Assembly: GCF_036013645.1 (NCBI RefSeq)
Contig: NZ_CP107869.1
Span: 6,262,001 to 6,326,000, forward strand
Reading direction: 5' to 3'
Source of the DNA: Streptomyces sp. NBC_00490
GTDB taxonomy: Bacteria > Actinomycetota > Actinomycetes > Streptomycetales > Streptomycetaceae
DNA: 64,000 nt
Shown: one piece after another, positions 1-64,000 of the stretch
How the letters are laid out: each line of letters begins with the position of its first letter
How positions within the stretch are numbered: position 1 is the first letter of the stretch
Made by a program: the position numbers and the translations under genes
The notes under the pieces: model-generated
Seen by the model: the letters and a program-made list of their open reading frames with translations, nothing else
The model's database searches: none
Told to the model about the DNA's origin: nothing

Positions 1-812
1 CCCGTCGCGAGGTCGTGCTGTGCGCGGGCGCCGTCGACTCGCCGCGCCTGCTGCTGCACTCCGGCATCGGCCCCCGCGAGGACCTCGAGGCGCTCGGCAT
101 CCCCGTCGTCCAGGACCTGCCCGGCGTCGGCGAGAACCTCCTCGACCACCCCGAGTCGGTGATCGTCTGGGAGACCCACGGGCCCATCCCGGAGAACTCC
201 GCGATGGACTCCGACGCGGGCCTGTTCGTCCGCCGCGACCCCGACCACGCGGGCCCGGACCTGATGTTCCACTTCTACCAGGTCCCCTTCACCGACAACC
301 CGGAACGTCTGGGCTACGAACGGCCCGCGTACGGCGTCTCGATGACCCCGAACATCCCCAAGCCCAAGAGCCGCGGACGCCTGTACCTGACCAGCGCCGA
401 CCCGTCCGAGAAGCCCGCCCTCGACTTCCGGTACTTCACCGACGAGGACGACTACGACGGCCGCACGCTGGTCGACGGCATCCGCATCGCCCGTGAGATC
501 GCGAAGACCGAGCCGCTGGCGGGCTGGCTCAAGCGTGAGGTGTGCCCCGGGCCGGCCGTCGTCGGCGACGAGGAGCTCAGCGAGTACGCCCGCAAGGTCG
601 CCCACACCGTGTACCACCCGGCGGGAACGTGCCGTATGGGCGCCGCCGACGACGAACTGGCCGTAGTGGACCCGGAGTTGCGGATCCGCGGCCTGGACGG
701 CATCCGCATCGCGGATGCCTCGGTCTTCCCGACGATGACCGCAGTGAACCCGATGATCGGAGTGCTGATGGTCGGCGAGAGGGCCGTGGACCTGATCGGA
801 GGCGGTGCGTGA
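1..812 (+). CDS. GMC-family oxidoreductase, choline dehydrogenase-like (C-terminal part)
   Basis: The 5' end lies outside the window; about 270 C-terminal residues are visible. The sequence has the GMC C-terminal signature: the active-site His region ([13 protein letters not shown]) followed by the FAD-binding end ([12 protein letters not shown]...[15 protein letters not shown]). Family members oxidise alcohols with FAD; BetA-type members oxidise choline to betaine aldehyde and on to glycine betaine. The stop codon TGA overlaps the ATG of a glycine betaine transporter ATPase by one base, so the two are probably cotranscribed and translationally coupled, which favours choline as substrate. That substrate assignment is inference from context; another alcohol is possible. 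Confidence 0.85.
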
Positions 813-1891
813 TGAGTACGGCTACGAGTACGACGCAGACTTCGAGCACGACGGCCGAGAACCCGGTGTTCTCCGTCGACGGCCTGTGGAAGGTCTTCGG
901 CCCGAAGGCGGACCGGATCCCCGAGGACCCGGAGCTCAGGGGGCTGGCCCCCGCCGAGCTCCGCGCCCGCACCGGCTGCACGGCCGCCGTCCAGGACGTC
1001 TCCTTCGACGTCCGCAAGGGCGAGGTCTTCGTGGTGATGGGGCTCTCGGGTTCTGGCAAGTCCACGCTGGTCCGCTGTCTGACCCGCCTCATCGAACCGA
1101 CGGCCGGCACCATCGCCATCGACGGCGAGGACGTCCGCGCCATGGACAAGTCCCGCCTGCGCGAACTGCGCCGCCACCGCGCCGCGATGGTCTTCCAGCA
1201 CTTCGGCCTGCTCCCGCACCGCACGGTCCTCGACAACGTGGCGTACGGCCTGGAGATCCAGGGCGTCGGCAAGGCGGAGCGCCGGGCGCGAGCGGCGGAC
1301 GTCGTGGCCAAGGTCGGCCTGGAGGGAATGGAACAGCGCCGGCCGAGCCAGCTCTCGGGCGGTCAACAGCAGCGCGTCGGGCTGGCCCGCGCGCTCGCCG
1401 CCGACCCCCAGGTCCTGCTGTTCGACGAGCCGTTCAGCGCCCTCGACCCCCTGATCCGCCGGGACATGCAGGAGGAGGTCGTCCGCCTCCACCGTGAGGA
1501 GGGCCGCACGATGGTCTTCATCACGCACGACCTGAACGAGGCGCTGAAACTGGGCGACCGCATCGCGCTGATGCGCGACGGCCGCGTCGTCCAGCTCGGC
1601 ACCCCGGAGGAGATCGTGGGGTCACCGGCCGACGACTACGTCCGCGAGTTCGTCCGGGACGTGCCGCGCGAGCAGGTGATGACGGTCCGTACGGCGATGC
1701 GGACCGCGTCGGCCGCGGAGCAGGGCAACGGCCCGGCCGTCGCGCCGGACGCCACGGTCTCGGAGGCCATCGAGGCGGTCGCGCGGGCAGGGGCTCCGGC
1801 CCGGGTCGTCGACAAGGGCCGGTGTGTCGGGGTGGTGGACTCGGACGCACTGCTCGGGGTGGTGGCCGGGACCGCCAAGGAGGCGGTCTGA
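812..1891 (+). CDS. proV: Glycine betaine/proline ABC transporter ATP-binding protein
   Basis: A 359-residue ATPase of the ProV/OpuAA type that powers uptake of compatible solutes. The Walker A motif (GLSGSGKST) lies at residues 77-85, the ABC signature LSGGQQQR at about 185 and Walker B ([11 protein letters not shown]) at about 205. As in ProV, roughly 60 residues precede Walker A. The C-terminal tail (about 300-359) looks like a shortened CBS region ([14 protein letters not shown]...[12 protein letters not shown]), which in relatives senses ionic strength. The start is ATG at 812, overlapping the upstream stop; its own stop overlaps the permease ATG at 1891. Four consecutive genes are thus tightly packed in one operon. 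Confidence 0.93.
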
Positions 1892-3825
1892 TGGCTACGA
1901 TCACCGCTGCCGTCCCCCGTACGGTCCCCGCCGTCCTGCGGCACCGCGCGGTCCACAAACTCGTGCTGCTCGCCGCGGTCGCCGCGATCCTCGTCCCGCT
2001 GGCGAACGCCCGCTGGGCGAGCGGCACCTGGCCCGACGCCCTCACCGTCGACTTCACCGGCCCGCTGACCACGGCCAGCGACTGGATCGTCGACAACCGG
2101 GACAGCCACCCGCTGTTCCTCTACTTCTTCGGCCACGTCAGCAACGCGGTCGTCCTCGGCGTCCGTGCCGTCTACCTGGTGCTGCTGGGAGTGGGCTGGG
2201 CCGGCGTCACGGCGATCGGCGCCCTCGTCGCCTGGCGGGTCGCCGGCATCAGGCTCGCCCTCGGCACCGCCGCCGCGTTCCTCGCCTGCGGTCTGCTCGG
2301 CATGTGGGTGCCGACGATGCAGACCCTCGCCCTGATGGTCGTGGCCGTCCTCGCCTCGGTCGTCGTGGGCGCCTTCCTCGGACTCGCCGCGGGCCTCTCC
2401 GACCGCATGGACCGCGCCCTGCGCCCGGTCCTGGACACCATGCAGGTGCTCCCGGCGTACGCCTACCTCCTCCCCGTCGTCATGATCTTCGGCATGGGCG
2501 TCCCCGCGGCCGTCCTCGCCACCGTCGTCTACGCCGCCCCGCCCATGGCCCGGCTCACCGCCCTCGGCCTGCGCGGCGCCGACAAGGAGGTCCTGGAAGC
2601 GGTCGACTCGCTCGGCGCCACCGCACGGCAGCGCCTGCTGACAGCCCGTATCCCGCTGGCCCGCAAGGAGCTCCTCCTCGGCCTCAACCAGACGATCATG
2701 ATGGCCCTGTCGATGGCGGTCATCGCGTCGGTCATCGGCGCCGGCGGCCTCGGTGACCGCGTCTACCAGGCGCTCGCGTCGGTCGACGTCGGTGCGGCGC
2801 TCGCGGCGGGCATCCCGATCGTGCTGCTCGCCGTCGTACTGGACCGGGTGACGGCGGCCGCCGGAGACGGCACCGAGGGCTCCGGCCGCAGGGGCTGGGC
2901 ATACGCCTTCGCCGCCGCGCTCGCCGTGGCCGTGGCCGGACGTCTCATGGGCCGCCTCGACTGGCCCGACGCGTGGGTCGTCCAGATCGCCCAGCCCGTC
3001 AACCGTGCCGTCGACTGGATGACCGCCCACCTCTACTCCGGTGTCCCCGTCGTCGGCGGCACCGCCGACTGGGCCGCCCACTTCACCACCTGGGTCCTGA
3101 ACCCGCTCCGGGAGGGCCTGCAGTGGCTGCCCTGGTGGTCGGTGCTGCTCGTGGTCGCCACCCTGGCCTGGCTGATCGGCACCTGGCGCACCGCGCTCAC
3201 CGCGGTCCTCGCCATGGCCGCGATCGGCGTGCTCGGCGTGTGGGAGCCGTCCCTGGACACGCTCTCCCAGGTCCTCGCCGCCGTCGCCGTCACGCTCGTC
3301 ATCGGCTTCGCGACCGGCATCGCGGCCGCCCGCAGCGACCGTGTCGAACGGCTGCTCCGGCCCGTCCTGGACGTCTTCCAGACGATGCCGCAGTTCGTGT
3401 ACCTGATCCCGGTGGTGGCCCTCTTCGGCGTGGGCCGCGCACCCGCGGTCGCCGCGGCCGTCGTCTACGCGCTGCCCGCCGTCGTCCGCATCACCACCCA
3501 GGGGCTGCGGCAGGTCGACCCGGCCGCGCTGGAGTCCTCGAGCTCGCTCGGCGCCACCCCCTGGCAGCAACTCCGTCAGGTCCAGCTCCCGCTCGCCCGC
3601 CCGGCGTTGCTGCTCGCCGTCAACCAGGGCGTGGTCCTGGTCCTCGCCGTCGTCATCATCGGCGGCCTGGTCGGTGGCGGTGCGCTCGGCTACGACGCCG
3701 TCTTCGGCCTCGCCCAGGGCGATCTGGCGACCGGCCTGGTGGCCGGCGCGGCCATCGTCTGCCTCGGCCTGATGCTCGACCGGGTGACCCAGCCGACGGA
3801 ACGCCGCGCGAAGAAGGGAGCGTGA
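1891..3825 (+). CDS. proW: Glycine betaine ABC transporter permease, internally duplicated
   Basis: A 644-residue integral membrane protein carrying two complete binding-protein-dependent permease domains, at about residues 135-310 and 445-625. Each has its own EAA-type cytoplasmic loop that docks on the ATPase (EAVDSLGAT...R.PLAR and ESSSSLGATPW...PLAR). Normal ProW proteins carry one such domain, so this is a head-to-tail duplication that supplies both halves of the transporter in one chain. The halves are clearly homologous (VLDTMQVLPAYAYLLPVV against VLDVFQTMPQFVYLIPVV) but diverged. It starts with ATG overlapping the proV stop, and the receptor lipoprotein gene starts one base after its stop. 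Confidence 0.92.
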   Translation: MATITAAVPRTVPAVLRHRAVHKLVLLAAVAAILVPLANARWASGTWPDALTVDFTGPLTTASDWIVDNRDSHPLFLYFFGHVSNAVVLGVRAVYLVLLGVGWAGVTAIGALVAWRVAGIRLALGTAAAFLACGLLGMWVPTMQTLALMVVAVLASVVVGAFLGLAAGLSDRMDRALRPVLDTMQVLPAYAYLLPVVMIFGMGVPAAVLATVVYAAPPMARLTALGLRGADKEVLEAVDSLGATARQRLLTARIPLARKELLLGLNQTIMMALSMAVIASVIGAGGLGDRVYQALASVDVGAALAAGIPIVLLAVVLDRVTAAAGDGTEGSGRRGWAYAFAAALAVAVAGRLMGRLDWPDAWVVQIAQPVNRAVDWMTAHLYSGVPVVGGTADWAAHFTTWVLNPLREGLQWLPWWSVLLVVATLAWLIGTWRTALTAVLAMAAIGVLGVWEPSLDTLSQVLAAVAVTLVIGFATGIAAARSDRVERLLRPVLDVFQTMPQFVYLIPVVALFGVGRAPAVAAAVVYALPAVVRITTQGLRQVDPAALESSSSLGATPWQQLRQVQLPLARPALLLAVNQGVVLVLAVVIIGGLVGGGALGYDAVFGLAQGDLATGLVAGAAIVCLGLMLDRVTQPTERRAKKGA

Positions 3826-3826
3826 C

Positions 3827-4783
3827 ATGCGCGTACGTACGACTGCCGTAGTGGCCGGTGCCGCTTCCCTGCTGTTGCTGACCGGCTGCGGTGCCGCCGA
3901 CATGACCCAGCAGGCCTCGCCCTTCGCCAACGCGCAGGGTGCCAAGACCGTGACCCTGTCCGTGCAGTCCTGGGTGGGCGCGCAGGCCAACGTGGCCGTC
4001 GCGCAGTACCTGCTGGAGCACGAACTCGGCTACCGCGTGGACACCGTGCAGGTCGACGAGGTCCCCGCCTGGGACGCGCTCAGTCAGGGCCGCGTCGACG
4101 CGATCATGGAGGACTGGGGCCACCCCGAGCAGGAACAGCGCTACGTCAAGGACAAGAAGACGATCGTCAACGGCGGCGGTCTCGGGGTCACCGGGCACAT
4201 CGGCTGGTACGTCCCGACGTACTTCGCCAAGGCGCACCCGGACGTCACCGACTGGAAGAACCTGAACAAGTACGCCGCACAGATGCGCACCGCGGAGAGC
4301 GGCGGCAAGGGCCAGCTGATGGACGGCTCGCCCTCCTACGTCACCAACGACAAGGCGCTGGTGACCAACCTGAAGCTGGACTACCAGGTCGTGTTCGCCG
4401 GTTCCGAGGCCGCGCAGATCACCCAGATCAAGCAGTTCGCCAAGGAGAAGAAGCCCTTCCTCACCTACTGGTACTCACCGCAGTGGCTCTTCAAGAAGGT
4501 CCCCATGACCGAGGTGAAGCTGCCCGCCTACAAGGAGGGCTGTGACGCCGACCCGGAGAAGGTCGCCTGCGCCTATCCGCACACCCCGCTGCAGAAGTAC
4601 CTCAACGCCGACTTCGCCCGGAGCAGCGGCAAGGCGGCGGCCTTCCTGAAGAAGTTCAAGTGGACGACCGAGGACCAGAACGAGGTCTCCCTGATGATCG
4701 CCGAACAGAAGCTGACACCCGAGGAGGCGGCGAAGAAGTGGGTGGCCGGCCATGAGTCCACCTGGCAGGCATGGATCGCGTAA
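3827..4783 (+). CDS. proX: Glycine betaine ABC transporter substrate-binding lipoprotein
   Basis: A 318-residue extracytoplasmic receptor of the OpuAC/ProX family. The N-terminus is a lipoprotein signal peptide with lipobox LTGC, giving Cys21 as the predicted lipidated residue. The body begins KTVTLSVQSWVGAQANVAVAQYLL and is rich in Trp and Tyr, consistent with the aromatic cage that binds quaternary amines in this family. A Shine-Dalgarno (AAGGGAG) sits inside the 3' end of the permease gene, and the ATG follows the permease stop by one base. It is the last gene of the betaine operon; hairpins at 4801-4849 follow. Confidence 0.93.
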   Translation: MRVRTTAVVAGAASLLLLTGCGAADMTQQASPFANAQGAKTVTLSVQSWVGAQANVAVAQYLLEHELGYRVDTVQVDEVPAWDALSQGRVDAIMEDWGHPEQEQRYVKDKKTIVNGGGLGVTGHIGWYVPTYFAKAHPDVTDWKNLNKYAAQMRTAESGGKGQLMDGSPSYVTNDKALVTNLKLDYQVVFAGSEAAQITQIKQFAKEKKPFLTYWYSPQWLFKKVPMTEVKLPAYKEGCDADPEKVACAYPHTPLQKYLNADFARSSGKAAAFLKKFKWTTEDQNEVSLMIAEQKLTPEEAAKKWVAGHESTWQAWIA

Positions 4784-4800
4784 GAAGATCCACTGGGAAT

Positions 4801-4849
4801 GGTGGTGAACCGCCACCTTACGGGCGAAAGCGATTTTGTCGCTTCCCGT
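4801..4849 (+). terminator. Hairpins after the betaine transporter operon
   Basis: Two stem-loops follow the proX stop codon. The first pairs GGTGG (4801-4805) with CCACC (4813-4817). The second is longer: ACGGG...AAGCGA (4820-4833, three-base bulge) pairs with TCGCTTCCCGT (4839-4849) around a TTTTG loop. There is no U-tract, as usual for Streptomyces terminators. It could act as terminator or as mRNA stabiliser; the next gene starts 22 bases later. Confidence 0.55.
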
Positions 4850-4871
4850 GCCGTCTGGTGGGCTGAGGCGC

Positions 4872-5246
4872 ATGAAGAAGATCACGCATCTCACCCTGGC
4901 GGCGCTCACCACCCTCTCCCTCGTCGGACTGGCCGCGCCGTCCGCGGATGCCGCCACCAAGTGGACGTGCAGCGGCAGGCTGACGGCGCGGTGCATCACC
5001 AAGTCGGGCACCAAGGCCAAGGTCAAGTTCTCGAACACGACCTCCAGGTCTGCCAAGGGCACGTTCGGCATCACCTGCTACGGCCCCGACGGCCAGAGCG
5101 CCAAGGTCTACAAGGACGGCACGATCCCCGGCTACGACACCTTCACCACGGCGTGGCGCCAGTGCCCGAGGGGGCTGCGCACCGGCGCCTTCGGCTGGCA
5201 GATGAGCAACGGCAAGGTCTACTACACGGCGTCGCTCACCTTCTAG
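4872..5246 (+). CDS. Small secreted protein of unknown function
   Basis: A 124-residue protein with a Sec signal peptide: MKK basic start, hydrophobic core (LTLAALTTLSLVGLAA) and a likely cleavage after ADA near residue 25. The mature part of about 100 residues is Lys/Thr/Gly-rich, with four Cys that could form disulfides (WTCSG, RCITK, ITCYG, RQCPR). I chose the ATG at 4872 because it opens directly onto the signal peptide; an in-frame ATG at 4836 would add 12 residues in front of it. It has its own spacing from the betaine operon. No family function is recognised. Confidence 0.75.
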   Translation: MKKITHLTLAALTTLSLVGLAAPSADAATKWTCSGRLTARCITKSGTKAKVKFSNTTSRSAKGTFGITCYGPDGQSAKVYKDGTIPGYDTFTTAWRQCPRGLRTGAFGWQMSNGKVYYTASLTF

Positions 5247-5250
5247 CCGC

Positions 5251-5278
5251 CGGGCGCGCCGGGGCATGCCCCTGCCCG
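5251..5278. terminator. Palindromic hairpin between convergent genes
   Basis: A perfect 12-base palindrome GGGGCATGCCCC (5261-5272) nests inside an outer CGGGC/GCCCG stem (5251-5255 with 5274-5278). It lies between the convergent secreted-protein gene and the PEP-mutase-like gene, so a bidirectional terminator is the simplest reading. No U-run is present. Confidence 0.5.
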
Positions 5279-5300
5279 GTCACCTCTGCCCGGTCACCTC
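5273..5300. repeat. 14-bp perfect tandem duplication at a gene end
   Basis: The 14-mer TGCCCGGTCACCTC occurs twice in direct succession (5273-5286 and 5287-5300). The second copy contains the stop codon of the minus-strand PEP-mutase-like gene (TCA at 5294-5296 on the plus strand). A slippage duplication here would leave the protein unchanged, because the original stop stays in place. Confidence 0.8.
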
Positions 5301-6010
5301 ATCTCCGCGGCCAGCTCCGCGAGGATCTCGGACGAGCGCCGCTGCAGGCCCGGCCCGAACGTGACCCGGGTGGCGCCCCGTTCGCCGAGTTCGGCGGGGG
5401 AGGGGCCGTTGCCGACCCGCGCGATCACGTTGATCGGCCCGTGGATCCCGGCTCGCAGCAACGGCAGCACCTTCGGCGGGGCGCCGATCGGATACACGCA
5501 GTCGGCCCCCGCCGCGGTGTACAACGCCGCCCGCTCGATGGTCGGTTCGGGATCCTCGACCCCGCGCACGAACGTATCGATGCGGGCGTTGACGAACAGC
5601 GCGTCCCCGGCCGCGTACCGCACCTCGGCGAGCCACTCGGCGTGCTGGTGCGGGTCCTTGAGGACACCCCCGTTGGAGTCCTCAAGGTTGCAGCCCACGG
5701 CACCCGCCTCCAGCAGCCGCTCCACCAGCTCCTTCGGAGCCATCCCGTACCCGCCCTCGACGTCCGCGGACACCGGAACGTCCACGGCCCGGGCGATCCG
5801 CGCCACCGCCGCGAACATCTCGTCGGCCGGCGTCGCCCCGTCCTCGTATCCGAGGGCGGCGGCGACCCCCGCGCTGGGTGTCGCGAGCGCCGGATGACCG
5901 GCTTCGGCGAAGACGCGGGCGCTGGCCGCGTCCCAGGGACCCGGCAGGACGAGCGGATCGTCCTGGGCCGGGCGGCGGTGCAGCCTGCGGAAGATCTCGA
6001 CCTTGCTCAT
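5294..6010 (-). CDS. Isocitrate lyase/PEP mutase superfamily protein
   Basis: A 238-residue protein of the PEP mutase/isocitrate lyase superfamily, the short form often called phosphonomutase-like. The TIM-barrel signature is clear: a GPWDAASARVFAEAG start, then SADVEGGYG, the metal-binding stretch GCNLEDSNGG, and FVNARIDTFVRG. Family members cleave or rearrange C-C or C-P bonds of 2-oxo acid substrates with Mg2+; the substrate cannot be told here. The short form lacks the KKCGH-type catalytic loop of true isocitrate lyase. Its ATG overlaps the stop of the upstream AhpD-like gene (ATGA), making it the last gene of a three-gene minus-strand operon. Confidence 0.85.
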   Translation of the reverse strand: MSKVEIFRRLHRRPAQDDPLVLPGPWDAASARVFAEAGHPALATPSAGVAAALGYEDGATPADEMFAAVARIARAVDVPVSADVEGGYGMAPKELVERLLEAGAVGCNLEDSNGGVLKDPHQHAEWLAEVRYAAGDALFVNARIDTFVRGVEDPEPTIERAALYTAAGADCVYPIGAPPKVLPLLRAGIHGPINVIARVGNGPSPAELGERGATRVTFGPGLQRRSSEILAELAAEMR

Positions 6011-6453
6011 GCTGTGTGGCCCCCCGGCGGGATACGGCGGCTCACCATCACCCGGTTCCAGTTGTTGATGGCGACGATCAGACCCATGAGATGGGCGAGC
6101 CCGCTGTCGTCGAAGTGCTTGGCGGCCCGCTCGTACACCTCGTCCGGAACGAACCCGTCCGTCAGGACGGTCACCGCCTCCGTCAGCGCCAGCGCGGCCC
6201 GCTCCCGCTCGTCGTAGACGTCCTCCGCCTCCTCCCACGCCGCCAGCAGGTCCAACTTGCGCTCGCTCACCCCGTGTTCACGGGCGATCCGCAGATGCAT
6301 GTCGAGACAGAACGCGCAGTGGTTGAGCTGCGAGGCCCGGATCACCACCAGTTCGGCCAGCGCGGGGTCCCCGAGCCCCTTCTTCGCGGCGGCGCTGAGC
6401 GCGGACATGGCCTGCCCCACGCCCGGGTCCAACAGCCGCGTACGCCCCGTCAC
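6007..6453 (-). CDS. AhpD-like carboxymuconolactone decarboxylase family protein (copy 2)
   Basis: A 148-residue all-helical protein of the AhpD/CMD family. It has the CxxC...H active-site pattern in NHCAFCLDMH, which in AhpD-type alkylhydroperoxidases carries out thiol-based peroxide reduction. It starts with GTG at 6453, overlapping the stop of its paralogue (GTGA). The two proteins share an identical 24-residue stretch (LALTEAVTVL...YERAA) that is also identical in DNA (6121-6198 against 6573-6650). Longer in-frame starts exist but would lie inside the upstream gene and add low-complexity Arg/Gly sequence. Confidence 0.85.
   Translation of the reverse strand: MTGRTRLLDPGVGQAMSALSAAAKKGLGDPALAELVVIRASQLNHCAFCLDMHLRIAREHGVSERKLDLLAAWEEAEDVYDERERAALALTEAVTVLTDGFVPDEVYERAAKHFDDSGLAHLMGLIVAINNWNRVMVSRRIPPGGHTA
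6121..6198. repeat. 78-bp identical block, copy A
   Basis: This block inside the second AhpD-like gene is identical, base for base by eye, to 6573-6650 in the first copy, 452 bp away in direct orientation. The flanking parts of the two genes are much more diverged, so the tract looks homogenised by gene conversion or is a remnant of a recent duplication. Confidence 0.85.
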
Positions 6454-6959
6454 TTGTTCCCCGGCTGGTAGTGCCCCGGCACCAGCCGGCAGGTCACCCC
6501 GAAACGGTTCCACGCGTTGATGACGGCGATCGCCGCGATCAACTGCGCCAGCTCGGCCTCCGTGAAATGTTCGGCGGCCCGCTCGTACACCTCGTCCGGA
6601 ACGAACCCGTCCGTCAGGACGGTCACCGCCTCCGTCAGCGCCAGCGCGGCGAGCTCCTGCCCGGTGTAGAAGTGCTCCGACTCCTCCCACGCGCTCAGCT
6701 GGACGATCCGCTCGACGCTCTCGCCCGCCGCGAACGCCTCCTTGCTGTGCATGTCGACACAGAGCGCGCAGTGGTTGATCTGGGAGGCGCGGACCTTCAC
6801 CAGCTCCAGCAGCTTCGGGTCCAGACCCTTCCGGGCGGCGGCGTCGAGGCGGACCATCGCCTTGAAGACCTCGGGAGCCTGCTCGGCCCAGTTCAGCCGG
6901 GGAGCGTGTTCAGGGGCGTACTCCACGGTCGTCGGACGGTCATCGGTGTGCGTCGTCAT
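6450..6959 (-). CDS. AhpD-like carboxymuconolactone decarboxylase family protein (copy 1)
   Basis: A 169-residue paralogue of the following gene with the same CxxC...H active site (NHCALCVDMH). It is the first gene of the operon and is divergent from the MocR regulator, whose start lies 47 bases away. I chose ATG at 6959 (MTTHTDD); the in-frame start at 6989 would reach to 18 bases from the regulator start and is less likely. Having two AhpD-type proteins beside a PEP-mutase-like enzyme suggests handling of a reactive carbonyl or peroxide, but the substrate is unknown. Confidence 0.87.
   Translation of the reverse strand: MTTHTDDRPTTVEYAPEHAPRLNWAEQAPEVFKAMVRLDAAARKGLDPKLLELVKVRASQINHCALCVDMHSKEAFAAGESVERIVQLSAWEESEHFYTGQELAALALTEAVTVLTDGFVPDEVYERAAEHFTEAELAQLIAAIAVINAWNRFGVTCRLVPGHYQPGNK
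6573..6650. repeat. 78-bp identical block, copy B
   Basis: This is the partner of 6121-6198, within the first AhpD-like gene. It encodes the same conserved helical segment in the same frame, without any synonymous difference. Confidence 0.85.
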
Positions 6960-7006
6960 AACGGCGACACTATGCGTGAGGCTGCCCACGGGTATGGTCC
7001 ATTTCC

Positions 7007-8392
7007 ATGCCGAAAACCTGGGCCACTCTGGGCGTCGACCTCCACCTGGAACCCACCGGCCCCGGCCTGCGCCGAGGCCTGACCGACGCCCTGCGCGAGG
7101 CCGTCCGCACCGGCCGTCTCGCCCCGGGCACCCGGCTGCCCTCCTCCCGCTCCCTCGCCGCCGACCTCGGCATCGCCCGCAACACGGTCGCCGACGCCTA
7201 CACCGACCTGGTCGCCGAAGGCTGGCTCACCTCGAAACAGGGCTCCGGCACCCGGGTGGCGGACCGCGCGGTGATCCCGCCGTCGGGCACCGGACCCGGC
7301 CGCCGCGCATCGCACCGCCCCGCCCACGACTTCCGCCCCGGCACCCCCGACCTCACCGCCTTCCCCCGCGGCGAGTGGCTCAAGGCCGCCCGCCGCGCCC
7401 TCCTCGCCGCCCCCCACTACACCCTCGGCTACGGCGACCCGCGCGGCAGCGTCGAACTGCGCACCGCCCTCGCCGGCTACCTCGCCCGCGTGCGAGGCGT
7501 CCGCACGGACCCTGACCGCATCATCGTCACCGCCGGCTGCGCCCACGGCCTCCGCATCCTCGGCACGGTCCTGCGGGCACGCGGCGTCCGGTCGGTCGCG
7601 GTGGAGTCCTACGGCCTGGACGTGCACTGGAACCAGCTGACGGCCGCGGACCTGCGCGCCGAGGCGCTGCCCTACGACGAACTGGGCACGGACCCGGGCG
7701 GGTCGGCCGGGGCCGGGGCCGTCCTCCTCACCCCCGCCCACCAGTTCCCGATGGGCCTGCCCCTGCACCGGGACCGGCGGACCGCGGTCGTCGACTGGGC
7801 GCGACGCACCGGAGGCCTGGTCCTGGAGGACGACTACGACGGGGAGTTCCGCTACGACCGCCAGCCGGTCGGCGCGCTCCAGGGCCTCGACCCGGACCAC
7901 GTCGTCTACCTCGGCACGGCCAGCAAGTCCCTGGCCCCCGGCCTCCGACTGGCCTGGATGGTCCTCCCACCGGCACTGGCGGAGGCGGCCGCGGAGGCGA
8001 AGGGCAAGGTCGACACCTGCGGAGTGCTGGACCAGCTGACCCTGGCCGAGTTCATCGTCTCCGGCTCCTACGACCGCCACGTCCGCGCCTCCCGCCTGCG
8101 CTACCGGCGCCGCCGGGACGCCCTGGTCGCGGCCCTGGCCCTGCACGCCCCCGACGTCCACGTCACCGGCATCGCGGCCGGCCTCCACGCCGTCCTCCGC
8201 CTCCCGCCCGGCACCGAACAGTCCGTCGTCCAGTCCGCCGCCTGGCAGGGCGTCGCCCTCCACGGCCTGTCCTACTTCCGCCACCCGAAGGCGGTGACAG
8301 AGCCACTGGACGCCCTGGTGGTGGGGTACGGGGCACCGTCGGACCGAGCGTGGCCGGGTGCGCTGGAGGCGCTGTGCAGGGTGATGCCATAG
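7007..8392 (+). CDS. MocR/PdxR-type regulator (GntR HTH fused to aminotransferase domain)
   Basis: A 461-residue transcription factor of the MocR subfamily. The N-terminal GntR winged helix spans about residues 20-85 (LREAVRTGRLAPGTRLPSSR, then ARNTVADAYTDLVAEGWL). It is followed by a fold-type I aminotransferase domain that normally binds PLP: LEDDYDGEFRYDR carries the Asp/Tyr cofactor contacts and TASKSLAPGLRLAW contains the PLP Lys. MocR proteins usually control a divergent neighbour, here the AhpD/PEP-mutase operon. There is no convincing Shine-Dalgarno before the ATG, so the message may be leaderless; a near-palindrome ATGGTCCAT at 6994-7002 is a weak operator candidate. Confidence 0.9.
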   Translation: MPKTWATLGVDLHLEPTGPGLRRGLTDALREAVRTGRLAPGTRLPSSRSLAADLGIARNTVADAYTDLVAEGWLTSKQGSGTRVADRAVIPPSGTGPGRRASHRPAHDFRPGTPDLTAFPRGEWLKAARRALLAAPHYTLGYGDPRGSVELRTALAGYLARVRGVRTDPDRIIVTAGCAHGLRILGTVLRARGVRSVAVESYGLDVHWNQLTAADLRAEALPYDELGTDPGGSAGAGAVLLTPAHQFPMGLPLHRDRRTAVVDWARRTGGLVLEDDYDGEFRYDRQPVGALQGLDPDHVVYLGTASKSLAPGLRLAWMVLPPALAEAAAEAKGKVDTCGVLDQLTLAEFIVSGSYDRHVRASRLRYRRRRDALVAALALHAPDVHVTGIAAGLHAVLRLPPGTEQSVVQSAAWQGVALHGLSYFRHPKAVTEPLDALVVGYGAPSDRAWPGALEALCRVMP

Positions 8393-8518
8393 CCGTGAGC
8401 TCCACCCCTCGGTCTTCGGCCCCTCGTTCTTCGGCTCCGTCGGCAGCAGCTCCTGGGGACGGGAACGGGTAAGGGCGGCGGGGGCGGAAATCCGGGCCAC
8501 CGCAACCACAACGACCCG

Positions 8519-9364
8519 TCACACGCCGACCGACTCCCCCTCCACCGGCGCCTCCCCGAACCGCGCCAGCCCCAACGCCCCCACCACCGCGACCAGGAAC
8601 CCCAGCACCGCCAGCCACCCCAGCCCTTCCCGCGTACGGTCCCCCAGCCACACCACCCCCACCAGCGCGGGCCACACCGTCTCCCCGATCACCATCGCGG
8701 CGGTCGCCGCCGTCACCGACCCCCGCTGCAGCGCCGACGTCAGACACAGGAACGCCGCGCCCCCACCCAGCAGCAGGGCGTACGTCGCCGGATTCACGAG
8801 CAGCTCCGACGGCGCGAGCGAGTCGATCAACCGCACCGCCACCTCGACCACCCCGAACCCGAACCCGGCCCCCAGCCCGAGCAGCGACCCCCGCCCCCGC
8901 TCCGGCAGCCGCCCGCCAACGAGCCCGAGCAGCAGCACACCCACGGCGACAGCGAGCATCACGTACTTCAACGCCTCCGGCCCCTCCAGATCCCCCTCCG
9001 TCCCCGACGCGACCCCCAGCATCGCGAGCCCGGCACACACCACCCCCACCGCACCCCACTCCGCCCGGCTCAACCGCACCCGCAGCAACCGCGCCGCGAC
9101 CACCGCGGTCACGGCGAGACTCGACGCCAACGCCGCCCCGACCGCATAGATCGGCACCGACCGCAGCGCCGCGATCTGCAACAGGAACCCCACCCCGTCC
9201 AGCCCCAGCCCCGCCAGATACCGCCACTGCCGCACCGCCCGCAGCAGCAGCGCCGCCTCCCCACCGCCCCCGCTGCCCGCCGCCCGCGCGGCAACCGCCT
9301 GCAACACCGTCGCGGTACCGAAACAGACCGCCGCACCAAGCGCACACACCATCCCAAAGAGCAC
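8519..9364 (-). CDS. DMT/EamA-type membrane transporter
   Basis: A 281-residue protein with nine to ten predicted hydrophobic segments arranged as two EamA-like halves, typical of the drug/metabolite transporter superfamily (MVCALGAAVCFGTATVLQ start, then ALASSLAVTAVVAARLL). The second half includes GSVTAATAAMVIGETVWPALVG. The substrate is unknown. The longest start is GTG at 9364; an in-frame ATG lies at 9352. No Shine-Dalgarno precedes either, and a TACAGT at a -10-like distance from the GTG suggests a leaderless transcript. It is a single gene, divergent from the lipoprotein gene at 9492. Confidence 0.8.
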   Translation of the reverse strand: MLFGMVCALGAAVCFGTATVLQAVAARAAGSGGGGEAALLLRAVRQWRYLAGLGLDGVGFLLQIAALRSVPIYAVGAALASSLAVTAVVAARLLRVRLSRAEWGAVGVVCAGLAMLGVASGTEGDLEGPEALKYVMLAVAVGVLLLGLVGGRLPERGRGSLLGLGAGFGFGVVEVAVRLIDSLAPSELLVNPATYALLLGGGAAFLCLTSALQRGSVTAATAAMVIGETVWPALVGVVWLGDRTREGLGWLAVLGFLVAVVGALGLARFGEAPVEGESVGV

Positions 9365-9491
9365 AAAGCGACTGTAGGGGAGGGGGTGCGACAGGCGGGG
9401 TGCCTGCGTGACGCTTATTACCGATCTCTAGGCTGACCGCCGGACAACCCAGAGCCGAACCACCGGCGACGAACAACGGGGAGACGCGAAA

Positions 9492-9854
9492 ATGGCGGAG
9501 ACACGGCGGCGGCTGCGCTCGAGCACGGTCGTGCTCGGCGGCATGGGAGTCGTCGCGGCGGCACTCACGTCCTGCGGCTCGGAACCCGACCGCCGCTGCG
9601 TCGACCGCGACAGCTACACCTACGAGGGCTACAAGGTCGTCGCCGACAAGAACTGCGACTCCGGCAGCTCCAGTTCCTCCTCGTACGGCAAGAACGGCAA
9701 GAAGAAGACCGGCAGGACCGGCACCGTCGACGCCGCCTGGTACTACGACGCCGACGTCAGCTCCGGCCACGCCGACTACGGCACCTTCAGCAAGAGCGAG
9801 GCCGTGGACCGCGGCGGCTTCGGCTGCTCCAGCGGCGGCAGCGGCGGCGGCTGA
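9492..9854 (+). CDS. Small lipoprotein, YgiB-like partner of the downstream ligase
   Basis: A 120-residue putative lipoprotein. Its signal sequence ends in lipobox LTSC with Cys28 as the lipidation site. The mature part is Ser/Gly-rich with several Cys (RRCVDRD, NCDSG, FGCSSGG) and a low-complexity Gly/Ser tail. RBS GGGGAGA precedes the ATG. It lies 31 bases before a YgiC/YjfC-type ATP-grasp ligase. In enterobacteria the ligase gene ygiC follows ygiB, a small protein rich in Ser/Gly, so this pair appears to be the actinobacterial counterpart. That is a context inference rather than sequence proof. Confidence 0.72.
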   Translation: MAETRRRLRSSTVVLGGMGVVAAALTSCGSEPDRRCVDRDSYTYEGYKVVADKNCDSGSSSSSSYGKNGKKKTGRTGTVDAAWYYDADVSSGHADYGTFSKSEAVDRGGFGCSSGGSGGG

Positions 9855-9885
9855 GCGGCCGCCGGACGACGAGCGGACGCAGACC

Positions 9886-11070
9886 ATGGAACGCCGCACC
9901 ACCGAACCCCGCCCCGGCTGGCAGCGGACCGTCGAGGAACAGGGGCTCATCTATCCCCTCACCCGCTACCCCGACGACTCGCTGCGCCCCTACTGGGACG
10001 AGAGCGCGTACTACGTCTTCTCCCTCGACGAGGTCGAGGCGCTGGAGGAGGTCGTCGAGGAACTCCACCTCATGTGCCTGCGGGCGGCGGACCACATCGT
10101 CACGACCGGCCGCTTCGCCGATCTCGGTATCACCGACCCGCGCGTCGCGGGCGCGGTCGCCGAGGCCTGGCGCCGCCGCGCCGAACTCCCTTCCGTCTAC
10201 GGCCGCTTCGACCTCCGCTACGACGGCACCGGCCCGGCCAAGCTCCTGGAGTACAACGCCGACACCCCCACCTCCCTCGTCGAGGCCGCCTCCCCCCAGT
10301 GGTTCTGGATGGAGGAGCGCTTCCCCGGCGCCGACCAGTGGAACTCCCTCCACGAGCGCCTCATCGCCGCGTGGAAGAAACAGGCCACGCTGCTCCCGCC
10401 CGGCAGCCCCCTGTACTTCGCGTACTCCTCGGCCGACGAACTCGGCGAGGACCTCATGACGGTCGCCTATCTCCAGGAGACCGCCGAGCAGGCCGGCCTG
10501 GACACCGCCTGGATCTCCATGGAGGAGATCGGCTGGGACCCCCTGTCCAGCCGCTTCGTCGACAAGCAACTCCGGTTCATCCGCAGCTGCTTCAAGCTCT
10601 ACCCCTGGGAGTGGCTGACCACCGACCGCTTCGCCGACCACGTCCTCGACACCCTCGACAACGGCGGCGGCACGGGCAGCACCCTGTGGATCGAGCCCGC
10701 CTGGAAGATGCTGCTGAGCAACAAGGCGCTCCTGGCGATCCTCTGGGAGCTGTACCCGGGCCACCCCAACCTCCTCCCCGCATACCTGGACGGGCCACGG
10801 GAGTTGGCCGATTCCCAGGGGTACGTCGCCAAGCCCCTGCTGGGCCGCGAGGGCGCCGGCGTGACGATCCACGAACCCGGCGCCGTGCCCGTTGAGCGCG
10901 AAGAACCCTGCTGCTACCAGGAGTTGTCCCTCCTGCCGGACTTCGACGGCAACCGTGTCGTCCTCGGCGCCTGGGTCGTCGAGAACGAGTCCGCGGGCCT
11001 CGGCATCCGCGAGTCGTCCGGACCGGTGACTGACGCATACGCGCGCTTCCTGCCCCACGTGATCCTCTGA
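9886..11070 (+). CDS. Glutathionylspermidine synthase family ATP-grasp ligase (YgiC/YjfC-like)
   Basis: A 394-residue protein matching the synthetase half of glutathionylspermidine synthase. Features are the N-terminal region with TYWD-like RPYWDESAYYVFS, the substrate/ATP region RFDLRYDGTGPAKLLEYNADTPTS, and the C-terminal ATP-grasp signature KPLLGREGAGV followed by YQELSLLP. Family enzymes ligate a carboxylate to an amine with ATP. Actinobacteria generally lack glutathione, so the real substrates are probably different and unknown. It follows the lipoprotein gene by 31 bases and is probably cotranscribed with it. Confidence 0.88.
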   Translation: MERRTTEPRPGWQRTVEEQGLIYPLTRYPDDSLRPYWDESAYYVFSLDEVEALEEVVEELHLMCLRAADHIVTTGRFADLGITDPRVAGAVAEAWRRRAELPSVYGRFDLRYDGTGPAKLLEYNADTPTSLVEAASPQWFWMEERFPGADQWNSLHERLIAAWKKQATLLPPGSPLYFAYSSADELGEDLMTVAYLQETAEQAGLDTAWISMEEIGWDPLSSRFVDKQLRFIRSCFKLYPWEWLTTDRFADHVLDTLDNGGGTGSTLWIEPAWKMLLSNKALLAILWELYPGHPNLLPAYLDGPRELADSQGYVAKPLLGREGAGVTIHEPGAVPVEREEPCCYQELSLLPDFDGNRVVLGAWVVENESAGLGIRESSGPVTDAYARFLPHVIL

Positions 11071-11114
11071 CGCGACAGAATGATCGACCCGTGACGAACG
11101 GAGAGGGGCGATCG

Positions 11115-11930
11115 GTGAGCGACACGGCCACGGTGGAGAACGGATACGTCTTCGACCCGTCCTGGGAGCGCGAGCACAGCCGGCTCAGCGCGCTGGAGGA
11201 GATCTACGACAGCCAGAGCCGGCACCGGCTCACCGAGCTGGGAGTCGCCGAGGGCTGGCGATGTCTGGAGGTGGGCTGCGGCGCCGGCAGCATCGCCCGC
11301 TGGCTGGCCCGGCAGGTCGGCGCCGCGGGGCGGGTGCTCGCCGTCGACCTCGACACACGCTTCGCCGCGGCCCACACCTTGTCCAACCTGGAGGTGCGCC
11401 GGCACGACATCCTCGCGGACCGGCTCCCCGACGCCCCCTTCGACCTCGTGCACGCACGGGCCGTGGTGGAACACCTCTCCGACCGTGACGAGGCGCTGCG
11501 GCGCATGGTCGCCGCGACCCGGCCCGGAGGCTGGGTGGTCGTGGAGGACTTCGACATCGACGGGCCGATGTACCCGGCCGCCGCCCGCTACTACCCGCCT
11601 CAGTACATGGAGGTGGCCGAACGCCTCGGACGCGCGCTGCGGGCCGCCTTCGGCGCCGCGGGGGTGGACCCCGGCACCGGCCGACGCCTGCCGCAGGCCC
11701 TGACGGACGCCGGGCTGACCGAGGTCGGGGCGGAGGTCTACGCGCCCGTCCTGACCGGCGGCTCCGCGGCCTTCTTCCCTCTCACCCTGCGATCCCTGCG
11801 GCCACGGCTCCTGGAGACGGGCGAGGTGAGCGACGCGGACATCGAGGAGGTGATCACCCTGACGAAGCTCCAGGGAAGCACCTACATCCCCAACTTCATG
11901 GTCCTCGCCTGGGGCCGCAAGCCGTCCTGA
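11115..11930 (+). CDS. Class I SAM-dependent methyltransferase
   Basis: A protein of about 271 residues with a Rossmann methyltransferase fold. Motif I is LEVGCGAGSIARWLA, the acidic end of strand 2 is AVDLD, motif II/III is DLVHARAVVEHLSD and post-motif is ATRPGGWVVVEDFD. The target is unknown. I prefer the GTG at 11115, which is preceded by a good Shine-Dalgarno (GGAGAGGGG); a GTG at 11091 would add eight residues without a ribosome site. It follows the ligase gene by 44 bases and could belong to the same transcript. Confidence 0.85.
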   Translation: MSDTATVENGYVFDPSWEREHSRLSALEEIYDSQSRHRLTELGVAEGWRCLEVGCGAGSIARWLARQVGAAGRVLAVDLDTRFAAAHTLSNLEVRRHDILADRLPDAPFDLVHARAVVEHLSDRDEALRRMVAATRPGGWVVVEDFDIDGPMYPAAARYYPPQYMEVAERLGRALRAAFGAAGVDPGTGRRLPQALTDAGLTEVGAEVYAPVLTGGSAAFFPLTLRSLRPRLLETGEVSDADIEEVITLTKLQGSTYIPNFMVLAWGRKPS

Positions 11931-12023
11931 CCCGGCCTGCCGCAGGGGCCCGGAGCAGGGTGATTCCTCGCTCGCATGGTGGACGCGGGCCCTCCCGCGT
12001 CCGGGCCGGCCGGTAGGGTGGCC

Positions 12024-12103
12024 GACGGGCCGTGACTGGCGCGCTGGGATGGGACGGACCATCGGGGAGCGGCCCGTGTGTGACCGAGTGCCGTGCGCCT
12101 GGG
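12024..12103 (+). promoter_or_regulatory. ZTP/ZMP riboswitch (pfl motif) upstream of glyA
   Basis: The pfl-motif core is readable: GGGCC (12027-12031), CGTGACTGGC, then GGGATGGGAC, GGGGAGC and the 3' piece GTGCGCCTGGGC. Two tertiary-consistent pairings are visible: P1, GGGCC with GGCCC (12071-12075), and the pseudoknot, GGCGC (12038-12042) with GCGCC (12095-12099). pfl RNAs sense the purine intermediate ZMP/ZTP, which accumulates when 10-formyl-tetrahydrofolate is short, and switch on one-carbon genes such as glyA. The aptamer ends about 50 bases before the glyA start. I see no obvious intrinsic terminator, so the output mechanism is open. Confidence 0.9.
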
Positions 12104-12152
12104 CCGAACCGTGAATCGTGACCGCAACCGCCACGCCATCCGGAGGCCGCAC

Positions 12153-13604
12153 ATGTCGGACCAGCAGCCCCTCTCCACCGAGTCCACCGCCTTCCGCGCC
12201 GCCCTCGACGTGATCCGTGCCGTCGAGCCGCGCGTCGCCGACGCCATCGGCCAGGAGGTCCACGATCAGCGCGAGATGCTCAAGCTGATCGCCTCCGAGA
12301 ACTACGCCTCCCCGGCCACCCTCCTCGCGATGGGCAACTGGTTCAGCGACAAGTACGCCGAGGGCACCATCGGCCGCCGCTTCTACGCCGGCTGCCGCAA
12401 CGTCGACACCGTGGAGTCGCTCGCCGCCGAGCACGCCAGGGAGCTCTTCGGCGCCCGCCACGCCTACGTCCAGCCGCACTCCGGCATCGACGCCAACCTC
12501 GTCGCCTTCTGGTCCGTCCTCGCCGACCGCGTCGAGGTCCCCTTCCTGGCGAAGGCGGGCGCCCGCCAGGTCAACGACCTCACCGACGCCGACTGGGCCG
12601 AACTCCGTCAGGCCTTCGGCAACCAGCGCATGCTCGGCATGTCCCTGGACGCCGGCGGCCACCTCACCCACGGCTTCCGCCCCAACATCTCCGGCAAGAT
12701 GTTCGACCAGCGCTCCTACGGCACGGACCCGGCCACCGGGCTGATCGACTACGAGGCGCTGCGGGTGTCCGCCCGTGAGTTCAAGCCGCTCATCATCGTC
12801 GCCGGCTACTCCGCCTACCCCCGGCTGGTGAACTTCCGCATCATGCGCGAGATCGCCGACGAGGTCGGGGCGACCCTGATGGTGGACATGGCGCACTTCG
12901 CCGGCCTGGTGGCGGGCAAGGTGCTGACCGGCGACTTCGACCCGGTCCCGCACGCCCAGATCGTCACCACCACCACCCACAAGTCGCTGCGCGGCCCGCG
13001 CGGCGGCATGGTCCTGTGCGACGACTCCCTCAAGGACCAGGTCGACCGCGGCTGCCCGATGGTCCTCGGCGGCCCGCTCCCGCACGTCATGGCCGCGAAG
13101 GCGGTGGCGCTGGCCGAGGCCCGCCAGCCCTCCTTCCAGGACTACGCCCAGCGCATCGTCGACAACTCCCGCGCCCTCGCCGAGGGTCTGATGCGACGCG
13201 GCGCCACCCTCGTCACCGGCGGCACCGACAACCACCTCAACCTGATCGACGTCGCCTCCTCCTACGGCCTCACCGGCCGCCAGGCCGAGGCCGCCCTCCT
13301 CGACTCCGGCATCGTCACCAATCGCAACGCGATCCCGGCCGACCCCAACGGCGCCTGGTACACCTCCGGCATCCGCATCGGCACCCCCGCCCTCACCACC
13401 CGTGGTCTGGGCACCGCCGAGATGGACGAGGTCGCCGGCCTCATCGACCGTGTCCTGACCACCACCGAGCCGGGCACCACCAAGTCGGGCGCCCCCTCCA
13501 AGGCGGCCCACATCCTCGACGCCAAGGTCGCGGAGGAGATCTCCCACCGCGCCACCGACCTCGTGGCCGGCTTCCCGCTCTACCCCGAGATCGACCTGGG
13601 CTGA
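12153..13604 (+). CDS. glyA: Serine hydroxymethyltransferase
   Basis: A 483-residue PLP enzyme converting serine and tetrahydrofolate to glycine and 5,10-methylene-tetrahydrofolate. Characteristic stretches are [11 protein letters not shown], the active-site region [14 protein letters not shown] and the PLP lysine motif [14 protein letters not shown] with Lys277. It is about 60 residues longer than the common ~420-residue bacterial enzyme, with extra sequence near the N-terminus and in the middle ([14 protein letters not shown] region). The start is ATG at 12153 with CGGAGG ten bases upstream; a start at 12093 would lie inside the riboswitch. The ZTP riboswitch predicts induction under folate/purine stress. 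Confidence 0.95.
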
Positions 13605-13813
13605 CCAACGCTCTTTTGAGTTGTCAAAGACCGGCGACTCTCACGGATCGGTCGGATCAGTCAGATCGATCAGCTCGACGAGTTCCTGACGTGGCTCCTC
13701 CCGCGGCGGTCCGGCTCCCTGCCGGCCCGCCGCGCGGCGTTTCAGCGGCCCCCGTCGACCCCGGTCGCGACCCCGACGACCGGCCCCACCCCCGGGACCC
13801 CGGAAGCAAGCCC

Positions 13814-14560
13814 TCACACATCCCGCAGTTCCTGCCGAGGCCCCGGCTCCCGCACCCTCCGCCGTCGCAGCGCCGGCACCTCCGGCAGCCGCGTGGCGAA
13901 AGGCCGCAGCACCAGCGCCAGCACCGCCCCGGCCGCGAGGCCCGGCAGCGCCCACCACCAGTCGGCGCCGTCTCCCGATCCGGGCCGCTGGGCCGGGGCC
14001 GCCGCGGGCGCCGACTCGGTGGCCTTGGTCGGCTCCGTGCCGTACATGTCCCAGGGCGGTGGGTAATCCACCGAGTAGTCACCGTCGGCGGCCTCGCCCA
14101 TCACGCCCAGCTTCTCGAGGAGCCCGCGGAGGACGGCCGGCTGTTCGGCGCGGTGCCAGGTGCCGTTCGTCGACGCGTCCAGATTCGCCGCCGTGTGTAT
14201 CCAGACCGCCGCGGAGTCCACCGCCGGATGGACCCGGTCGACCCGCCACGGCGTCACGTCGTGCAGCATCCAGGTGACATTGATCTGTGGGCTGGCGGCC
14301 AGGTCGGCCTCGGGCGGCTTGTCCGCCGTGCCCGCGCCCGGTTCGCCGAGAAGCCGCTGCAACTCGCCGTACTTCGTGTCGGAGTGGTAGAGCGAGGCCG
14401 TCTCCGTACTCTCCGGCGAGACGATCAGCACGCTCGTCGGCCCACCGGCCGAAGCGGGCCCGGCGCCCCACAGGGCCAGTCCGAGCGCGGCCGCCACCGC
14501 CCCTGCCAGCGCCCCGAGTCGACGCCGCCCACCCCTCCAACCGCTCGTCCGCCTGTGCAT
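13814..14560 (-). CDS. Secreted/membrane-anchored protein of unknown function in an ECF sigma locus
   Basis: A 248-residue protein with a Sec signal peptide (long Arg-rich n-region, LGALAGAVAAALGLALWG core, cleavage near AGPASAG). The exported domain runs to about residue 185 (SVLIVSPESTETASLYHSDTKYGELQ..., then NVTWMLHDVTPWRVDRVHP). A single C-terminal transmembrane helix (WWWALPGLAAGAVLALVL) precedes a basic cytoplasmic tail. The topology is therefore outside-facing with a membrane anchor. It lies 106 bases downstream of the putative anti-sigma partner on the same strand, so it is probably part of the same unit. No function is recognised. Confidence 0.8.
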   Translation of the reverse strand: MHRRTSGWRGGRRRLGALAGAVAAALGLALWGAGPASAGGPTSVLIVSPESTETASLYHSDTKYGELQRLLGEPGAGTADKPPEADLAASPQINVTWMLHDVTPWRVDRVHPAVDSAAVWIHTAANLDASTNGTWHRAEQPAVLRGLLEKLGVMGEAADGDYSVDYPPPWDMYGTEPTKATESAPAAAPAQRPGSGDGADWWWALPGLAAGAVLALVLRPFATRLPEVPALRRRRVREPGPRQELRDV

Positions 14561-14666
14561 CAGAACCCCCTACCAGCCGCTGCGGTACGGCCCGCCCCCG
14601 TCTCTGCGAGCCGTGTGTCACTTCTGGTACACCGCCCGGCCCGCCGGGGTTCCCACCCCGACCGCA

Positions 14667-15621
14667 CTATTTCGGGGACTTCTCCAGCGACTTCGCGATC
14701 TCCACCGCCCGCGTCCGTGACGCCACGCCCTCCAGCCGCAGCGTCACGTCCTCGGTGCCCGTCCCATGGCTCCACAACAGGGTCGGCCCGGCGGTCCGCT
14801 CGGTGCGGGTGTATCGCTCCCCGCCCGCGTCCACCAGCCAGAAGCTCAGCAGGTGGGGGCGCGGAAACCACAGAGCCGTGTCGTTCGCCCCGCCGAAATC
14901 CTCGGGGTCGGCGCCCAGGGAGATCCACTCCGGCTGCTCGCGCACGGTCTTGGTGAAGGCGATGTCCAGTCCGGCCGCGAACTGGTCCAGCCGGATCGTC
15001 CTCCCCCGCTCACGCCAGCACAGGGCGACCACGGTCCGCCCCCGCGGCTCCGCGGTCACCGTCACCGCGTCCGGGCTGCCGAGCGTGTCCGGAACCAGCG
15101 GCGCGAACCCGGCCCGCCGCTCGGCCTGCGCGAGGGACACCGAGCGGCCGCAGCCGGGCACCTCGGCGCCGGGCGAGGGCGTCGCCGACGGGTCGTACCG
15201 CACCTCGACCCCGGCGAAGCCGAACCAGTCGTAGACCGCGGCCCGCACCGGCGGGGTGAGCACGAGCACCGTCAGCAGGCCGCACAGCGCCGCGCTCAGG
15301 GAGCGCCACCGCATCCGCGTCCAGCGCCGGACCGCGGTGAGCCGCTCACGGACGGGTGGCGGCTCGGCCACCGGGACCGGCACCTGCTCGGCGAGTATCT
15401 GCCCGAGCACCCGCTCGACCATGGTCTCGGAGCCGACGGGTCCGCCGCCCTCGTCGCCCCCGGGCGCGTCCAGTGACCTGCCCAGCGCCCGCAGCTCCTC
15501 CGGCAGCCGGGAATCACCGCCCCGCGACGCCCGCCCACGGCCACGTCCCCACGGACCCGGACCCCGGCCACCGGCGCCCTCGGGCCCGCGGCCGCCCTCA
15601 CCGCCGTACGGCTCTCGCCTC

Positions 15622-15635
<14 letters not shown>
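14667..15635 (-). CDS. Putative membrane anti-sigma or sigma-associated protein
   Basis: About 322 residues. The N-terminal ~110 residues are cytoplasmic, Gly/Arg/Pro-rich and then helical (ERVLGQILAEQ...RERLTAVRRWTRM). One transmembrane helix follows (SLSAALCGLLTVLVL), then an extracellular domain of about 190 residues including YDWFGFAGVEVRYD and VPGCGRSVSL. It overlaps the 3' end of the ECF sigma gene by 14 bases, the usual arrangement of a sigma factor with its regulator. I see no zinc-binding HxxxCxxC motif, so an anti-sigma role is inferred only from position and topology. Start codons at 15638 (GTG) and 15635 (ATG) are both possible. Confidence 0.75.
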
Positions 15636-17327
<1,692 letters not shown>

Positions 17328-17465
17328 GGCGTAGGCCCGCACACACGTACCACTGGACAGAGCGCTGCACATCACTACGGTTGCGCCTGCCCACAACACA
17401 GCCGTGGCCGTACAGTCGATAGCCGTACGGCCGGGACGAACCCGACAGGAAGACAGGGAGACGAC

Positions 17466-18047
17466 GTGGGGACCGTAACGATCGGCGTGTCGATCGCGGT
17501 CCCGGAGCCTCACGGCAGCCTGCTCCAACAGCTGCGCGCGGGCTTCGGTGACGCCGCGGCTCACGGTATCCCCACGCATGTCACGCTGGTGCCGCCGACC
17601 GAGGTCGAGGACACCGCGCTCCCGGCCATCGAGGCGCATCTGACCGAGGTCGCCGCGGCGGGCCGGCCGTTCCCGATGAAGCTGTCCGGCACGGGTACCT
17701 TCCGGCCCGTGTCGCCGGTGGTGTTCGTCCAGGTCGCGGAGGGCGCCGAGGCCTGCACCTGGCTGCAGAAGCAGGTGCGTGACGCGTCCGGGCCGGTGGC
17801 GCGTGAGCTGCAGTTCCCGTACCACCCGCATGTGACCGTCGCCCACGGCATCGACGACGAGGCGATGGACCGGGCCTACGAAGAGCTCGGTGACTTCACC
17901 GCCGAGTGGCCCTGCACGGGCTTCGCTCTGTATGAGCAGGGCGCCGACGGAGTGTGGCGCAAGCTGCGCACGTACGCCTTCGGGGGAGCCGTCGTGCCGC
18001 CGCAGGGCTCGGCGCCCGCGGAGTCGCGCAGTTTCCCGCGCCCCTGA
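17466..18047 (+). CDS. 2'-5' RNA ligase superfamily (LigT-like 2H phosphoesterase) protein
   Basis: A 193-residue protein with the duplicated HxT motifs of 2H phosphoesterases: PTHVTLVPP near residue 38 and HPHVTVAHG near residue 122. Family members cleave or form 2'-5' or cyclic 2',3' phosphodiester bonds in RNA; the cellular substrate is unknown. It starts with GTG at 17466 with GGGAGA nine bases upstream. It is a stand-alone gene downstream of trpS. Its stop codon lies in the loop of a strong hairpin. Confidence 0.88.
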   Translation: MGTVTIGVSIAVPEPHGSLLQQLRAGFGDAAAHGIPTHVTLVPPTEVEDTALPAIEAHLTEVAAAGRPFPMKLSGTGTFRPVSPVVFVQVAEGAEACTWLQKQVRDASGPVARELQFPYHPHVTVAHGIDDEAMDRAYEELGDFTAEWPCTGFALYEQGADGVWRKLRTYAFGGAVVPPQGSAPAESRSFPRP

Positions 18048-18056
18048 AGGGGCGCG
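18037..18056. terminator. Perfect 8-bp hairpin with a TGAA loop containing a stop codon
   Basis: CGCGCCCC (18037-18044) pairs perfectly with GGGGCGCG (18049-18056) around the loop TGAA. The TGA stop codon of the RNA-ligase-like gene is bases 18045-18047, inside the loop. It lies between convergent genes and can serve both strands. Confidence 0.65.
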
Positions 18057-18072
18057 TCCACCGCGCCGGGGC

Positions 18073-18828
18073 TCAGATCGGCAGCCTTCGGAACAGCTCT
18101 CGCGGTACGTGCCGCAGGGCCGACATCACCACGCGCAGCACCCCCGGCACCCACACCGTCTCCGAGCGGCGCCGCAGACCCAGTTCGATCGCCGTCGCCA
18201 CCGCCTCCGGTGTCGTCGCCAGTGGTGCCTCCGGCAGGCCCGCCGTCATCTTCGACCGCACGAACCCGGGGCGTACGACCATGACGTGCACGCCGGTGCC
18301 GTGCAGCGCGTCGCCCAGGCCCTGGGTGAAGGCGTCGAGGCCGGCCTTGCTGGAGCCGTAGATGAAGTTCGAGCGACGGGCGCGTTCGCCGGCGACCGAG
18401 GAGAGGACCACCAGGGAGCCGTGGCCCTGGGCCTGCAACGCGCGCGCGGAGACCAGCGCGGCCGACACCCCGCCCGTGTAGTTGGTCTGCGCGACCCGCA
18501 CCGCGCTCGACGGCTCGCGCTCGTCGTGCGCCTGGTCGCCGAGGATCCCGAAGGCGAGCAGCACCATGTCGATGTCGCCCTCCGCGAAGACCTTGCCGAG
18601 GACCGTCTCGTGGGACTCGGGGGCGAGCGCGTCGAAGGCGACGGTGTGTACGTCGGCCCCCAGTGCGCGCAGCTCGGCCGCGGACCGTTCCAGCGCGGGG
18701 GAGGGGCGGCCCGCCAGCCACACCGTGCGGCAGCGGCGGGCGACGAGGCGGCGCGCGGTGGCCAGCGCGATCTCGGACGTGCCGCCGAGGACGAGCAGGG
18801 ACTGGGGGATGCCGAAGGCGTCCTTCAC
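18073..18828 (-). CDS. DprE2-like short-chain dehydrogenase (decaprenylphospho-2-keto-ribose reductase)
   Basis: A 251-residue SDR. The nucleotide-binding loop is LVLGGTSEIALATARRL, with an N-terminal segment DAFGIPQSLLVLGGTSEI very like mycobacterial DprE2. Catalytic residues are visible as VVLSSVAG (Ser) and YGSSKAG (Tyr, Lys). DprE2 reduces the keto intermediate made by DprE1, finishing epimerisation of decaprenylphosphoryl-ribose to arabinose. It starts with GTG at 18828 after AGGAGCTG. It lies 50 bases downstream of the DprE1-like gene, the same order as in mycobacteria. The prenyl chain length in this host is unknown. Confidence 0.85.
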   Translation of the reverse strand: MKDAFGIPQSLLVLGGTSEIALATARRLVARRCRTVWLAGRPSPALERSAAELRALGADVHTVAFDALAPESHETVLGKVFAEGDIDMVLLAFGILGDQAHDEREPSSAVRVAQTNYTGGVSAALVSARALQAQGHGSLVVLSSVAGERARRSNFIYGSSKAGLDAFTQGLGDALHGTGVHVMVVRPGFVRSKMTAGLPEAPLATTPEAVATAIELGLRRRSETVWVPGVLRVVMSALRHVPRELFRRLPI

Positions 18829-18878
18829 GACAGCAGCTCCTAGAGGTTGCCTGGGGTGAGCGGAAGTTGCCGGGATGG

Positions 18879-20228
18879 CTAGAGGGAGAGACGGCGCGAC
18901 AGGTCCGAGACGAACACCGCGCGCGGGTCCAGCTCGGCGCGCAGCGCCCGGAAGTCGTCGAGGCGCGGGTACATCGCCGCGAGCAGCTCGGGCCGCAGCC
19001 GGGAGTCTTTGGCGAGGTAGACGCGGCCCCCGGCGGCGGCCACCTCCTCGTCCAGTTCGTCCAGGAGGGTGCCGAGGCCCGGCAGGCCCGCCGGGATGTC
19101 GAGGGCGAGCGTCCAGCCGGGCACCGGGAAGGAGAGCCAGCCCGGGTCGGCGTCGCCGAAGCGCTTGAGGACGGCCAGGAAGGAGGGGCAGCGGCGCTCC
19201 GAGACGCGGCGCACGATCCGGCGCAGGGTCTCCTCCTGGCCGTACCCGACGACGAACTGGTACTGCACGAGGCCGCCGCGGCCGTAGACGCGGTTCCAGT
19301 GGGGCACGCCGTCCAGGGGGTGGAAGAAGGCGGAGATGCTCTGGAGCTGCCCGGTACGCGCGCGTGGCGCCTTGCGGTACCAGAGCTCGTTGAACAGGCC
19401 CACGGTCGTCCGGGTGAGCAGGCCCTCCGGGAGGTGGGCGGGCATCGCCGGGAGCCGGGAGGTGCGGAGGGCCAACGGCTCTCTGCGCGCGCGGGTGCCG
19501 AGCGCCTCCAAGGGCGCGTGGTTGCCGCGGGTCAGCACCGCGCGCCCCGTCGCCGCACCGCGCGCGAGCAGGTCGATCCAGGCGACCGAGTAGCGGTACC
19601 GGTCGTCGGAGGCCGACAGACGGGCCATCAGGTCGTCCAGATCCCGGGCCCGTTCGGTGTCCACCGACATCAGCGCCGTCTCGACCGGCTGGAGCTGGAC
19701 CGTCGCGGTCAGGACCACGCCCGTCAGACCCATGCCGCCCGTGGTCGCGTCGAACAGGGGCGTGCCGCGGCTCACCGTGCGGACCTCGCCGTCGGCGGTG
19801 AGGAGCTCGAAGGACAGGACGTGCCGGGAGAAGGCACCGCAGACGTGGTGGTTCTTGCCGTGGATGTCGGCGCCGATCGCTCCGCCGACCGTGACCTGGC
19901 GGGTGCCGGGCGTCACCGGTACGAACCAGCCCAGCGGCAGCAGCACCCGCATCAGCCGGTGCAGGGAGACGCCCGCGTCGCACAGCACGATGCCGTCGGC
20001 GGCGTCGATCACGTGGACGCGGTCCAGGCCCGTCATGTCGAGGACCGCTCCGCCGGCGTTCTGCGCGGCGTCCCCGTACGCCCGACCCAGGCCTCTGGCG
20101 ATGCCTCCACGGGGTCCGCAGCCCCGGACGGCGGCCGCGGCCTCCTCGTAGGTCCGTGGGCGGATCAGGCGGGCCGTGGTGGGTGCCGTGCGGCCCCATC
20201 CCGTGACGGAAACGGTCTCGGCAGACAT
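18879..20228 (-). CDS. DprE1-like FAD-dependent decaprenylphosphoryl-ribose 2-oxidase
   Basis: A 449-residue flavoprotein of the VAO/PCMH fold. The FAD-binding part has ARGLGRAYGDAAQNAGG and GGAIGADIHGKNHH (His123, corresponding to the flavin-contacting His132 of mycobacterial DprE1). The substrate domain ends YLAKDSR (Lys407, like Lys418), and the C-terminus is SDLSRRLSL. At the position of the benzothiazinone-reactive Cys387 (context WNICVD in M. tuberculosis, from memory) this protein has Ala375 (WTLALD). I chose ATG at 20228; the longer frame to 20327 adds unlikely sequence. It is divergent from the PAP2 and UbiA genes, giving a complete-looking arabinosyl-donor set. Confidence 0.88.
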   Translation of the reverse strand: MSAETVSVTGWGRTAPTTARLIRPRTYEEAAAAVRGCGPRGGIARGLGRAYGDAAQNAGGAVLDMTGLDRVHVIDAADGIVLCDAGVSLHRLMRVLLPLGWFVPVTPGTRQVTVGGAIGADIHGKNHHVCGAFSRHVLSFELLTADGEVRTVSRGTPLFDATTGGMGLTGVVLTATVQLQPVETALMSVDTERARDLDDLMARLSASDDRYRYSVAWIDLLARGAATGRAVLTRGNHAPLEALGTRARREPLALRTSRLPAMPAHLPEGLLTRTTVGLFNELWYRKAPRARTGQLQSISAFFHPLDGVPHWNRVYGRGGLVQYQFVVGYGQEETLRRIVRRVSERRCPSFLAVLKRFGDADPGWLSFPVPGWTLALDIPAGLPGLGTLLDELDEEVAAAGGRVYLAKDSRLRPELLAAMYPRLDDFRALRAELDPRAVFVSDLSRRLSL

Positions 20229-20371
20229 ATAGATGACCGTATCGCCCTTAAGTGGGCGATTGATTCCTAAACCTCCCGGGACATTCGTCCTCTCCCCGAA
20301 ATGGGTGATTAATGGGATGTCGCTCAATATTGCCGGAGTTATCGCGGTGCTGACGTGAACAGTGACTCCCC

Positions 20372-20908
20372 ATGGACCGATTCGACGACCGCGACCGTCC
20401 CGACGCCCTCGACGGCATGGATCACCGCATCCTCGCGGCGTTCCGGGCGTGCGGTGCCGACCCGCGCGTCGGCGGTGCCGCGCGTGGCCTGTCCTGGGCC
20501 GGCGAGCACGGGGCGCTGTGGCTCGCGGTGGGTCTCGCGGGGGCCGCGGTGGACGGTGCGCGGCGCGGCGCCTGGCTGCGCGGAACAGCGCTCGTCGCCG
20601 GCGCGCACGTCCTCAGCATGGGCGTGAAAAGGGTGGTGCGGCGCCCGCGCCCCGCGCACGTCGAACCCCTCGTGGGCACCGCCGGCCGACACTCCTTCCC
20701 GAGCTCGCACGCGACCTCCGCGACCGCCGCCGCGGTCGCCTTCGGCGTCCTGGGGGCACGCGCCCTCCCGCCGCTCGCCGCCGCGATGTGCCTCTCACGT
20801 CTGGTCGTCGGAGTCCACCACCCCTCGGACGTCGCGGCGGGCGCGGCACTGGGAGCGCTCACGGCACGCGCCGGAGCGCGCTGGATGCGAGGCGGCGCGT
20901 GTGACTGA
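20372..20908 (+). CDS. PAP2-family membrane phosphatase, candidate prenylphospho-phosphoribose phosphatase
   Basis: A 178-residue membrane protein with the three PAP2 catalytic motifs: KRVVRRPRP, FPSSHAT (general acid/base His) and SRLVVGVHHPSDV (nucleophilic His and Asp). It has four to five hydrophobic helices. The start of the adjoining UbiA gene overlaps its 3' end by eight bases. In mycobacteria the phosphatase that removes the 5-phosphate from decaprenylphosphoryl-5-phosphoribose is a PAP2 protein encoded next to the UbiA synthase. This gene has exactly that position and family, so the same role is inferred. Confidence 0.85.
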   Translation: MDRFDDRDRPDALDGMDHRILAAFRACGADPRVGGAARGLSWAGEHGALWLAVGLAGAAVDGARRGAWLRGTALVAGAHVLSMGVKRVVRRPRPAHVEPLVGTAGRHSFPSSHATSATAAAVAFGVLGARALPPLAAAMCLSRLVVGVHHPSDVAAGAALGALTARAGARWMRGGACD

Positions 20909-21878
20909 GACAGCGCCCCTCACCGACAGCGCGCCCTCCAAGAGCCCGGCGCTTCTGGAACAGCGCACGCCTCCACGCCACACCCCACCACCCCGCGACG
21001 GCTCCCTCCTGGGCGGCCTCGTCAGGACCGCGCGCCCCAAGCAGTGGGTCAAGAACATCCTTGTCATCGCCGCCCCGGCCGCGGCGGGGCAGCTCTTCAC
21101 CGCACACGCCCTCACCCGACTCGCCCTCGTCTTCGCGCTGTTCACGGCCTGCGCCGCCGCCGTCTACCTGATCAACGACGCCCGCGACGCCGAGGCCGAC
21201 CGCGCCCACCCCACCAAACGCCACCGCCCGGTCGCCGCCGGACGGGTCCCCGTGCCCCTCGCGTACGCCGTCGGAGGCGTCCTCGCCGCCCTCGCGCTCG
21301 CCGGAGCCGTCTGGCTCACCCCGCCCCTCGTCCCGGCCCTGCTGGCCGCCTACCTGGGTATGCAACTGGCCTACTGCGTCAGCCTTAAGCACGTCCTCGT
21401 CGTCGACCTCGTCCTGGTCGCGACCGGGTTCCTGATGCGGGCCATGGTCGGCGGGCTCGCGCTGGGCATCCCGCTGTCACGCTGGTTCCTGATCACGACC
21501 GGCTTCGGGGCCCTGTTCATGGTGGCGGCCAAGCGCTACTCGGAAGCGGTGCAGATGGCCGGGGAAGCGGGCGCCACGCGCGCGTTGCTGACCGAGTACA
21601 CCACCGGATACCTGCGGTTCGTCTGGCAGTTGGCGGCGGGGGTCGCCGTCCTCGGGTACTGCCTGTGGGCGCTGGAGGAAGGCGGCACACACAGCAGTGT
21701 GCTGCCCTGGCGTCAGCTGTCCGTGGTCGCCTTCATCCTCGCCGTCCTGCGCTACGCCGTCTTCGCCGACCGCGGCACGGCGGGCGAACCCGAGGAGGTC
21801 GTCCTGGGCGACCGTGCCCTCGCCCTCATCGGCCTGGTGTGGCTCGCGATGTACGGGCTGGCGGTGACCCCTTGGTAG
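20901..21878 (+). CDS. UbiA-family prenyltransferase, decaprenyl-phosphate phosphoribosyltransferase-like
   Basis: A 325-residue polytopic protein, about eight to nine transmembrane helices. The Mg-diphosphate motif is NDARDAEADR starting at Asn92 (NDxRDxExD), followed by HPTKRHRPVAAGRVP. The N-terminal ARPKQWVKN is typical of the subgroup that transfers 5-phosphoribose from PRPP to a polyprenyl phosphate. GTG at 20901 lies eight bases inside the PAP2 gene. This enzyme would make the first committed intermediate of arabinose-lipid synthesis, with the PAP2, DprE1 and DprE2 homologues acting next. Confidence 0.9.
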   Translation: MTETAPLTDSAPSKSPALLEQRTPPRHTPPPRDGSLLGGLVRTARPKQWVKNILVIAAPAAAGQLFTAHALTRLALVFALFTACAAAVYLINDARDAEADRAHPTKRHRPVAAGRVPVPLAYAVGGVLAALALAGAVWLTPPLVPALLAAYLGMQLAYCVSLKHVLVVDLVLVATGFLMRAMVGGLALGIPLSRWFLITTGFGALFMVAAKRYSEAVQMAGEAGATRALLTEYTTGYLRFVWQLAAGVAVLGYCLWALEEGGTHSSVLPWRQLSVVAFILAVLRYAVFADRGTAGEPEEVVLGDRALALIGLVWLAMYGLAVTPW

Positions 21879-21981
21879 ACGTCCGCGGAGAACTCCTCGG
21901 CATCGGCACCGCATCCGCCACTGTCCTGCGCTTTCGGGGTACTCGCACATGGGTGTTCCGCACCGAGGGGAGAGTCGGATC

Positions 21982-22887
21982 ATGGACTGGCTGAAGAAAC
22001 TCCCTGTGGTCGGGCCGGCGGTGGCCCGGCTGATGGCCACGCACGCGTGGCGGTCGTACGAGCGCCTGGACCGGGTCAAGTGGGCCCGGCTGGCCGCCGC
22101 GATGACGTTCATCAGCTTCATCGCTCTGTTCCCCCTGCTGACGGTGGCCGCCGCGGTCGCCGCCGCGACCCTCAGCACGGCGCAGCAGAAGGAACTGCAG
22201 GACAAGCTCGCCGACCAGGTGCCCGGCATCTCCGACCAGCTGGACATCGAGAGCCTGGTCGCGAACGCCGGCACCATCGGCCTCATCGCCGGCGCCGTCC
22301 TGCTGTTCACCGGCATCGGCTGGGTCGGCAACGTGCGCGAGTGTCTGCGCGCGGTGTGGGAGCTGCCGGACGAGGAGGGGAACCCGCTCCTGCGCAAGGG
22401 AAAGGACACGGGCGTGCTGTTCGGTCTCGGCGGCGCCCTGCTCGTCACGATCGCCGCGTCCGCCGTGGGCTCCGCCATGGTCGGCTGGATCAGCGACGAG
22501 ATCGGCATCGACCGGGAGGGCTGGGGCGCGGTCCTGCTGCGGACCGCCGCGTTCCTGATCGCCGTACTCGCCGACTTCCTGCTGCTGCTCTACGTCCTCA
22601 CCCTGCTGCCCGGCGTCCAGCCGACGCGCCGTCGGCTGCTGGTGGCGGCGCTGATCGGCGCGGTCGGGTTCGAACTGCTGAAGCTGCTGCTCAGCGGCTA
22701 TATGCAGGGCGTGGCGTCGAAGAGCATGTACGGCGCCTTCGGCGTTCCCATCGCGCTGCTGCTGTGGATCAACTTCACGTCGAAGCTGGTGCTGTTCTGC
22801 GCCGCCTGGACGGCGACGCAGAGCAAGGAGGACGCGGACGTCAGTGCCGCCGACGTACCAGATCCGGCAGTGGCCACCGGCGGTTGA
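21982..22887 (+). CDS. YihY/YhjD/BrkB-family inner membrane protein
   Basis: A 301-residue protein with six hydrophobic helices in the order typical of the family (AAAMTFISFIALFPLLTVAAAVAAA first, then GTIGLIAGAVLLFTGIGWVGNVRECLRAVW). A periplasmic/cytoplasmic loop and a last GVPIALLLWINFTSKLVLF helix follow. Once thought to be RNase BN, the family's function remains unsettled. The ATG at 21982 has GGGGAGAG upstream. Its 3' end overlaps the convergent D-Ala-D-Ala carboxypeptidase gene by 47 bases, so the two transcripts are complementary at their ends. Confidence 0.88.
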   Translation: MDWLKKLPVVGPAVARLMATHAWRSYERLDRVKWARLAAAMTFISFIALFPLLTVAAAVAAATLSTAQQKELQDKLADQVPGISDQLDIESLVANAGTIGLIAGAVLLFTGIGWVGNVRECLRAVWELPDEEGNPLLRKGKDTGVLFGLGGALLVTIAASAVGSAMVGWISDEIGIDREGWGAVLLRTAAFLIAVLADFLLLLYVLTLLPGVQPTRRRLLVAALIGAVGFELLKLLLSGYMQGVASKSMYGAFGVPIALLLWINFTSKLVLFCAAWTATQSKEDADVSAADVPDPAVATGG

Positions 22888-24142
22888 CGAGGAACGCGCC
22901 CGCCGCCAGCAGCACCAGCACCCCACCGGCGATCGCCAGCGCGATACCGATGCCGCCCGAGCCGTGCTCGACGGCGGCTGCCATCGGCTTGCCGGAAGCC
23001 GGACCCGAAGGCGAGGCGGACGCCCCGCCCGCCTGGCCGCTGTCGTTCGCCCCGGCCGGGGCACTCGCCTCCGCGCCCTTCGGCGGCACCAGCTCACCCA
23101 CCGGCTCGACCTTGCCCGCGGCCTTGAAGCCCCAGTCGAAGAGCTTGGCGGTCTCCTTGTAGACCTCGTTGTGCTCGTTCTTCTCCGGGTTCATGACCGT
23201 GACCAGCAGCACCTTGCCGCCCTGCTCGACGACGCCGGTGAAGGTGGCGCCGGCGTTGGTGGTGTTGCCGTTCTTCACGCCCGCGATGCCCGGGTAGACA
23301 TCGACGTCGGAGTCGCCGGACAGCAGCCGGTTGGTGTTCTGGATCTCGAAGGACCCGCGGACCTTCTTGCCCTTCTTGTTCTTCTTGGTCTCGCCGGGGA
23401 ACTTCGCGCTGACGGTCGAGGAGTACTCGCGGAAGTCCTTCTTCTGCAGCCCGGAGCGGGCGAACAGCGTCAGGTCGTACGCGCTCGACACCTGCCTCGG
23501 GGCGTCGTAGCCGTCCGGGCTGACCACGTTCGTGTCGAGGGCCTGGAGCTCCTCGGCGTGCTCGTTCATCTCCGCGACGGTGTTCTTCACGCCGCCGTTC
23601 ATCGCGGACAGCACATGCACCGCGTCGTTGCCCGAGCGCAGGAAGACACCGAGCCACAGATCGTGGACCGTGTACGTCTCGTCCTCCTTTATCCCGACCA
23701 TGCTGGAGCCGGCGCCGACGTCCGCCAGGTCCGCGGGGACGACCTTGTGCTCGGTGGTGCTGGGGAACTTCGGCAGGAGGGTGTCGGCGAACAGCATCTT
23801 CAGGGTGCTCGCCGGGGCCAGCCGCCAGTGCGCGTTGTGCGCGGCCAGCACGTCGCCGGACTCCGCGTCGGCCACGATCCACGACCGCGCGCTGATGTCC
23901 TTCGGCAGCACCGGCACCCCGCTCGCCAGATTGACCTGCGTTCCGGCCTGCCCGAGCCGGGCGCCGCCGACGGTCGACATCTTCGCGGGGGGAGTGGCCG
24001 ACGGACTGGCCGAGGAAGAGGCCGAGGCGGACGGCTTCGGACCGGGGGCCGCGAAGGCGGGCGCGGTGGCCAGTGCGAAGGACGTCAGGGCGGCGGAAGT
24101 GACCAGCAGGGCGCGCCTGGCGGTCTTCTGAGGTGCGGACAC
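22841..24142 (-). CDS. D-alanyl-D-alanine carboxypeptidase (PBP, S11 family)
   Basis: A 433-residue exported penicillin-binding protein that trims the terminal D-Ala of peptidoglycan stem peptides. It has a signal peptide (TSFALATAPAFA) and a Ser/Pro-rich linker. The catalytic motifs are STLK (APASTLKML), SGN (RSGNDAV) and, where KTG is usual, KNG (GVKNGNTTNAG). A C-terminal transmembrane helix (IALAIAGGVLVLLAAGAFLV) anchors it. A long Pro/Ser/Ala spacer separates enzyme and anchor. The start is GTG at 24142; the reading frame extends much further upstream without biological sense. It overlaps the convergent YihY gene by 47 bases. Confidence 0.9.
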   Translation of the reverse strand: MSAPQKTARRALLVTSAALTSFALATAPAFAAPGPKPSASASSSASPSATPPAKMSTVGGARLGQAGTQVNLASGVPVLPKDISARSWIVADAESGDVLAAHNAHWRLAPASTLKMLFADTLLPKFPSTTEHKVVPADLADVGAGSSMVGIKEDETYTVHDLWLGVFLRSGNDAVHVLSAMNGGVKNTVAEMNEHAEELQALDTNVVSPDGYDAPRQVSSAYDLTLFARSGLQKKDFREYSSTVSAKFPGETKKNKKGKKVRGSFEIQNTNRLLSGDSDVDVYPGIAGVKNGNTTNAGATFTGVVEQGGKVLLVTVMNPEKNEHNEVYKETAKLFDWGFKAAGKVEPVGELVPPKGAEASAPAGANDSGQAGGASASPSGPASGKPMAAAVEHGSGGIGIALAIAGGVLVLLAAGAFLVNRRWPLPDLVRRRH

Positions 24143-24233
24143 GGTCGGAAACGTACATGCCGGGGGCTGGGAAGTCCCGCCGCCCGCCCCACCCCGGACG
24201 CGGAACCGGACACCCGGCGGAGATACTGGGCGT

Positions 24234-24476
24234 ATGAAGCTCAGCCGCCCCGTCTCCTGGTTCCTGCTCGCCTTCGGGGTGTGGAGCTGGATCATCTGGA
24301 TCACTTTCGTCAAGAATCTCGTCAAGGACGGCAGCGGGCTGGCGTTCGACGACGCGGGCGACCCGACCGCGTACTTCTGGGTGCACCTGCTGCTCGCCGT
24401 CGTTTCCTTCGTATTGGGGACGGTCGTCGGGGCCATCGGGTTGCGTGGAGTGCGCGCACTGCGCCAGACGTCATAA
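24234..24476 (+). CDS. SCO4848-family small membrane protein
   Basis: An 80-residue protein with two transmembrane helices (VSWFLLAFGVWSWIIWITF and HLLLAVVSFVLGTVVGAIGL) joined by a loop containing FDDAGDPTAYFWVH. Its length and sequence fit the Streptomyces family named after SCO4848 (from memory). The function is unknown. It is divergent from the carboxypeptidase gene, and a metallophosphoesterase starts 24 bases downstream, so the two are likely cotranscribed. Confidence 0.85.
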   Translation: MKLSRPVSWFLLAFGVWSWIIWITFVKNLVKDGSGLAFDDAGDPTAYFWVHLLLAVVSFVLGTVVGAIGLRGVRALRQTS

Positions 24477-24499
24477 AGAGAACTGAGGGATACGACTCC

Positions 24500-25846
24500 G
24501 TGGTCATCGTCTTCGCGCTGCTCGCCCTGGGCGTCCTGGTGACGGGCAACTGGTACCTGTGGCGCCGGTTGTTCCGCGACACCACCGAGCGCCCCGGCTG
24601 GGTGCGCCGCGCGGGTGCCGCGCTGATCGCCGGCGGCTGGCTGATGGCGGTCGGCGCCCTCGTGGGCGAGCGCACCGGCGCGCCCTTCTGGCTGCAACGC
24701 GTGCTGGCGTGGCCCGGTTTCCTGTGGCTCGCGCTGTCGATCTACCTGCTGCTCGGTGCGGTGGCGGGTGAGGTCGTACGGCCGCTGCTGCGACGTTTCC
24801 TCGAACGGCGGGACCGGCGACGGGCGCCGGCCGAGGCCCTCCTGCCGCGGCCGGAAGCCGTACCGCAGCCGGAATCCGTCCCGGCGGGCGCGCCGCCCGA
24901 GGAGTCACGCAAGGCCGGGCCGCAGCCGCCCGCCGCGGAAGCGGCCCCGGACGCAGGCGCGGAAAAAGCCCCGGAAACCGAGCCGGAATCCGCCCCTGAC
25001 GCCGCCGCGGGAACGCCGCTTCCCTCCCGCCGTCTCTTCGTCTCCCGTGTCGCCGCCGGTGCCGCGGCCGCCGCGGCGATCGGGACCGTCGGGTACGGCA
25101 CGTACGGCGTCCTGCGCGGCCCGAAGGTCAAGCGGGTCACCGTGCCGCTGGCCAAGCTGCCGCGCGCGGCGCACGGTTACCGCATCGCCGTCGTCAGCGA
25201 CATCCACCTCGGTCCGGTCCTCGGCCGCGGTTTCGCGCAGACGGTCGTCGACACGATCAACTCCACGCAGCCCGACCTGATCGCGGTCGTCGGCGACCTG
25301 GTGGACGGCAGCGTGAAGGACCTCGGCCCCGCGGCGGCGCCCCTGGCCCGACTCCGGGCGAAGCACGGCACGTTCTTCGTCACCGGCAACCACGAGTACT
25401 TCTCCGGCGCCGAGCAGTGGGTGCGGGAGGTACGGCGGCTCGGTATGCGCCCGCTGGAGAACGACCGTACGGAACTGCCGTACTTCGACCTCGCCGGCGT
25501 CAACGACATCGCGGGCGAGAGCGAGGGCCAGGGCCCCGACTTCACCAAGGCGCTCGGCGACCGCGACAGGGCACGCGCGTGCGTGCTCCTCGCCCACCAG
25601 CCCATCCAGATCCACGACGCCGTCGACCACGGCGTGGACCTCCAGCTCTCCGGCCACACCCACGGTGGCCAGCTCTGGCCCGGCAACCTCGTCGCCGAGC
25701 TCGCGAACCCGACCGTCGCCGGGCTGGAACGGTACGGCGACACCCAGCTCTACGTCAGCCGGGGTGCCGGCGCCTGGGGGCCGCCGACCCGGGTGGGCGC
25801 CCCGTCGGACATCACGGTGATCGAACTGGCGTCGCGGCAAGCCTGA
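24500..25846 (+). CDS. Membrane-anchored metallophosphoesterase
   Basis: A 448-residue protein. The N-terminal third has about three transmembrane helices, followed by a long Pro/Glu/Ala-rich linker (about residues 120-180) and a further hydrophobic segment with RRLFVSRVAAGAAAAAAIG, resembling a Tat-like or membrane-spanning element. The catalytic domain has the calcineurin-type metal ligands: VVSDIHLGP, VVGDLVDG, TGNHEYF, VLLAHQP and LSGHTHGGQLWPGN. Relatives include YaeI/YkuE-type phosphodiesterases acting on lipid or nucleotide substrates. It starts with GTG at 24500 after GAGGGA. Confidence 0.88.
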   Translation: MVIVFALLALGVLVTGNWYLWRRLFRDTTERPGWVRRAGAALIAGGWLMAVGALVGERTGAPFWLQRVLAWPGFLWLALSIYLLLGAVAGEVVRPLLRRFLERRDRRRAPAEALLPRPEAVPQPESVPAGAPPEESRKAGPQPPAAEAAPDAGAEKAPETEPESAPDAAAGTPLPSRRLFVSRVAAGAAAAAAIGTVGYGTYGVLRGPKVKRVTVPLAKLPRAAHGYRIAVVSDIHLGPVLGRGFAQTVVDTINSTQPDLIAVVGDLVDGSVKDLGPAAAPLARLRAKHGTFFVTGNHEYFSGAEQWVREVRRLGMRPLENDRTELPYFDLAGVNDIAGESEGQGPDFTKALGDRDRARACVLLAHQPIQIHDAVDHGVDLQLSGHTHGGQLWPGNLVAELANPTVAGLERYGDTQLYVSRGAGAWGPPTRVGAPSDITVIELASRQA

Positions 25847-26043
25847 GAAGCAGGCCCGGTGACCCCTCCCGGCGGATGCTGTGAGGGCCCTGTGAAACCC
25901 GGCGGTAACACCTTGCGGCAATGACTTTCTCAACTCTCAAGATCCCTCTTCCGCGAGCTGAAACGCGTGTGGTTAGGTGAGCCGCGCCGCCAGGGGAGGC
26001 GGCGCTTGCGCTGGGGGCCGAGAGGGCCCCGGGGAGGGCACCG

Positions 26044-27600
26044 ATGCGATCGGTTCGCATACGGATTCTCGCGACGCTGCTGGTGTTGGCGGCCGTCGGA
26101 GTGGGCGGCTGGCAGCTGATGCCGTCGCAGGAGGATTCGGGCAAGACCATCAAGGTGGGCACGTCGGACGTCGTCACGTCACTCGACCCGGCCGGCGCCT
26201 ACGACGCCGGGTCCTGGGCCCTGTTCAGCAACGTCTTCCAGTCCCTGCTGACCTTCGACGCGGGCGGCGCGAAGCCCGTGCCCGACGCGGCGAAGAGCTG
26301 TGCGTTCGCCGGCGGCGACCTGCGCACCTACCGGTGCACACTGCGGGAGGGGCTCGCCTTCCCGAGCGGGCGCGCGATGACCGGCGAGGACGTGAAGTAC
26401 TCCTTCGACCGCGTCAAGAAGATCAAGTCGGACGTCGGCCCCTCCGCGCTGTTGGACACCCTCAAGTCGGTGTCCGCGAGCGGCCTGACCGTCACCTTCC
26501 AGCTGTCCACCCCGGACGCCACCTTCCCGTTCAAGGTGGCCACCGGAGCCGGCTCGATCGTCGACCGCACCAAGTACCCGGCCGACGGCCTGCGCACCGA
26601 CAACGGCGTGGACGGCACCGGCCCGTACGAGCTGACGGCGTATACGAAGGACAAGAAGGCGGACCTCTCGCCCAACGAGCGCTACGAGGGCGCGGTCAAG
26701 GACGCCGGACGCCCCGTCGAACTGCGCTACTACAAGGACGCCGACGCCCTCGACAGCGCCTGGGAGAAGAAGCAGGTCGACGCCGCCACCCGGCAGCTGC
26801 CGCCCAAGACGCTCGCCGAGCTGAACCCGAGCGACCCGACCATGCGGGTCTCCGAGGCCGACAGCTCCGAGGTCCGCAACCTCTACCTCAACACCCGCGC
26901 CTCCTCGCCGCTGCGCGACACCAAGGTCCGCCAGGCGATGGCCTGGCTGATCGACCGTGAGCGGCTGGCGGCCACGGTGTACGAGGGGACCGTGGACCCG
27001 CTGTACTCGCTGATCCCGACGGGCATCACCGGCCACACCACGGCGTTCTTCGACGCCTACCCGAAACAGAGCGCCCAGAAGGCCCGCGCCCTGCTCGCCG
27101 AGGCCGGGGTGAGCCTGCCGGTCCGCTTCACCTACGGCTACGGCATCGGCCGCGCCTCCGCCGCCCAGGAGGCGAAGGAGATCAAGCGGCAGCTGGAGGC
27201 GAGCGGTCTGTTCAAGGTGACCGTCAAGGGTTACGAGTGGACCGACTTCCAGAAGCGCTGGGTCGGCGGCAAGCTCGACGCGTACGCGGTCGGCTGGGTC
27301 GCGGACTACCCCGACCCGGACACCTACGGCGGCCCGCTCGTCGGCACCGACGCAACCATGAGCACCGGCTACAGCAGCGGCCGGGTCGACGATCTGATTC
27401 AGGCCAGTCAGCGGTTCGAGGACCGCGGTGACGCCACGGACGACTTCCGGTCGCTGCAGGACGCCGTCGCCCGGGATGTTCCGGTCATTCCGCTCTGGCA
27501 GGCCAAGGAGTACGTGGTGACCAGCGAGGACGTCGGCGGTGGCCAGTATCTTTCGGACGGCACCGGTGTCTTCCGGCTCTGGCGGCTCAACTGGATCTGA
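26044..27600 (+). CDS. Family 5 extracellular solute-binding protein (oligopeptide type), orphan
   Basis: A 518-residue peptide-binding protein of the SBP_bac_5 family. After an N-terminal hydrophobic segment (ILATLLVLAAVGVGGWQLM) comes the typical KVGTSDVVTSLDPAGAYDAGSWALFSNVFQSLL opening, RGLAFPSG.MTGEDVKYSFDRV and the late DYPDPDTYGGPL. There is no lipobox Cys in the N-terminal segment, so it is either secreted or held by an uncleaved signal anchor, unusual for this family in Gram-positives. No permease or ATPase gene is adjacent. The RBS GGGGAGGG precedes the ATG. Confidence 0.88.
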   Translation: MRSVRIRILATLLVLAAVGVGGWQLMPSQEDSGKTIKVGTSDVVTSLDPAGAYDAGSWALFSNVFQSLLTFDAGGAKPVPDAAKSCAFAGGDLRTYRCTLREGLAFPSGRAMTGEDVKYSFDRVKKIKSDVGPSALLDTLKSVSASGLTVTFQLSTPDATFPFKVATGAGSIVDRTKYPADGLRTDNGVDGTGPYELTAYTKDKKADLSPNERYEGAVKDAGRPVELRYYKDADALDSAWEKKQVDAATRQLPPKTLAELNPSDPTMRVSEADSSEVRNLYLNTRASSPLRDTKVRQAMAWLIDRERLAATVYEGTVDPLYSLIPTGITGHTTAFFDAYPKQSAQKARALLAEAGVSLPVRFTYGYGIGRASAAQEAKEIKRQLEASGLFKVTVKGYEWTDFQKRWVGGKLDAYAVGWVADYPDPDTYGGPLVGTDATMSTGYSSGRVDDLIQASQRFEDRGDATDDFRSLQDAVARDVPVIPLWQAKEYVVTSEDVGGGQYLSDGTGVFRLWRLNWI

Positions 27601-27696
27601 CGCGATCTCGCGGCTTTGACATTCGCCGGTGTGACGCGGGGTAACACCCCTACGCAGCACCATGTGACGGAGGTGTGGGCGGGGTGAGGAGCAAAC

Positions 27697-28098
27697 GTGT
27701 CGAGACGCAACTCCTTCCGGCTGCCCCGGCACCCGGCTTCCGTCGGTCTCGCCCGGCGCCGGGTGCGGGACCATCTCACCGACTGGGGGCACGGGACCGA
27801 CGACGCGGCGCTGGCGGACGCCGTACTGCTGGTGTCCGAGCTGGCGACGAACGTCGTACGCCACGGGCCTTTGCTGGAACGCGAGTTCGAGGTGGCGGTG
27901 ACCGCGCTCGCCGACGGCTCCTGCCTCATAGAGGTCTCCGACGAAGGCCAGATGGAGCCCCGGCTCAGGGTGGTCGGGGAGTGGGAGGAGACCGGCCGCG
28001 GGCTGCATCTCGTGGAGACCGTCGCCGCCGCGTGGGGGGTGTGGAGCCGAGGGCGGCACGGCAAGACCGTGTGGGCCCTCGTGCCGGCGAACACCTGA
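27697..28098 (+). CDS. RsbW-like ATP-binding regulatory protein (histidine kinase-like ATPase fold)
   Basis: A 133-residue single-domain protein of the HATPase_c_2/RsbW group. The N-box is seen in LLVSELATNVVRHG, the G1 box in VSDEGQMEPRL and the glycine loop in EETGRGLHLVETVAAAWGV. Streptomyces have dozens of such proteins; some are anti-sigma factors or serine kinases acting on SpoIIAA-like antagonists. No antagonist or sigma gene is next to it. It starts with GTG at 27697 after GAGGAG. Its stop codon is immediately followed by the stop of the convergent histidine kinase gene. Confidence 0.88.
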   Translation: MSRRNSFRLPRHPASVGLARRRVRDHLTDWGHGTDDAALADAVLLVSELATNVVRHGPLLEREFEVAVTALADGSCLIEVSDEGQMEPRLRVVGEWEETGRGLHLVETVAAAWGVWSRGRHGKTVWALVPANT

Positions 28099-29529
28099 CT
28101 ACGTGCGGGCCGGCAGGATGACCGTCACCGTCAGCCCCTCGCCGGGAGCCGTCCGCACCGCCACCCGCCCGCCGTGCGCCTGGACGACCCCCTGCACGAT
28201 CGCCATGCCGAGCCCGCTCCCCGCGCCCCCGCCGGCCCGGAAGAACCGGTCGAAGATACGCGCCGCGTCCTCGTCGCGGAGCCCGGGACCCTCGTCCTCG
28301 ACACACAGCCGTACGACCCCGTCGGACCGCTCCACCCCCAGCCGCACCGGCACGTCGGCGGGCGTGTGGGTGCGCACATTGCCCACCAGGTTGCCCAGCA
28401 CCTGCCGCAGCCCCGACTCGTCGGCGCGCACCAGCAGCGCGCCCTCGGCGCCGACGCTGACCGGCCGGTCCGGCTGCTGCACCCGCAGGTCCTCGGCGGC
28501 GTCCCGCACCAGACGGCTCAGATCGACATTGCGGAACCGCAGTTCGGGCTGCTGGTCCAGGCGGGCGAGCGTGAGCAGCTCGTCCACCAGCCGCCCCATC
28601 CGGTCCGCCTCCGCCATCACCCGCGCCCAGGCCCGCTTGCGCTCGGCCTCCTCCCGCAGCATGCCCTTGTCGTACAGCTGGAGATAGCCGCGTATCGCCG
28701 ACAGCGGGGTGCGCAGCTCGTGCGAGGCGTCGGCGACGAACCGGCGCAGCTGGGTCGCGCTGCGCTCGCGCGTGCGGTACGCCGACTCCACCTGCTGGAG
28801 CATGGAGTTGAGGGCGACACGCAGCTGCTCGACCTCCAGCGTGGCCTCCCGGCTGGACGGCACCCGCCGGGTCAGATCCCCCTCGGCGATCGCCGACGAC
28901 GTCTCCACCATGTCCTCCAGCGGCCGCATCCGGCGCCGCACGCTGAACATCGTCAGACAGGCCAGCAGCGCCAGCAGCAGGGTGCCTATGGCGAGATCGA
29001 GCTTGACGGCCTTGGCGACACCTCTGTGGACGGCCTCGGTGGAGGTGGCGAGCAGGACGTACGTGCCGTCGGCGAGGCGGGTCGCGGTCGCCCGGTAGGC
29101 GTCGCCGCCCACCCGGATGTCGTGCGGTTCGGTGTCGTTGGCCAGCACGCGCGGATCGCCCACGGCGGCCGCGAAGTCCCGCTGGACCTCGCTCGGCGAG
29201 TATCCGGCCAGGGAGAGCGTGCCGCCCCGCTCGTCGACGAGCGCGAGGAGCTCGTCCGGCCGGGTCTCCTCCACGTTCTGCCGCATGAACTGCTCGCGCA
29301 CGATCGCCAGGTCGGTGAGGCCCTCGATCATCTCCAGCGTGAGCTGGGAACCGCCCAGCGACTTCCGCGTCTGGTCGAGTTCGCCGTCGATCTGGTCGAG
29401 CAGGTAGTACCGCATGCCCATCACGCTCACCGCGGTCGCCGCGACGATGCCGAGCGCCAGCAGCGCCACGTTCGCCAGCGTCAGCCGGGCGCGCAGCGAG
29501 TGCCGGGACAGGGTGCGGGGAAACCTCAT
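28099..29529 (-). CDS. Two-component sensor histidine kinase
   Basis: A 476-residue membrane kinase. TM1 lies at about residues 17-37, an extracellular sensor of about 110 residues follows, and TM2 is LDLAIGTLLLALLACLTMF. A HAMP domain and the phospho-acceptor box FVADASHELRTPLSAIRGY follow. The ATPase domain has NLVGNVRTHTP (N box), EDEGPGL (G1) and GAGSGLGMAIV (G2). Its start overlaps the stop of the response regulator gene (ATGA), so the pair is cotranscribed regulator-first. The divergent MMPL exporter gene may be its target, but that is only inferred from position. Confidence 0.93.
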   Translation of the reverse strand: MRFPRTLSRHSLRARLTLANVALLALGIVAATAVSVMGMRYYLLDQIDGELDQTRKSLGGSQLTLEMIEGLTDLAIVREQFMRQNVEETRPDELLALVDERGGTLSLAGYSPSEVQRDFAAAVGDPRVLANDTEPHDIRVGGDAYRATATRLADGTYVLLATSTEAVHRGVAKAVKLDLAIGTLLLALLACLTMFSVRRRMRPLEDMVETSSAIAEGDLTRRVPSSREATLEVEQLRVALNSMLQQVESAYRTRERSATQLRRFVADASHELRTPLSAIRGYLQLYDKGMLREEAERKRAWARVMAEADRMGRLVDELLTLARLDQQPELRFRNVDLSRLVRDAAEDLRVQQPDRPVSVGAEGALLVRADESGLRQVLGNLVGNVRTHTPADVPVRLGVERSDGVVRLCVEDEGPGLRDEDAARIFDRFFRAGGGAGSGLGMAIVQGVVQAHGGRVAVRTAPGEGLTVTVILPART

Positions 29530-30215
29530 GCGAGCCCGTATCCGACACCGCGCCGGGTCGTGATGACCGGCGGCCCCAGCGCGTCCAGCTTGCGCCGCAG
29601 ATAGCTGATGTAGGTCTCCACGATCGTCGACTCGGGCGGGGTGTGCTCGTACTGCCAGACGTGGCGCAGGAGTTGCTCCTTCGGCACGATCCGCCCTCCG
29701 TTGCGCACCAGGAAGCGCAGCAGCGCGTACTCGGTGGGGGTCAGCTCGACGGACCGTCCCGCGCGGTGCACGCTGTACGTCGTCTCGTCCAGCTCCAGAT
29801 CGCCGTACGTCAGCGGCGGCCGCTGCGGCAGCACGTCGGCGTGGCGCGTCCGCCGCAGCACCGCGGTGACACGGGCGATGACCTCGTCGATGTTGAACGG
29901 CTTGGTGATGTAGTCGTCGCCGAAGCCGAGGGCGCCGACGATGTCACCGGGCGAGTCGCGCGCGGTGAGGAACACCAGCGCCATGTCGGGGCGCTCGGCG
30001 CGCAGCCGGCGTCCCAGGGCGCGTCCGTCGCCGTCGGGCAGCATGACGTCGAGCAGCGCCACGTCGGGCCGGGTGCGCTCGGTGAGCGCCAGGGCCTCGC
30101 GGACGGTGCCCGCGATCATCACCTCGAACCGGTGGTAGCGCAGGGCGATGGCGAGGACGTCCGCGATGCTCTCCTCGTCCTCCACCACCAGCACGGTGCC
30201 TGGGGCCGTCGTCAT
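29526..30215 (-). CDS. OmpR/PhoB-family response regulator
   Basis: A 229-residue DNA-binding regulator. The receiver domain has the acidic pocket VVEDEES, the phospho-acceptor Asp in ALLDVMLPDGDG, the Thr in VFLTARDS and the Lys in DYITKPFN. The C-terminal winged helix has VELTPTEYALLRFLVRN and IVETYISYLRRKLD. The ATG at 30215 gives the standard family length; the open frame continues upstream but without typical sequence. It is the first gene of the regulator-kinase operon, divergent from the MMPL transporter across 159 bases that must hold both promoters. Confidence 0.93.
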   Translation of the reverse strand: MTTAPGTVLVVEDEESIADVLAIALRYHRFEVMIAGTVREALALTERTRPDVALLDVMLPDGDGRALGRRLRAERPDMALVFLTARDSPGDIVGALGFGDDYITKPFNIDEVIARVTAVLRRTRHADVLPQRPPLTYGDLELDETTYSVHRAGRSVELTPTEYALLRFLVRNGGRIVPKEQLLRHVWQYEHTPPESTIVETYISYLRRKLDALGPPVITTRRGVGYGLA

Positions 30216-30374
30216 GCCCCCAGTATCGGTGCGGCCACTGACAGCCGGGCCGGTTCGGTGCTTTGGAGTTCCTTGAGAGTCCCTCGTATCCGGTGTCCAC
30301 GCGCACGTGCCGGCACCAGTCTTGTTGCCCAGGACCTGGGGGACCAACCGACCGACACATAGGGAGAGTTGATC

Positions 30375-32792
30375 GTGGCGGCATTGGCACGGTGGTGCTA
30401 TCGGCACCGGCTGGTGGTCCTGTTGCTGTGGGTGGGGACGGTGTTCGGTGTGGGCTTCGCGGGTTCCGCCGCGGGCACGGACTACGCGAACACGTTCTCC
30501 CTCCCGAACACGGACTCCACGCGCGCGTACGACCTGATGGAGAAGGCCTTCCCGCAGAGCGCGGGCGACACCGACACGGTGGTGTGGAAGGTCGACGAGG
30601 GCTCCGTACGGGACGAGTCCGTACGGTCGCGGATCGAGCCCGCGCTGAAGGAGATCGGCGCGATGAAGGGGGTCGGCGAGGTCACCGACCCCTACGCGGC
30701 CGGCGGCGCGGCGCAGATCAGTGAGAACGGGCGGATCGCCTACGCCCAGGTCACCTTCGTCGAGCAGGCCAACGCCGTGCCCAAGGAGCTCGTCGAGGAC
30801 GTCGTCGACACCGCGCAGGCGGCCGAACGCGACGGACTCCAGGTCGAGTTGGGCGGCCAGGCGATCACCCGGACCCAGGAGCCGCCGACCGGCATCGCCG
30901 AGATGGTCGGCATCGTCGCCGCGGCGGTCGTGCTCTTCCTGGCCTTCGGTTCGCTCTTCGCGATGCTGCTGCCCCTGGTGGTCGCCATCGCGGCCCTCGG
31001 CACCGGCCTGATGGCGACCTCGCTGCTCAGCCATGTCACCGACGTGCCCGAGGTCGCCCCGCTGCTCGGCTCGCTGATCGGTCTCGGCGTCGGCATCGAC
31101 TACGCCCTGTTCATCGTGACCCGGCACCGCCGCGGCATCCTGCGCGGCATGAAGCCCGAGGAGTCGGCGGTCGTCGCGCTCAACACCTCCGGGCGCGCGG
31201 TGCTGTTCGCGGGCGGCACGGTGTGCATCGCGCTCGCCGGCATGCTCGTGATGAACATGCGGTTCCTGGACGGCGTGGTCATCGCGACCTCGCTGACGGT
31301 GGTGCTGAGCGTGCTGGCCGCGGTCACCCTGCTGCCCGCGCTCCTCGGCCTCCTCGGCATGCGCGTCCTCAGCCGCCGCCAGCGGCGCAAGCTGGCCGCG
31401 ACGGGACCCGAGCCGGAGCTCACGAGCGGACTCGCGGCGCGCTGGTCGGCGTACGTCCAGAAGCGCCCGCGCGCGGTCGCCGGGCTCGCCCTCGTGGTCA
31501 TGGTGATCCTGGCGCTGCCCGTGCTCTCCATCCGGCTCGGCGCCACCGACCAGGGCAACCATCAGGAGTCGACGACGACCCGGCAGGCCTACGACCTGCT
31601 CGCCGAGGGCTTCGGGCCCGGCTTCAACGGCCCGCTCCAGGTGGTCGTCTCCGAAGGCGACGCACAGGGACTGGTCACCCGTATCGAGTCCACCGAGGGC
31701 GTGGCCCAGGTGGCCGCCGTACCGCCCGCGAACGGTGTCACGCTGATCCAGGTCGTCCCGACGACCTCACCGCAGTCGGAGAAGACCGACCAGCTCATCG
31801 ACCGGCTGCGCGACGACGTGATCCCCGCCTCCGGCGCCGAGGCCCATGTCGGCGGTGTCACGGCCGTCTTCAAGGACTTCGCGTCCGTGACCGGCGAGCG
31901 GCTGCCGTACTTCGTCGCGGCGATCATCTCGCTGGGCTTCCTGCTGCTGCTCGTGGCGTTCCGCTCGCTGGTGGTCCCGCTGACCGCCGCCCTGATGAAC
32001 CTGATCGCGGCGGCCGCGTCCTTCGGCGTCCTGGTGGCGATCTTCCAGTGGGGCTGGGGGACGGAGCTCATCGGCATCGGCAAGGAGGGCCCGATCACGG
32101 CGTTCCTGCCGGTCATCATGCTCTCCCTGCTCTTCGGCCTCTCGATGGACTACCAGGTGTTCCTGGTGAGCCGGATGCACGAGGAGTGGGTGCACACGAA
32201 GGACAACGCGCGCGCGGTCCGGGTGGGCCTGGCGGAGACCAGCCGGGTCATCAACTGCGCCGCCCTGATCATGATCTGCGTCTTCTCCGCGTTCGTCCTC
32301 AGCGGCGACATGGAGGGTGCCATGGCGGGCATCGGCCTCGCGGCCGCGGTCGCCCTGGACGCGTTCATCCTGCGTACGGCGCTGGTGCCGGCCGCGATGC
32401 ACCTGCTCGGCAAGTCCAACTGGTGGCTGCCGGAGGGGCTGGAGAGGCGGCTGCCGCATCTGGCGGTGGAGCCCAGGGAAGAGGCCGTCACGCAGGCTCC
32501 CGCCGAGGACGGCGGTCCGGCGTCCGTCGTCCACGGCATCGTGCGGGACACCGACGGCGAGCCGGTCGCGGGGGCGGCGGTGACACTGCTGTCGAGGGGC
32601 GGCCGCCAACTGGACCGGGTGGTTTCCCTGGCGGACGGCTCCTACATCGTGTCGGTGCCCGCCCCGGGCACGTATCTGCTGTCGGCCTCGGCGCCCTCGT
32701 ACGGCTCGCGCGCGAGTCAGGTGGTGGTGAGCGAGGGGCCGCTGGTGTACGACGTGGAGCTGGTCGAGGGCGAGCTGGACTCGGTCAACTGA
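30375..32792 (+). CDS. MMPL/RND-family transporter with C-terminal carboxypeptidase-regulatory-like domain
   Basis: An 805-residue membrane protein with two repeated six-helix halves, each after a large extracytoplasmic loop. The motifs GIDYALFIVTRHRRG and GLSMDYQVFLVSRMHEEW match the proton-relay segments of MMPL proteins, which export lipids or hydrophobic compounds. After the last helix (about residue 690) come some 30 linker residues and then VHGIVRDTDGEPVAGAAVTLLS...DGSYIVSVPAPGTYLLSASA, a carboxypeptidase-D regulatory-like beta sandwich that typical MMPL proteins lack. I chose GTG at 30375, six bases after GGGAGAG. Its end overlaps the convergent TetR gene by eight bases. Confidence 0.92.
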   Translation: MAALARWCYRHRLVVLLLWVGTVFGVGFAGSAAGTDYANTFSLPNTDSTRAYDLMEKAFPQSAGDTDTVVWKVDEGSVRDESVRSRIEPALKEIGAMKGVGEVTDPYAAGGAAQISENGRIAYAQVTFVEQANAVPKELVEDVVDTAQAAERDGLQVELGGQAITRTQEPPTGIAEMVGIVAAAVVLFLAFGSLFAMLLPLVVAIAALGTGLMATSLLSHVTDVPEVAPLLGSLIGLGVGIDYALFIVTRHRRGILRGMKPEESAVVALNTSGRAVLFAGGTVCIALAGMLVMNMRFLDGVVIATSLTVVLSVLAAVTLLPALLGLLGMRVLSRRQRRKLAATGPEPELTSGLAARWSAYVQKRPRAVAGLALVVMVILALPVLSIRLGATDQGNHQESTTTRQAYDLLAEGFGPGFNGPLQVVVSEGDAQGLVTRIESTEGVAQVAAVPPANGVTLIQVVPTTSPQSEKTDQLIDRLRDDVIPASGAEAHVGGVTAVFKDFASVTGERLPYFVAAIISLGFLLLLVAFRSLVVPLTAALMNLIAAAASFGVLVAIFQWGWGTELIGIGKEGPITAFLPVIMLSLLFGLSMDYQVFLVSRMHEEWVHTKDNARAVRVGLAETSRVINCAALIMICVFSAFVLSGDMEGAMAGIGLAAAVALDAFILRTALVPAAMHLLGKSNWWLPEGLERRLPHLAVEPREEAVTQAPAEDGGPASVVHGIVRDTDGEPVAGAAVTLLSRGGRQLDRVVSLADGSYIVSVPAPGTYLLSASAPSYGSRASQVVVSEGPLVYDVELVEGELDSVN

Positions 32793-33525
32793 CGCGGGGT
32801 TCCTGGGGCTTCCTGCCGGGGTCGGGCATCATCTTCGTCATCCCCGGCAGGAAGTCCGTGAACAGCTCGTGCACCTCGCGCACGAGCGGCCGCAGCACCC
32901 GGAACCGGGCGAGCGCGACCCCGCGCGCGGTGAGCCGGGCGCCGCGCTCGGCGAGCCGGTAGCTCCGCTCGCGCCCCTCGGTCCGGTCGAAGATCCAATA
33001 GAGCACGAGCCCCATCTGCGAGAGCCACATCAGCTCGGGCAGCACATCCCGCAGCTCCTCCGGCACCTTGGTCCTCGTACCGGCCAGCACGTCGCGGTGG
33101 ACGCTGATGGCCTCCACGCGCGCGTGCTCCGACTCGGGGGAGAACGGGCTGAGCGGGCTGTCCGGGTCGGCGGCGTTCTTGAAGAACTGCACCGCGAACT
33201 CGTGGTACGGCGTGGCGATGTCCAGCCATGCCCGCAGCACACCGGCGAGCCGCGCCTCCAGGTCGCTCTCCCGCTCCAGGACCTCCCGGACCGCCACCTG
33301 GTGCTCGGCGGCGATCCGGTCGTAGAAGCCCTGGATCAGGTGCTCCTTGCCCTCGAAGTAGTAGTAGGCGTTCCCGACGGAGACTCCGGCCTCCTTGGCG
33401 ATGGCCCGCATCGTCGTCTTGTCGTAGCCGCGTTCCTGGAACAGCCGCATGGCCGTCTCCAGGATCAGGGCGCGGGTCTGCTCGGACTTGCTGGGCGTAC
33501 CGCCCTCTTCGCTGTTCGCGGGCAC
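32785..33525 (-). CDS. TetR-family transcriptional regulator
   Basis: A 246-residue repressor-type protein. The N-terminal HTH is typical: TRALILETAMRLFQERGYDKTTMRAIAKEAGVSVGNAYYYFEGKE. The rest is an all-helical ligand domain with Trp/Tyr/Phe residues and a C-terminal DFLPGMTKMMPD tail. It starts with GTG at 33525. Its 3' end overlaps that of the MMPL exporter gene by eight bases in convergent orientation, so it is not cotranscribed with it, although TetR proteins commonly control nearby exporters. The ligand is unknown. Confidence 0.9.
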   Translation of the reverse strand: MPANSEEGGTPSKSEQTRALILETAMRLFQERGYDKTTMRAIAKEAGVSVGNAYYYFEGKEHLIQGFYDRIAAEHQVAVREVLERESDLEARLAGVLRAWLDIATPYHEFAVQFFKNAADPDSPLSPFSPESEHARVEAISVHRDVLAGTRTKVPEELRDVLPELMWLSQMGLVLYWIFDRTEGRERSYRLAERGARLTARGVALARFRVLRPLVREVHELFTDFLPGMTKMMPDPGRKPQEPRVS

Positions 33526-33557
33526 GACGCAGAGCCTAACCAGTGGGGCGGGTGCGC

Positions 33558-33968
33558 TCAGGGGCGGCGTCCCAGCTCCGGCCGCTTGGTGTAGTCCGTG
33601 AACCCGAGGACGTTGCCCCACGGATCGGCGATCTCGACGGTCCAGCCGGTGGCCGTGGAGAAGGGCCCGTCGAGCAGCTCGAGGTCCGCTTTGCGCAGCT
33701 CCCGTGCCGCCACGCGCGCGTCCGGCACCTCCAGCCACAGGCGCGGGCCGGGCCACGGCGGCGGACGGTGCCCGATCCCCTCCTCCTGCCGGAGCAGGAT
33801 CCCCGGAATCTCGCCGCCGGCCTTCAGTACCGCGATCCCGGCCTCGTCGTGCCGGACCGCCACCGTGAACCCGGCGCGCTCGTAGAAGCCGACGGCCTCG
33901 CCGAGGTCACCCACGGGCAGCAGGACGTTGTCGAAACCGAGCAGCTCGTACGACTCTTCATCTGACAT
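33558..33968 (-). CDS. VOC/glyoxalase-fold protein
   Basis: A 136-residue protein with the paired beta-alpha-beta-beta-beta units of the vicinal-oxygen-chelate fold. It opens LLGFDNVLLPVGDLGEAVGFYERAGFTVAVRHD and ends with VEIADPWGNVLGFTDYTKRP, the usual final strand. The usual metal-binding His positions are not obvious, so it may be a binding or resistance-type member rather than a metalloenzyme. It lies 32 bases upstream of the TetR gene on the same strand and may be cotranscribed with it. Confidence 0.82.
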   Translation of the reverse strand: MSDEESYELLGFDNVLLPVGDLGEAVGFYERAGFTVAVRHDEAGIAVLKAGGEIPGILLRQEEGIGHRPPPWPGPRLWLEVPDARVAARELRKADLELLDGPFSTATGWTVEIADPWGNVLGFTDYTKRPELGRRP

Positions 33969-34102
33969 GCCATCAGATTAGGTGCGGGGCCGGCGATTGC
34001 CCCGCGGGCTGTCCGCGAGGTCACTCATTGGGCCGAGACGAGAGCCCTCGCGTCGGTACGCTGAGCCGTCTTCAGTGCCGTTGTGTGGCGAAGGGGGCGG
34101 GA

Positions 34103-34537
34103 ATGGTTCCGGGAACAGAGGCCTTCCTCGACGAAGTCCGAGTGGCTTTCACGGACGTCGCCGGGAGACTGGGACTGAGCGGGCCCGGCGAGGGGGAGCG
34201 GGACCGGCACCTCGCCGTCGCGACGTACACGGGCTCCGGCGTGCGGTACCGGATCGTCCTCGGCCTGTGGGACGGCGACGTCGAGACACACGCCTGCCGC
34301 GAGACGGGGCTGACCGAGTGCAAGGTCGGCATCGGCAGGCTGGCGCTCGCCGCGGGAGTGGCCGACAGCCGGGTCTCCTTCGGCGCCCGCAGTCTGCGGC
34401 AGCTGAGGAAGTCGCTGGCCGGACAGGTCCGTTACGTCGAGCTGGTGCATCCGCTGGTCTCCGGGGAACCGGAGGCGGCCGTCGCGCTGATGCGGGCCGC
34501 GGGGGCGCGGGAGTGGAGCAGGCCTGCCCTGCGGTGA
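34103..34537 (+). CDS. Conserved protein of unknown function upstream of the Ubl-like/DUF4132 pair
   Basis: A 144-residue soluble protein that I do not recognise. It looks like an alpha/beta domain: an amphipathic helix (TEAFLDEVRVAFTDVAGRLG), then beta-rich HLAVATYTGSGVRYRIVLGLWDGDVETHAC and a C-terminal helical half ending in EPEAAVALMRAAG. The ATG at 34103 is preceded by AAGGGGGCGG. It ends 41 bases before the start of the Gly-Gly-ending small protein on the same strand, so it may share that transcript. Confidence 0.72.
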   Translation: MVPGTEAFLDEVRVAFTDVAGRLGLSGPGEGERDRHLAVATYTGSGVRYRIVLGLWDGDVETHACRETGLTECKVGIGRLALAAGVADSRVSFGARSLRQLRKSLAGQVRYVELVHPLVSGEPEAAVALMRAAGAREWSRPALR

Positions 34538-34578
34538 CGCCGGGTCCGTTGTCAGTGGCGGGTCGTACTGTCGGCGGC

Positions 34579-34971
34579 ATGGGAATCGTGATGTTCGTCG
34601 ACGAGACGACAAGCGGGAGCCGTAGCGACGGCTGGGGCCTGGAGATCGCCGAGGAGCGGCTCAGTGTGCGGGAGTTGATCCGGCGCCGGGTCTTCCAGGA
34701 GGTCGCCGAGTACAACGCCCGTACGCCGGAGGTCTTCCAGGGCCTGGTCCAGCCCGAGGACACGGAGCGCGTGCTGAACGGCTACGCCCTGCGCACGCCC
34801 CGCCGGATAGACCCCGAGAAGCAGACCGACCTGGCGCTGAAGGCGTTCGCCGGGAACGGGTTCCTGGTGCTGGTCGGCGACCGCCAGGTCACCGAACTCG
34901 ACGAGGAGATCGAGCTGGTGCTCGGCACGGAGGTCACGTTCCTGAAGCTCGTGGCGCTGGTGGGTGGCTGA
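34579..34971 (+). CDS. Predicted beta-grasp (ubiquitin/ThiS-like) protein with C-terminal Gly-Gly
   Basis: A 130-residue protein. By eye it runs beta (IVMFVDET), beta (GWGLEIAEE), a long helix (SVRELIRRRVFQEVAEYNAR), an insert of about 45 residues, then FLVLVGDRQVTELDEEIELV and EVTFLKLVALVGG. The order strand-strand-helix-strand-strand with a last strand running straight into a terminal Gly-Gly is the layout of ThiS, MoaD and ubiquitin-like proteins. Their GG tail is adenylated and then carries sulfur or is conjugated. The fold is inferred, not proven. The stop codon overlaps the ATG of the DUF4132 gene (TGATG), which points to a joint function. No E1-like, JAB or E2-like gene is visible in this window. 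Confidence 0.6.
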   Translation: MGIVMFVDETTSGSRSDGWGLEIAEERLSVRELIRRRVFQEVAEYNARTPEVFQGLVQPEDTERVLNGYALRTPRRIDPEKQTDLALKAFAGNGFLVLVGDRQVTELDEEIELVLGTEVTFLKLVALVGG

Positions 34972-37445
34972 TGACGGGGAACGTCCAGACGTACAAGGAC
35001 CTGATCCGCAAGCGCTCCGCCGACGGGGAGCCCGAGGCGCTCGCCCACGACCTGCTCAAGGCCGCCGCCGTCAACAACGGCAACTGGACCGGGCTGTGGA
35101 GCGGGGTCCTGGACCGGCTGTGCGAACTGCCGCCCGAGACACGGGCACGGGTCGCCGACGGCCTGGTGACGCAGTACCACTCGCAGGAGGCCGGCCCGGT
35201 CGCCCGGGGCAACGCCCTGACGCTGCTCGGAATCGTCTCCCACGGACTGGAGCCCGACGATCGGCTCACCGCCCAGCGCCTGAAGCAGCTCGACGACCTC
35301 TCCCGGCAGCACTCCTTCTGGTACGGATCGCGCTACGAGGGCCTGGTCGAGGCCGAGCTGGCCGCGGGCCGCCCGCTCGCGCCCGCCGTGGTGGCCGTCT
35401 TCCGGCGTACGGCCGCCAGCCCCACATACCAGGACGCCACCCTGAACCGCGTGGTCAGGCAGCTCACCCACCCCGCCCTCAACGTCGGCGAGGAATGGGC
35501 CGAACAGGCACTGAGGGACGCCGGGGACGACGCCGACTGGCAGGCCCTGCTCGCCCACATCGCCACCGCCACCAGCGCCAGGCCCACCGCGAAGTGGGAC
35601 GCACCGGCCCGCGCGCTCGTCGACACCCTCGGCGCCGACCGCGTCCGCGAGACGGCCCTGACCTGGCTCGCCCTCGTCGGCCGCCCCCGTACCTTCCCCC
35701 TGACGGGCTCGGACTACGGACCGGACGTCAACGCCGCCTACGACCCCTACAACGCAGACGCCCTCCGAGGGGTGGCCTGGCTGCTCTCCCTGCTCCCGCC
35801 CCACCCGGACACGGCCCGCGCCCTCGGCGCCCTCGTCGAGACCTCCCTCAAGAAGGTCGCGGGCCTCGGGCCACGCAACCCCAAGGTCGCCAACGCCGGC
35901 GTCACCGCCCTCGCCCGCATCGACAGCGAGGCCGCCCTCGCCGAACTGGCCCGGCTCGCCACCCGCGTCACCTTCAAGGGCACGCTCAAGCTGCTCGACG
36001 GGGCCCTGGACGCACGGGCCGAGGCGATGGGCCTCAGCCGCGAGGAGATCGAGGAACTCGCGGTCCCCGCCTACGGACTGACGGAGGTGGGACGGGCCGA
36101 GCACCGGCTCGGGGACGTCACGGGCCTGGTCGAGGTCCACGGCACCAAGGCGGTGCTGAGCTGGCGCAACGCGACCGGCAAGGCCGTCAGGAGCGTGCCC
36201 GCCGCCGTCCGCCGGGACCACGCCGACGACCTCAAGGACCTCAAGGCGGCCGTCAAGGACATCGACAAGATGCTCTCGGCCCAGAGCGAGCGCCTGGACC
36301 GTCAGTTCCTGGCCCGCCGCACCTGGCCCTACACCGCCTGGCGCGAGCGCTGCCTCGACCACCCGCTGGTGGGCACCCTCGCCCGCCGCCTCCTGTGGAA
36401 GGTGGACGGCAGGACCGTCGGGTACGCCGAGGGCGCCCTGCGCACCCTCACGGACGACCCGGTGGACAGCGGCACCGAGGTCTCCCTCTGGCACCCGGTG
36501 GACCACGAACCCGCCGAGATCGTCGCCTGGCGCGACTGGCTGGAACGGCACGGCATCACCCAGCCGTTCAAGCAGGCCCACCGCGAGGTGTACCTGCTGA
36601 CGGACGCCGAACGCGCGACGGGCACCTACTCCAACCGCTTCGCCGCGCACTTCCTGCGCCAGCACCAGTTCCACTCGCTGGCGGCGATCCGCGGCTGGCG
36701 CAACAAACTCCGCCTCAGCGTCGACGACGAGGTGCCGCCGGCCGTCCGCGAGCTGCCCCAGTGGGGTCTGCGCGCCGAGTACTGGATCGAGGGCGACGGC
36801 GGCGAGCACTACGAGGACATCACCGAGTCCGGCAGCTTCCTGCGCCTGCGTACCGACCAGGTTCGCTTCTACCCGATCGACGCCCCGGAGAACTCGGCGC
36901 ACTGCTGCGGCGGCGAGTACCGCATGTGGCTGCGCGACGGCCAGGACCCGGTCGAGGCCCTGCCCCTGGACTCGATCCCCCCTCTCGTCCTGTCCGAAGT
37001 CCTGCGCGACGTCGACCTGTTCGTCGGCGTGGCGAGCGTCGGCAACGACCCCACCTGGCAGGACGGCGGCCCCGACGGCCGCTTCCAGGAGTACTGGACG
37101 TCGTACGGCTTCGGCGAGCTGGGCCAGAGCGCGGAGACACGACGCGTGCTGCTGGACCGCCTGATACCCCGCCTGGCCATCGCCGACCGCTGCACCCTGG
37201 AGGGCCGCTTCCTGCACGTGAAGGGCGACCGCCACACGTACAAGATCCACCTCGGCTCGGGCAACATCCTCCGCACTCCGAACGACCAGTACCTCTGCAT
37301 CGTCCCGAAGTCCAACGCGGCGGCCCCGCAGGCGGGTTACCTCCCCTACGAGGGAGATCGCATGCTGGCGGTCATCCTGAGCAAGGCGATGATGCTGGCG
37401 GCCGACACGAAGATCACGGACCCGACGATCCTGAGCCAGCTGTAG
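34971..37445 (+). CDS. DUF4132 domain-containing protein
   Basis: An 824-residue soluble protein. The N-terminal half is rich in short helical repeats (ARLATRV, AELARLA, LDARAEAMGLSREEIEELA), HEAT-like in appearance. The C-terminal ~350 residues match the DUF4132 (MolR-like) type: WRDWLERHGITQPFKQAHREVY, YSNRFAAHFLRQHQF, HCCGGEYRMWL and the end LEGRFLHVKGDRHTYKIHLGSGNI...PNDQYLCIVP. E. coli YehI/MolR-type proteins share this domain, but no biochemical role is established. It is translationally coupled to the Gly-Gly protein. HCCGG near residue 645 offers vicinal cysteines worth noting beside a Ubl-like partner. Confidence 0.85.
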   Translation: MTGNVQTYKDLIRKRSADGEPEALAHDLLKAAAVNNGNWTGLWSGVLDRLCELPPETRARVADGLVTQYHSQEAGPVARGNALTLLGIVSHGLEPDDRLTAQRLKQLDDLSRQHSFWYGSRYEGLVEAELAAGRPLAPAVVAVFRRTAASPTYQDATLNRVVRQLTHPALNVGEEWAEQALRDAGDDADWQALLAHIATATSARPTAKWDAPARALVDTLGADRVRETALTWLALVGRPRTFPLTGSDYGPDVNAAYDPYNADALRGVAWLLSLLPPHPDTARALGALVETSLKKVAGLGPRNPKVANAGVTALARIDSEAALAELARLATRVTFKGTLKLLDGALDARAEAMGLSREEIEELAVPAYGLTEVGRAEHRLGDVTGLVEVHGTKAVLSWRNATGKAVRSVPAAVRRDHADDLKDLKAAVKDIDKMLSAQSERLDRQFLARRTWPYTAWRERCLDHPLVGTLARRLLWKVDGRTVGYAEGALRTLTDDPVDSGTEVSLWHPVDHEPAEIVAWRDWLERHGITQPFKQAHREVYLLTDAERATGTYSNRFAAHFLRQHQFHSLAAIRGWRNKLRLSVDDEVPPAVRELPQWGLRAEYWIEGDGGEHYEDITESGSFLRLRTDQVRFYPIDAPENSAHCCGGEYRMWLRDGQDPVEALPLDSIPPLVLSEVLRDVDLFVGVASVGNDPTWQDGGPDGRFQEYWTSYGFGELGQSAETRRVLLDRLIPRLAIADRCTLEGRFLHVKGDRHTYKIHLGSGNILRTPNDQYLCIVPKSNAAAPQAGYLPYEGDRMLAVILSKAMMLAADTKITDPTILSQL

Positions 37446-37454
37446 TGCGGGCCG

Positions 37455-37849
37455 TCACGCGTGGATACCGTCCCTGACGAGTTCCCGCGCCACCTCCGCC
37501 CGCGGACCCGAGAGTTCGGCGGCGATGCGGCGGGCCCGTTCGGCGTCGGCCTTCACCGAGGCGGGCAGGGGCGGGCCGGCGAGCAGCAGGCGGCGTCGCA
37601 GATGCGTCGGCGGGTGCGTCGCGTCGACGCTGTGGCCGCGGCGGGCGCCCGCGCGGCGCTGGCGTTCGACCTCCGACTCGGGGACCGAGTCCATGTGACG
37701 GGTCAACGCCTCCCACAATCCCTCGGCGTCCGCCGAGGTGGTCCGGCCCGACCCGCGCATACGCCTGCCGTTGGCCTCGCGGTACAGCGTCGTCTCCACC
37801 GACTCGGTGACATGGAGGCGGTCCATCAGCCCGACCGCGGCCTCGGTGG
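37455..37849 (-). pseudogene. M48-family metalloprotease, C-terminal fragment cut by an IS element
   Basis: This piece encodes the C-terminal 131 residues of an integral membrane metalloprotease, reading AAVGLMDRLHVTESVETTLYREANG and on to ...VRDGIHA before the stop. Joining it across one copy of the 9-bp duplication to the fragment at 39275-40169 restores a continuous frame (ARAGSTE then AAVGLMDRL). Cut off from its promoter and start, it is probably not translated as such. The motif GHSVDATHPPTHLRRRLL is typical of the region after the active site in M48 proteins. Confidence 0.9.
37841..37849. repeat. Target site duplication, left copy
   Basis: CCTCGGTGG directly precedes the IS256-family element and is repeated exactly at 39275-39283. 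Nine bases is within the 8-9 bp duplication made by this family, and removal of one copy restores the protease frame. Confidence 0.9.
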
Positions 37850-39274
37850 GATGGCGTCCCTTGAAGTGGTGTAGCCGGGCTTGGCCGCGGAACGCGCGGG
37901 TGTCTGCCCGGGGCGTGCATCCGCTGGCGGTGCATGCTCCCTGAACAAGGGCAGGCCATCGCGTAAGTCTCCCTGGTGAACGGGCAGTTCAACCGGAGGA
38001 GCGCGATGGCCTTGTCCCAGTCTGAGCTGATGCGGCTGCTGGAGTCACTACGTCGGGCAGATGGAGTTGAAGCAATCAGGGTGGTGTGCGAGCGCATCCT
38101 GCAGGAGCTCATCGAGGCCGAGGCCACCGAGGTGATCGGTGCCGCCCCGCGTGAGCACTCCGAGTTGCGCACGACCTGGCGCAACGGACACCGCGACCGT
38201 CTGCTGACCACCCAGGCCGGCGACCTGGACCTGAAGATCCCGAAGGTGCGGACCGGGTCGTTCTTCCCCTCGCTGCTGGAACGTCGGCGGCGCATCGACC
38301 GGGCGTTGTTCGCCGTGGTGATGGAGGCATACGTGCACGGCGTCTCCACCCGCAGCGTGGATGACCTGGTCAAAGCACTCGGTGCGGACTCCGGGATCTC
38401 CAAGTCCGAGGTCTCGCGGATCTGCGGCGAACTCGACGAGGAGCTGACCGCGTTCAAGGAACGGCCGCTGGATCACACCGTCTTCCCCTACGTTTTCCTG
38501 GACGCCACCTACTGCAAGGCCCGGGTGAATCACCGGATCGCCTCGCAGGCCGTGGTCATCGCCACCGGCATCTCGGCCACCGGACACCGCGAGATCCTCG
38601 GCGTGATGGTCGGCGACAGCGAATCGAAGCCGTTCTGGACGAAGTTCCTGCGCTCGCTTCGGGCCCGCGGCCTGGAGAACGTCCAGCTGGTGATCTCCGA
38701 CAGCCACAGCGGGCTGGTGGCCGCGATCCGCACCGTCTTCCTCGGTGCGGCCTGGCAAAGGTGCCGCGTTCACTTCGTCCGGGACGTCTTCAGCGTGATC
38801 GAAAAGGGCTCAGGCGAGATGGTGGCAGCGACCATACGCACCATCTTCGCGCAGACCACCGCCGAGCAGGTCCGCATCCAGCTGGACGTGGTCGCCGACA
38901 TGCTCGGACGACAGTTCCCGCAGGTCAAGAAGATGCTGCTGGACGCCGCATCGGACATCACGGCGTTCGCGGACTTCCCTCCGACGCACTGGAAGAAGAT
39001 CTGGTCGACCAACCCGCTGGAACGGCTGAACCGGGAGATCAAACGACGGGCCGACGTCGTCCAGGTCTTCCCCAACCCCGCCGCCCTGGACCGACTCGCC
39101 GCCGCGGTCCTGGCCGAACTCCACGACGAATGGCAGGTCTTCGACCGCCGCTACCTCTCCGAAGCCTCCATGGCCGAACTCCTCACCACCCAGCCCACTC
39201 CACCCGAGCCGCAGATCACCCCGCAACCGGAATCGAAACAGCTGCCGTGACTACACCACCCCGCGGGACATGAC
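37850..39274 (+). mobile_element. IS256-family insertion sequence
   Basis: A 1,425-bp element bounded by the 9-bp duplication. Imperfect terminal inverted repeats share the core GTGGTGTAG (left end about 37866-37874) with CTACACCAC (39251-39259), and GTCCC/GGGAC further out. One complete transposase gene fills it, reading left to right, opposite to the interrupted protease gene. Length, single ORF and duplication size all fit the IS256 family. The intact transposase and exact duplication suggest a recent insertion. Confidence 0.93.
38006..39250 (+). CDS. IS256-family (MULE-type DDE) transposase
   Basis: A 414-residue transposase. N-terminal DNA-binding features include TTWRNGHRDRLLTTQAGDLDLKIPKVR. 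The DDE triad is seen as Asp in YVFLDATYCKARV, Asp in LVISDSHSGL (with the C/H motif RCRVHFVRD after it) and Glu in STNPLERLNREIKRR. Length and motifs are complete, so it is probably active. It starts with ATG at 38006 behind a strong Shine-Dalgarno (CCGGAGGAG). The C-terminal tail (TQPTPPEPQITPQPE) is variable in the family. Confidence 0.95.
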   Translation: MALSQSELMRLLESLRRADGVEAIRVVCERILQELIEAEATEVIGAAPREHSELRTTWRNGHRDRLLTTQAGDLDLKIPKVRTGSFFPSLLERRRRIDRALFAVVMEAYVHGVSTRSVDDLVKALGADSGISKSEVSRICGELDEELTAFKERPLDHTVFPYVFLDATYCKARVNHRIASQAVVIATGISATGHREILGVMVGDSESKPFWTKFLRSLRARGLENVQLVISDSHSGLVAAIRTVFLGAAWQRCRVHFVRDVFSVIEKGSGEMVAATIRTIFAQTTAEQVRIQLDVVADMLGRQFPQVKKMLLDAASDITAFADFPPTHWKKIWSTNPLERLNREIKRRADVVQVFPNPAALDRLAAAVLAELHDEWQVFDRRYLSEASMAELLTTQPTPPEPQITPQPESKQLP

Positions 39275-39283
39275 CCTCGGTGG
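39275..39283. repeat. Target site duplication, right copy
   Basis: The second copy of CCTCGGTGG lies just outside the right end of the IS256-family element. It belongs to codons of the protease (read on the minus strand, tcc acc gag g). Confidence 0.9.
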
Positions 39284-40169
39284 ACCCGGCGCGGGCGGCC
39301 GCGGCGTCGGCGAGGTACTCACTGCGGCGGGCGGAGCTGGAGGTCAGCAGGTCGAGGAGCAGCACGAGGCCCCCGATCAGCGTGCGGGGCACGACGTACA
39401 GCAGGTTGACGAGCGCTTCCACCAACGTCGGCTCCTGGATGGGCGACAGGTAGTAGTGCCATGTCGTCAGCGACCTGTACGCCGTTCCCACGACCATGCC
39501 GTGCCGGGTGTCCCCGTGGGTGAAGTGGCCGAGTTCATGGCCCAGGAGAGCGATCCGCTGCTGTGGGGTCAGGACCTCCCACAGCGGCAGCCCCAGCGTC
39601 AGCATCCGACGACGCAGACCGAGGTGCGTCACGTTCGCGTTGGCCTGTGCGTCGACGACGACGATGTCCACGCTCCGGGTGCCCGACAGGGCGGCGACTT
39701 CGTCGATCAGCGCATACAGTTCGGGCGCGTCGTCCCGGGCCAGGACGCGGGCGTGACCGGGCAGTCGGTTCAGACGCGGCCGGAGCGTCCAGGCCAGCGC
39801 CAGCAGGAGCAGACCGGGCACCATGCCGATGCCGCCCCAGCCACCGACCAGGAACCAGATACCGCCCCCGGCCAGCGCGGCGGTCACCGCGTGCACCGCG
39901 AGCGCGATCGCATAGGCCAGCACACCTGCCGCCGTACGTCCGTTCCAGTGCCGCTCGTCCCCGGTGCTCAGGTCGGTGACCAGCCGCTCACCGTGGCGCT
40001 GCGCCAGCCGGCGGCGCAGCCGCCCCAGCCCGCCCTTCTCCTCGTCCGCCCCCTGCGGATCCACGTTCCAGTCACACGCCGCGCACCACACGGTGAACCG
40101 GCGGTCGGCACGGATCTCCACCCCGCACTGAGGGCACGGCTGGACTGTCTGTTCCCCGGCGGCACGCAT
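39275..40169 (-). pseudogene. M48-family metalloprotease, N-terminal fragment with intact active site
   Basis: This encodes the first ~298 residues of a membrane metalloprotease. A zinc-ribbon-like N-terminus (CPQCG...CAACDWN) is followed by two hydrophobic helices, the zinc site HELGH (ALLGHELGHFTHGD), further helices and the third ligand region SEYLADAAAARAGSTE. The IS256-family insertion cuts it there. Translation would run about 20 residues into the element and stop at 39216, giving a truncated protein that keeps all catalytic ligands but loses the last 131 residues. The ATG at 40169 follows GGGAGGGGGAG. Residual activity cannot be excluded. Confidence 0.9.
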
Positions 40170-40288
40170 CGGCGCACCCTCCCCCTCCCGGCAGCCCCTC
40201 CCCAGAGGCTGCTGTGTACATGGCGAGGGCAGTGGATCACAGTCGCGCAGACCTGGCCAACTCCCCTGGCGAAGGCGCCGCCGCAGGT

Positions 40289-41062
40289 TCAGCAGCCGCC
40301 CGTCCGACGCGTGGTCACGGCGACGTCGTCGAGACGGATGTCGTACGAGGACGGGGTCGGGTCGGCCTGGTACAGCTGCCAGCCGAGCTTCAGCTTGTCG
40401 AAGGCCGGGAACGCGAAGTCGTCGGCCGTGCCGCCGTGTTCCTTCGTGGACACGGTCAGGGCGGACTGCTCGACGCCGTCGAAGTAGACCGTGACCCGGT
40501 TGTCCGTCGCGTCCAGATGGAACTCGACGCACTGCCACGCGCCGCCCACCGCCGGTGCGGAGGTCTTCCACGACGTCCAGTCGCCGGTGGGGCCGAGGTC
40601 GGAGCCGACGCCCCAGAAGTTGCCCCGGTCGGTGGGGGCGTACTGCCCGCCCAGGGGCCGGACGAGCGTGGGGGAGCCGGACCCGGACGCCTCGGCGATC
40701 GTCCAGTGCGCCCAGTCCGGGGCGGTCGGGAAGGCGTCCACCCGCACGCGCAGCCGGGCCCAGTAGCTGTTGCCGGGGGCGGTCAGGTCGGGGAAGACGA
40801 GGAAGGCGCGGCCGTTGCCCTCGGTGTGGATCCGCAGTTCACGGCCGTGGCCCGTGCTGCTGGGGGCGACCGTCAGGGTGCCGTCGGCGGTGTCGGCGGT
40901 CCAGCCGTGGCCCTTCGTCACGGGGCCCAGGGGGAGACGGTCGAAGCTCTCCCGGGCGAGGGTGCCGTGCGGGATGGGGGCCGCCGAGGAGGAGGCGGGG
41001 AGCGCGATCAGTACGGCCGCCGCGGCGGAGAGGGAGGCGGCGGCTCTCTTCAGGAAGGACAT
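40289..41062 (-). CDS. Secreted concanavalin A-like lectin/glucanase-fold protein
   Basis: A 257-residue exported protein with a signal peptide (MSFLKRAAASLSAAAAVLIALPASSSAA). The body is beta-rich with conserved WYARLRVRVDAFP-like NSYWARLRVRVDAFPTAPDWAHW, VEFHLDATDNRVTVYFDGVEQSALTV and FDKLKLGWQLYQADPTPSSYDIRLDDVAVTTR. This is the pattern of Cip1/polysaccharide-lyase-like jelly-roll domains acting on polysaccharides. Whether it is catalytic or binding is unclear. It ends in a Cys (GGC) that could pair with the single Cys in WQCVEF. It starts with ATG at 41062. Confidence 0.8.
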   Translation of the reverse strand: MSFLKRAAASLSAAAAVLIALPASSSAAPIPHGTLARESFDRLPLGPVTKGHGWTADTADGTLTVAPSSTGHGRELRIHTEGNGRAFLVFPDLTAPGNSYWARLRVRVDAFPTAPDWAHWTIAEASGSGSPTLVRPLGGQYAPTDRGNFWGVGSDLGPTGDWTSWKTSAPAVGGAWQCVEFHLDATDNRVTVYFDGVEQSALTVSTKEHGGTADDFAFPAFDKLKLGWQLYQADPTPSSYDIRLDDVAVTTRRTGGC

Positions 41063-41123
41063 GGGGCCAGTGTGCAACTGGAGTCACACAAGTCCCAGGT
41101 GTCACAGGGGAGTTGGCTGGATT

Positions 41124-41723
41124 TCAGCTCGTCTTCTCCGACTGGCCGGCTTCGAGTAGCCGCCCCACGTCCAGGACTACCTTCCCGCCGATCGACTCGG
41201 GGAGAGTGACCAGTTCGCCCGCAGTGTGGATGTGATGAGTCGTGTAGCCGTCCCGTACCGGCTCGGTGAGGACGTGGAGGCGTTGGTGCTGGCGGTCGAT
41301 GATGACATAGACAGGGATCTTGGCCTTGGCATAGGAGACCAGTTTGGACCTCAGGTCGGTCTTCCAGTTACTGGACGTGACCTCCATGACGAGCCGGAAG
41401 CAGGCCGGGTCGTAGCAGCTGTTCTCCACCCCGTGCTCGCGATAGTCGTCGTCTACAACCGACAGGTCGGGGATCACGTAGTCCTCCGGCCCTGTCGGGA
41501 GCCAGAGTCCGATGCCCGGAAGCGCACGTACCAAGCCGAACTGCAGGAAGGGGGCGGCGAACAGCATCAGGGCTTCGGAGTGCGGGCCGTCCGGTGCTGG
41601 GCTCACGAGGATCTGGCCTCCGATGATCTCGACGCGGTAGCCCGGGTTGCGCTCCATGAGCCGGTTGGCCTCCGCGATGAGCGGACGGTCGCCGTAAGGC
41701 CGCTCGACGGCTGCTGCGGACAT
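41124..41723 (-). CDS. Uma2-family (PD-(D/E)XK-like) protein
   Basis: A 199-residue protein of the Uma2/DUF820 family. The nuclease-like core reads VEIIGGQILVSPAPDGPHSEAL, PTGPEDYVIPDLSVVDDD (conserved PDL), LVMEVTSSNWKTDLRSKLVSYAKAKIPVYVIID (the ExxS...K...Y signature). Family members are abundant orphan proteins in Streptomyces and cyanobacteria, predicted endonucleases without a settled role. The ATG at 41723 is preceded by CAGGAGG. It stands alone between the lectin-like gene and the sdh operon terminator. Confidence 0.88.
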   Translation of the reverse strand: MSAAAVERPYGDRPLIAEANRLMERNPGYRVEIIGGQILVSPAPDGPHSEALMLFAAPFLQFGLVRALPGIGLWLPTGPEDYVIPDLSVVDDDYREHGVENSCYDPACFRLVMEVTSSNWKTDLRSKLVSYAKAKIPVYVIIDRQHQRLHVLTEPVRDGYTTHHIHTAGELVTLPESIGGKVVLDVGRLLEAGQSEKTS

Positions 41724-41825
41724 CGCGTGCCTCCTGAGGGCTGGTGTCGAGAGCATCATCGTAGGCCGGACAGCGTTGGTATGTCCTTAACGATCACGTT
41801 CACCCAAACGGGTGTCCGCACGCCA

Positions 41826-41858
41826 GAGGACCCCGCTCCCAACGGAAACGGGGCCCTC
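41826..41858 (-). terminator. Terminator hairpin of the sdh operon
   Basis: GAGGACCCCG (41826-41835) pairs with CGGGGCCCTC (41849-41858) as a 10-bp stem with one G-T wobble around a 13-base loop. It lies 21 bases beyond the sdhB stop codon. The structure is near-symmetrical and would work for either strand. Confidence 0.65.
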
Positions 41859-41879
41859 ACAGCCGTACCGAAAACGATC

Positions 41880-42659
41880 TCAGAACCGGCGCGTGATCAG
41901 CGCCTTCTTCACCTCGGCGATCGCCTTCGTGACCTCGATGCCACGCGGGCAGGCATCCGTGCAGTTGAAGGTGGTGCGGCAGCGCCACACACCGTCACGG
42001 TCGTTGAGGATCTCCAGCCGCTGCTCCCCGGCCTCGTCGCGCGAGTCGAAGATGAAGCGGTGGGCGTTGACGATGGCCGCCGGGCCGAAGTACTGGCCGT
42101 CGTTCCAGAAGACCGGGCACGACGACGTGCACGCCGCGCACAGGATGCACTTGGTCGTGTCGTCGAAGCGCTCGCGGTCCTCGGCGGTCTGGAGACGCTC
42201 ACGCGTCGGCTCGTTCGTGTCCTTCGTGATGAGGAAGGGCATGACGTCGCGGTACGCCTGGAAGAACGGCTCCATGTCGACCACGAGGTCCTTGAGCACC
42301 GTCAGGCCCTTGATGGGCTCGACCGTGATCGGCTTCGCGGGGTTGATGTCCTTGATGAGGGTCTTGCAGGCAAGACGGTTCTTGCCGTTGATCCTCATCG
42401 CGTCCGAGCCGCAGATGCCGTGGGCACAGGAGCGACGGAACGTCAGCGAGCCGTCCTGGTCCCACTTGATCTTGTGCAGGGCGTCGAGGACACGTTCCTT
42501 CGGGTCGATCTCCAGCTGGAAGTCTTCCCAGACCGCTTCCGCCGAGACCTCGGAGTTGAAGCGGCGGATGCGGAAGGTGACCGTGATGTACGGAGAGTCG
42601 GCGAAGCCGGGCTCGGGTGCGCCGGCCGCGTCCGCCTTGTCCAGGGTCGGGGTTGCCAT
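41880..42659 (-). CDS. sdhB: Succinate dehydrogenase iron-sulfur subunit
   Basis: A 259-residue subunit that passes electrons from the flavoprotein to the membrane quinone site. The [2Fe-2S] domain has RRSCAHGICGSDAMRING with a further Cys at LACKTL; the [4Fe-4S]/[3Fe-4S] domain has CILCAACTSSCPVFW and a later CTDACPRGIEV. All expected ligand cysteines are present. The start codon overlaps the sdhA stop by one base. It is the last gene of the sdhCDAB operon. Confidence 0.96.
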   Translation of the reverse strand: MATPTLDKADAAGAPEPGFADSPYITVTFRIRRFNSEVSAEAVWEDFQLEIDPKERVLDALHKIKWDQDGSLTFRRSCAHGICGSDAMRINGKNRLACKTLIKDINPAKPITVEPIKGLTVLKDLVVDMEPFFQAYRDVMPFLITKDTNEPTRERLQTAEDRERFDDTTKCILCAACTSSCPVFWNDGQYFGPAAIVNAHRFIFDSRDEAGEQRLEILNDRDGVWRCRTTFNCTDACPRGIEVTKAIAEVKKALITRRF

Positions 42660-44413
42660 CAGTACTTACGCTCCATCGGCTGGTAGCGGGTCTGGACGAC
42701 CGGCTTGTAGTCGAGACGGATGGACTCGACGCCGTCGTCGCCCACCTCGCGGTACGCCATGGTGTGGCGCATGAAGTTGACGTCGTCGCGGTTCGGGTAG
42801 TCCTCGCGGTAGTGACCGCCGCGGGACTCCTTGCGGGCCAGGGCCGAGACCGCCATGACCTCGGCGAGGTCGAGCAGGTTGCCCAGCTCGATGGCCTCCA
42901 GCAGGTCCGTGTTGAACCGCTTGCCCTTGTCCTGGATCGAGACGTTCAGGTAGCGCTCGCGCAGCTCCGCGATCTTCTCGACCGCCGTCTTGATCGTCTG
43001 CTCGGTGCGGAACACCATGACGTTGGCGTCCATGGTCTCCTGCAGCTCACGCCGGAGCACGGACACCCGCTCGGTGCCCGTCGACGCGCGCAGCCGCTCG
43101 ACCTGCCCGACGACGAGCGACGCCGGGTCCTCCGGCAGCTCGACGAAGTCCGCCGTCTGGCTGTACTCCGCCGCCGCGATACCGGCCCGACGGCCGAACA
43201 CGTTGATGTCCAGCAGGGAGTTCGTGCCCAGCCGGTTGGCGCCGTGGACCGACACACAGGCCACCTCGCCGGCCGCGTACAGGCCCGGGACCACCGTGGT
43301 GTTGTCCGACAGAACCTCACCCTCGACATTCGTCGGGATGCCGCCCATGGCGTAGTGCGCGGTGGGCTGGATCGGGATCGGGTCCGTGTACGGCTCGATG
43401 CCCAGGTAGGTGCGCGCGAACTCGGTGATGTCCGGGAGCTTCGCGTCCAGCTGCTCCGGCGGGAGGTGGGTGAGGTCGAGGTAGACGTGGTCGCCCTCGG
43501 GACCGCAGCCGCGGCCCTCACGGATCTCCGTGTAGATGGAGCGGGACACGACGTCACGGGACGCGAGGTCCTTCATGACCGGCGCGTACTTCTCCATGAA
43601 GCGCTCGCCGTCCTTGTTGCGGAGGATGCCGCCCTCACCACGGGCGCCCTCCGTCAGCAGGATGCCCATGCGCCAGATGCCGGTCGGGTGGAACTGGAAG
43701 AACTCCATGTCCTCCAGCGGCAGACCGCGACGGTAGACCGCCGCCTGGCCGTCGCCCGTCAGCGTGTGCGCGTTCGACGTCACCTTGAAGAACTTGCCGG
43801 TGCCGCCGGACGCGTAGATCACGGCCTTCGCCTGGAAGACGTGGATCTCACCGGTCGCGAGCTCGTACGCCACGACGCCCGCCGACCGCTTGACGCCGTC
43901 GACCTCGGTGATCAGCTGGTCCAGGACGTAGAACTCGTTGAAGAACTCCACGCCCTCCTTGACGCAGTTCTGGTACAGCGTCTGGAGGATCATGTGGCCG
44001 GTGCGGTCCGCGGCGTAGCAGGACCGGCGGACCGGGGCCTCGCCGTGGTTGCGGGAGTGACCGCCGAAACGGCGCTGGTCGATCGTCCCGTCGGGCGTCC
44101 GGTTGAACGGCAGGCCCATCTTCTCCAGGTCGAGGACGGCGTCGATGGCCTCCTTCGCCAGGATCTCGGCGGCGTCCTGGTCGACCAGGTAGTCACCGCC
44201 CTTGACCGTGTCGAAGGTGTGCCACTCCCAGTTGTCCTCCTCCACGTTGGCCAGCGCGGCGGCCATGCCGCCCTGCGCGGCGCCCGTGTGGGAGCGGGTG
44301 GGGTAGAGCTTGGTGAGCACGGCGGTACGGCTGCGCTTCGTCGACTCGATCGCGGCGCGCATGCCGGCGCCGCCCGCGCCGACGATGACGGTGTCGTACT
44401 TGTGGATCTTCAT
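42659..44413 (-). CDS. sdhA: Succinate dehydrogenase flavoprotein subunit
   Basis: A 584-residue flavoprotein that oxidises succinate to fumarate in the TCA cycle. The FAD-binding N-terminus is [16 protein letters not shown], the covalent FAD His lies in [11 protein letters not shown], and the substrate site includes [17 protein letters not shown] and [17 protein letters not shown] [38 protein letters not shown] is the conserved cap region. It starts 22 bases after sdhD and overlaps sdhB, so subunit stoichiometry is set by coupling. Confidence 0.97.
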
Positions 44414-44435
44414 CAGGAATTCCTCAGCCCCGCGC

Positions 44436-44918
44436 CTAGCGGATGTTCGGGTCGAAGGTGAAGATCACCAGCGTGCCCAGCAGGATGGTGAACACCGTGG
44501 CGGTGTAGAGCAGGCCCTTGAGCCAGAGCCGGGTGTTCGCGCGCTCCGCGTAGTCGTTGATGACCGTGCGCAGGCCGTTGGCGCCGTGCAGCATCGCGAG
44601 CCACAGCATCAGCAGGTCCCAGACCTGCCAGAACGGGGACGCCCAGCGGCCGGCCACGAAGGCGAAGCCGATCTTGGAGACGCCGCCGTCGAGCACCAGC
44701 TGGATCAGCAGGTGGCCGAGGACCAGGACGACCAGCACGATGCCGGACAGGCGCATGAACAGCCAGGCGGCCATCTCGAAGTTGCCCCGCGTGGACTTGG
44801 GGGTCTTCTTGGTGCGCTTGCGCGGGGCCTCGATGAGGGGGGCCGGGTTGTCGACGTCGTAGAGGGAATCGCCCTCGACGGGGCCGATACCGGACGCGGT
44901 CTTCTCGGTGATGGACAT
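44436..44918 (-). CDS. sdhD: Succinate dehydrogenase hydrophobic membrane anchor subunit
   Basis: A 160-residue anchor with three transmembrane helices: [46 protein letters not shown] and [21 protein letters not shown]. His residues in LGHLL and LHGANGLR are candidates for haem ligation. The ~45-residue N-terminal extension is charged and cytoplasmic. It follows sdhC after five bases. Confidence 0.93.
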
Positions 44919-44923
44919 GCGCG

Positions 44924-45304
44924 TCAGCTCCCGAACAGTTCACGAGCGGCGTGACCGAGGACGGGGTAGATCGCCCCGATCATCAGCACGACCCACAGGC
45001 CTACGACCGTCCAGAGCATCTGCTTCTGGTAGCGCGGGCCCTTCGACCAGAAGTCGACGGCGATGACGCGCAGGCCGTTGAGCGCGTGGAAGAGGACGGC
45101 GGCGACGAGGCCGTACTCCAGACACGCGACGAGCGGGGTCTTGTAAGTGGCTACGACCCTGTCGTAGTCCTCGGGGGAGACACGGACGAGAGCGGTGTCC
45201 AGCACGTGAACGAACAGGAAGAAGAAGATGAGGACGCCGGTGACTCGATGAGCCACCCAGGACCACATTCCTTCCCGGCCGCGGTACAGCGTTCCAGCCG
45301 GCAC
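44924..45304 (-). CDS. sdhC: Succinate dehydrogenase cytochrome b556 subunit
   Basis: A 126-residue haem-binding anchor with three helices: GVLIFFFLFVHVLDTALV, LVACLEYGLVAAVLFHALNGLRVIAV and MLWTVVGLWVVLMIGAIYPVL. The YRGREGMWSWVAHRVTGV start is the usual quinone/haem-proximal segment. I chose GTG at 45304, which has GGAGGG at good spacing; upstream in-frame ATGs (45400 and 45391) would add a Pro-rich 29-32 residue extension. It is the first gene of the operon. The 248 bases upstream hold its promoter; I could not pick a convincing one. Confidence 0.92.
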   Translation of the reverse strand: MPAGTLYRGREGMWSWVAHRVTGVLIFFFLFVHVLDTALVRVSPEDYDRVVATYKTPLVACLEYGLVAAVLFHALNGLRVIAVDFWSKGPRYQKQMLWTVVGLWVVLMIGAIYPVLGHAARELFGS

Positions 45305-45552
45305 GGAAGTCCCTCCGGGAGCGGGGATTGGGGCCGCCGGCTTGTGCTGTCGGTCTGGCCCGGCCGGGTACGGTCCACCGGCCCCCAGCATCGTAGCCAT
45401 CCGTCGCCGCCGGGCTGAGCCGGGGTATCGCGGTGTGATCAAAGTGGCACGCGTTTGGGTGAGCGTTGGCGGGGTCTGGGGTGGTGTGTGTGGTTATTCG
45501 CGGGGTGCGGTGCGGCTGTGGCGGGACGCTCCCCGCGGCGCAACCGCCGATG

Positions 45553-46092
45553 TCACAGCCCCGCGCCCCCGAGGGCGTCCACCAGGCGTCCTTTGGCCAG
45601 GCGCCGCAGTTCCTCCGCCGCCACCACCCGTTCGTCCTCCGGATCGTTCGTCAAACGTGACCGGATTCCCGCCAGTACGTGGTTCAGGGCCTCGCCCGGA
45701 GGCAACCCGTCCAGGCAGATGACGAACGAATGGCCGAACTTCGCCTCGTATGCCGCGTGTGCCGCGCTCAGGGCCATATGGGCGGCTTCGTACATTCCGT
45801 CCGGCAGTGCCGGCAGCGTCTCTCCCGCCAGGGCCTCCGACAGGTCGCCCGGCGACAGGTCGTACGCCGCCTCGTCGGACGCGGCCTGCAAGGAGTCCAG
45901 GTCCGGGTACGGGCGGTGGTCCGCCACCCGGCGTGCCCAGCGGAGGCTGCGGAGGCAGGTGAGAAGGAGGTGGTGGGCCTCTTCGGGGGACGCGGAGTTG
46001 AAGGCGTCCAGCAGCGTCGGCGACCGTGGGGTGCGGGTCTGCTCGGGCAGGGCCGGTATGGCGACTCGGCCGGGAAGGTGTGTGGGCGTCAC
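45553..46092 (-). CDS. OHCU decarboxylase family protein (uric acid degradation)
   Basis: A 179-residue protein of the 2-oxo-4-hydroxy-4-carboxy-5-ureidoimidazoline decarboxylase family, which converts the urate breakdown product OHCU to S-allantoin. The all-helical pattern FNSASPEEAHHLLLTCLRSLRWARRVADHRPYP and the signature AYEAKFGHSFVICLDG are present. The usual HPxxG catalytic stretch reads HRPYPD here, so activity is less certain than family membership. It starts with GTG at 46092. No other purine-catabolism gene lies beside it. Confidence 0.75.
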   Translation of the reverse strand: MTPTHLPGRVAIPALPEQTRTPRSPTLLDAFNSASPEEAHHLLLTCLRSLRWARRVADHRPYPDLDSLQAASDEAAYDLSPGDLSEALAGETLPALPDGMYEAAHMALSAAHAAYEAKFGHSFVICLDGLPPGEALNHVLAGIRSRLTNDPEDERVVAAEELRRLAKGRLVDALGGAGL

Positions 46093-46247
46093 GTGTGTTT
46101 CGGCAGGGGAAGCTGTGTGAGGTGTGGCGTTACGTTATCGAGAGTGGGCATCACGTGTCCGACGGACAACCGAATTTCACCCGAACGGCAGAGTTTCGGA
46201 ACGCCGGGTGGACACTTCCGGCCACCCTTCCTGTCTAGGTTGGCGTA

Positions 46248-47924
46248 GTGAGCCAGCACAGGCGCCGGCCGTCGGCGGAGAAGGCACGGCAGACACGGCA
46301 GATGAGGACACGGGCAATCGTCGTCGCGGCGGTGGCCGCGACCGTCGGCGCGGGGGTGGGGCTCGGACTGTGGGCCTCCGGGGACGACGGTGACGGCGGG
46401 CCCGCGGGATCGGCGCGGCCGACGTCCTCCGTCGGGGCCTCGGCAGCCTCGCCCAGCGCTTCCCGGGAGACGCCGAGTCCGTCTCCCACCCGCTCCTACC
46501 CCCTCTCGCGGACCCCGCGCACGATTCCCGCCGTCCAGGCGCACACCCCGGCGCGGGGCCCCGGCTGGCGGCCGCAGCGCGGGGCACGGGTCGTGGTGAG
46601 CGACGCGGAACTGGCCGGGGAAGGTCGGCTGGTCGCGGGTGAGCTGGGCCTGACGTACGCGGGGGAGCGGAGCGACAACAGGGACGGGGACCTGCGGCTG
46701 GCCCTCGACGACGGAGCGGGGGACGGCCCGGAGTCGTACACCATGACCGTGCGCGGCGGGCGGGTCAGCATCAGCGGGCCCGCCGACTCCGGGGTCTTCT
46801 ACGGGACCCGCACCCTCAAGCAGGAGGTGCACGGCGGCGGTACGGCGCCGGAGGGCGTCGTACGGGACGCGCCGGCCAAGGCGGTGCGCGGGTTCTCCCT
46901 CGACATCGCGCGCAAGCACTTCACCGCGGGCTGGATCGAGGACCGGGTCCGGGAGCTGGGCGATCTGAAGTTCAACCAGCTCCAGCTGCACTTCTCCGAC
47001 GACCAGGGGTTCCGGATCGAGTCCGAATCGCACCCCGAGATCGTGTCCGCCCAGCACCTCACCAAGGCCCAGGTCCGGAAGATCGTCGCGCTCGCCGCCC
47101 AGCGGCACATCACCGTCGTGCCCGAGATCGACTCACCCGGACACCTGGGTGCCGTGCTCGCCGCGCATCCCGAACTGCAACTGCGCAACGCCTCCGGCGT
47201 CGCCACCCGCGGCGCGATCGACATCTCCAAGGACGGGTCCGCCAAGATCGTCGACGATCTGCTCGACGAGTACGCCGACCTGTTCCCCGGCGTGCCGTGG
47301 CACCTCGGCGGCGACGAGTACCAGGCGCTGGTGGTGAGCGACCCGGAGGCGTCGTTCCCGCAGCTGGCCGCCGCCGCGAAGGAGGCGTACGGGTCCGGCG
47401 CGACCGTCGCCGACCTCACCACCGGATGGCTCAACGACCGCGCCGACACCGTGCGCGCCCACGACAGGACCCCGCTGGCCTGGAACGACGGCTTCTTCCG
47501 GGGTACGTCCGTGCGGCCCGACGCCGGCATCCAGGTCGCCTACTGGACCGGCAAGGAGATCGGGGCGCGGGAGCCCGTGGAGTATCTGAGCGCGGGGCGC
47601 GAACTGATCAACTACAACGACGAGTTCCTGTACTACGTCCTCGGACAGCCCAACAACTTCGCGTACCCGACGGGGCAGCGGATCTACGAGCTGTGGACGC
47701 CCCGGGTGGTGCGCGGCACGCTCGCGGTCCCGGCGAAGTACGACGACCGGATCCGCGGCGGGTACTTCGCGGTCTGGTGCGACCTCGCGAACTCCCAGAC
47801 CCAGGACCAGGTCGCGGCCGGCGTCCGGATGCCGCTGAGGGCCCTGGTCCAGAAGCTGTGGGACGCGGAGAAACCGGCTCTGTCCTGGGCGGACTTCAAG
47901 GCGCTGGCCGATCGACTGGACTGA
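46248..47924 (+). CDS. GH20 beta-N-acetylhexosaminidase, membrane-anchored or secreted
   Basis: A 558-residue glycoside hydrolase of family 20 that removes terminal GlcNAc/GalNAc, for example from chitin oligomers or wall fragments. An N-terminal membrane segment (IVVAAVAATVGAGVGLGLWA) precedes a Ser/Pro linker, a GH20b-like domain (about 100-190) and the barrel. VRGFSLDIARKHF opens the barrel, PEIDSPGHLGA follows, and HLGGDEY places the catalytic pair at Asp356-Glu357. No cleavage site is clear, so it may remain anchored. It starts with GTG at 46248; it is divergent from the OHCU gene. Confidence 0.92.
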   Translation: MSQHRRRPSAEKARQTRQMRTRAIVVAAVAATVGAGVGLGLWASGDDGDGGPAGSARPTSSVGASAASPSASRETPSPSPTRSYPLSRTPRTIPAVQAHTPARGPGWRPQRGARVVVSDAELAGEGRLVAGELGLTYAGERSDNRDGDLRLALDDGAGDGPESYTMTVRGGRVSISGPADSGVFYGTRTLKQEVHGGGTAPEGVVRDAPAKAVRGFSLDIARKHFTAGWIEDRVRELGDLKFNQLQLHFSDDQGFRIESESHPEIVSAQHLTKAQVRKIVALAAQRHITVVPEIDSPGHLGAVLAAHPELQLRNASGVATRGAIDISKDGSAKIVDDLLDEYADLFPGVPWHLGGDEYQALVVSDPEASFPQLAAAAKEAYGSGATVADLTTGWLNDRADTVRAHDRTPLAWNDGFFRGTSVRPDAGIQVAYWTGKEIGAREPVEYLSAGRELINYNDEFLYYVLGQPNNFAYPTGQRIYELWTPRVVRGTLAVPAKYDDRIRGGYFAVWCDLANSQTQDQVAAGVRMPLRALVQKLWDAEKPALSWADFKALADRLD

Positions 47925-48043
47925 GGGCGACGAGTGGACGTACGGCGCCGGCGAACCGTATCTTCCGCTTGCCGTGCGTGAGGCTCTGGGGAGGGCCGGG
48001 TGCGGCGTTCCGTTTTCTCAGTACTCGGGGGGACAGCCTCACC

Positions 48044-48730
48044 ATGACCGAAAATCCGCAGGCTCAGCTCAACGCCGTACCGACCACCTGGCTGCGGTCG
48101 CCGATCGGGCTCGGGTGGGCCGCCGTCGCGGGGCTCGGTGTCGTGATCGCCACCGATCTGTTCGCGGTCTGGGCGGACGTCGTCATGCGCGACGTGACCG
48201 GCGACCTCGCGAGCGGCGTGGCGGTCGGCGACCGCGCCGACCGTGCGGACCGGCTCTACTCCGTCGCCGGCACCGTCCAGACGGCCGCGCTGCTCACGAC
48301 CGCCGTCCTGTTCGTGTGCTGGTTCCACCGGGTGCGGGTCAACGCCGAGGTGTTCCGGCCGGACGGCCACAGAAAGACGCGGACCTGGGCGATCTGGGGC
48401 TGGATCGTACCGATCGTCAACCTCTGGTTCCCGCGCCGCATCACGCTGGACATCTGGGACGCCAGCAGCCCCTGGGGTGCGCCCCGGCCGCACGGGCTCG
48501 TCAACACCTGGTGGACGTTCTGGGTCATCTCGCTGCTCTCCGGACGGGCCGCGTCCCGCGCGTACACCAAGGCCGACAGCGCCGAGGAGATCCAGGACGC
48601 GGCGGGCCAGATGCTGTTCGCGGACGTCGTCGACATCGCGGCCGCCGCGCTCGCCATCGCCGTCGTGCTGCGGCTGACCCGCATGCAGAACGAGAAGGTC
48701 CAGCAGGGCCCCGCCCCTGTCTTCGCCTGA
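48044..48730 (+). CDS. DUF4328-type membrane protein
   Basis: A 228-residue membrane protein with about four hydrophobic helices. The central motif HRKTRTWAIWGWIVPIVNLWFPRRITLDIWDAS (Trp- and Pro-rich, cytoplasmic loop plus helix) is characteristic of the DUF4328 family, common in Streptomyces. The function is unknown. The ATG at 48044 follows GGGGGGA. It stands alone; 848 bases without a convincing gene follow it. Confidence 0.82.
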   Translation: MTENPQAQLNAVPTTWLRSPIGLGWAAVAGLGVVIATDLFAVWADVVMRDVTGDLASGVAVGDRADRADRLYSVAGTVQTAALLTTAVLFVCWFHRVRVNAEVFRPDGHRKTRTWAIWGWIVPIVNLWFPRRITLDIWDASSPWGAPRPHGLVNTWWTFWVISLLSGRAASRAYTKADSAEEIQDAAGQMLFADVVDIAAAALAIAVVLRLTRMQNEKVQQGPAPVFA

Positions 48731-49578
48731 GCGACCGGCGGCCGCATGGGCGGCCCCCGTCCCTGGCCGAGGGACCGGTTCGGTTCCCGCGCTGCCGGGG
48801 CGGGTTCACGTCTCCGCCCGAGGGGCTTGCCTTGTGCCGGCGTGGAGATCGGCCGCTGTCCCGGCTCGGGGCCCGGCCCTCGTCGTTGCCGGGGTCGTGG
48901 GGCCGCGCCTCCGTCCGGGGGGCTTGCCTTGTGCTGGCGTGGAGATCGGCCCGCTGTCTCTGCCTGATGCGTGGGCCTTGGTCGCTGCCGAGGGGCCGGT
49001 TTCCGTGCTGCTGGGTCGGGTTCGCGCCTCCGTCCCAGGGGCTCGCCTGGTGTCGGCTGGAGATCGGCCGTTGCCTCTGCCTGATGCGTGGGCCTTGGTC
49101 GCTGCCGAGGGGCCGGTTCCCGTGCTGCTGGAGCGGGTTCGCGTCTTTGTCCGAGGGGCTCGCCTGGTGTCGGCTGGAGATCGGCCGCTGCCTCCGTCTG
49201 ATGCGTGGGCCTTGGTCGCTGCCTGGGGGTGCGGGCCCGAGTCGTCGTCTGAGGGGCTCGCTTCGTCTCCGAATGAAGGGCACGCCCCCGTCTCCGCCTG
49301 GGGATTCGGCCCCTGCCTCCACCCGAGGCTTGCTCCCGTTCTCGCCTGAGTCATCGGCCTTTGTCCCGGCCAGAGGGACATACTTCCGTTCCTGCCTGGG
49401 GGGCCTGCGTCCCCGCGTGAGGGACCTGATCCCGTTCCCGCCTGGCGGGCCTGTCCCCCGAAGGGGACGGTCCTCGTGCGCACCCAAGGGGCGGATTGTC
49501 CGATACGGCTGCGAACTGCCGTGCGACTGTGGTGTATTCGGGCCCGAGCCGCAGCCGAGACGCCGGGGGGAGCCGGGA
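48731..49578. other. 848-bp stretch without a convincing gene, made of degenerate repeats
   Basis: Open frames exist on both strands (for example 48834-49349 plus, 48806-49483 minus) but none has the third-position G/C pattern of its neighbours, a ribosome site or a recognisable domain. The sequence is GC-rich and built from repeated words such as GAGGGGCT(C/T)GCCT, GGAGATCGGCC and CCGTTCC(C/T)GCCTGG. The strongest part is the 117-bp tandem repeat listed separately. The 3' part (49240-49480) looks like older, decayed copies of shorter units. Confidence 0.6.
48912..49225. repeat. Tandem repeat with a 117-bp period
   Basis: The word CTGATGCGTGGGCCTTGGTC begins at 48964, 49081 and 49198, exactly 117 bases apart each time, and the intervening sequence matches closely (for example GAGGGGCCGGTT(T/C)CCGTGCTGCTGG after the first two). 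A partial unit precedes the first word from about 48912. The third unit diverges after about 49225. 117 is 3 x 39 and each unit looks divisible into three weakly similar 39-base parts, hinting at stepwise growth. Confidence 0.85.
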
Positions 49579-50082
49579 ATGGGCTACTGGGGGTATTTCG
49601 TCGTGGGCCGCAGTGAGCGGCCGCTCGGGGAGTTGGACGCGCTGGCGGGGGCCGAGGGGCTGAGCCTGCGGGTGGAGGCGTCCGGGGGGTGGCAGGTGTG
49701 GGAGTACCCGAGCGGGGAGGGGGACGTCGGGTCCATGAACTCCCTGGCCCGGGAGACCGGGGCGCCCGCGCTCTTCGGGTACGTGATGGACAGCGACTGT
49801 GTGGTCGTGGAGGCGGCCGGGCCGGAGAGCGGGGCGTGGACGACGTGTCTGGCGCGGACCGCGATGGCCGAGTACATCGGCGCCGACAAGGAGGGCCTCA
49901 CGCTGGAGGACTACTTCCTGGAGCCACGGGACGCCGCCGAGCGAGCCGTCTCCTGGGCCGAGGAGGCCGGGCGTGCCGTCGAGGCCGAGGCGGTGGTGGA
50001 GGTGCTGACCGCGGACCCCGACCCGTTGGCCGAAAACCTGTTCTTCCGGCTGCTCGACCGACTCGCCGTGGTGCCCCTGTGA
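49579..50082 (+). CDS. Protein of unknown function
   Basis: A 167-residue soluble acidic protein with no recognised domain. It begins MGYWGYFVVGRS, alternates short beta stretches (GGWQVWEYP, ALFGYVMDSDCVVVEA) and ends in an acidic helical region (DAAERAVSWAEEAGRAVEAEAVVEVL). The Trp-rich start and the WEYP/SxxW pattern recall small Streptomyces proteins found next to toxin-immunity type genes, but I cannot assign it. ATG at 49579 follows GGGGGGAG. The next gene starts 74 bases downstream in the same direction. Confidence 0.72.
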   Translation: MGYWGYFVVGRSERPLGELDALAGAEGLSLRVEASGGWQVWEYPSGEGDVGSMNSLARETGAPALFGYVMDSDCVVVEAAGPESGAWTTCLARTAMAEYIGADKEGLTLEDYFLEPRDAAERAVSWAEEAGRAVEAEAVVEVLTADPDPLAENLFFRLLDRLAVVPL

Positions 50083-50156
50083 CACTCCGGCGCCGTCGCA
50101 CGCAGTAAGGGGAAGTGCGGGCTCCGTCAGGGAAACCGCAGGCGAGGGAGGCGTGG

Positions 50157-50705
50157 ATGAGTCTGGTTGAGCTGATCGCTCAGGCCGACGAACGCGGACT
50201 GGCCGCCAGCGGGTTGGCTTGTTTGGACCGGTGCGTACCCCTGCTGGGCGGTGACGACGAGCTCCTGAGACCGCTGTGGGCGAGCCTCGCCGACACCGGC
50301 GACTGGGGTGCGGGCCTGGAGGTCGCGCGCGGCAAGCTCGGGGTCGGGGAGGACGCCGCCGAGGACGCGGCCGCCCTGCTCGCCCGCCGGATGCTCGACG
50401 CCGCGCCCGCCACGCCGGACGCCGCCGAGGTGCGGGTGTGGGCCGACGCCTGCTCCGTCGCCTCGCTCCAGATCCACCGGCTGCTCGACCCCGCCGACGA
50501 CGACGCCCCGCTCGACGCACGCCGCGAAGGCCGCACGGAGGGCATGCCCCCGCTCGTCGCCGCCGAACTGCGCCGCCAGGTCATCGTCCTGGAGGTACTC
50601 GCCGGGCACGGCACGGCGGGGTTGCGGCGGGCGCTGGAGGTGTCGGTGGAGGGGCGACGGGTGTTGCGGGCGGTGGTGTCGCGGCGGGCCCGGGGGCGGA
50701 GTTGA
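50157..50705 (+). CDS. Helical protein of unknown function
   Basis: A 182-residue Ala/Leu-rich protein, predicted almost entirely helical (LVELIAQADERGLAASGLACLDRCVPLL, EDAAEDAAALLARRMLDAA, ELRRQVIVLEVLAGHGTAGL). No motif is recognised. I chose ATG at 50157 with GAGGGAGG nearby upstream; a start at 50115 would add 14 residues without a ribosome site. It follows the previous unknown gene on the same strand and may share its transcript. Confidence 0.72.
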   Translation: MSLVELIAQADERGLAASGLACLDRCVPLLGGDDELLRPLWASLADTGDWGAGLEVARGKLGVGEDAAEDAAALLARRMLDAAPATPDAAEVRVWADACSVASLQIHRLLDPADDDAPLDARREGRTEGMPPLVAAELRRQVIVLEVLAGHGTAGLRRALEVSVEGRRVLRAVVSRRARGRS

Positions 50706-50781
50706 TGGCCTGAAGGGTGAGTGGGTCGGCCACTCGGCCACCCAACCGCCCGGCCACCCAACCGCCCGACCGCAACGAGGC

Positions 50782-51267
50782 TCAGAGGACCAGCCACTTC
50801 ACCACCGCATCGCCGTACTGCGCCGTCTGCCCGTAGAACGCCGTGAGATCCCGGTGGGCCGCCGCGAACGCGCCGCGCAGTTCCGGCTCCGCGTCCTGGC
50901 CGTTGTAGGGCTTCAGCAGGTCGGCTCGCGCGTTGCGCCACAGGTCCTCGAAGTCGGCGGTGGCGAGATAGTCGGCGACGCGGTTCGTCTGAGCCGCGGT
51001 GAGCAGCAGGAACGGCGGTGACGACGGGTCGGGGTGCGCTATCGGCCGGCCCCCCGTGACCACCTGAGTGTGCGGGCCCTCGCCGGTCAGGTCGTCGGCG
51101 TACAGGTGCTCCTGGTCGAGGTAGCCGCCGTCCAACACCTCCTCCCGGTGGCGGCCGATCCGCCCCCGTACGACGTCCCAGTCGTCCTCGAAGAGCTTCT
51201 CCAGCCAGGCCGGGCTGTTGCGCAGTGCGGCGGGCGGAATGGCGCGGAAGTGGAAGTACATGCTCAT
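50782..51267 (-). CDS. DUF1877 family (YfbM-like) protein
   Basis: A 161-residue protein that begins MSMYFHFRAIPPAALRNSPAWLEKLF, the typical DUF1877 opening. It continues with YLDQEHLYADDLTGEGPHTQVVTGGRPI, the conserved centre, and a final helical half ending YGDAVVKWLVL. Family members are small soluble proteins of unknown role, frequent among accessory and toxin-immunity gene sets. The frame is open far upstream (to 51456), but the ATG at 51267 fits the family start. It is divergent from the small protein gene at 51435. Confidence 0.85.
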   Translation of the reverse strand: MSMYFHFRAIPPAALRNSPAWLEKLFEDDWDVVRGRIGRHREEVLDGGYLDQEHLYADDLTGEGPHTQVVTGGRPIAHPDPSSPPFLLLTAAQTNRVADYLATADFEDLWRNARADLLKPYNGQDAEPELRGAFAAAHRDLTAFYGQTAQYGDAVVKWLVL

Positions 51268-51434
51268 CAGTGACAGGAGCGCACGGGGACGGCGAACCGT
51301 CACTCCCGGGCAAAACGCGCACTTGAGAGCGGACTGTGCCCGTCGTGGGGCGGAGGTGGGGCGGTCCTGCGCCGGTATCGCGAATCGGGCCGGAAACGGG
51401 TGACGAACCGGCCGCGCCGCACGCTCTTGGGGAT

Positions 51435-51839
51435 GTGACGACACATGTGACGACACACCAGATGACCAGGCCCCCGGCGGCGGCGAAGCCGATGCGGTGG
51501 GCGGCGGACGCGGTCGCGACGATGCGCGAGGGCGCGCGGGTGCGGCTCGACTACTCGGCGCAGAGTCTGTGGCGCGTCGACCGGATGGTCGAGGACCTGC
51601 GGCGCGAGGGCACGCCGTACGACGCCGTCGAAGCGGTGCTGCGCGGTTTCGGCGCGTACGCGGGTGAGGTGATCGCCCGTCAGTCCGGTGCCGAGTGGTG
51701 GACGAGCGGGGGTGACCACTGGATCCGTACGCCCGACGGGCTGCTGTGGGATCCGATGGACGAGGCCAAGCGGTGTTTCGCCGGGCACGGGTCGCTGCGG
51801 CTGCTGTGCCGGGACGCCACGGGTGCCGCCCGGCCGTAG
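51435..51839 (+). CDS. Small protein, paralogue of the gene at 54837
   Basis: A protein of about 134 residues. The core (residues ~25-120) aligns along its length with the product of 54837-55271: LDYSAQSLWRVDRMVEDLRREG against LDYSVASLRVVDFLVDGLRKGG, FGAYAGEVIARQSGA against LGAYVGEVLVRRAGA, and RTPDGLLWDPMDEAKRCF against RMPDGRVWNPLGKVLNRF. The function is unknown. The start is uncertain: GTG at 51435 or 51447, or ATG at 51462; no clear Shine-Dalgarno favours one. The two copies flank the PGRP amidase gene. Confidence 0.75.
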   Translation: MTTHVTTHQMTRPPAAAKPMRWAADAVATMREGARVRLDYSAQSLWRVDRMVEDLRREGTPYDAVEAVLRGFGAYAGEVIARQSGAEWWTSGGDHWIRTPDGLLWDPMDEAKRCFAGHGSLRLLCRDATGAARP

Positions 51840-51917
51840 GGGCCGCTCCTCGGACCGCTCACTGAGACTGCTGGGGCCCCGCCCACTGCACGGGGCCCCA
51901 GCAACCGTTCCGGTGCC

Positions 51918-54593
51918 TTACGGCGCCAGCACCTGGCCCAGCCGCGCGTCCGTCGGTGTCGCCAGCGTGGTCCTGCTGTAGATCACCGCGTCCGCGTACC
52001 CGAGGCCCGTGCCGCTGCTCGGCAGGTGCAGGAGGATGCCGTCGCCGGCGTCCTCGTTGTCGGCGCCGAAGGTGAGGTCGGCGCGGCCGTAGCCGGAGAG
52101 GTCGGTCAGGGAGACCGAGGAGCCGAAGCGGTCGTCGGTCTCGGTGGACCCGGGGATGCCCGAGGTGTCCTGCGAGACCGCCACCGAGCCGGCGCCCGTG
52201 AGCCCCGACGCCGTGCCCTTGACCAGGATCGCGTTGCCCGCGTTGGTGCGGTTCACCCCGTCGCGGACCAGGTCCTCGCCCGGGGCGCCCGCGAGGACGT
52301 CCGCGTAGCCGTCGGCGTCGTAGTCGCTGACGGAGACCGAGCTGCCGAGCGCGTCGCCGGACTCGTCGCCGCCGGGGACGGACGCCGTGTCCTGGTGGAT
52401 GACCGTCATGCCCGTGGTCGTGAAGCCGGTCGACGTGCCCGGCACCATCGTGATCTGGCCGCCCGACTTCCCGCCGGACTCGGCGGCGACCGGCTGGCCG
52501 ATGACGATGTCGTCGTAGCCGTTGCCGTTGACGTCACCGGCGGCGATGGACCGGCCGCCCTTGACGGAGATCACGCCGGCCTTGGTCAGTCCGGTCGCCG
52601 AGCCCGCGAAGCGGACCACGCGGCCGATGGAGCCGGTGTCGCGGTAGTTGAGGGCGACGTCCGCGTAGCCGTCCCGGTTGAAGTCGCCCGTCGCGGCGTC
52701 CAGGTAGGCGACCGCGCCGGAGGCGGAGGTGAGGGTGCCGTACGTGTACTTTCCGGCGCCCAGCCGTGCGTTCCAGTTGCCGCCCTTGCCGGTGCCCGCC
52801 GAGAAGACGTCGGCCTTGCCGTCGCCGTCGAAGTCACCGACGGCGACCGTCGAACCGAGCTTGGCACCGGCCGCCGTGACGCCCGAAGTGGTGTACGAGA
52901 AGCCGGTGTCCAGCGCCGGTCCGTACATCACCGTGACGTTGCCCCGGTCGGCGTTGCCGCTGGTGTCGTCCTCGCCGGGGGAGCCGACGGCGAGGTCGGC
53001 GTAGCCGTCGCCGTTGACGTCGCCCCAGGCGGCCGAGGTGCCGAAGGCGTCACCGGTCTCGGAGGAACCGGGGACGCCCGCGCTGTTCTGGGTGAGGGTC
53101 ACCTTCGACGCCGTGACGGGTCCGTCGGCGCTGCCCGGGATCACCTTCACCGCGTTCGCCTTCGGTACGCCCGTGACCAGGTCGGTCACGCCGTCGCGCT
53201 GGTAGTCGGAGGTGGGGAGGGCGTGCGAGATGCCCGGCGTCTTCGCGAGCGTGGCGATCCTCGACAGCTTCGCGTAGAGGTTGGCGCCGGGGCAGGCCGT
53301 GGCGTTGGTGTCCCGGTGCCCGAAGACCCGGGGCAGCGTGATCGAGGAGCCCTTGGCGACCTTGTTGCCGTCGACGCCCGCGTCGCTGCCGGAGACCAGG
53401 GTGACCTTGCCGGTCGGGTCGATGCCGTACATCCCGAACTTCCACGCCACGATCCGCGCGATGGCGTCGAGCGCGGCCTTGCTCGGCTTGGCGCTCTCGT
53501 AGTTGCCGATGTACGAGATGCCGACCGTGTTCGTGTTGAACCCGATGTCGTGCGCGCCGGTCACCGGCAGGTCCGTGCCGCCGCTGCGGCCCTCGAAGAT
53601 CTGGCCGCACTTGTCGACGACGAAGTTGTAGCCGATGTCGTAGTAGCCGCGCGCGAAGTGCTCCTGCTGGATGGAGCGCAGCCGGGCCCGGGAGTCGGCG
53701 CAGGACAGGGTGTTGTCGCTGTCCATGCCGGTGTGGTGGATGACGGCGGCCTTGATCTCGGTGCCGTAGCCGGGTGTGCCGTCGTAGTCCGTGGAGGCGC
53801 CCCACTCGGCCTGGGTGATGATCGGTGGCTTCACGACCGTGGAGGCGCGCGGGGCGGGGACGGTGGAGGTGGGGGAGGGGGACGCGGTGGGGGAGGCCGA
53901 CTCCGAGGCCGACTCCGAGGGAGTGCCGCTCGGCGTCTGTGTGACCGTCTCCGTCGGGTCGGCCGTGGGGCTCTCGGTCGCCGTCGCCGTCGGCGTGCTC
54001 GTCGTCACCGCCGCGGGCGTCTGGGTCTCCGCGACGAACACCGCCGGTTCCACCCCGCTGCCCTCGGGATCCGTACCGGGGTCGAGGAGTTTGACGTCCA
54101 TCCCGGCCGGCTGCCCGCCCGCCTCCGTGCCGTCCGCGTTCACGATGCGCACCTCGACGCCGTCGGAGTCACCGGTCCACAACGACTCCGTACCGCCCCG
54201 CAGCGCGGCCCGCTCGCCCTCGGCGCCGTCGGCCTGGCTCGGGTCGTCCCGGAGCTTCTGCCAGCCCGACCACGTGCCCGACTCGGCGTCCCGGGTGCGC
54301 ACTTCGGCCGTGCCCGGGGACTTCGCGTCGGGGTTGTCCCAGGTGACGAGGACCGCGCTGAACCGGTCCGTCTCCCGCCGGTCGAGCCCCTTGCGGCCCG
54401 CGCCCTCGCTCTGCAGCCTGAGCGAGTGGACGGCCGCCTCACGTCCCCCGGCCTTGCTGTCGGACTGCGCTCCCGGATCGGCCATGGCGTACGTGGCGAT
54501 GCCCGCACCGCTCAGCAGAACGGCCCCGGCGGTCAGCCAGGCCCGTCTTCTGAGACTGAGCGGTCTGTACGCACGGCTGTTGCGAGGATTCAA
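51918..54593 (-). CDS. Secreted PGRP/N-acetylmuramoyl-L-alanine amidase with FG-GAP repeats
   Basis: An exported protein of about 891 residues. A signal segment (RRRAWLTAGAVLLSGAGIATYAMA) precedes an N-terminal domain with WDNPDAKSP...EVRTRDAESGTWSGW and a Thr/Ser/Pro linker. The amidase_2/PGRP domain follows: ITQAEWGAS, AAVIHHTGMD, GYYDIGYNFVVDKCGQIFEGR and GHRDTNATACPG, so the zinc ligands His, His and Cys are present. Then come FG-GAP/VCBS-like repeats (DVNGDGYADLAVG, DFDGDGKADVF, DFNRDGYADVA, DVNGNGYDDIVIG, DYDADGYADVLAG) forming a predicted beta-propeller. It should bind and cut peptidoglycan outside the cell. TTG at 54593 has AGGGGTGGG upstream; GTG at 54602 is the alternative. Confidence 0.92.
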   Translation of the reverse strand: MNPRNSRAYRPLSLRRRAWLTAGAVLLSGAGIATYAMADPGAQSDSKAGGREAAVHSLRLQSEGAGRKGLDRRETDRFSAVLVTWDNPDAKSPGTAEVRTRDAESGTWSGWQKLRDDPSQADGAEGERAALRGGTESLWTGDSDGVEVRIVNADGTEAGGQPAGMDVKLLDPGTDPEGSGVEPAVFVAETQTPAAVTTSTPTATATESPTADPTETVTQTPSGTPSESASESASPTASPSPTSTVPAPRASTVVKPPIITQAEWGASTDYDGTPGYGTEIKAAVIHHTGMDSDNTLSCADSRARLRSIQQEHFARGYYDIGYNFVVDKCGQIFEGRSGGTDLPVTGAHDIGFNTNTVGISYIGNYESAKPSKAALDAIARIVAWKFGMYGIDPTGKVTLVSGSDAGVDGNKVAKGSSITLPRVFGHRDTNATACPGANLYAKLSRIATLAKTPGISHALPTSDYQRDGVTDLVTGVPKANAVKVIPGSADGPVTASKVTLTQNSAGVPGSSETGDAFGTSAAWGDVNGDGYADLAVGSPGEDDTSGNADRGNVTVMYGPALDTGFSYTTSGVTAAGAKLGSTVAVGDFDGDGKADVFSAGTGKGGNWNARLGAGKYTYGTLTSASGAVAYLDAATGDFNRDGYADVALNYRDTGSIGRVVRFAGSATGLTKAGVISVKGGRSIAAGDVNGNGYDDIVIGQPVAAESGGKSGGQITMVPGTSTGFTTTGMTVIHQDTASVPGGDESGDALGSSVSVSDYDADGYADVLAGAPGEDLVRDGVNRTNAGNAILVKGTASGLTGAGSVAVSQDTSGIPGSTETDDRFGSSVSLTDLSGYGRADLTFGADNEDAGDGILLHLPSSGTGLGYADAVIYSRTTLATPTDARLGQVLAP

Positions 54594-54836
54594 GAATCCC
54601 ACCCCTGAAAGATGAACACGGTCGTATCGGCCGCCACTTGGGCAGCACCTACAGACAGCGCGCAGCTTTGGCCAAACATCACGCGTTCCGTGACCGGGAC
54701 GTACGAGAAAACAAAAGGTTGCACGGAGTCTGTGAGACATCTGTGTGGGAAGGGCCACGCCCGTGACGCGTGATGTTCCCGGGGCGGCATCCGCTGGGAC
54801 AGCGGGGAGTGCAAGCCGAACGAAGGGGTGGGGCCC

Positions 54837-55271
54837 ATGGAGAAGCAGGCCGAGCGGGTGCCGTGTGCGAGCGGGATGCGGGCACGGGCGGCGGAGTTCG
54901 TCGCCCGGGTCACCGCCCGCAACCGGCTGCCGCTGGACTACTCCGTGGCCAGCCTGCGGGTCGTCGACTTCCTGGTCGACGGGTTGCGCAAGGGGGGCGC
55001 CGACCGGGAGCGGGTGAGCGGGCCGCTGCTCGCGCTGGGTGCCTACGTCGGGGAGGTGCTGGTGCGCCGGGCGGGCGCGGTGTGGGTGGATCTGGACGAG
55101 GCGCAGCGCGGGTACTTCGGTCAGCCGGTCGGCGTCCGGATGCCCGACGGCCGGGTCTGGAACCCCCTCGGCAAGGTCCTCAACCGCTTCGAGGCGGGCG
55201 GCCCCGAGGAGTCCCTGCAGACCTTCTATCTGACGTTGCACGGGCGGGCCCGGCGAAGGAGCGCGGCGTGA
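54837..55271 (+). CDS. Small protein, paralogue of the gene at 51435
   Basis: A 144-residue soluble protein of the same unknown family as 51435-51839. Shared features are the LDYSVASL...VDFLVDGLR helix, GAYVGEVLVRRAG and RMPDGRVWNPLGKVLNRFE. The ATG at 54837 follows AAGGGG. Its stop overlaps the GTG of the DUF4241 gene (GTGA), so the two are translationally coupled. It is divergent from the PGRP amidase gene. Confidence 0.8.
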   Translation: MEKQAERVPCASGMRARAAEFVARVTARNRLPLDYSVASLRVVDFLVDGLRKGGADRERVSGPLLALGAYVGEVLVRRAGAVWVDLDEAQRGYFGQPVGVRMPDGRVWNPLGKVLNRFEAGGPEESLQTFYLTLHGRARRRSAA

Positions 55272-56488
55272 GGCGGACCATCGACATCGCGTACGGCACG
55301 GGCTGGGACGCCGGGTCCGTCCTCGGGCCGATGGGTCCCGAGGAGGCGGCGGCGCGGGACGCGGCGGGGCAGCCGTACGCCGTCGTACTGCGGCAGACCG
55401 GCGGGGCCGAGGCCGTCGTGGCGCAGGTGGCGCGGGCGCGGAACTTCCTCGGCGTAGCCGTGTACGACGCCCAGGGGCGGCGCTTCCTGGAGGTCGACCT
55501 GCGGCAGCTGGACGCCGACCGGCTCTTCCTGCGGCGCCGGAGCGCGTGGGCCTACCCGGACGACCTGGCGCCCGAGTTCGCGCCGGACGCGGGGCGGGTC
55601 ACGGTGACGCTGTGGCCGGACGGGCGGGGCTCCGAGGTCGTCGAGCCACAGGGCGACAAGGGCGGCGCGCGGCACACGACCGCCAAGGTGCCGGACGAGC
55701 AGCGGTGGTTCGAGGTACCCCGGTTCGGGTGCTGGGAGCGGCTGTTCGCGCCGCTGGGCATCGAGGGCGCGGACCGCGTCGAGCTGCGGGAGATCACGGA
55801 CGTACCGCGGGGCGAGACCGTCGAGCCCAACTGGCGGGCGCCCGAAGGGATGCGGCCCGCGTATCTGGCCGAACTGTTCGTCGCGGGCACCCGGTTCTCC
55901 TCACCCGACGGCGAGTACACCGTGCGCGAGCCGATCGAGGCGGGGACGCTGCTGCTGCCCAGCGGGCGGCTGGTGGCGAAGGACCCCACGTACGGGGCGA
56001 GCGACGAGGACGCCGGGTTCACCGCGACCGTGGCGCCCGGGAGGTACCCGGTGCAGATCGCCCGCGCCGCCGCGAGGTTCGAGGAGTACGTCGCCGCGCG
56101 CGTCCTGGTCTCCGGCCGGCCGGCCGTGCGCTGGGAGGCCGCGCTGCTCGACGGGCAGGACGAACGGCTGCTGGGCGAGGGCGAGTTCTACGGCTTCGGG
56201 GTCGACGCCGGTACCGCCGCCTTCACCGACGCCACCGCCGCCCCCGACCTCGGACGCCGGTACTGGGACGGCCTCGTCGCCGGTACGCAGGAGGAGGACG
56301 CCCACGGTGTCGCGGTCGTCGACGACCCGGCGAACGGCACCAACCTCGTCGCCTACCCGAGCGGCCGGGGCGACGGCTCCTACCCGGTGTGGGTGGGCCG
56401 GGACCGGGAGGGCGAGGTCACGTGCTTCGTGGCGGACATGCTGATCCTGCACCGGGCGGAGCCGAGCACGGCACAGGCCCTCACCTGA
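55268..56488 (+). CDS. DUF4241 domain-containing protein
   Basis: A 406-residue protein. The N-terminal half (IDIAYGTGWDAGSVLG, VVLRQTGGAEAVVAQVARARNFLGVAVYDAQGRRFLEVDLRQL) is followed by a C-terminal DUF4241 region at about residues 205-395 with SPDGEYTVREPIEAGTLLLPSGRLVAKDP, GRYPVQIARAA and the end LVAYPSGRGDGSYPVWVGRD. The function is unknown. It starts with GTG at 55268 overlapping the upstream stop. DUF4241 proteins are often found as orphan or immunity-like genes, which fits the neighbouring DUF1877 gene. Confidence 0.85.
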   Translation: MRRTIDIAYGTGWDAGSVLGPMGPEEAAARDAAGQPYAVVLRQTGGAEAVVAQVARARNFLGVAVYDAQGRRFLEVDLRQLDADRLFLRRRSAWAYPDDLAPEFAPDAGRVTVTLWPDGRGSEVVEPQGDKGGARHTTAKVPDEQRWFEVPRFGCWERLFAPLGIEGADRVELREITDVPRGETVEPNWRAPEGMRPAYLAELFVAGTRFSSPDGEYTVREPIEAGTLLLPSGRLVAKDPTYGASDEDAGFTATVAPGRYPVQIARAAARFEEYVAARVLVSGRPAVRWEAALLDGQDERLLGEGEFYGFGVDAGTAAFTDATAAPDLGRRYWDGLVAGTQEEDAHGVAVVDDPANGTNLVAYPSGRGDGSYPVWVGRDREGEVTCFVADMLILHRAEPSTAQALT

Positions 56489-56697
56489 CCAGGTCGTGGA
56501 CGCGGCGGACCGGGGAAGCCCGTAGCGTCCACGGCCGCCCCCGCGACACGCGGGGCGCAGTGACACATTTGTGGCGTCCGGCGCTGTTGACCGTGGGGGG
56601 ACTCCCCGCAGGGGGCGGTCGCGTAGAACAGTTCCGGACCGCCACGAACCGGTACGAACGAGGACAGTTCTTGGGTCGAGGAGGGGAACCCCGCCGC

Positions 56698-57291
56698 GTG
56701 CAGGCGTACGACGGGGAGCTTGGCGCGGCCGTCGCGCGGGCCCAGGAAGGTGACGAGGCCGCCTTCGCGGTCGCGTACCGGCTCGTGCAGCCCGGTCTGC
56801 TCGGCTACCTCCGCGGGATCGTCGGCGACGACGCCGAGGACGTGGCCTCCGACGCCTGGCTGGAGATCGCCCGCGACCTCGGCCGGTTCAAGGGCGACGG
56901 GGCGGGCTTCCGCGGCTGGACCGCCACCATCGGCCGGCACCGGGCGCTGGACCATCTGCGCCGGCTGAAGGTGCGGCCCCGGTCGGCGGCGCTGGAGCAG
57001 GACGTACTGGATCTGCCGGGCCCGCACAGCACCCACGACCAGGCGCTGGAGTCCATCTCCACGGACCACGCCCTGGAGCTGGTCCGGGGCCTGCCCCGCG
57101 ATCAGGCGGAGGCCGTGCTGCTGCGGGTGGTCGTCGGCCTCGACGGACCCGCCGCCGCCCGCGTCCTCGGCAAGCGGCCGGGCGCGGTGCGGACCGCCGC
57201 CTACCGGGGGCTGAAGCGGCTGGCCCAGCAGCTGGGCGTCGAGAGTGTGACGGATGACGATCCCCGGACGCTGGGGGAGTCGAAGCAGTGA
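56698..57291 (+). CDS. ECF RNA polymerase sigma factor (copy 1 of a tandem pair)
   Basis: A 197-residue sigma factor. Region 2 includes DEAAFAVAYRLVQPGLLGYLRGIVGDDAEDVASDAWLEIARDL and FRGWTATIGRHRALDHLRR; region 4 includes LPRDQAEAVLLRVVVGLDGPAAARVLGKRPGAVRTAAYRGLKRL. It aligns end to end with the product of 58353-59015 (for example LGKRPGAVRTAA(Y/H)RGLKRLA), so the two are paralogues. GTG at 56698 follows GAGGAGGGG and matches the start of the paralogue; a TTG at 56671 is possible. A small ORF and a membrane partner gene follow. Confidence 0.9.
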   Translation: MQAYDGELGAAVARAQEGDEAAFAVAYRLVQPGLLGYLRGIVGDDAEDVASDAWLEIARDLGRFKGDGAGFRGWTATIGRHRALDHLRRLKVRPRSAALEQDVLDLPGPHSTHDQALESISTDHALELVRGLPRDQAEAVLLRVVVGLDGPAAARVLGKRPGAVRTAAYRGLKRLAQQLGVESVTDDDPRTLGESKQ

Positions 57292-57347
57292 AGGACGACG
57301 ACGGCGACAGGCCGGACAGGGACAGGGACGGGAACGGGCATGGGTGA
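57288..57347 (+). CDS. Possible 19-codon ORF bridging sigma and partner genes
   Basis: GTG at 57288 overlaps the sigma stop (GTGA) and opens a short frame of 19 codons rich in Asp, Arg and Gly. It stops at TGA 57345-57347, just inside the start of the next gene (ATGGGTGA at 57340). It could be a translational relay that couples the two genes, or the true start of the partner gene interrupted by a frameshift in the repeated GACAGG sequence. No Shine-Dalgarno evaluation separates these. Confidence 0.3.
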   Translation: MKDDDGDRPDRDRDGNGHG

Positions 57348-58056
57348 AGGGCGGAGCGGCGGCGGGGTCCCCGGCCGTCGGCATGTGCACCCTGGCGGTA
57401 CCGGTTCCCCGGACACCGGCGGGGCCGACGGCCTGGAGACGCTGCTCGCCGCCGCCATGCGCGAGAACACCGGCCCGCGCGCGAACCCCGCCGGTGCCGA
57501 GGGCGAGCGGCAGGCCGTCGCCGCGTTCCGGGCCGCCCGCGACGCCGGGGCGCACCGGGCCCGCACCCGCCGCCGGGACGACTGGCGGCCCCGGGAGCAG
57601 CGCCGGCTGTCCCGTTCGCTGCGCACCACGCTCTCCGTGTTCCTGGCCAGCCTCACCCTCGGCGGCGTCGCGTTCGCCACGATCGGCACGGGAGACACGG
57701 GCGGCTCGTCGCCCGAGGCAGAGAAGAAGGACCCGCCCCGGCCACAGACATCTGCCCCGGTCCGGCGGCCGTCCACCACGGCACCCGTCCCCGCAAGCCC
57801 CTCCGCGCGGCCCGACCGCCCGGTCACCGCCCAGGACACCGAGGCCCACTGCCGCGCCTACGACAAGGTGCGGGGCCGCGGCAACGCGCTGAACTCCACG
57901 GCCTGGCAGCGGCTCGTGGACGCGGCGGGCGGCGAGGGGAACGTCGCGCGGTACTGCGCGGACCGGCTGGCACAGGGCGAGAAGACGGACAAGCCCGACA
58001 AGCCCGACAAGAGCGAGAAGAACGCCGACGACACGGCCGGCAAGAAGAAGCAGTAG
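57340..58056 (+). CDS. Membrane partner of the ECF sigma factor (putative anti-sigma)
   Basis: A 238-residue single-pass protein. The cytoplasmic N-terminus (~105 residues) includes LETLLAAAMRENTG and ERQAVAAFRAARDAGAHRA. One transmembrane helix (TTLSVFLASLTLGGVAFATI) and a Pro/Ser/Thr linker follow. The outside domain is HCRAYDKVRGRGNALNSTAWQRLVDAAGG...VARYC, with a basic Lys/Asp repeat tail (KPDKPDK). The pattern C...AGG...V..YC is shared with the partner of the second sigma gene. The cytoplasmic domain has no zinc anti-sigma motif, so the anti-sigma role rests on position and topology. Confidence 0.75.
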   Translation: MGEGRSGGGVPGRRHVHPGGTGSPDTGGADGLETLLAAAMRENTGPRANPAGAEGERQAVAAFRAARDAGAHRARTRRRDDWRPREQRRLSRSLRTTLSVFLASLTLGGVAFATIGTGDTGGSSPEAEKKDPPRPQTSAPVRRPSTTAPVPASPSARPDRPVTAQDTEAHCRAYDKVRGRGNALNSTAWQRLVDAAGGEGNVARYCADRLAQGEKTDKPDKPDKSEKNADDTAGKKKQ

Positions 58057-58082
58057 CCCGGCAGGACCCCGCGGCCAAAGCA

Positions 58083-58124
58083 ACGGCCGGGGCCGCCACC
58101 CCCCACAGGAGAGGCCCCGGCCGT
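58083..58124 (+). terminator. Strong 12-bp hairpin after the first sigma/partner pair
   Basis: ACGGCCGGGGCC (58083-58094) pairs perfectly with GGCCCCGGCCGT (58113-58124) around an 18-base loop, 26 bases after the stop codon. No U-run follows. It separates the first sigma operon from the second, whose sigma gene begins at 58353 after its own leader region. Confidence 0.65.
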
Positions 58125-58352
58125 CGCGCGGCACGGGCCGCGCGGCGACCCGTACTTCCTACAGCGCCATGGATGCGTTTTCTGTCACACCCGGGGAGTA
58201 CCCGCCCCATCACGAGGTAGTTGCATCCTGTACGGACATGGACGAGCAGCGGTTTCAGGTCGTAACGTGCCTTTCGCGCCGAGCGCGGAAGCGAGAGATC
58301 ACCGCAATCGCAGGCGGCACCGGGGCCGCGACCATCTACTGAGGAACCATGC

Positions 58353-59015
58353 GTGCTGGGGGATGACGCGGAGCTGACCGCCGCGGTGCTTGCGGCACAG
58401 GACGGGAACGAGACCGCGTTCCGGACTGTGTACCGCGCCGTGCACCCACGGCTGCTCGGATACGTCCGGACGCTGGTCGGCGACCCGGACGCCGAGGACG
58501 TCGCCTCCGAGGCATGGCTGCAGATCGCCCGGGACCTCGAGCGGTTCAGCGGGGACGCGGACCGGTTCCGCGGCTGGGCCGCCCGTATCGCGCGCAACCG
58601 CGCCCTGGACCACATACGGATGCGCGGCCGCCGCCCCGCCATCGGCGGTGACGAGACCGAGCTGACCGGGAAGGCCGGCGAGTCCGACACCGCGGGCGAG
58701 GCCATGGAGTCCCTGGCCACCGACAGCACCCTCTCCCTCATCGCCCGTCTTCCGCAGGACCAGGCCGAGGCCGTGGTGCTGCGGGTGGTGGTGGGCCTCG
58801 ACGCCAAGACCGCCGCGGAGACGCTGGGCAAACGGCCGGGTGCCGTACGGACCGCCGCGCACCGGGGTCTGAAGAGGCTCGCCGAACTGCTCGGCGGCGA
58901 TCCGGAAGCGGACGGCGTACTCGACGCGCTCCCGCCCCAGCGAGAACCGCACACTCGTGCGGTGACGTCCGCGAGTGTGACGCATACGCGTCCGCGGACG
59001 CAGAAGGACATGTGA
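58353..59015 (+). CDS. ECF RNA polymerase sigma factor (copy 2 of a tandem pair)
   Basis: A 220-residue sigma factor. Region 2: NETAFRTVYRAVHPRLLGYVRTLVGDPDAEDVASEAWLQIARDLERF and FRGWAARIARNRALDHIR. Region 4: RLPQDQAEAVVLRVVVGLDAKTAAETLGKRPGAVRTAAHRGLKRLAELL. A C-terminal tail of about 35 residues (DALPPQREPHTRAVTSASVTH) is absent from copy 1. GTG at 58353 follows GAGGA. Its stop overlaps the start of the membrane partner gene. Confidence 0.9.
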   Translation: MLGDDAELTAAVLAAQDGNETAFRTVYRAVHPRLLGYVRTLVGDPDAEDVASEAWLQIARDLERFSGDADRFRGWAARIARNRALDHIRMRGRRPAIGGDETELTGKAGESDTAGEAMESLATDSTLSLIARLPQDQAEAVVLRVVVGLDAKTAAETLGKRPGAVRTAAHRGLKRLAELLGGDPEADGVLDALPPQREPHTRAVTSASVTHTRPRTQKDM

Positions 59016-60058
59016 TGGCCGACAAGCAGTACGGGTGGCTGGACCGCGAAACGGCGGAGCGTTTGCTGCGCGGCGAGTCACTGGACAACGCTGTCGACCC
59101 CGCCGACCGCGACGACGCCGAGCGCCTCGCCAAGACCCTCGGCGCACTCTCCGTCGAACCCCCGATGAACAGCGCCGAACTCCCCGGCGAGGCCGCCGCC
59201 CTGGCCGCCTTCCGCAAGGCCCACGCGGACCGCGCGACAACTGCCGCCACCCCAGGCCACGCCACCCCCGGCCACGCCTCCTCCGCCGACGCCGGGCTCA
59301 TCCGCATCGGCGCCCCCGGCCACCGCGCCCCGCGCCCCCGTCACCGGCGGACCGTGCGGGTCGGGCTGGCCGCCGTGGTGGCGTTCGGGATGGTCGGTGG
59401 AGTGGTCGCCGCGGCGGCAACCGGAATGCTGCCGACACCGTTCGGGGACGACGAACCGCGGCCCGGAGCCTCGGTGTCGGCCGCCGTCACGCCGGACCGT
59501 CCGCTGGTGTCGCCGACGCCCGACGGCGCCGCGAAGGACGAGCCGACACCCGACGGCTCCGTCGGCGCCTCCCCCGATCGAGCCGCCCCGCGTAACGACG
59601 CGGGCGGCGCTCCGAGCGCCGACCCCGACGGCCACGGCCCGACGGAAGGCTTCGGCTCCTCATGGGACGGGGCCCGGTCCGCCTGCCGCGACATCCGCGA
59701 CGGCCGGCGGCTCTCCACCGACCGCAGACGAGCCCTGGAAGGGCTGGCCGGCGGCTCCACGCGCGTGTGGAAGTACTGCAACGACGTCCTGAACACCTCC
59801 GACGGCCAGGCCCGCCGGGAAGACGACCGCAAGGACTCGGACAAGGACCCGGACGGTCCGGGCGGCGACGACGACAGCCACCACGGGGTCTCCGGCGGCG
59901 ATGGACACGGCGACGGCCACGGTCACGGCAACGACCACCACCAGAACGGGGGCCTCGCCACCCCCTCGCCGTCCCCGTCGGACGACGCCACGTTGCGGCC
60001 GAAACGCGCCGCCGCCGTCCCCGAACCGTCGCCCAACCCGTCGTACTCCGCCCTGTGA
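59015..60058 (+). CDS. Membrane partner of the second ECF sigma factor (putative anti-sigma)
   Basis: A 347-residue single-pass protein. The cytoplasmic part (~110 residues) includes LDRETAERLLRGESLDNAVDPADRDDAERLAKTLGAL and LPGEAAALAAFRKAHADRA. The transmembrane helix is VRVGLAAVVAFGMVGGVVAAAATG. The long outside part is Pro/Asp/Ser-rich with ACRDIRDGRRLSTDRRRALEGLAGGSTRVWKYCNDVL, the same two-cysteine pattern as in the first pair, and then a His/Gly/Asp-rich stretch (GHGDGHGHGNDHH) that could bind metal. ATG at 59015 or GTG at 59012 overlaps the sigma stop. Confidence 0.75.
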   Translation: MADKQYGWLDRETAERLLRGESLDNAVDPADRDDAERLAKTLGALSVEPPMNSAELPGEAAALAAFRKAHADRATTAATPGHATPGHASSADAGLIRIGAPGHRAPRPRHRRTVRVGLAAVVAFGMVGGVVAAAATGMLPTPFGDDEPRPGASVSAAVTPDRPLVSPTPDGAAKDEPTPDGSVGASPDRAAPRNDAGGAPSADPDGHGPTEGFGSSWDGARSACRDIRDGRRLSTDRRRALEGLAGGSTRVWKYCNDVLNTSDGQARREDDRKDSDKDPDGPGGDDDSHHGVSGGDGHGDGHGHGNDHHQNGGLATPSPSPSDDATLRPKRAAAVPEPSPNPSYSAL

Positions 60059-60247
60059 CCTGCGTTTCCCCAGGCTGTCGAACTTTTTTCGCGACCGGTG
60101 TGACATTTTCGGCCGCGGTGGCGCTGAGATGAGTGAGCCGACTGGTCATCGGCCGTCGCACAGAGCCGGGGTTCCCCCCGTACTCACGGCTCGTGCACCT
60201 CGGCGCGGGCGGGACACGTTCCCCCGGTCCCGCCCGCGCCCCACAGG

Positions 60248-61069
60248 TCACCAGTGCACGACGACCTTGTCGCCGTCGCGGACCTCGTCGAACAGCTCCG
60301 CGATCACCGCCTCGTCCCGCACGTTGACGCAGCCGTGCGAGGCGCCCGCGTAGCCCCGGGCCGCGAAGTCGGACGAGTAGTGCACCGCCTGGCCGCCGCT
60401 GAAGAACATCGCGTACGGCATCGGTGAGTCGTAGAGCGTCGAGACGTGGTGGCGCGACTTCCAGTAGACGCTGAACACGCCTTCCCTGGTCGGTGTGTAC
60501 TCCGAGCCGAACCGCACCGGCACGGTGGTGACGGTCCGCCCGTCCACCATCCAGCGCAAGGTGCGGCTCGACTTGCTGATGCACAGCACCCGGCCGGTCA
60601 GACAGCGCGCGTCCGGCTTGTCGGCCGGCTGTCCGCCCATCAGATACAGCTCCCACTTGCCGGGCTCGTGCGTCATCCTCAGCAGCCGCTGCCAGGTGAC
60701 GGTGTCGGTCTCGCCGGTCTTCGGCAGCCCGCGCTTGCCCTGGAACCCCTTGACGGCCTCCTCGGTCGTCCCGTCGTACGTCCCGGTCGGTCCCTCGAAG
60801 ATCCAGGCCACCTGTCGCAGCCGGGCCTGCAGCTCACGGACGTCACGGCCCGTGTCGCCGGGGGAGAGCAGCACCTTCGGCGGGGCCTTCGTCGGCTCGG
60901 CACCGGGCTGGTCGTCCTTCGCGCCGGCCGAGGACGAGGGGGAGCTCTTGGGCAGCTCGACCCGCACCGGGCCCTTCCCGTCGCCGTCGGACGCCTGCAC
61001 GGTGCAGCCGCCCACGGCCGCCACCGCCACCAGCGCGGCGATCGCTCTCCTCATGCCCTCTGTACGCAT
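60248..61069 (-). CDS. L,D-transpeptidase with peptidoglycan-binding domain (lipoprotein)
   Basis: A 273-residue exported protein with a lipobox-like AVGGC near residue 22. A PG_binding_1 domain follows (SPGDTGRDVRELQARLRQVAW...DGTTEEAVKGFQGKRGLPKTGETDTVTWQRL). The YkuD catalytic domain is at the C-terminus (RFGSEYTPTREGVFSVYWK, then HYSSDF and SHGCVNVR with Cys247 as nucleophile). Such enzymes form 3-3 cross-links in peptidoglycan or attach lipoproteins. ATG at 61069 follows GGGGGCGGA. It is convergent with the second anti-sigma-like gene; the 189 bases between show no clear hairpin. Confidence 0.92.
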   Translation of the reverse strand: MRTEGMRRAIAALVAVAAVGGCTVQASDGDGKGPVRVELPKSSPSSSAGAKDDQPGAEPTKAPPKVLLSPGDTGRDVRELQARLRQVAWIFEGPTGTYDGTTEEAVKGFQGKRGLPKTGETDTVTWQRLLRMTHEPGKWELYLMGGQPADKPDARCLTGRVLCISKSSRTLRWMVDGRTVTTVPVRFGSEYTPTREGVFSVYWKSRHHVSTLYDSPMPYAMFFSGGQAVHYSSDFAARGYAGASHGCVNVRDEAVIAELFDEVRDGDKVVVHW

Positions 61070-61193
61070 GTCCGCCCCCGCCTATTCACCACTTGTGTCA
61101 CCAGAGATGGCTTCCCGCGGATGACTGGTTGCGAACGGCACGGCATGGTGGTGAACGACCGGCGAGTGATTTCCCAGCGGGAGGCGGCACACC

Positions 61194-62774
61194 ATGGCGC
61201 GCGAGTCGGAGTCCGGACTGCCCATCGAACCGGTCTACGGTCCCGGGGACCTGGACGGCTGGGACCCCGTGGAGAAGCTGGGCGAGCCGGGCGCGTACCC
61301 CTTCACCCGCGGCGTCTACCCGTCGATGTACACGGGCCGCCCCTGGACCATGCGCCAGTACGCCGGCTTCGGTACGGCGACGGAGTCCAACGCCCGCTAC
61401 CGGCAGCTGATCGCCCACGGCACGACGGGTCTGTCGGTCGCCTTCGACCTGCCGACCCAGATGGGCCACGACTCGGACGCCCCGATCGCGCACGGCGAGG
61501 TCGGCAAGGTGGGGGTGGCGATCGACTCGGTCGAGGACATGCGGGTGCTGTTCGACGGGATCCCGCTGGACCAGGTCTCGACGTCGATGACGATCAACGC
61601 GCCCGCGGCCCTGTTGCTGCTGATGTACCAGCTGGTGGCGGAGGAACAGGGCGTACCGGCGCGGCAGCTGACGGGCACGATCCAGAACGACGTGCTGAAG
61701 GAGTACATCGCGCGGGGGACGTACATCTTCCCGCCCAAGCCCTCGCTCCGGCTCATCGCCGACATCTTCAAGTACTGCCGGACCGAGATCCCGAGGTGGA
61801 ACACCATCTCGATCTCCGGCTACCACATGGCGGAGGCCGGGGCCTCGCCCGCGCAGGAGATCGCCTTCACGCTGGCCGACGGCATCGAGTACGTCCGCAC
61901 CGCGGTGGCGGCCGGAATGGACGTCGACGACTTCGCCCCGCGTCTCTCCTTCTTCTTCGTGGCCCGTACGACGCTCCTGGAGGAGGTCGCCAAGTTCCGT
62001 GCGGCCAGGCGTATCTGGGCGCGTGTGATGCGGGACGAGTTCGGCGCGAAGAACCCCAAGTCCCTCATGCTGCGTTTCCACACCCAGACCGCCGGGGTCC
62101 AGCTGACGGCCCAGCAGCCGGAGGTGAACCTCGTCCGGGTCGCCGTCCAGGGCCTGGCGGCGGTGCTGGGCGGCACGCAGTCCCTGCACACGAACTCCTT
62201 CGACGAGGCGATCGCGCTGCCGACCGACAAGTCGGCGAGGCTGGCCCTGCGCACCCAGCAGGTCCTGGCGTACGAGACGGACGTGACGGCGACGGTCGAC
62301 CCGTTCGCCGGGTCGTACGTCGTCGAGAGGATGACGGACGACGTGGAGGCGGCCGCCCTCGGCCTCATGCGCAGGGTCGAGGATCTCGGGGGTGCGGTGG
62401 CGGCCATCGAGCACGGTTTCCAGAAGGACGAGATCGAGCGCAGCGCGTACCGCATCGCGCAGGAGACGGACTCGGGCGAGCGGGTCGTCGTGGGCGTCAA
62501 CCGTTTCCGGCTCGACGAGGAGGAGCCGTACGAGCCGCTGCGCGTCGACCCGGCCATCGAGGCCCAGCAGGCCGAGCGGCTGGCCCGGCTGCGCGCCGAG
62601 CGCGACCAGCGGGCGGTGGACACGGCCCTGACGGCCCTGAAGAAGGCCGCCGAGGGCGAGGACAACGTCCTGTACCCCATGAAGGAGGCGCTACGGGCCC
62701 GGGCCACGGTCGGCGAGGTGTGCAACGCGCTGCGGGAGATCTGGGGGACCTACGTTCCGGCGGACGCGTTCTAG
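61194..62774 (+). CDS. Methylmalonyl-CoA mutase family large subunit (stand-alone catalytic domain)
   Basis: A 526-residue TIM-barrel acyl-CoA mutase domain. It carries Tyr56 in [10 protein letters not shown] and Arg174 in [12 protein letters not shown], spaced 118 residues like Tyr89 and Arg207 of methylmalonyl-CoA mutase (from memory); isobutyryl-CoA mutase has Phe and Gln there. [15 protein letters not shown] and [19 protein letters not shown] are family signatures. The C-terminal B12-binding domain (DxHxxG) is absent, so a separate small subunit must supply the cofactor; none is in this window. The ATG at 61194 follows GGGAGG. Confidence 0.9.
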
Positions 62775-62792
62775 CGTGCGACACTCGCTTTC

Positions 62793-63440
62793 ATGTTCGG
62801 TGTCATCGACCTCCCCACCTATCTCGCGGGCCTTGTCCTGATCGTTCTCCTCCCCGGGCCCAACTCCCTGTACGTGCTCTCCGTCGCCGCCCGGCGCGGG
62901 GTGCGGGCGGGGTACACGGCGGCGGCCGGGGTGTGGTGCGGGGACGCCGTGCTGATGACGCTGTCGGCCGCGGGGGTCGCCTCGCTGCTCCAGGCCAACG
63001 CCGTGCTGTTCGGGATCGTGAAGTACGCGGGCGCCGGGTACCTGACCTGGCTGGCGGTCGGGATGCTGCGGGCCGCGTGGGGGATGTGGCGGGCGCGAGG
63101 GGAGGCGGCCGCGGTCGCGGAACCCGGTGCCGCCGATGAGCGGCCCTACCGCCGTGCCCTGGTCATCAGCCTGTTCAACCCCAAGGCGATCCTGTTCTTC
63201 GTCGCCTTTTTCGTGCAGTTCGTCGACCCCGGGTACGCGTACCCGGCCCTGTCCTTCGTCGTGCTCGGTGTGCTCGCGCAGTTCGCGAGCTTCCTGTATC
63301 TCACCGCGCTGATATTCAGCGGGACGAGGCTGGCGGACGCGTTCCGTCGCCGGAGGCGGCTGTCGGCGGGGGCGACATCGGCGGCGGGGGCGCTGTTCCT
63401 GGGGTTCGCGGTGAAGCTGTCGCTCGCCGGCGGCGTGTGA
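62793..63440 (+). CDS. leuE: LysE/LeuE-family amino acid exporter
   Basis: A 215-residue protein with six hydrophobic helices of the LysE/RhtB superfamily. The signature LVLIVLLPGPNSLYVLSVAARRGVRAGY is clear, followed by GVWCGDAVLM and later FNPKAILFFVAFFVQFV. The pattern (DLPTYLAGLV start) fits the leucine-efflux LeuE branch; the symbol is given on that likeness. It starts 18 bases after the mutase stop and could be cotranscribed. Confidence 0.82.
   Translation: MFGVIDLPTYLAGLVLIVLLPGPNSLYVLSVAARRGVRAGYTAAAGVWCGDAVLMTLSAAGVASLLQANAVLFGIVKYAGAGYLTWLAVGMLRAAWGMWRARGEAAAVAEPGAADERPYRRALVISLFNPKAILFFVAFFVQFVDPGYAYPALSFVVLGVLAQFASFLYLTALIFSGTRLADAFRRRRRLSAGATSAAGALFLGFAVKLSLAGGV

Positions 63441-64000
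<560 letters not shown>

Follow-up and report, generated by a model that had tools for sequence, protein, structure and literature searches.

Small proteins that combine a beta-grasp fold with a C-terminal Gly-Gly include the MoaD/ThiS/SAMP carriers and archaeal modifiers, and bacterial ubiquitin-like operons of the E1/E2/JAB type also couple a ubiquitin-like protein to a large partner gene. DUF4132 domains are present in MolR-type WGR-DUF4132 proteins; we found no activity of a DUF4132 protein in print. In Deinococcus radiodurans, drA0165-drA0166 has been published as DdrO-controlled: the passages of PMC8533742 that deal with it describe upregulation after DdrO depletion and an IrrE-dependent increase of the DRA0166 protein in response to mitomycin C. 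A second study, in its passages on DR_A0165 (SEP068184), describes structural similarity to 5MPO and SAMP1 and 157 co-purified proteins common to the N- and C-tagged forms, and calls the protein Deinococcus-only and devoid of the radiation-response motif RDRM (PMC9650054).

A homologous gene pair is encoded on the forward strand of the window, the whole analysed stretch of 64,000 nucleotides from Streptomyces sp. NBC_00490. It consists of a small gene for a 130-residue beta-grasp (ubiquitin/MoaD-like) protein ending in FLKLVALVGG (34579..34971) and a gene for an 824-residue DUF4132-DUF7737 protein (34971..37445, same strand). The TGA stop codon of the former (34969-34971) overlaps the ATG of the latter by one base, resulting in TGATG; coordinates, tail and overlap were all reproduced as described in an earlier sequence-only reading of this DNA. 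The small ORF can be taken as a real gene, since 1317 homologues were found at E<=1e-3. Homologues are spread over about ten phyla, and within the genus the gene is patchy (missing from 111 of 151 Streptomyces genomes).

The start codon is preceded by a promoter site of the RecA-NDp (PafBC) type, TTGTCAGTG-N8-TACTGT (34549..34571, forward strand), which ends 7 nt before it. This site is a perfect match to tTGTCRgtg-8nt-TannnT, the consensus quoted in PMC5656591, with 0.02 sites expected in the window at <=1 mismatch. It sits in the 41-nt gap behind a 144-residue ORF (34103-34537) that had been suggested as a third member; on account of this position we rejected the ORF as an operon partner, and the Streptomyces loci L014-L016 yielded no homologue of it.

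Besides the window itself, the promoter regions of L014-L016, 29 further Streptomyces loci, L023 and L109-L112 were inspected (all of the 40 carriers except G308 and G390), and the site proved conserved before Streptomyces orthologues. A site scoring >=10/12 was found in 27 of the 29 stretches, 17 of them at 12/12, compared with second-best scores of 7-10 in the same stretches, and 25 of the 27 lie 6-7 nt from the start codon. L023 scored 10/12 and L109-L112, measured at the DUF4132 start, 10-11/12; L017 and L018, from another actinobacterial family, lack the motif. The genome as a whole contains 45 perfect sites and none for the reversed pattern. One of them precedes recA, and others precede uvrA, uvrB, recQ, radA, ogt and dnaX. 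In the repair-gene control, nine ORFs chosen by eye from 30 sites made into loci, a single one (L163) had no NCBIfam match, and L141, L143 and a truncated UvrA piece fell below the NCBI cut-offs. From these sites we infer that PafBC controls the Streptomyces pair, which is apparently induced by DNA damage. LexA-type boxes are rare upstream of 80 broad loci (GAAC-N4-GTTC in 2/80 with 0.46 expected, every other type in 0 or 1), so damage control is supported for Streptomyces and Deinococcus alone.

The Deinococcus evidence comes from drA0165-drA0166 (L130), a link that the sequence-only reading did not contain, as is the case for the damage promoter. DR_A0165 is a homologue of the window protein, ends in LTALAGG and is encoded directly before a DUF4132 gene. 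In contrast to the account in the DR_A0165 passages of PMC9650054, homologues occur in about ten phyla, and the RDRM given for DRA0165 in PMC8533742 was found exactly upstream, at L130:7925-7944, with its first base 82 nt ahead of the start codon. Our result therefore bears on a printed disagreement about this motif, as far as the relevant passages of the two papers go. In D. radiodurans, modA lies three genes beyond the pair.

An AlphaFold2 model predicts a beta-grasp fold for the 130-residue protein, with beta-beta-alpha-beta-beta order and an insert of ~40 residues that follows the first helix and precedes the third strand. VIA-align, the sole source of the structural comparison, returned ubiquitin and MoaD structures, with MoaD (5mpo) as top match, and prediction and comparison thus agree with the strand-strand-helix-insert-strand-strand ubiquitin-like fold proposed before. 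Residues 128-130 have a pLDDT below 50, i.e. the Gly-Gly tail is loose. Unlike the MoaD/ThiS/SAMP proteins, the window protein has this insert and belongs to no recognised sequence family: neither Pfam nor NCBIfam gave a match at E<=1, and the relatives L130, L131, P0195, P0145 and L020 likewise had no Pfam match at this threshold, ThiS and MoaD included. Sequence searches for solved relatives produced no convincing match to the small protein, the best having E 0.4, and none at all to the large one.

In the partner, Pfam identified a DUF4132 domain (PF13569, residues 403-576, 36177..36698, E 6.7e-53; 179.7 bits against a gathering score of 27) and, at the C-terminal end, a DUF7737 domain (PF24879, residues 721-824, 37131..37442, E 3e-40), both on the forward strand. 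The latter is an addition to the sequence-only reading, which named DUF4132 only. The vicinal cysteines HCCGG pointed out in that reading are indeed present, but they lie outside the columns conserved in >=85% of 79 rows, and we rejected them as an active site for lack of conservation. The proposed HEAT-like N-terminal half was not borne out by Pfam, which recognises no such repeat in the partner encoded in the window; the longer homologue L027 has HEAT_2 and DUF5724. An ATP-binding or E1-like domain was not recognised by Pfam in the DUF4132 protein.

The small ubiquitin-shaped protein and its DUF4132 partner are a widely conserved bacterial pair. Among 40 carriers from the 151 Streptomyces genomes, two of which are internally deleted remnants, 39 show a same-strand match to DUF4132 no more than 4 kb away, downstream in 31 and upstream in 8. 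A broad scan, of which the best 80 of 136 relatives were kept, gave a same-strand DUF4132 gene near the small gene in 73 loci from about ten phyla (68 downstream, 5 upstream), and the same was true for 23 of 26 further stretches. No DUF4132 was detected at L047 and L079 (10 kb downstream examined), at L195, L201 and L219 (6-7 kb downstream and about 1 kb upstream examined) or at G333 in Streptomyces. Solo homologues without a Gly-Gly end come from genomes lacking both DUF4132 and DUF7737 (5/5). Conversely, some DUF4132 paralogues with a DUF7737 domain, two of them in this genome, have no beta-grasp gene next to them. As to whether the two genes always occur together, a question raised in the sequence-only reading, the pairing is close, but DUF4132 is also found without the small gene.

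In BLAST clustering of the neighbours, done at the level of families, any third family was confined to at most 11 of 86 loci; there is thus no recurrent dedicated E1, E2 or JAB gene and no recurrent thiamin or molybdopterin gene, in line with what had been noted for the window. Since the clustering united the small genes in just 65 loci, short or very divergent families may escape it. Of the two commonest clusters, one has a histidine kinase as its representative and the other an ABC ATPase. The pair therefore differs from the MoaD/ThiS/SAMP systems in that Moco, thiamin and E1 genes do not recur next to it, and from the E1/E2/JAB operons in that the partner is a DUF4132-DUF7737 protein with no further family recurrent beside it.

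The tail of the window protein, VALVGG (residues 125-130, 34951..34968, forward strand), conforms to the family end F[VIL][RK]L..L.G[GA]. A Gly-Gly end is present in all of the best 120 of the 1317 homologues and in 104 of 120 matches listed for a distant query. In the 80 broad loci, 50 tails end in GG, 24 in GA and 6 otherwise, with the reservation that one of the two peptide patterns of the scan, F..RL..LAG[GA], favours GG and GA ends. The terminal Gly-Gly, which the sequence-only reading had asked to be checked for invariance, is consequently variable in the family, and at least 9 GG/GA switches were counted by parsimony, on a quick tree in which many forks are weak.

These ends bear on two readings modelled on known systems. 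A role as sulfur carrier in molybdopterin or thiamin chemistry is suggested by the old name MolR, the MoaD-like fold with 5mpo as top match and the position of modA in D. radiodurans. We consider it highly improbable, given the variable tail, the missing ThiS/MoaD match in Pfam, the damage-type promoter and the absence of a recurrent third gene family near the pair in the 86 loci clustered. The small protein could also act as a protein modifier, its Gly-Gly activated by the DUF4132 protein or by a general E1-like enzyme of the cell, presumably of the MoeB/MoeZ type, and attached to other proteins after DNA damage. Fold, tail and promoter site suit such a role, as do the 157 proteins co-purified with DR_A0165. 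On the other hand, sections 32-34 of PMC9650054 report no conjugates, and there the C-terminally tagged form gave the identical 157 proteins, which offers no hint that a free C-terminus is required. Together with the Ala-ended tails in 24/80 loci and the lack of a dedicated E1, E2 or JAB family in the 86 loci, this makes a modifier rather improbable.

Likewise new with respect to the sequence-only reading is a cysteine in DUF7737 that covaries with the tail. The comparison comprised 72 of the 79 core rows at first and then 97 pairs; L025 (a duplicate from the same genome as L097), the second L194 copy, L198 (partner C-terminus unmatched), L195, L201 and L219 (no DUF4132 detected) and DUF rows without an adjacent beta-grasp gene were left out. 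Cys776, in the motif LCIVP (codon 37296..37298, forward strand), accompanies 66 of 73 GG tails and is absent from all 24 pairs with another tail; with the discovery rows counted in, Fisher's test gives p 8e-17. Out of 1111 residue tests the runner-up reached 3e-7, a gap of nearly ten orders of magnitude. Columns 608, 365, 632 and 819 also associate with the tail, at a level that shared ancestry can produce. In pairs outside the discovery set the cysteine was found with 24/24 GG tails, mostly from one short-protein subfamily, and with 0/2 non-GG tails, the only new ones. Phylogenetically independent pairs numbered on average 3.5 for, 0 against and 1.5 without difference (median p 0.125), and the covariation is weakened by shared ancestry and the small number of such pairs. 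Taken together, the alignments indicate coordinated evolution of the small protein's tail and Cys776 of its partner.

The pattern could reflect docking without carboxyl chemistry, the beta-grasp protein being a non-covalent regulatory subunit whose tail fills a DUF7737 pocket in which Cys776 best fits a Gly end. Tail length is constant even with an Ala end (24/80 loci), other residues such as F, E, W and L take the place of Cys776, 7 of 73 GG tails lack it, and no activating enzyme recurs beside the pair in 86 loci; LCIVP could be a buried strand with the cysteine as packing alone. In contrast, a cysteine accompanies none of the 24 GA or extended tails. The 5 extended tails in the initial set are paired with serine, although the two non-GG partners added later carry Ala and Arg at this position. 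Such a one-sided distribution of the cysteine looks more like a lost reaction than like an adjustment of size, and docking alone is, in our estimation, possible but less than probable. The opposite extreme, in which DUF4132-DUF7737 would be a single-protein ubiquitin-like transfer enzyme that takes the Gly-Gly as a thioester on its DUF7737 cysteine and passes it to a target or employs it as a switch following DNA damage, i.e. a damage-induced pathway without recognisable E1/E2, we regard as unlikely.

The reading we prefer, to which we give an even chance, is a DNA-damage module in which the tail would be accommodated by DUF7737 next to Cys776 and might form a thioester there. The two genes would form a self-contained damage response: under genotoxic stress a single promoter directly ahead of the small gene would drive both genes, through PafBC in Streptomyces and DdrO/IrrE in Deinococcus, and the flexible C-terminal tail would enter the DUF7737 end, where its last residue meets position 776. 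Both the complex of the two proteins and the docking of the tail are inferred. In the common form, Cys776 and an exact Gly-Gly end would suit a transient thioester or other carboxyl-sulfur exchange; in side branches the cysteine would have been lost, the tail changed to Gly-Ala or extended, and docking alone retained. The thioester chemistry and its purpose are a guess, and the seven GG tails without the cysteine and the repeated GG/GA switches indicate that Gly-Gly is not chemically indispensable. A reaction between cysteine and Gly end would give bacteria damage-induced ubiquitin-like chemistry beyond the E1/E2 and Pup systems known so far; with docking alone, the pair would still be an unrecognised conserved stress or repair complex.

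In either case, the DUF7737-bearing DUF4132 branch gains a partner, a likely DNA-damage setting (two regulatory motifs in two phyla) and one candidate residue. Of the MolR-type proteins, the two Streptomyces copies scanned, L113 and L115, share the DUF4132 domain and each begin at a perfect RecA-NDp site, but differ from the window pair in having an N-terminal WGR domain, no DUF7737 and no beta-grasp neighbour.

The small gene of the window (34579-34971, forward strand) encodes a protein of 130 amino acids that ends in Gly-Gly, and its stop codon shares one base with the start of the gene for an 824-residue protein (34971-37445, forward strand; both by ORF translation). According to Pfam, the larger protein carries DUF4132 (PF13569) and, at its very C-terminal end, DUF7737 (PF24879). 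The small protein had no match in Pfam or NCBIfam, and its scanned relatives were likewise without a Pfam match. Shortly 3' of the DUF4132 gene lies a transposase-like ORF of 424 amino acids (37976-39250), which by eye we take to resemble IS256.

Searches returned 1317 homologues of the small protein at E ≤ 1e-3 and 281 for a distant query, a Salsipaludibacter protein, with Chloroflexota and Phycisphaerales records among the latter. Scanning the species-genome collection yielded 136 relatives, of which the best 80 were analyzed as loci. They span Planctomycetota, Chloroflexota, Verrucomicrobiota, Armatimonadota, Cyanobacteria, Deinococcota, Actinomycetota, Bacteroidota, Pseudomonadota and Methanobrevibacter bins, many being metagenome bins whose taxon names are possibly wrong. 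DUF4132 adjoins the small gene in 73 of the 80 loci: up to 300 nt downstream in 63, 321-794 nt downstream in 3, overlapping by a crude ORF call in 2 and upstream in 5. Five of the seven remaining loci are located at contig ends, and for L047 and L079 no DUF4132 was found despite 10 kb of sequence. The small gene is present in 40 of 151 Streptomyces genomes and a DUF4132 match in 64; the two are adjacent in 39 of the 40 carriers (DUF4132 downstream in 31, upstream in 8), and one carrier is without an adjacent DUF4132. It was also found in 23 of 26 further stretches. The small gene is patchy in distribution, as only 13 of 296 genomes of the window organism's phylum and 20 of 392 genomes of the phylum of another locus (L040) carry copies. 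The partner is retained though gene order changes, which is good evidence that small gene and DUF4132 act in a joint function. No third family recurs beside the pair; the next two, with a histidine kinase and an ABC ATPase as scanned representatives, occur in only 11 and 9 of 86 loci. DUF4132 without the small gene also occurs, including further copies in the window's genome. At three loci (L195, L201, L219) a GG-ended beta-grasp homologue is encoded and no DUF4132 was detected, with 6-7 kb of downstream and about 1 kb of upstream sequence covered; L195 and L201 come from genomes that carry another pair elsewhere.

All of the 120 closest homologues (best 120 of 1317) end in GG. For the distant query, the best 120 of 281 comprise 104 GG, 13 GA and one GF end, and two that run on for a few residues. 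The sequence-only reading had taken the terminal Gly-Gly as a hallmark and named variable or extended tails as evidence that would refute it. Such tails do occur, so that the reading is refuted in part; GG is not obligatory, but tail length is tightly kept: the 80 genome loci, collected with a search pattern that favoured GG and GA ends, have 50 GG, 24 GA, one SG and five extended tails. With three states counted, a tree of 72 partners requires a minimum of 11 tail changes.

We scanned the core columns of the DUF4132-DUF7737 protein for residues associated with a GG versus a GA tail. A single column stood out, corresponding to Cys776 of the window protein in the motif LCIVP of DUF7737. In this first set, Cys was present with 43 of 50 GG tails, none of 17 GA tails and none of five extended tails (all five Ser). 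In a second set, consisting of pairs outside the discovery scan with an alignable DUF C-terminus (from the 26 further stretches and four plasmid-collection records), all 24 GG tails were accompanied by Cys and neither of the two non-GG tails was (Ala, Arg); the 24 new GG pairs weigh less than their number because most belong to one short-protein subfamily. Combined, with one duplicate removed, Cys776 accompanies 66 of 73 GG tails versus 0 of 24 other tails (Fisher p 8e-17, discovery rows included), while the runner-up among 1111 residue tests reached 3e-7, a level attainable by shared ancestry. Phylogenetically independent contrasts on well-supported branches number five, with on average 3.5 in the expected direction and none against (median p 0.125). 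Since these contrasts are few, the covariation is suggestive rather than proven, and the tail of the small protein may follow residue 776 of its partner. Five actinobacterial genomes (L019-L022, L024) have a solo homologue without a GG end (...SVVASGS, PVVAAEA or similar) and no DUF4132 or DUF7737 match; they share one family code and may represent a single event. In two genomes with GG-ended homologues, both domains were matched. The extended-tail homologues L131, L105 (Bacteroidota), L096, L099, L101 (Methanobrevibacter bins) and L098 show ends such as SGRLW, VGRR, GGIF and GGYF; DUF4132 precedes the small gene in L096, L099, L101 and L105, and Cys776 is replaced by Ser, except in L131, where Ala takes its place.

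In our view the small protein is a tail-bearing subunit or a transferable partner of the DUF4132 protein, with its C-terminal end sitting at residue 776 of DUF7737. In the 97 pairs, GG without Cys776 occurs and Cys776 without GG was never seen. This asymmetry fits a reaction that would require both Cys and GG, the tail drifting once the reaction is lost. A thioester would be the simplest such reaction, though this is a guess; the Pfam scan recognized no adenylating domain in the DUF4132 protein, and packing, without a reaction, would equally account for a Cys-Gly contact.

The small protein and DUF4132 would form a module that acts after DNA damage. Directly upstream, at 34549-34571 (forward strand, 23 bases), we found a perfect match to tTGTCRgtg-8nt-TannnT, described as the actinobacterial RecA-NDp consensus (PMC5656591) and linked to the activator PafBC (PMC8223512). 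By chance, 0.02 such sites would be expected in the window even with one mismatch allowed. The site is also perfect at the three orthologous loci first examined, and two loci of another actinobacterial family gave no perfect match. In 29 further Streptomyces upstream stretches it scored 12/12 in 17, 11/12 in 6 and 10/12 in 4 (second-best scores within these stretches: 7-10), lying 6-7 nt 5' of the start codon in 25 of the 27; the two that failed have DUF4132 placed ahead of the small gene. Genome-wide, 45 perfect sites stand against 0 for the reversed pattern; one of the 45 precedes recA, and others precede uvrA, uvrB, recQ, radA, ogt and dnaX. Where Streptomyces DUF4132 frames have no small gene beside them (13 cases), the site scored 12/12 in 7 (at the frame start, within the 5' part or, in L106, 0.8 kb before), 11/12 in 1 and 10/12 in 4; one truncated frame had no site. 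Unrelated 10/12 sites are also present in these stretches. An initial search described in PMC9380542 reported the M. smegmatis PafBC motif as not conserved in S. venezuelae, and a RecA-NDp promoter is described for S. coelicolor in PMC5087735; our site counts side with the latter.

In Deinococcus radiodurans, the homologue (L130) and its DUF4132 neighbour are drA0165-drA0166, as the radiation-response motif (RDRM) published for DRA0165 (PMC8533742, placed at -83) is exact at L130:7925-7944, from 82 nt 5' of the start codon, and the preceding gene is annotated as thioredoxin, in agreement with PMC9650054 on DR_A0164. The pair is also present in D. psychrotolerans, preceded by an identical 15-base core. 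PMC8533742 describes strong up-regulation of the operon upon DdrO depletion, and a mitomycin C-induced rise in DRA0166 protein that is seen in the wild type and missing when irrE is deleted. According to PMC9650054, deletion of DR_A0165 leads to higher catalase activity and antioxidant capacity, and the protein binds Trx1. Its statements that DR_A0165 is without an RDRM and exclusive to Deinococcus conflict with the exact motif and the wide relatives. The MoaD-like shape of DR_A0165 is already in print. In the open PMC library, DUF4132 is named in three papers; we found none there combining DUF4132 with 'ubiquitin-like', no mention of DUF5724 or DUF7737, and no earlier report of the family's wide spread, its partnership with DUF4132-DUF7737, the PafBC-type promoter or the covarying cysteine.

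Two Streptomyces genomes (G301, G332; L181, L189) hold remnants reduced to the beginning of the small gene next to the end of DUF4132, and both keep a perfect RecA-NDp site. Frames of 361-427 codons (L122-L125) are homologous to the window DUF4132 protein only across its first 350 residues; two are listed with an in-frame TGA, L122 has a perfect motif at the frame start and L125 one inside the frame. DUF4132 proteins of about 1160-1240 codons (L113-L116) have perfect sites at their start; in the two scanned, L113 and L115, WGR is present and DUF7737 absent. About 35 kb before the window (L163, G000:C1:6226799-6226821), a RecA-NDp site lies directly 5' of a SWIM zinc-finger protein gene. Since genes for SWIM, MoxR, vWA and DUF4132 proteins are neighbours in the yeh region of E. 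coli, this SWIM gene and the DUF4132 pair may belong to one damage response.
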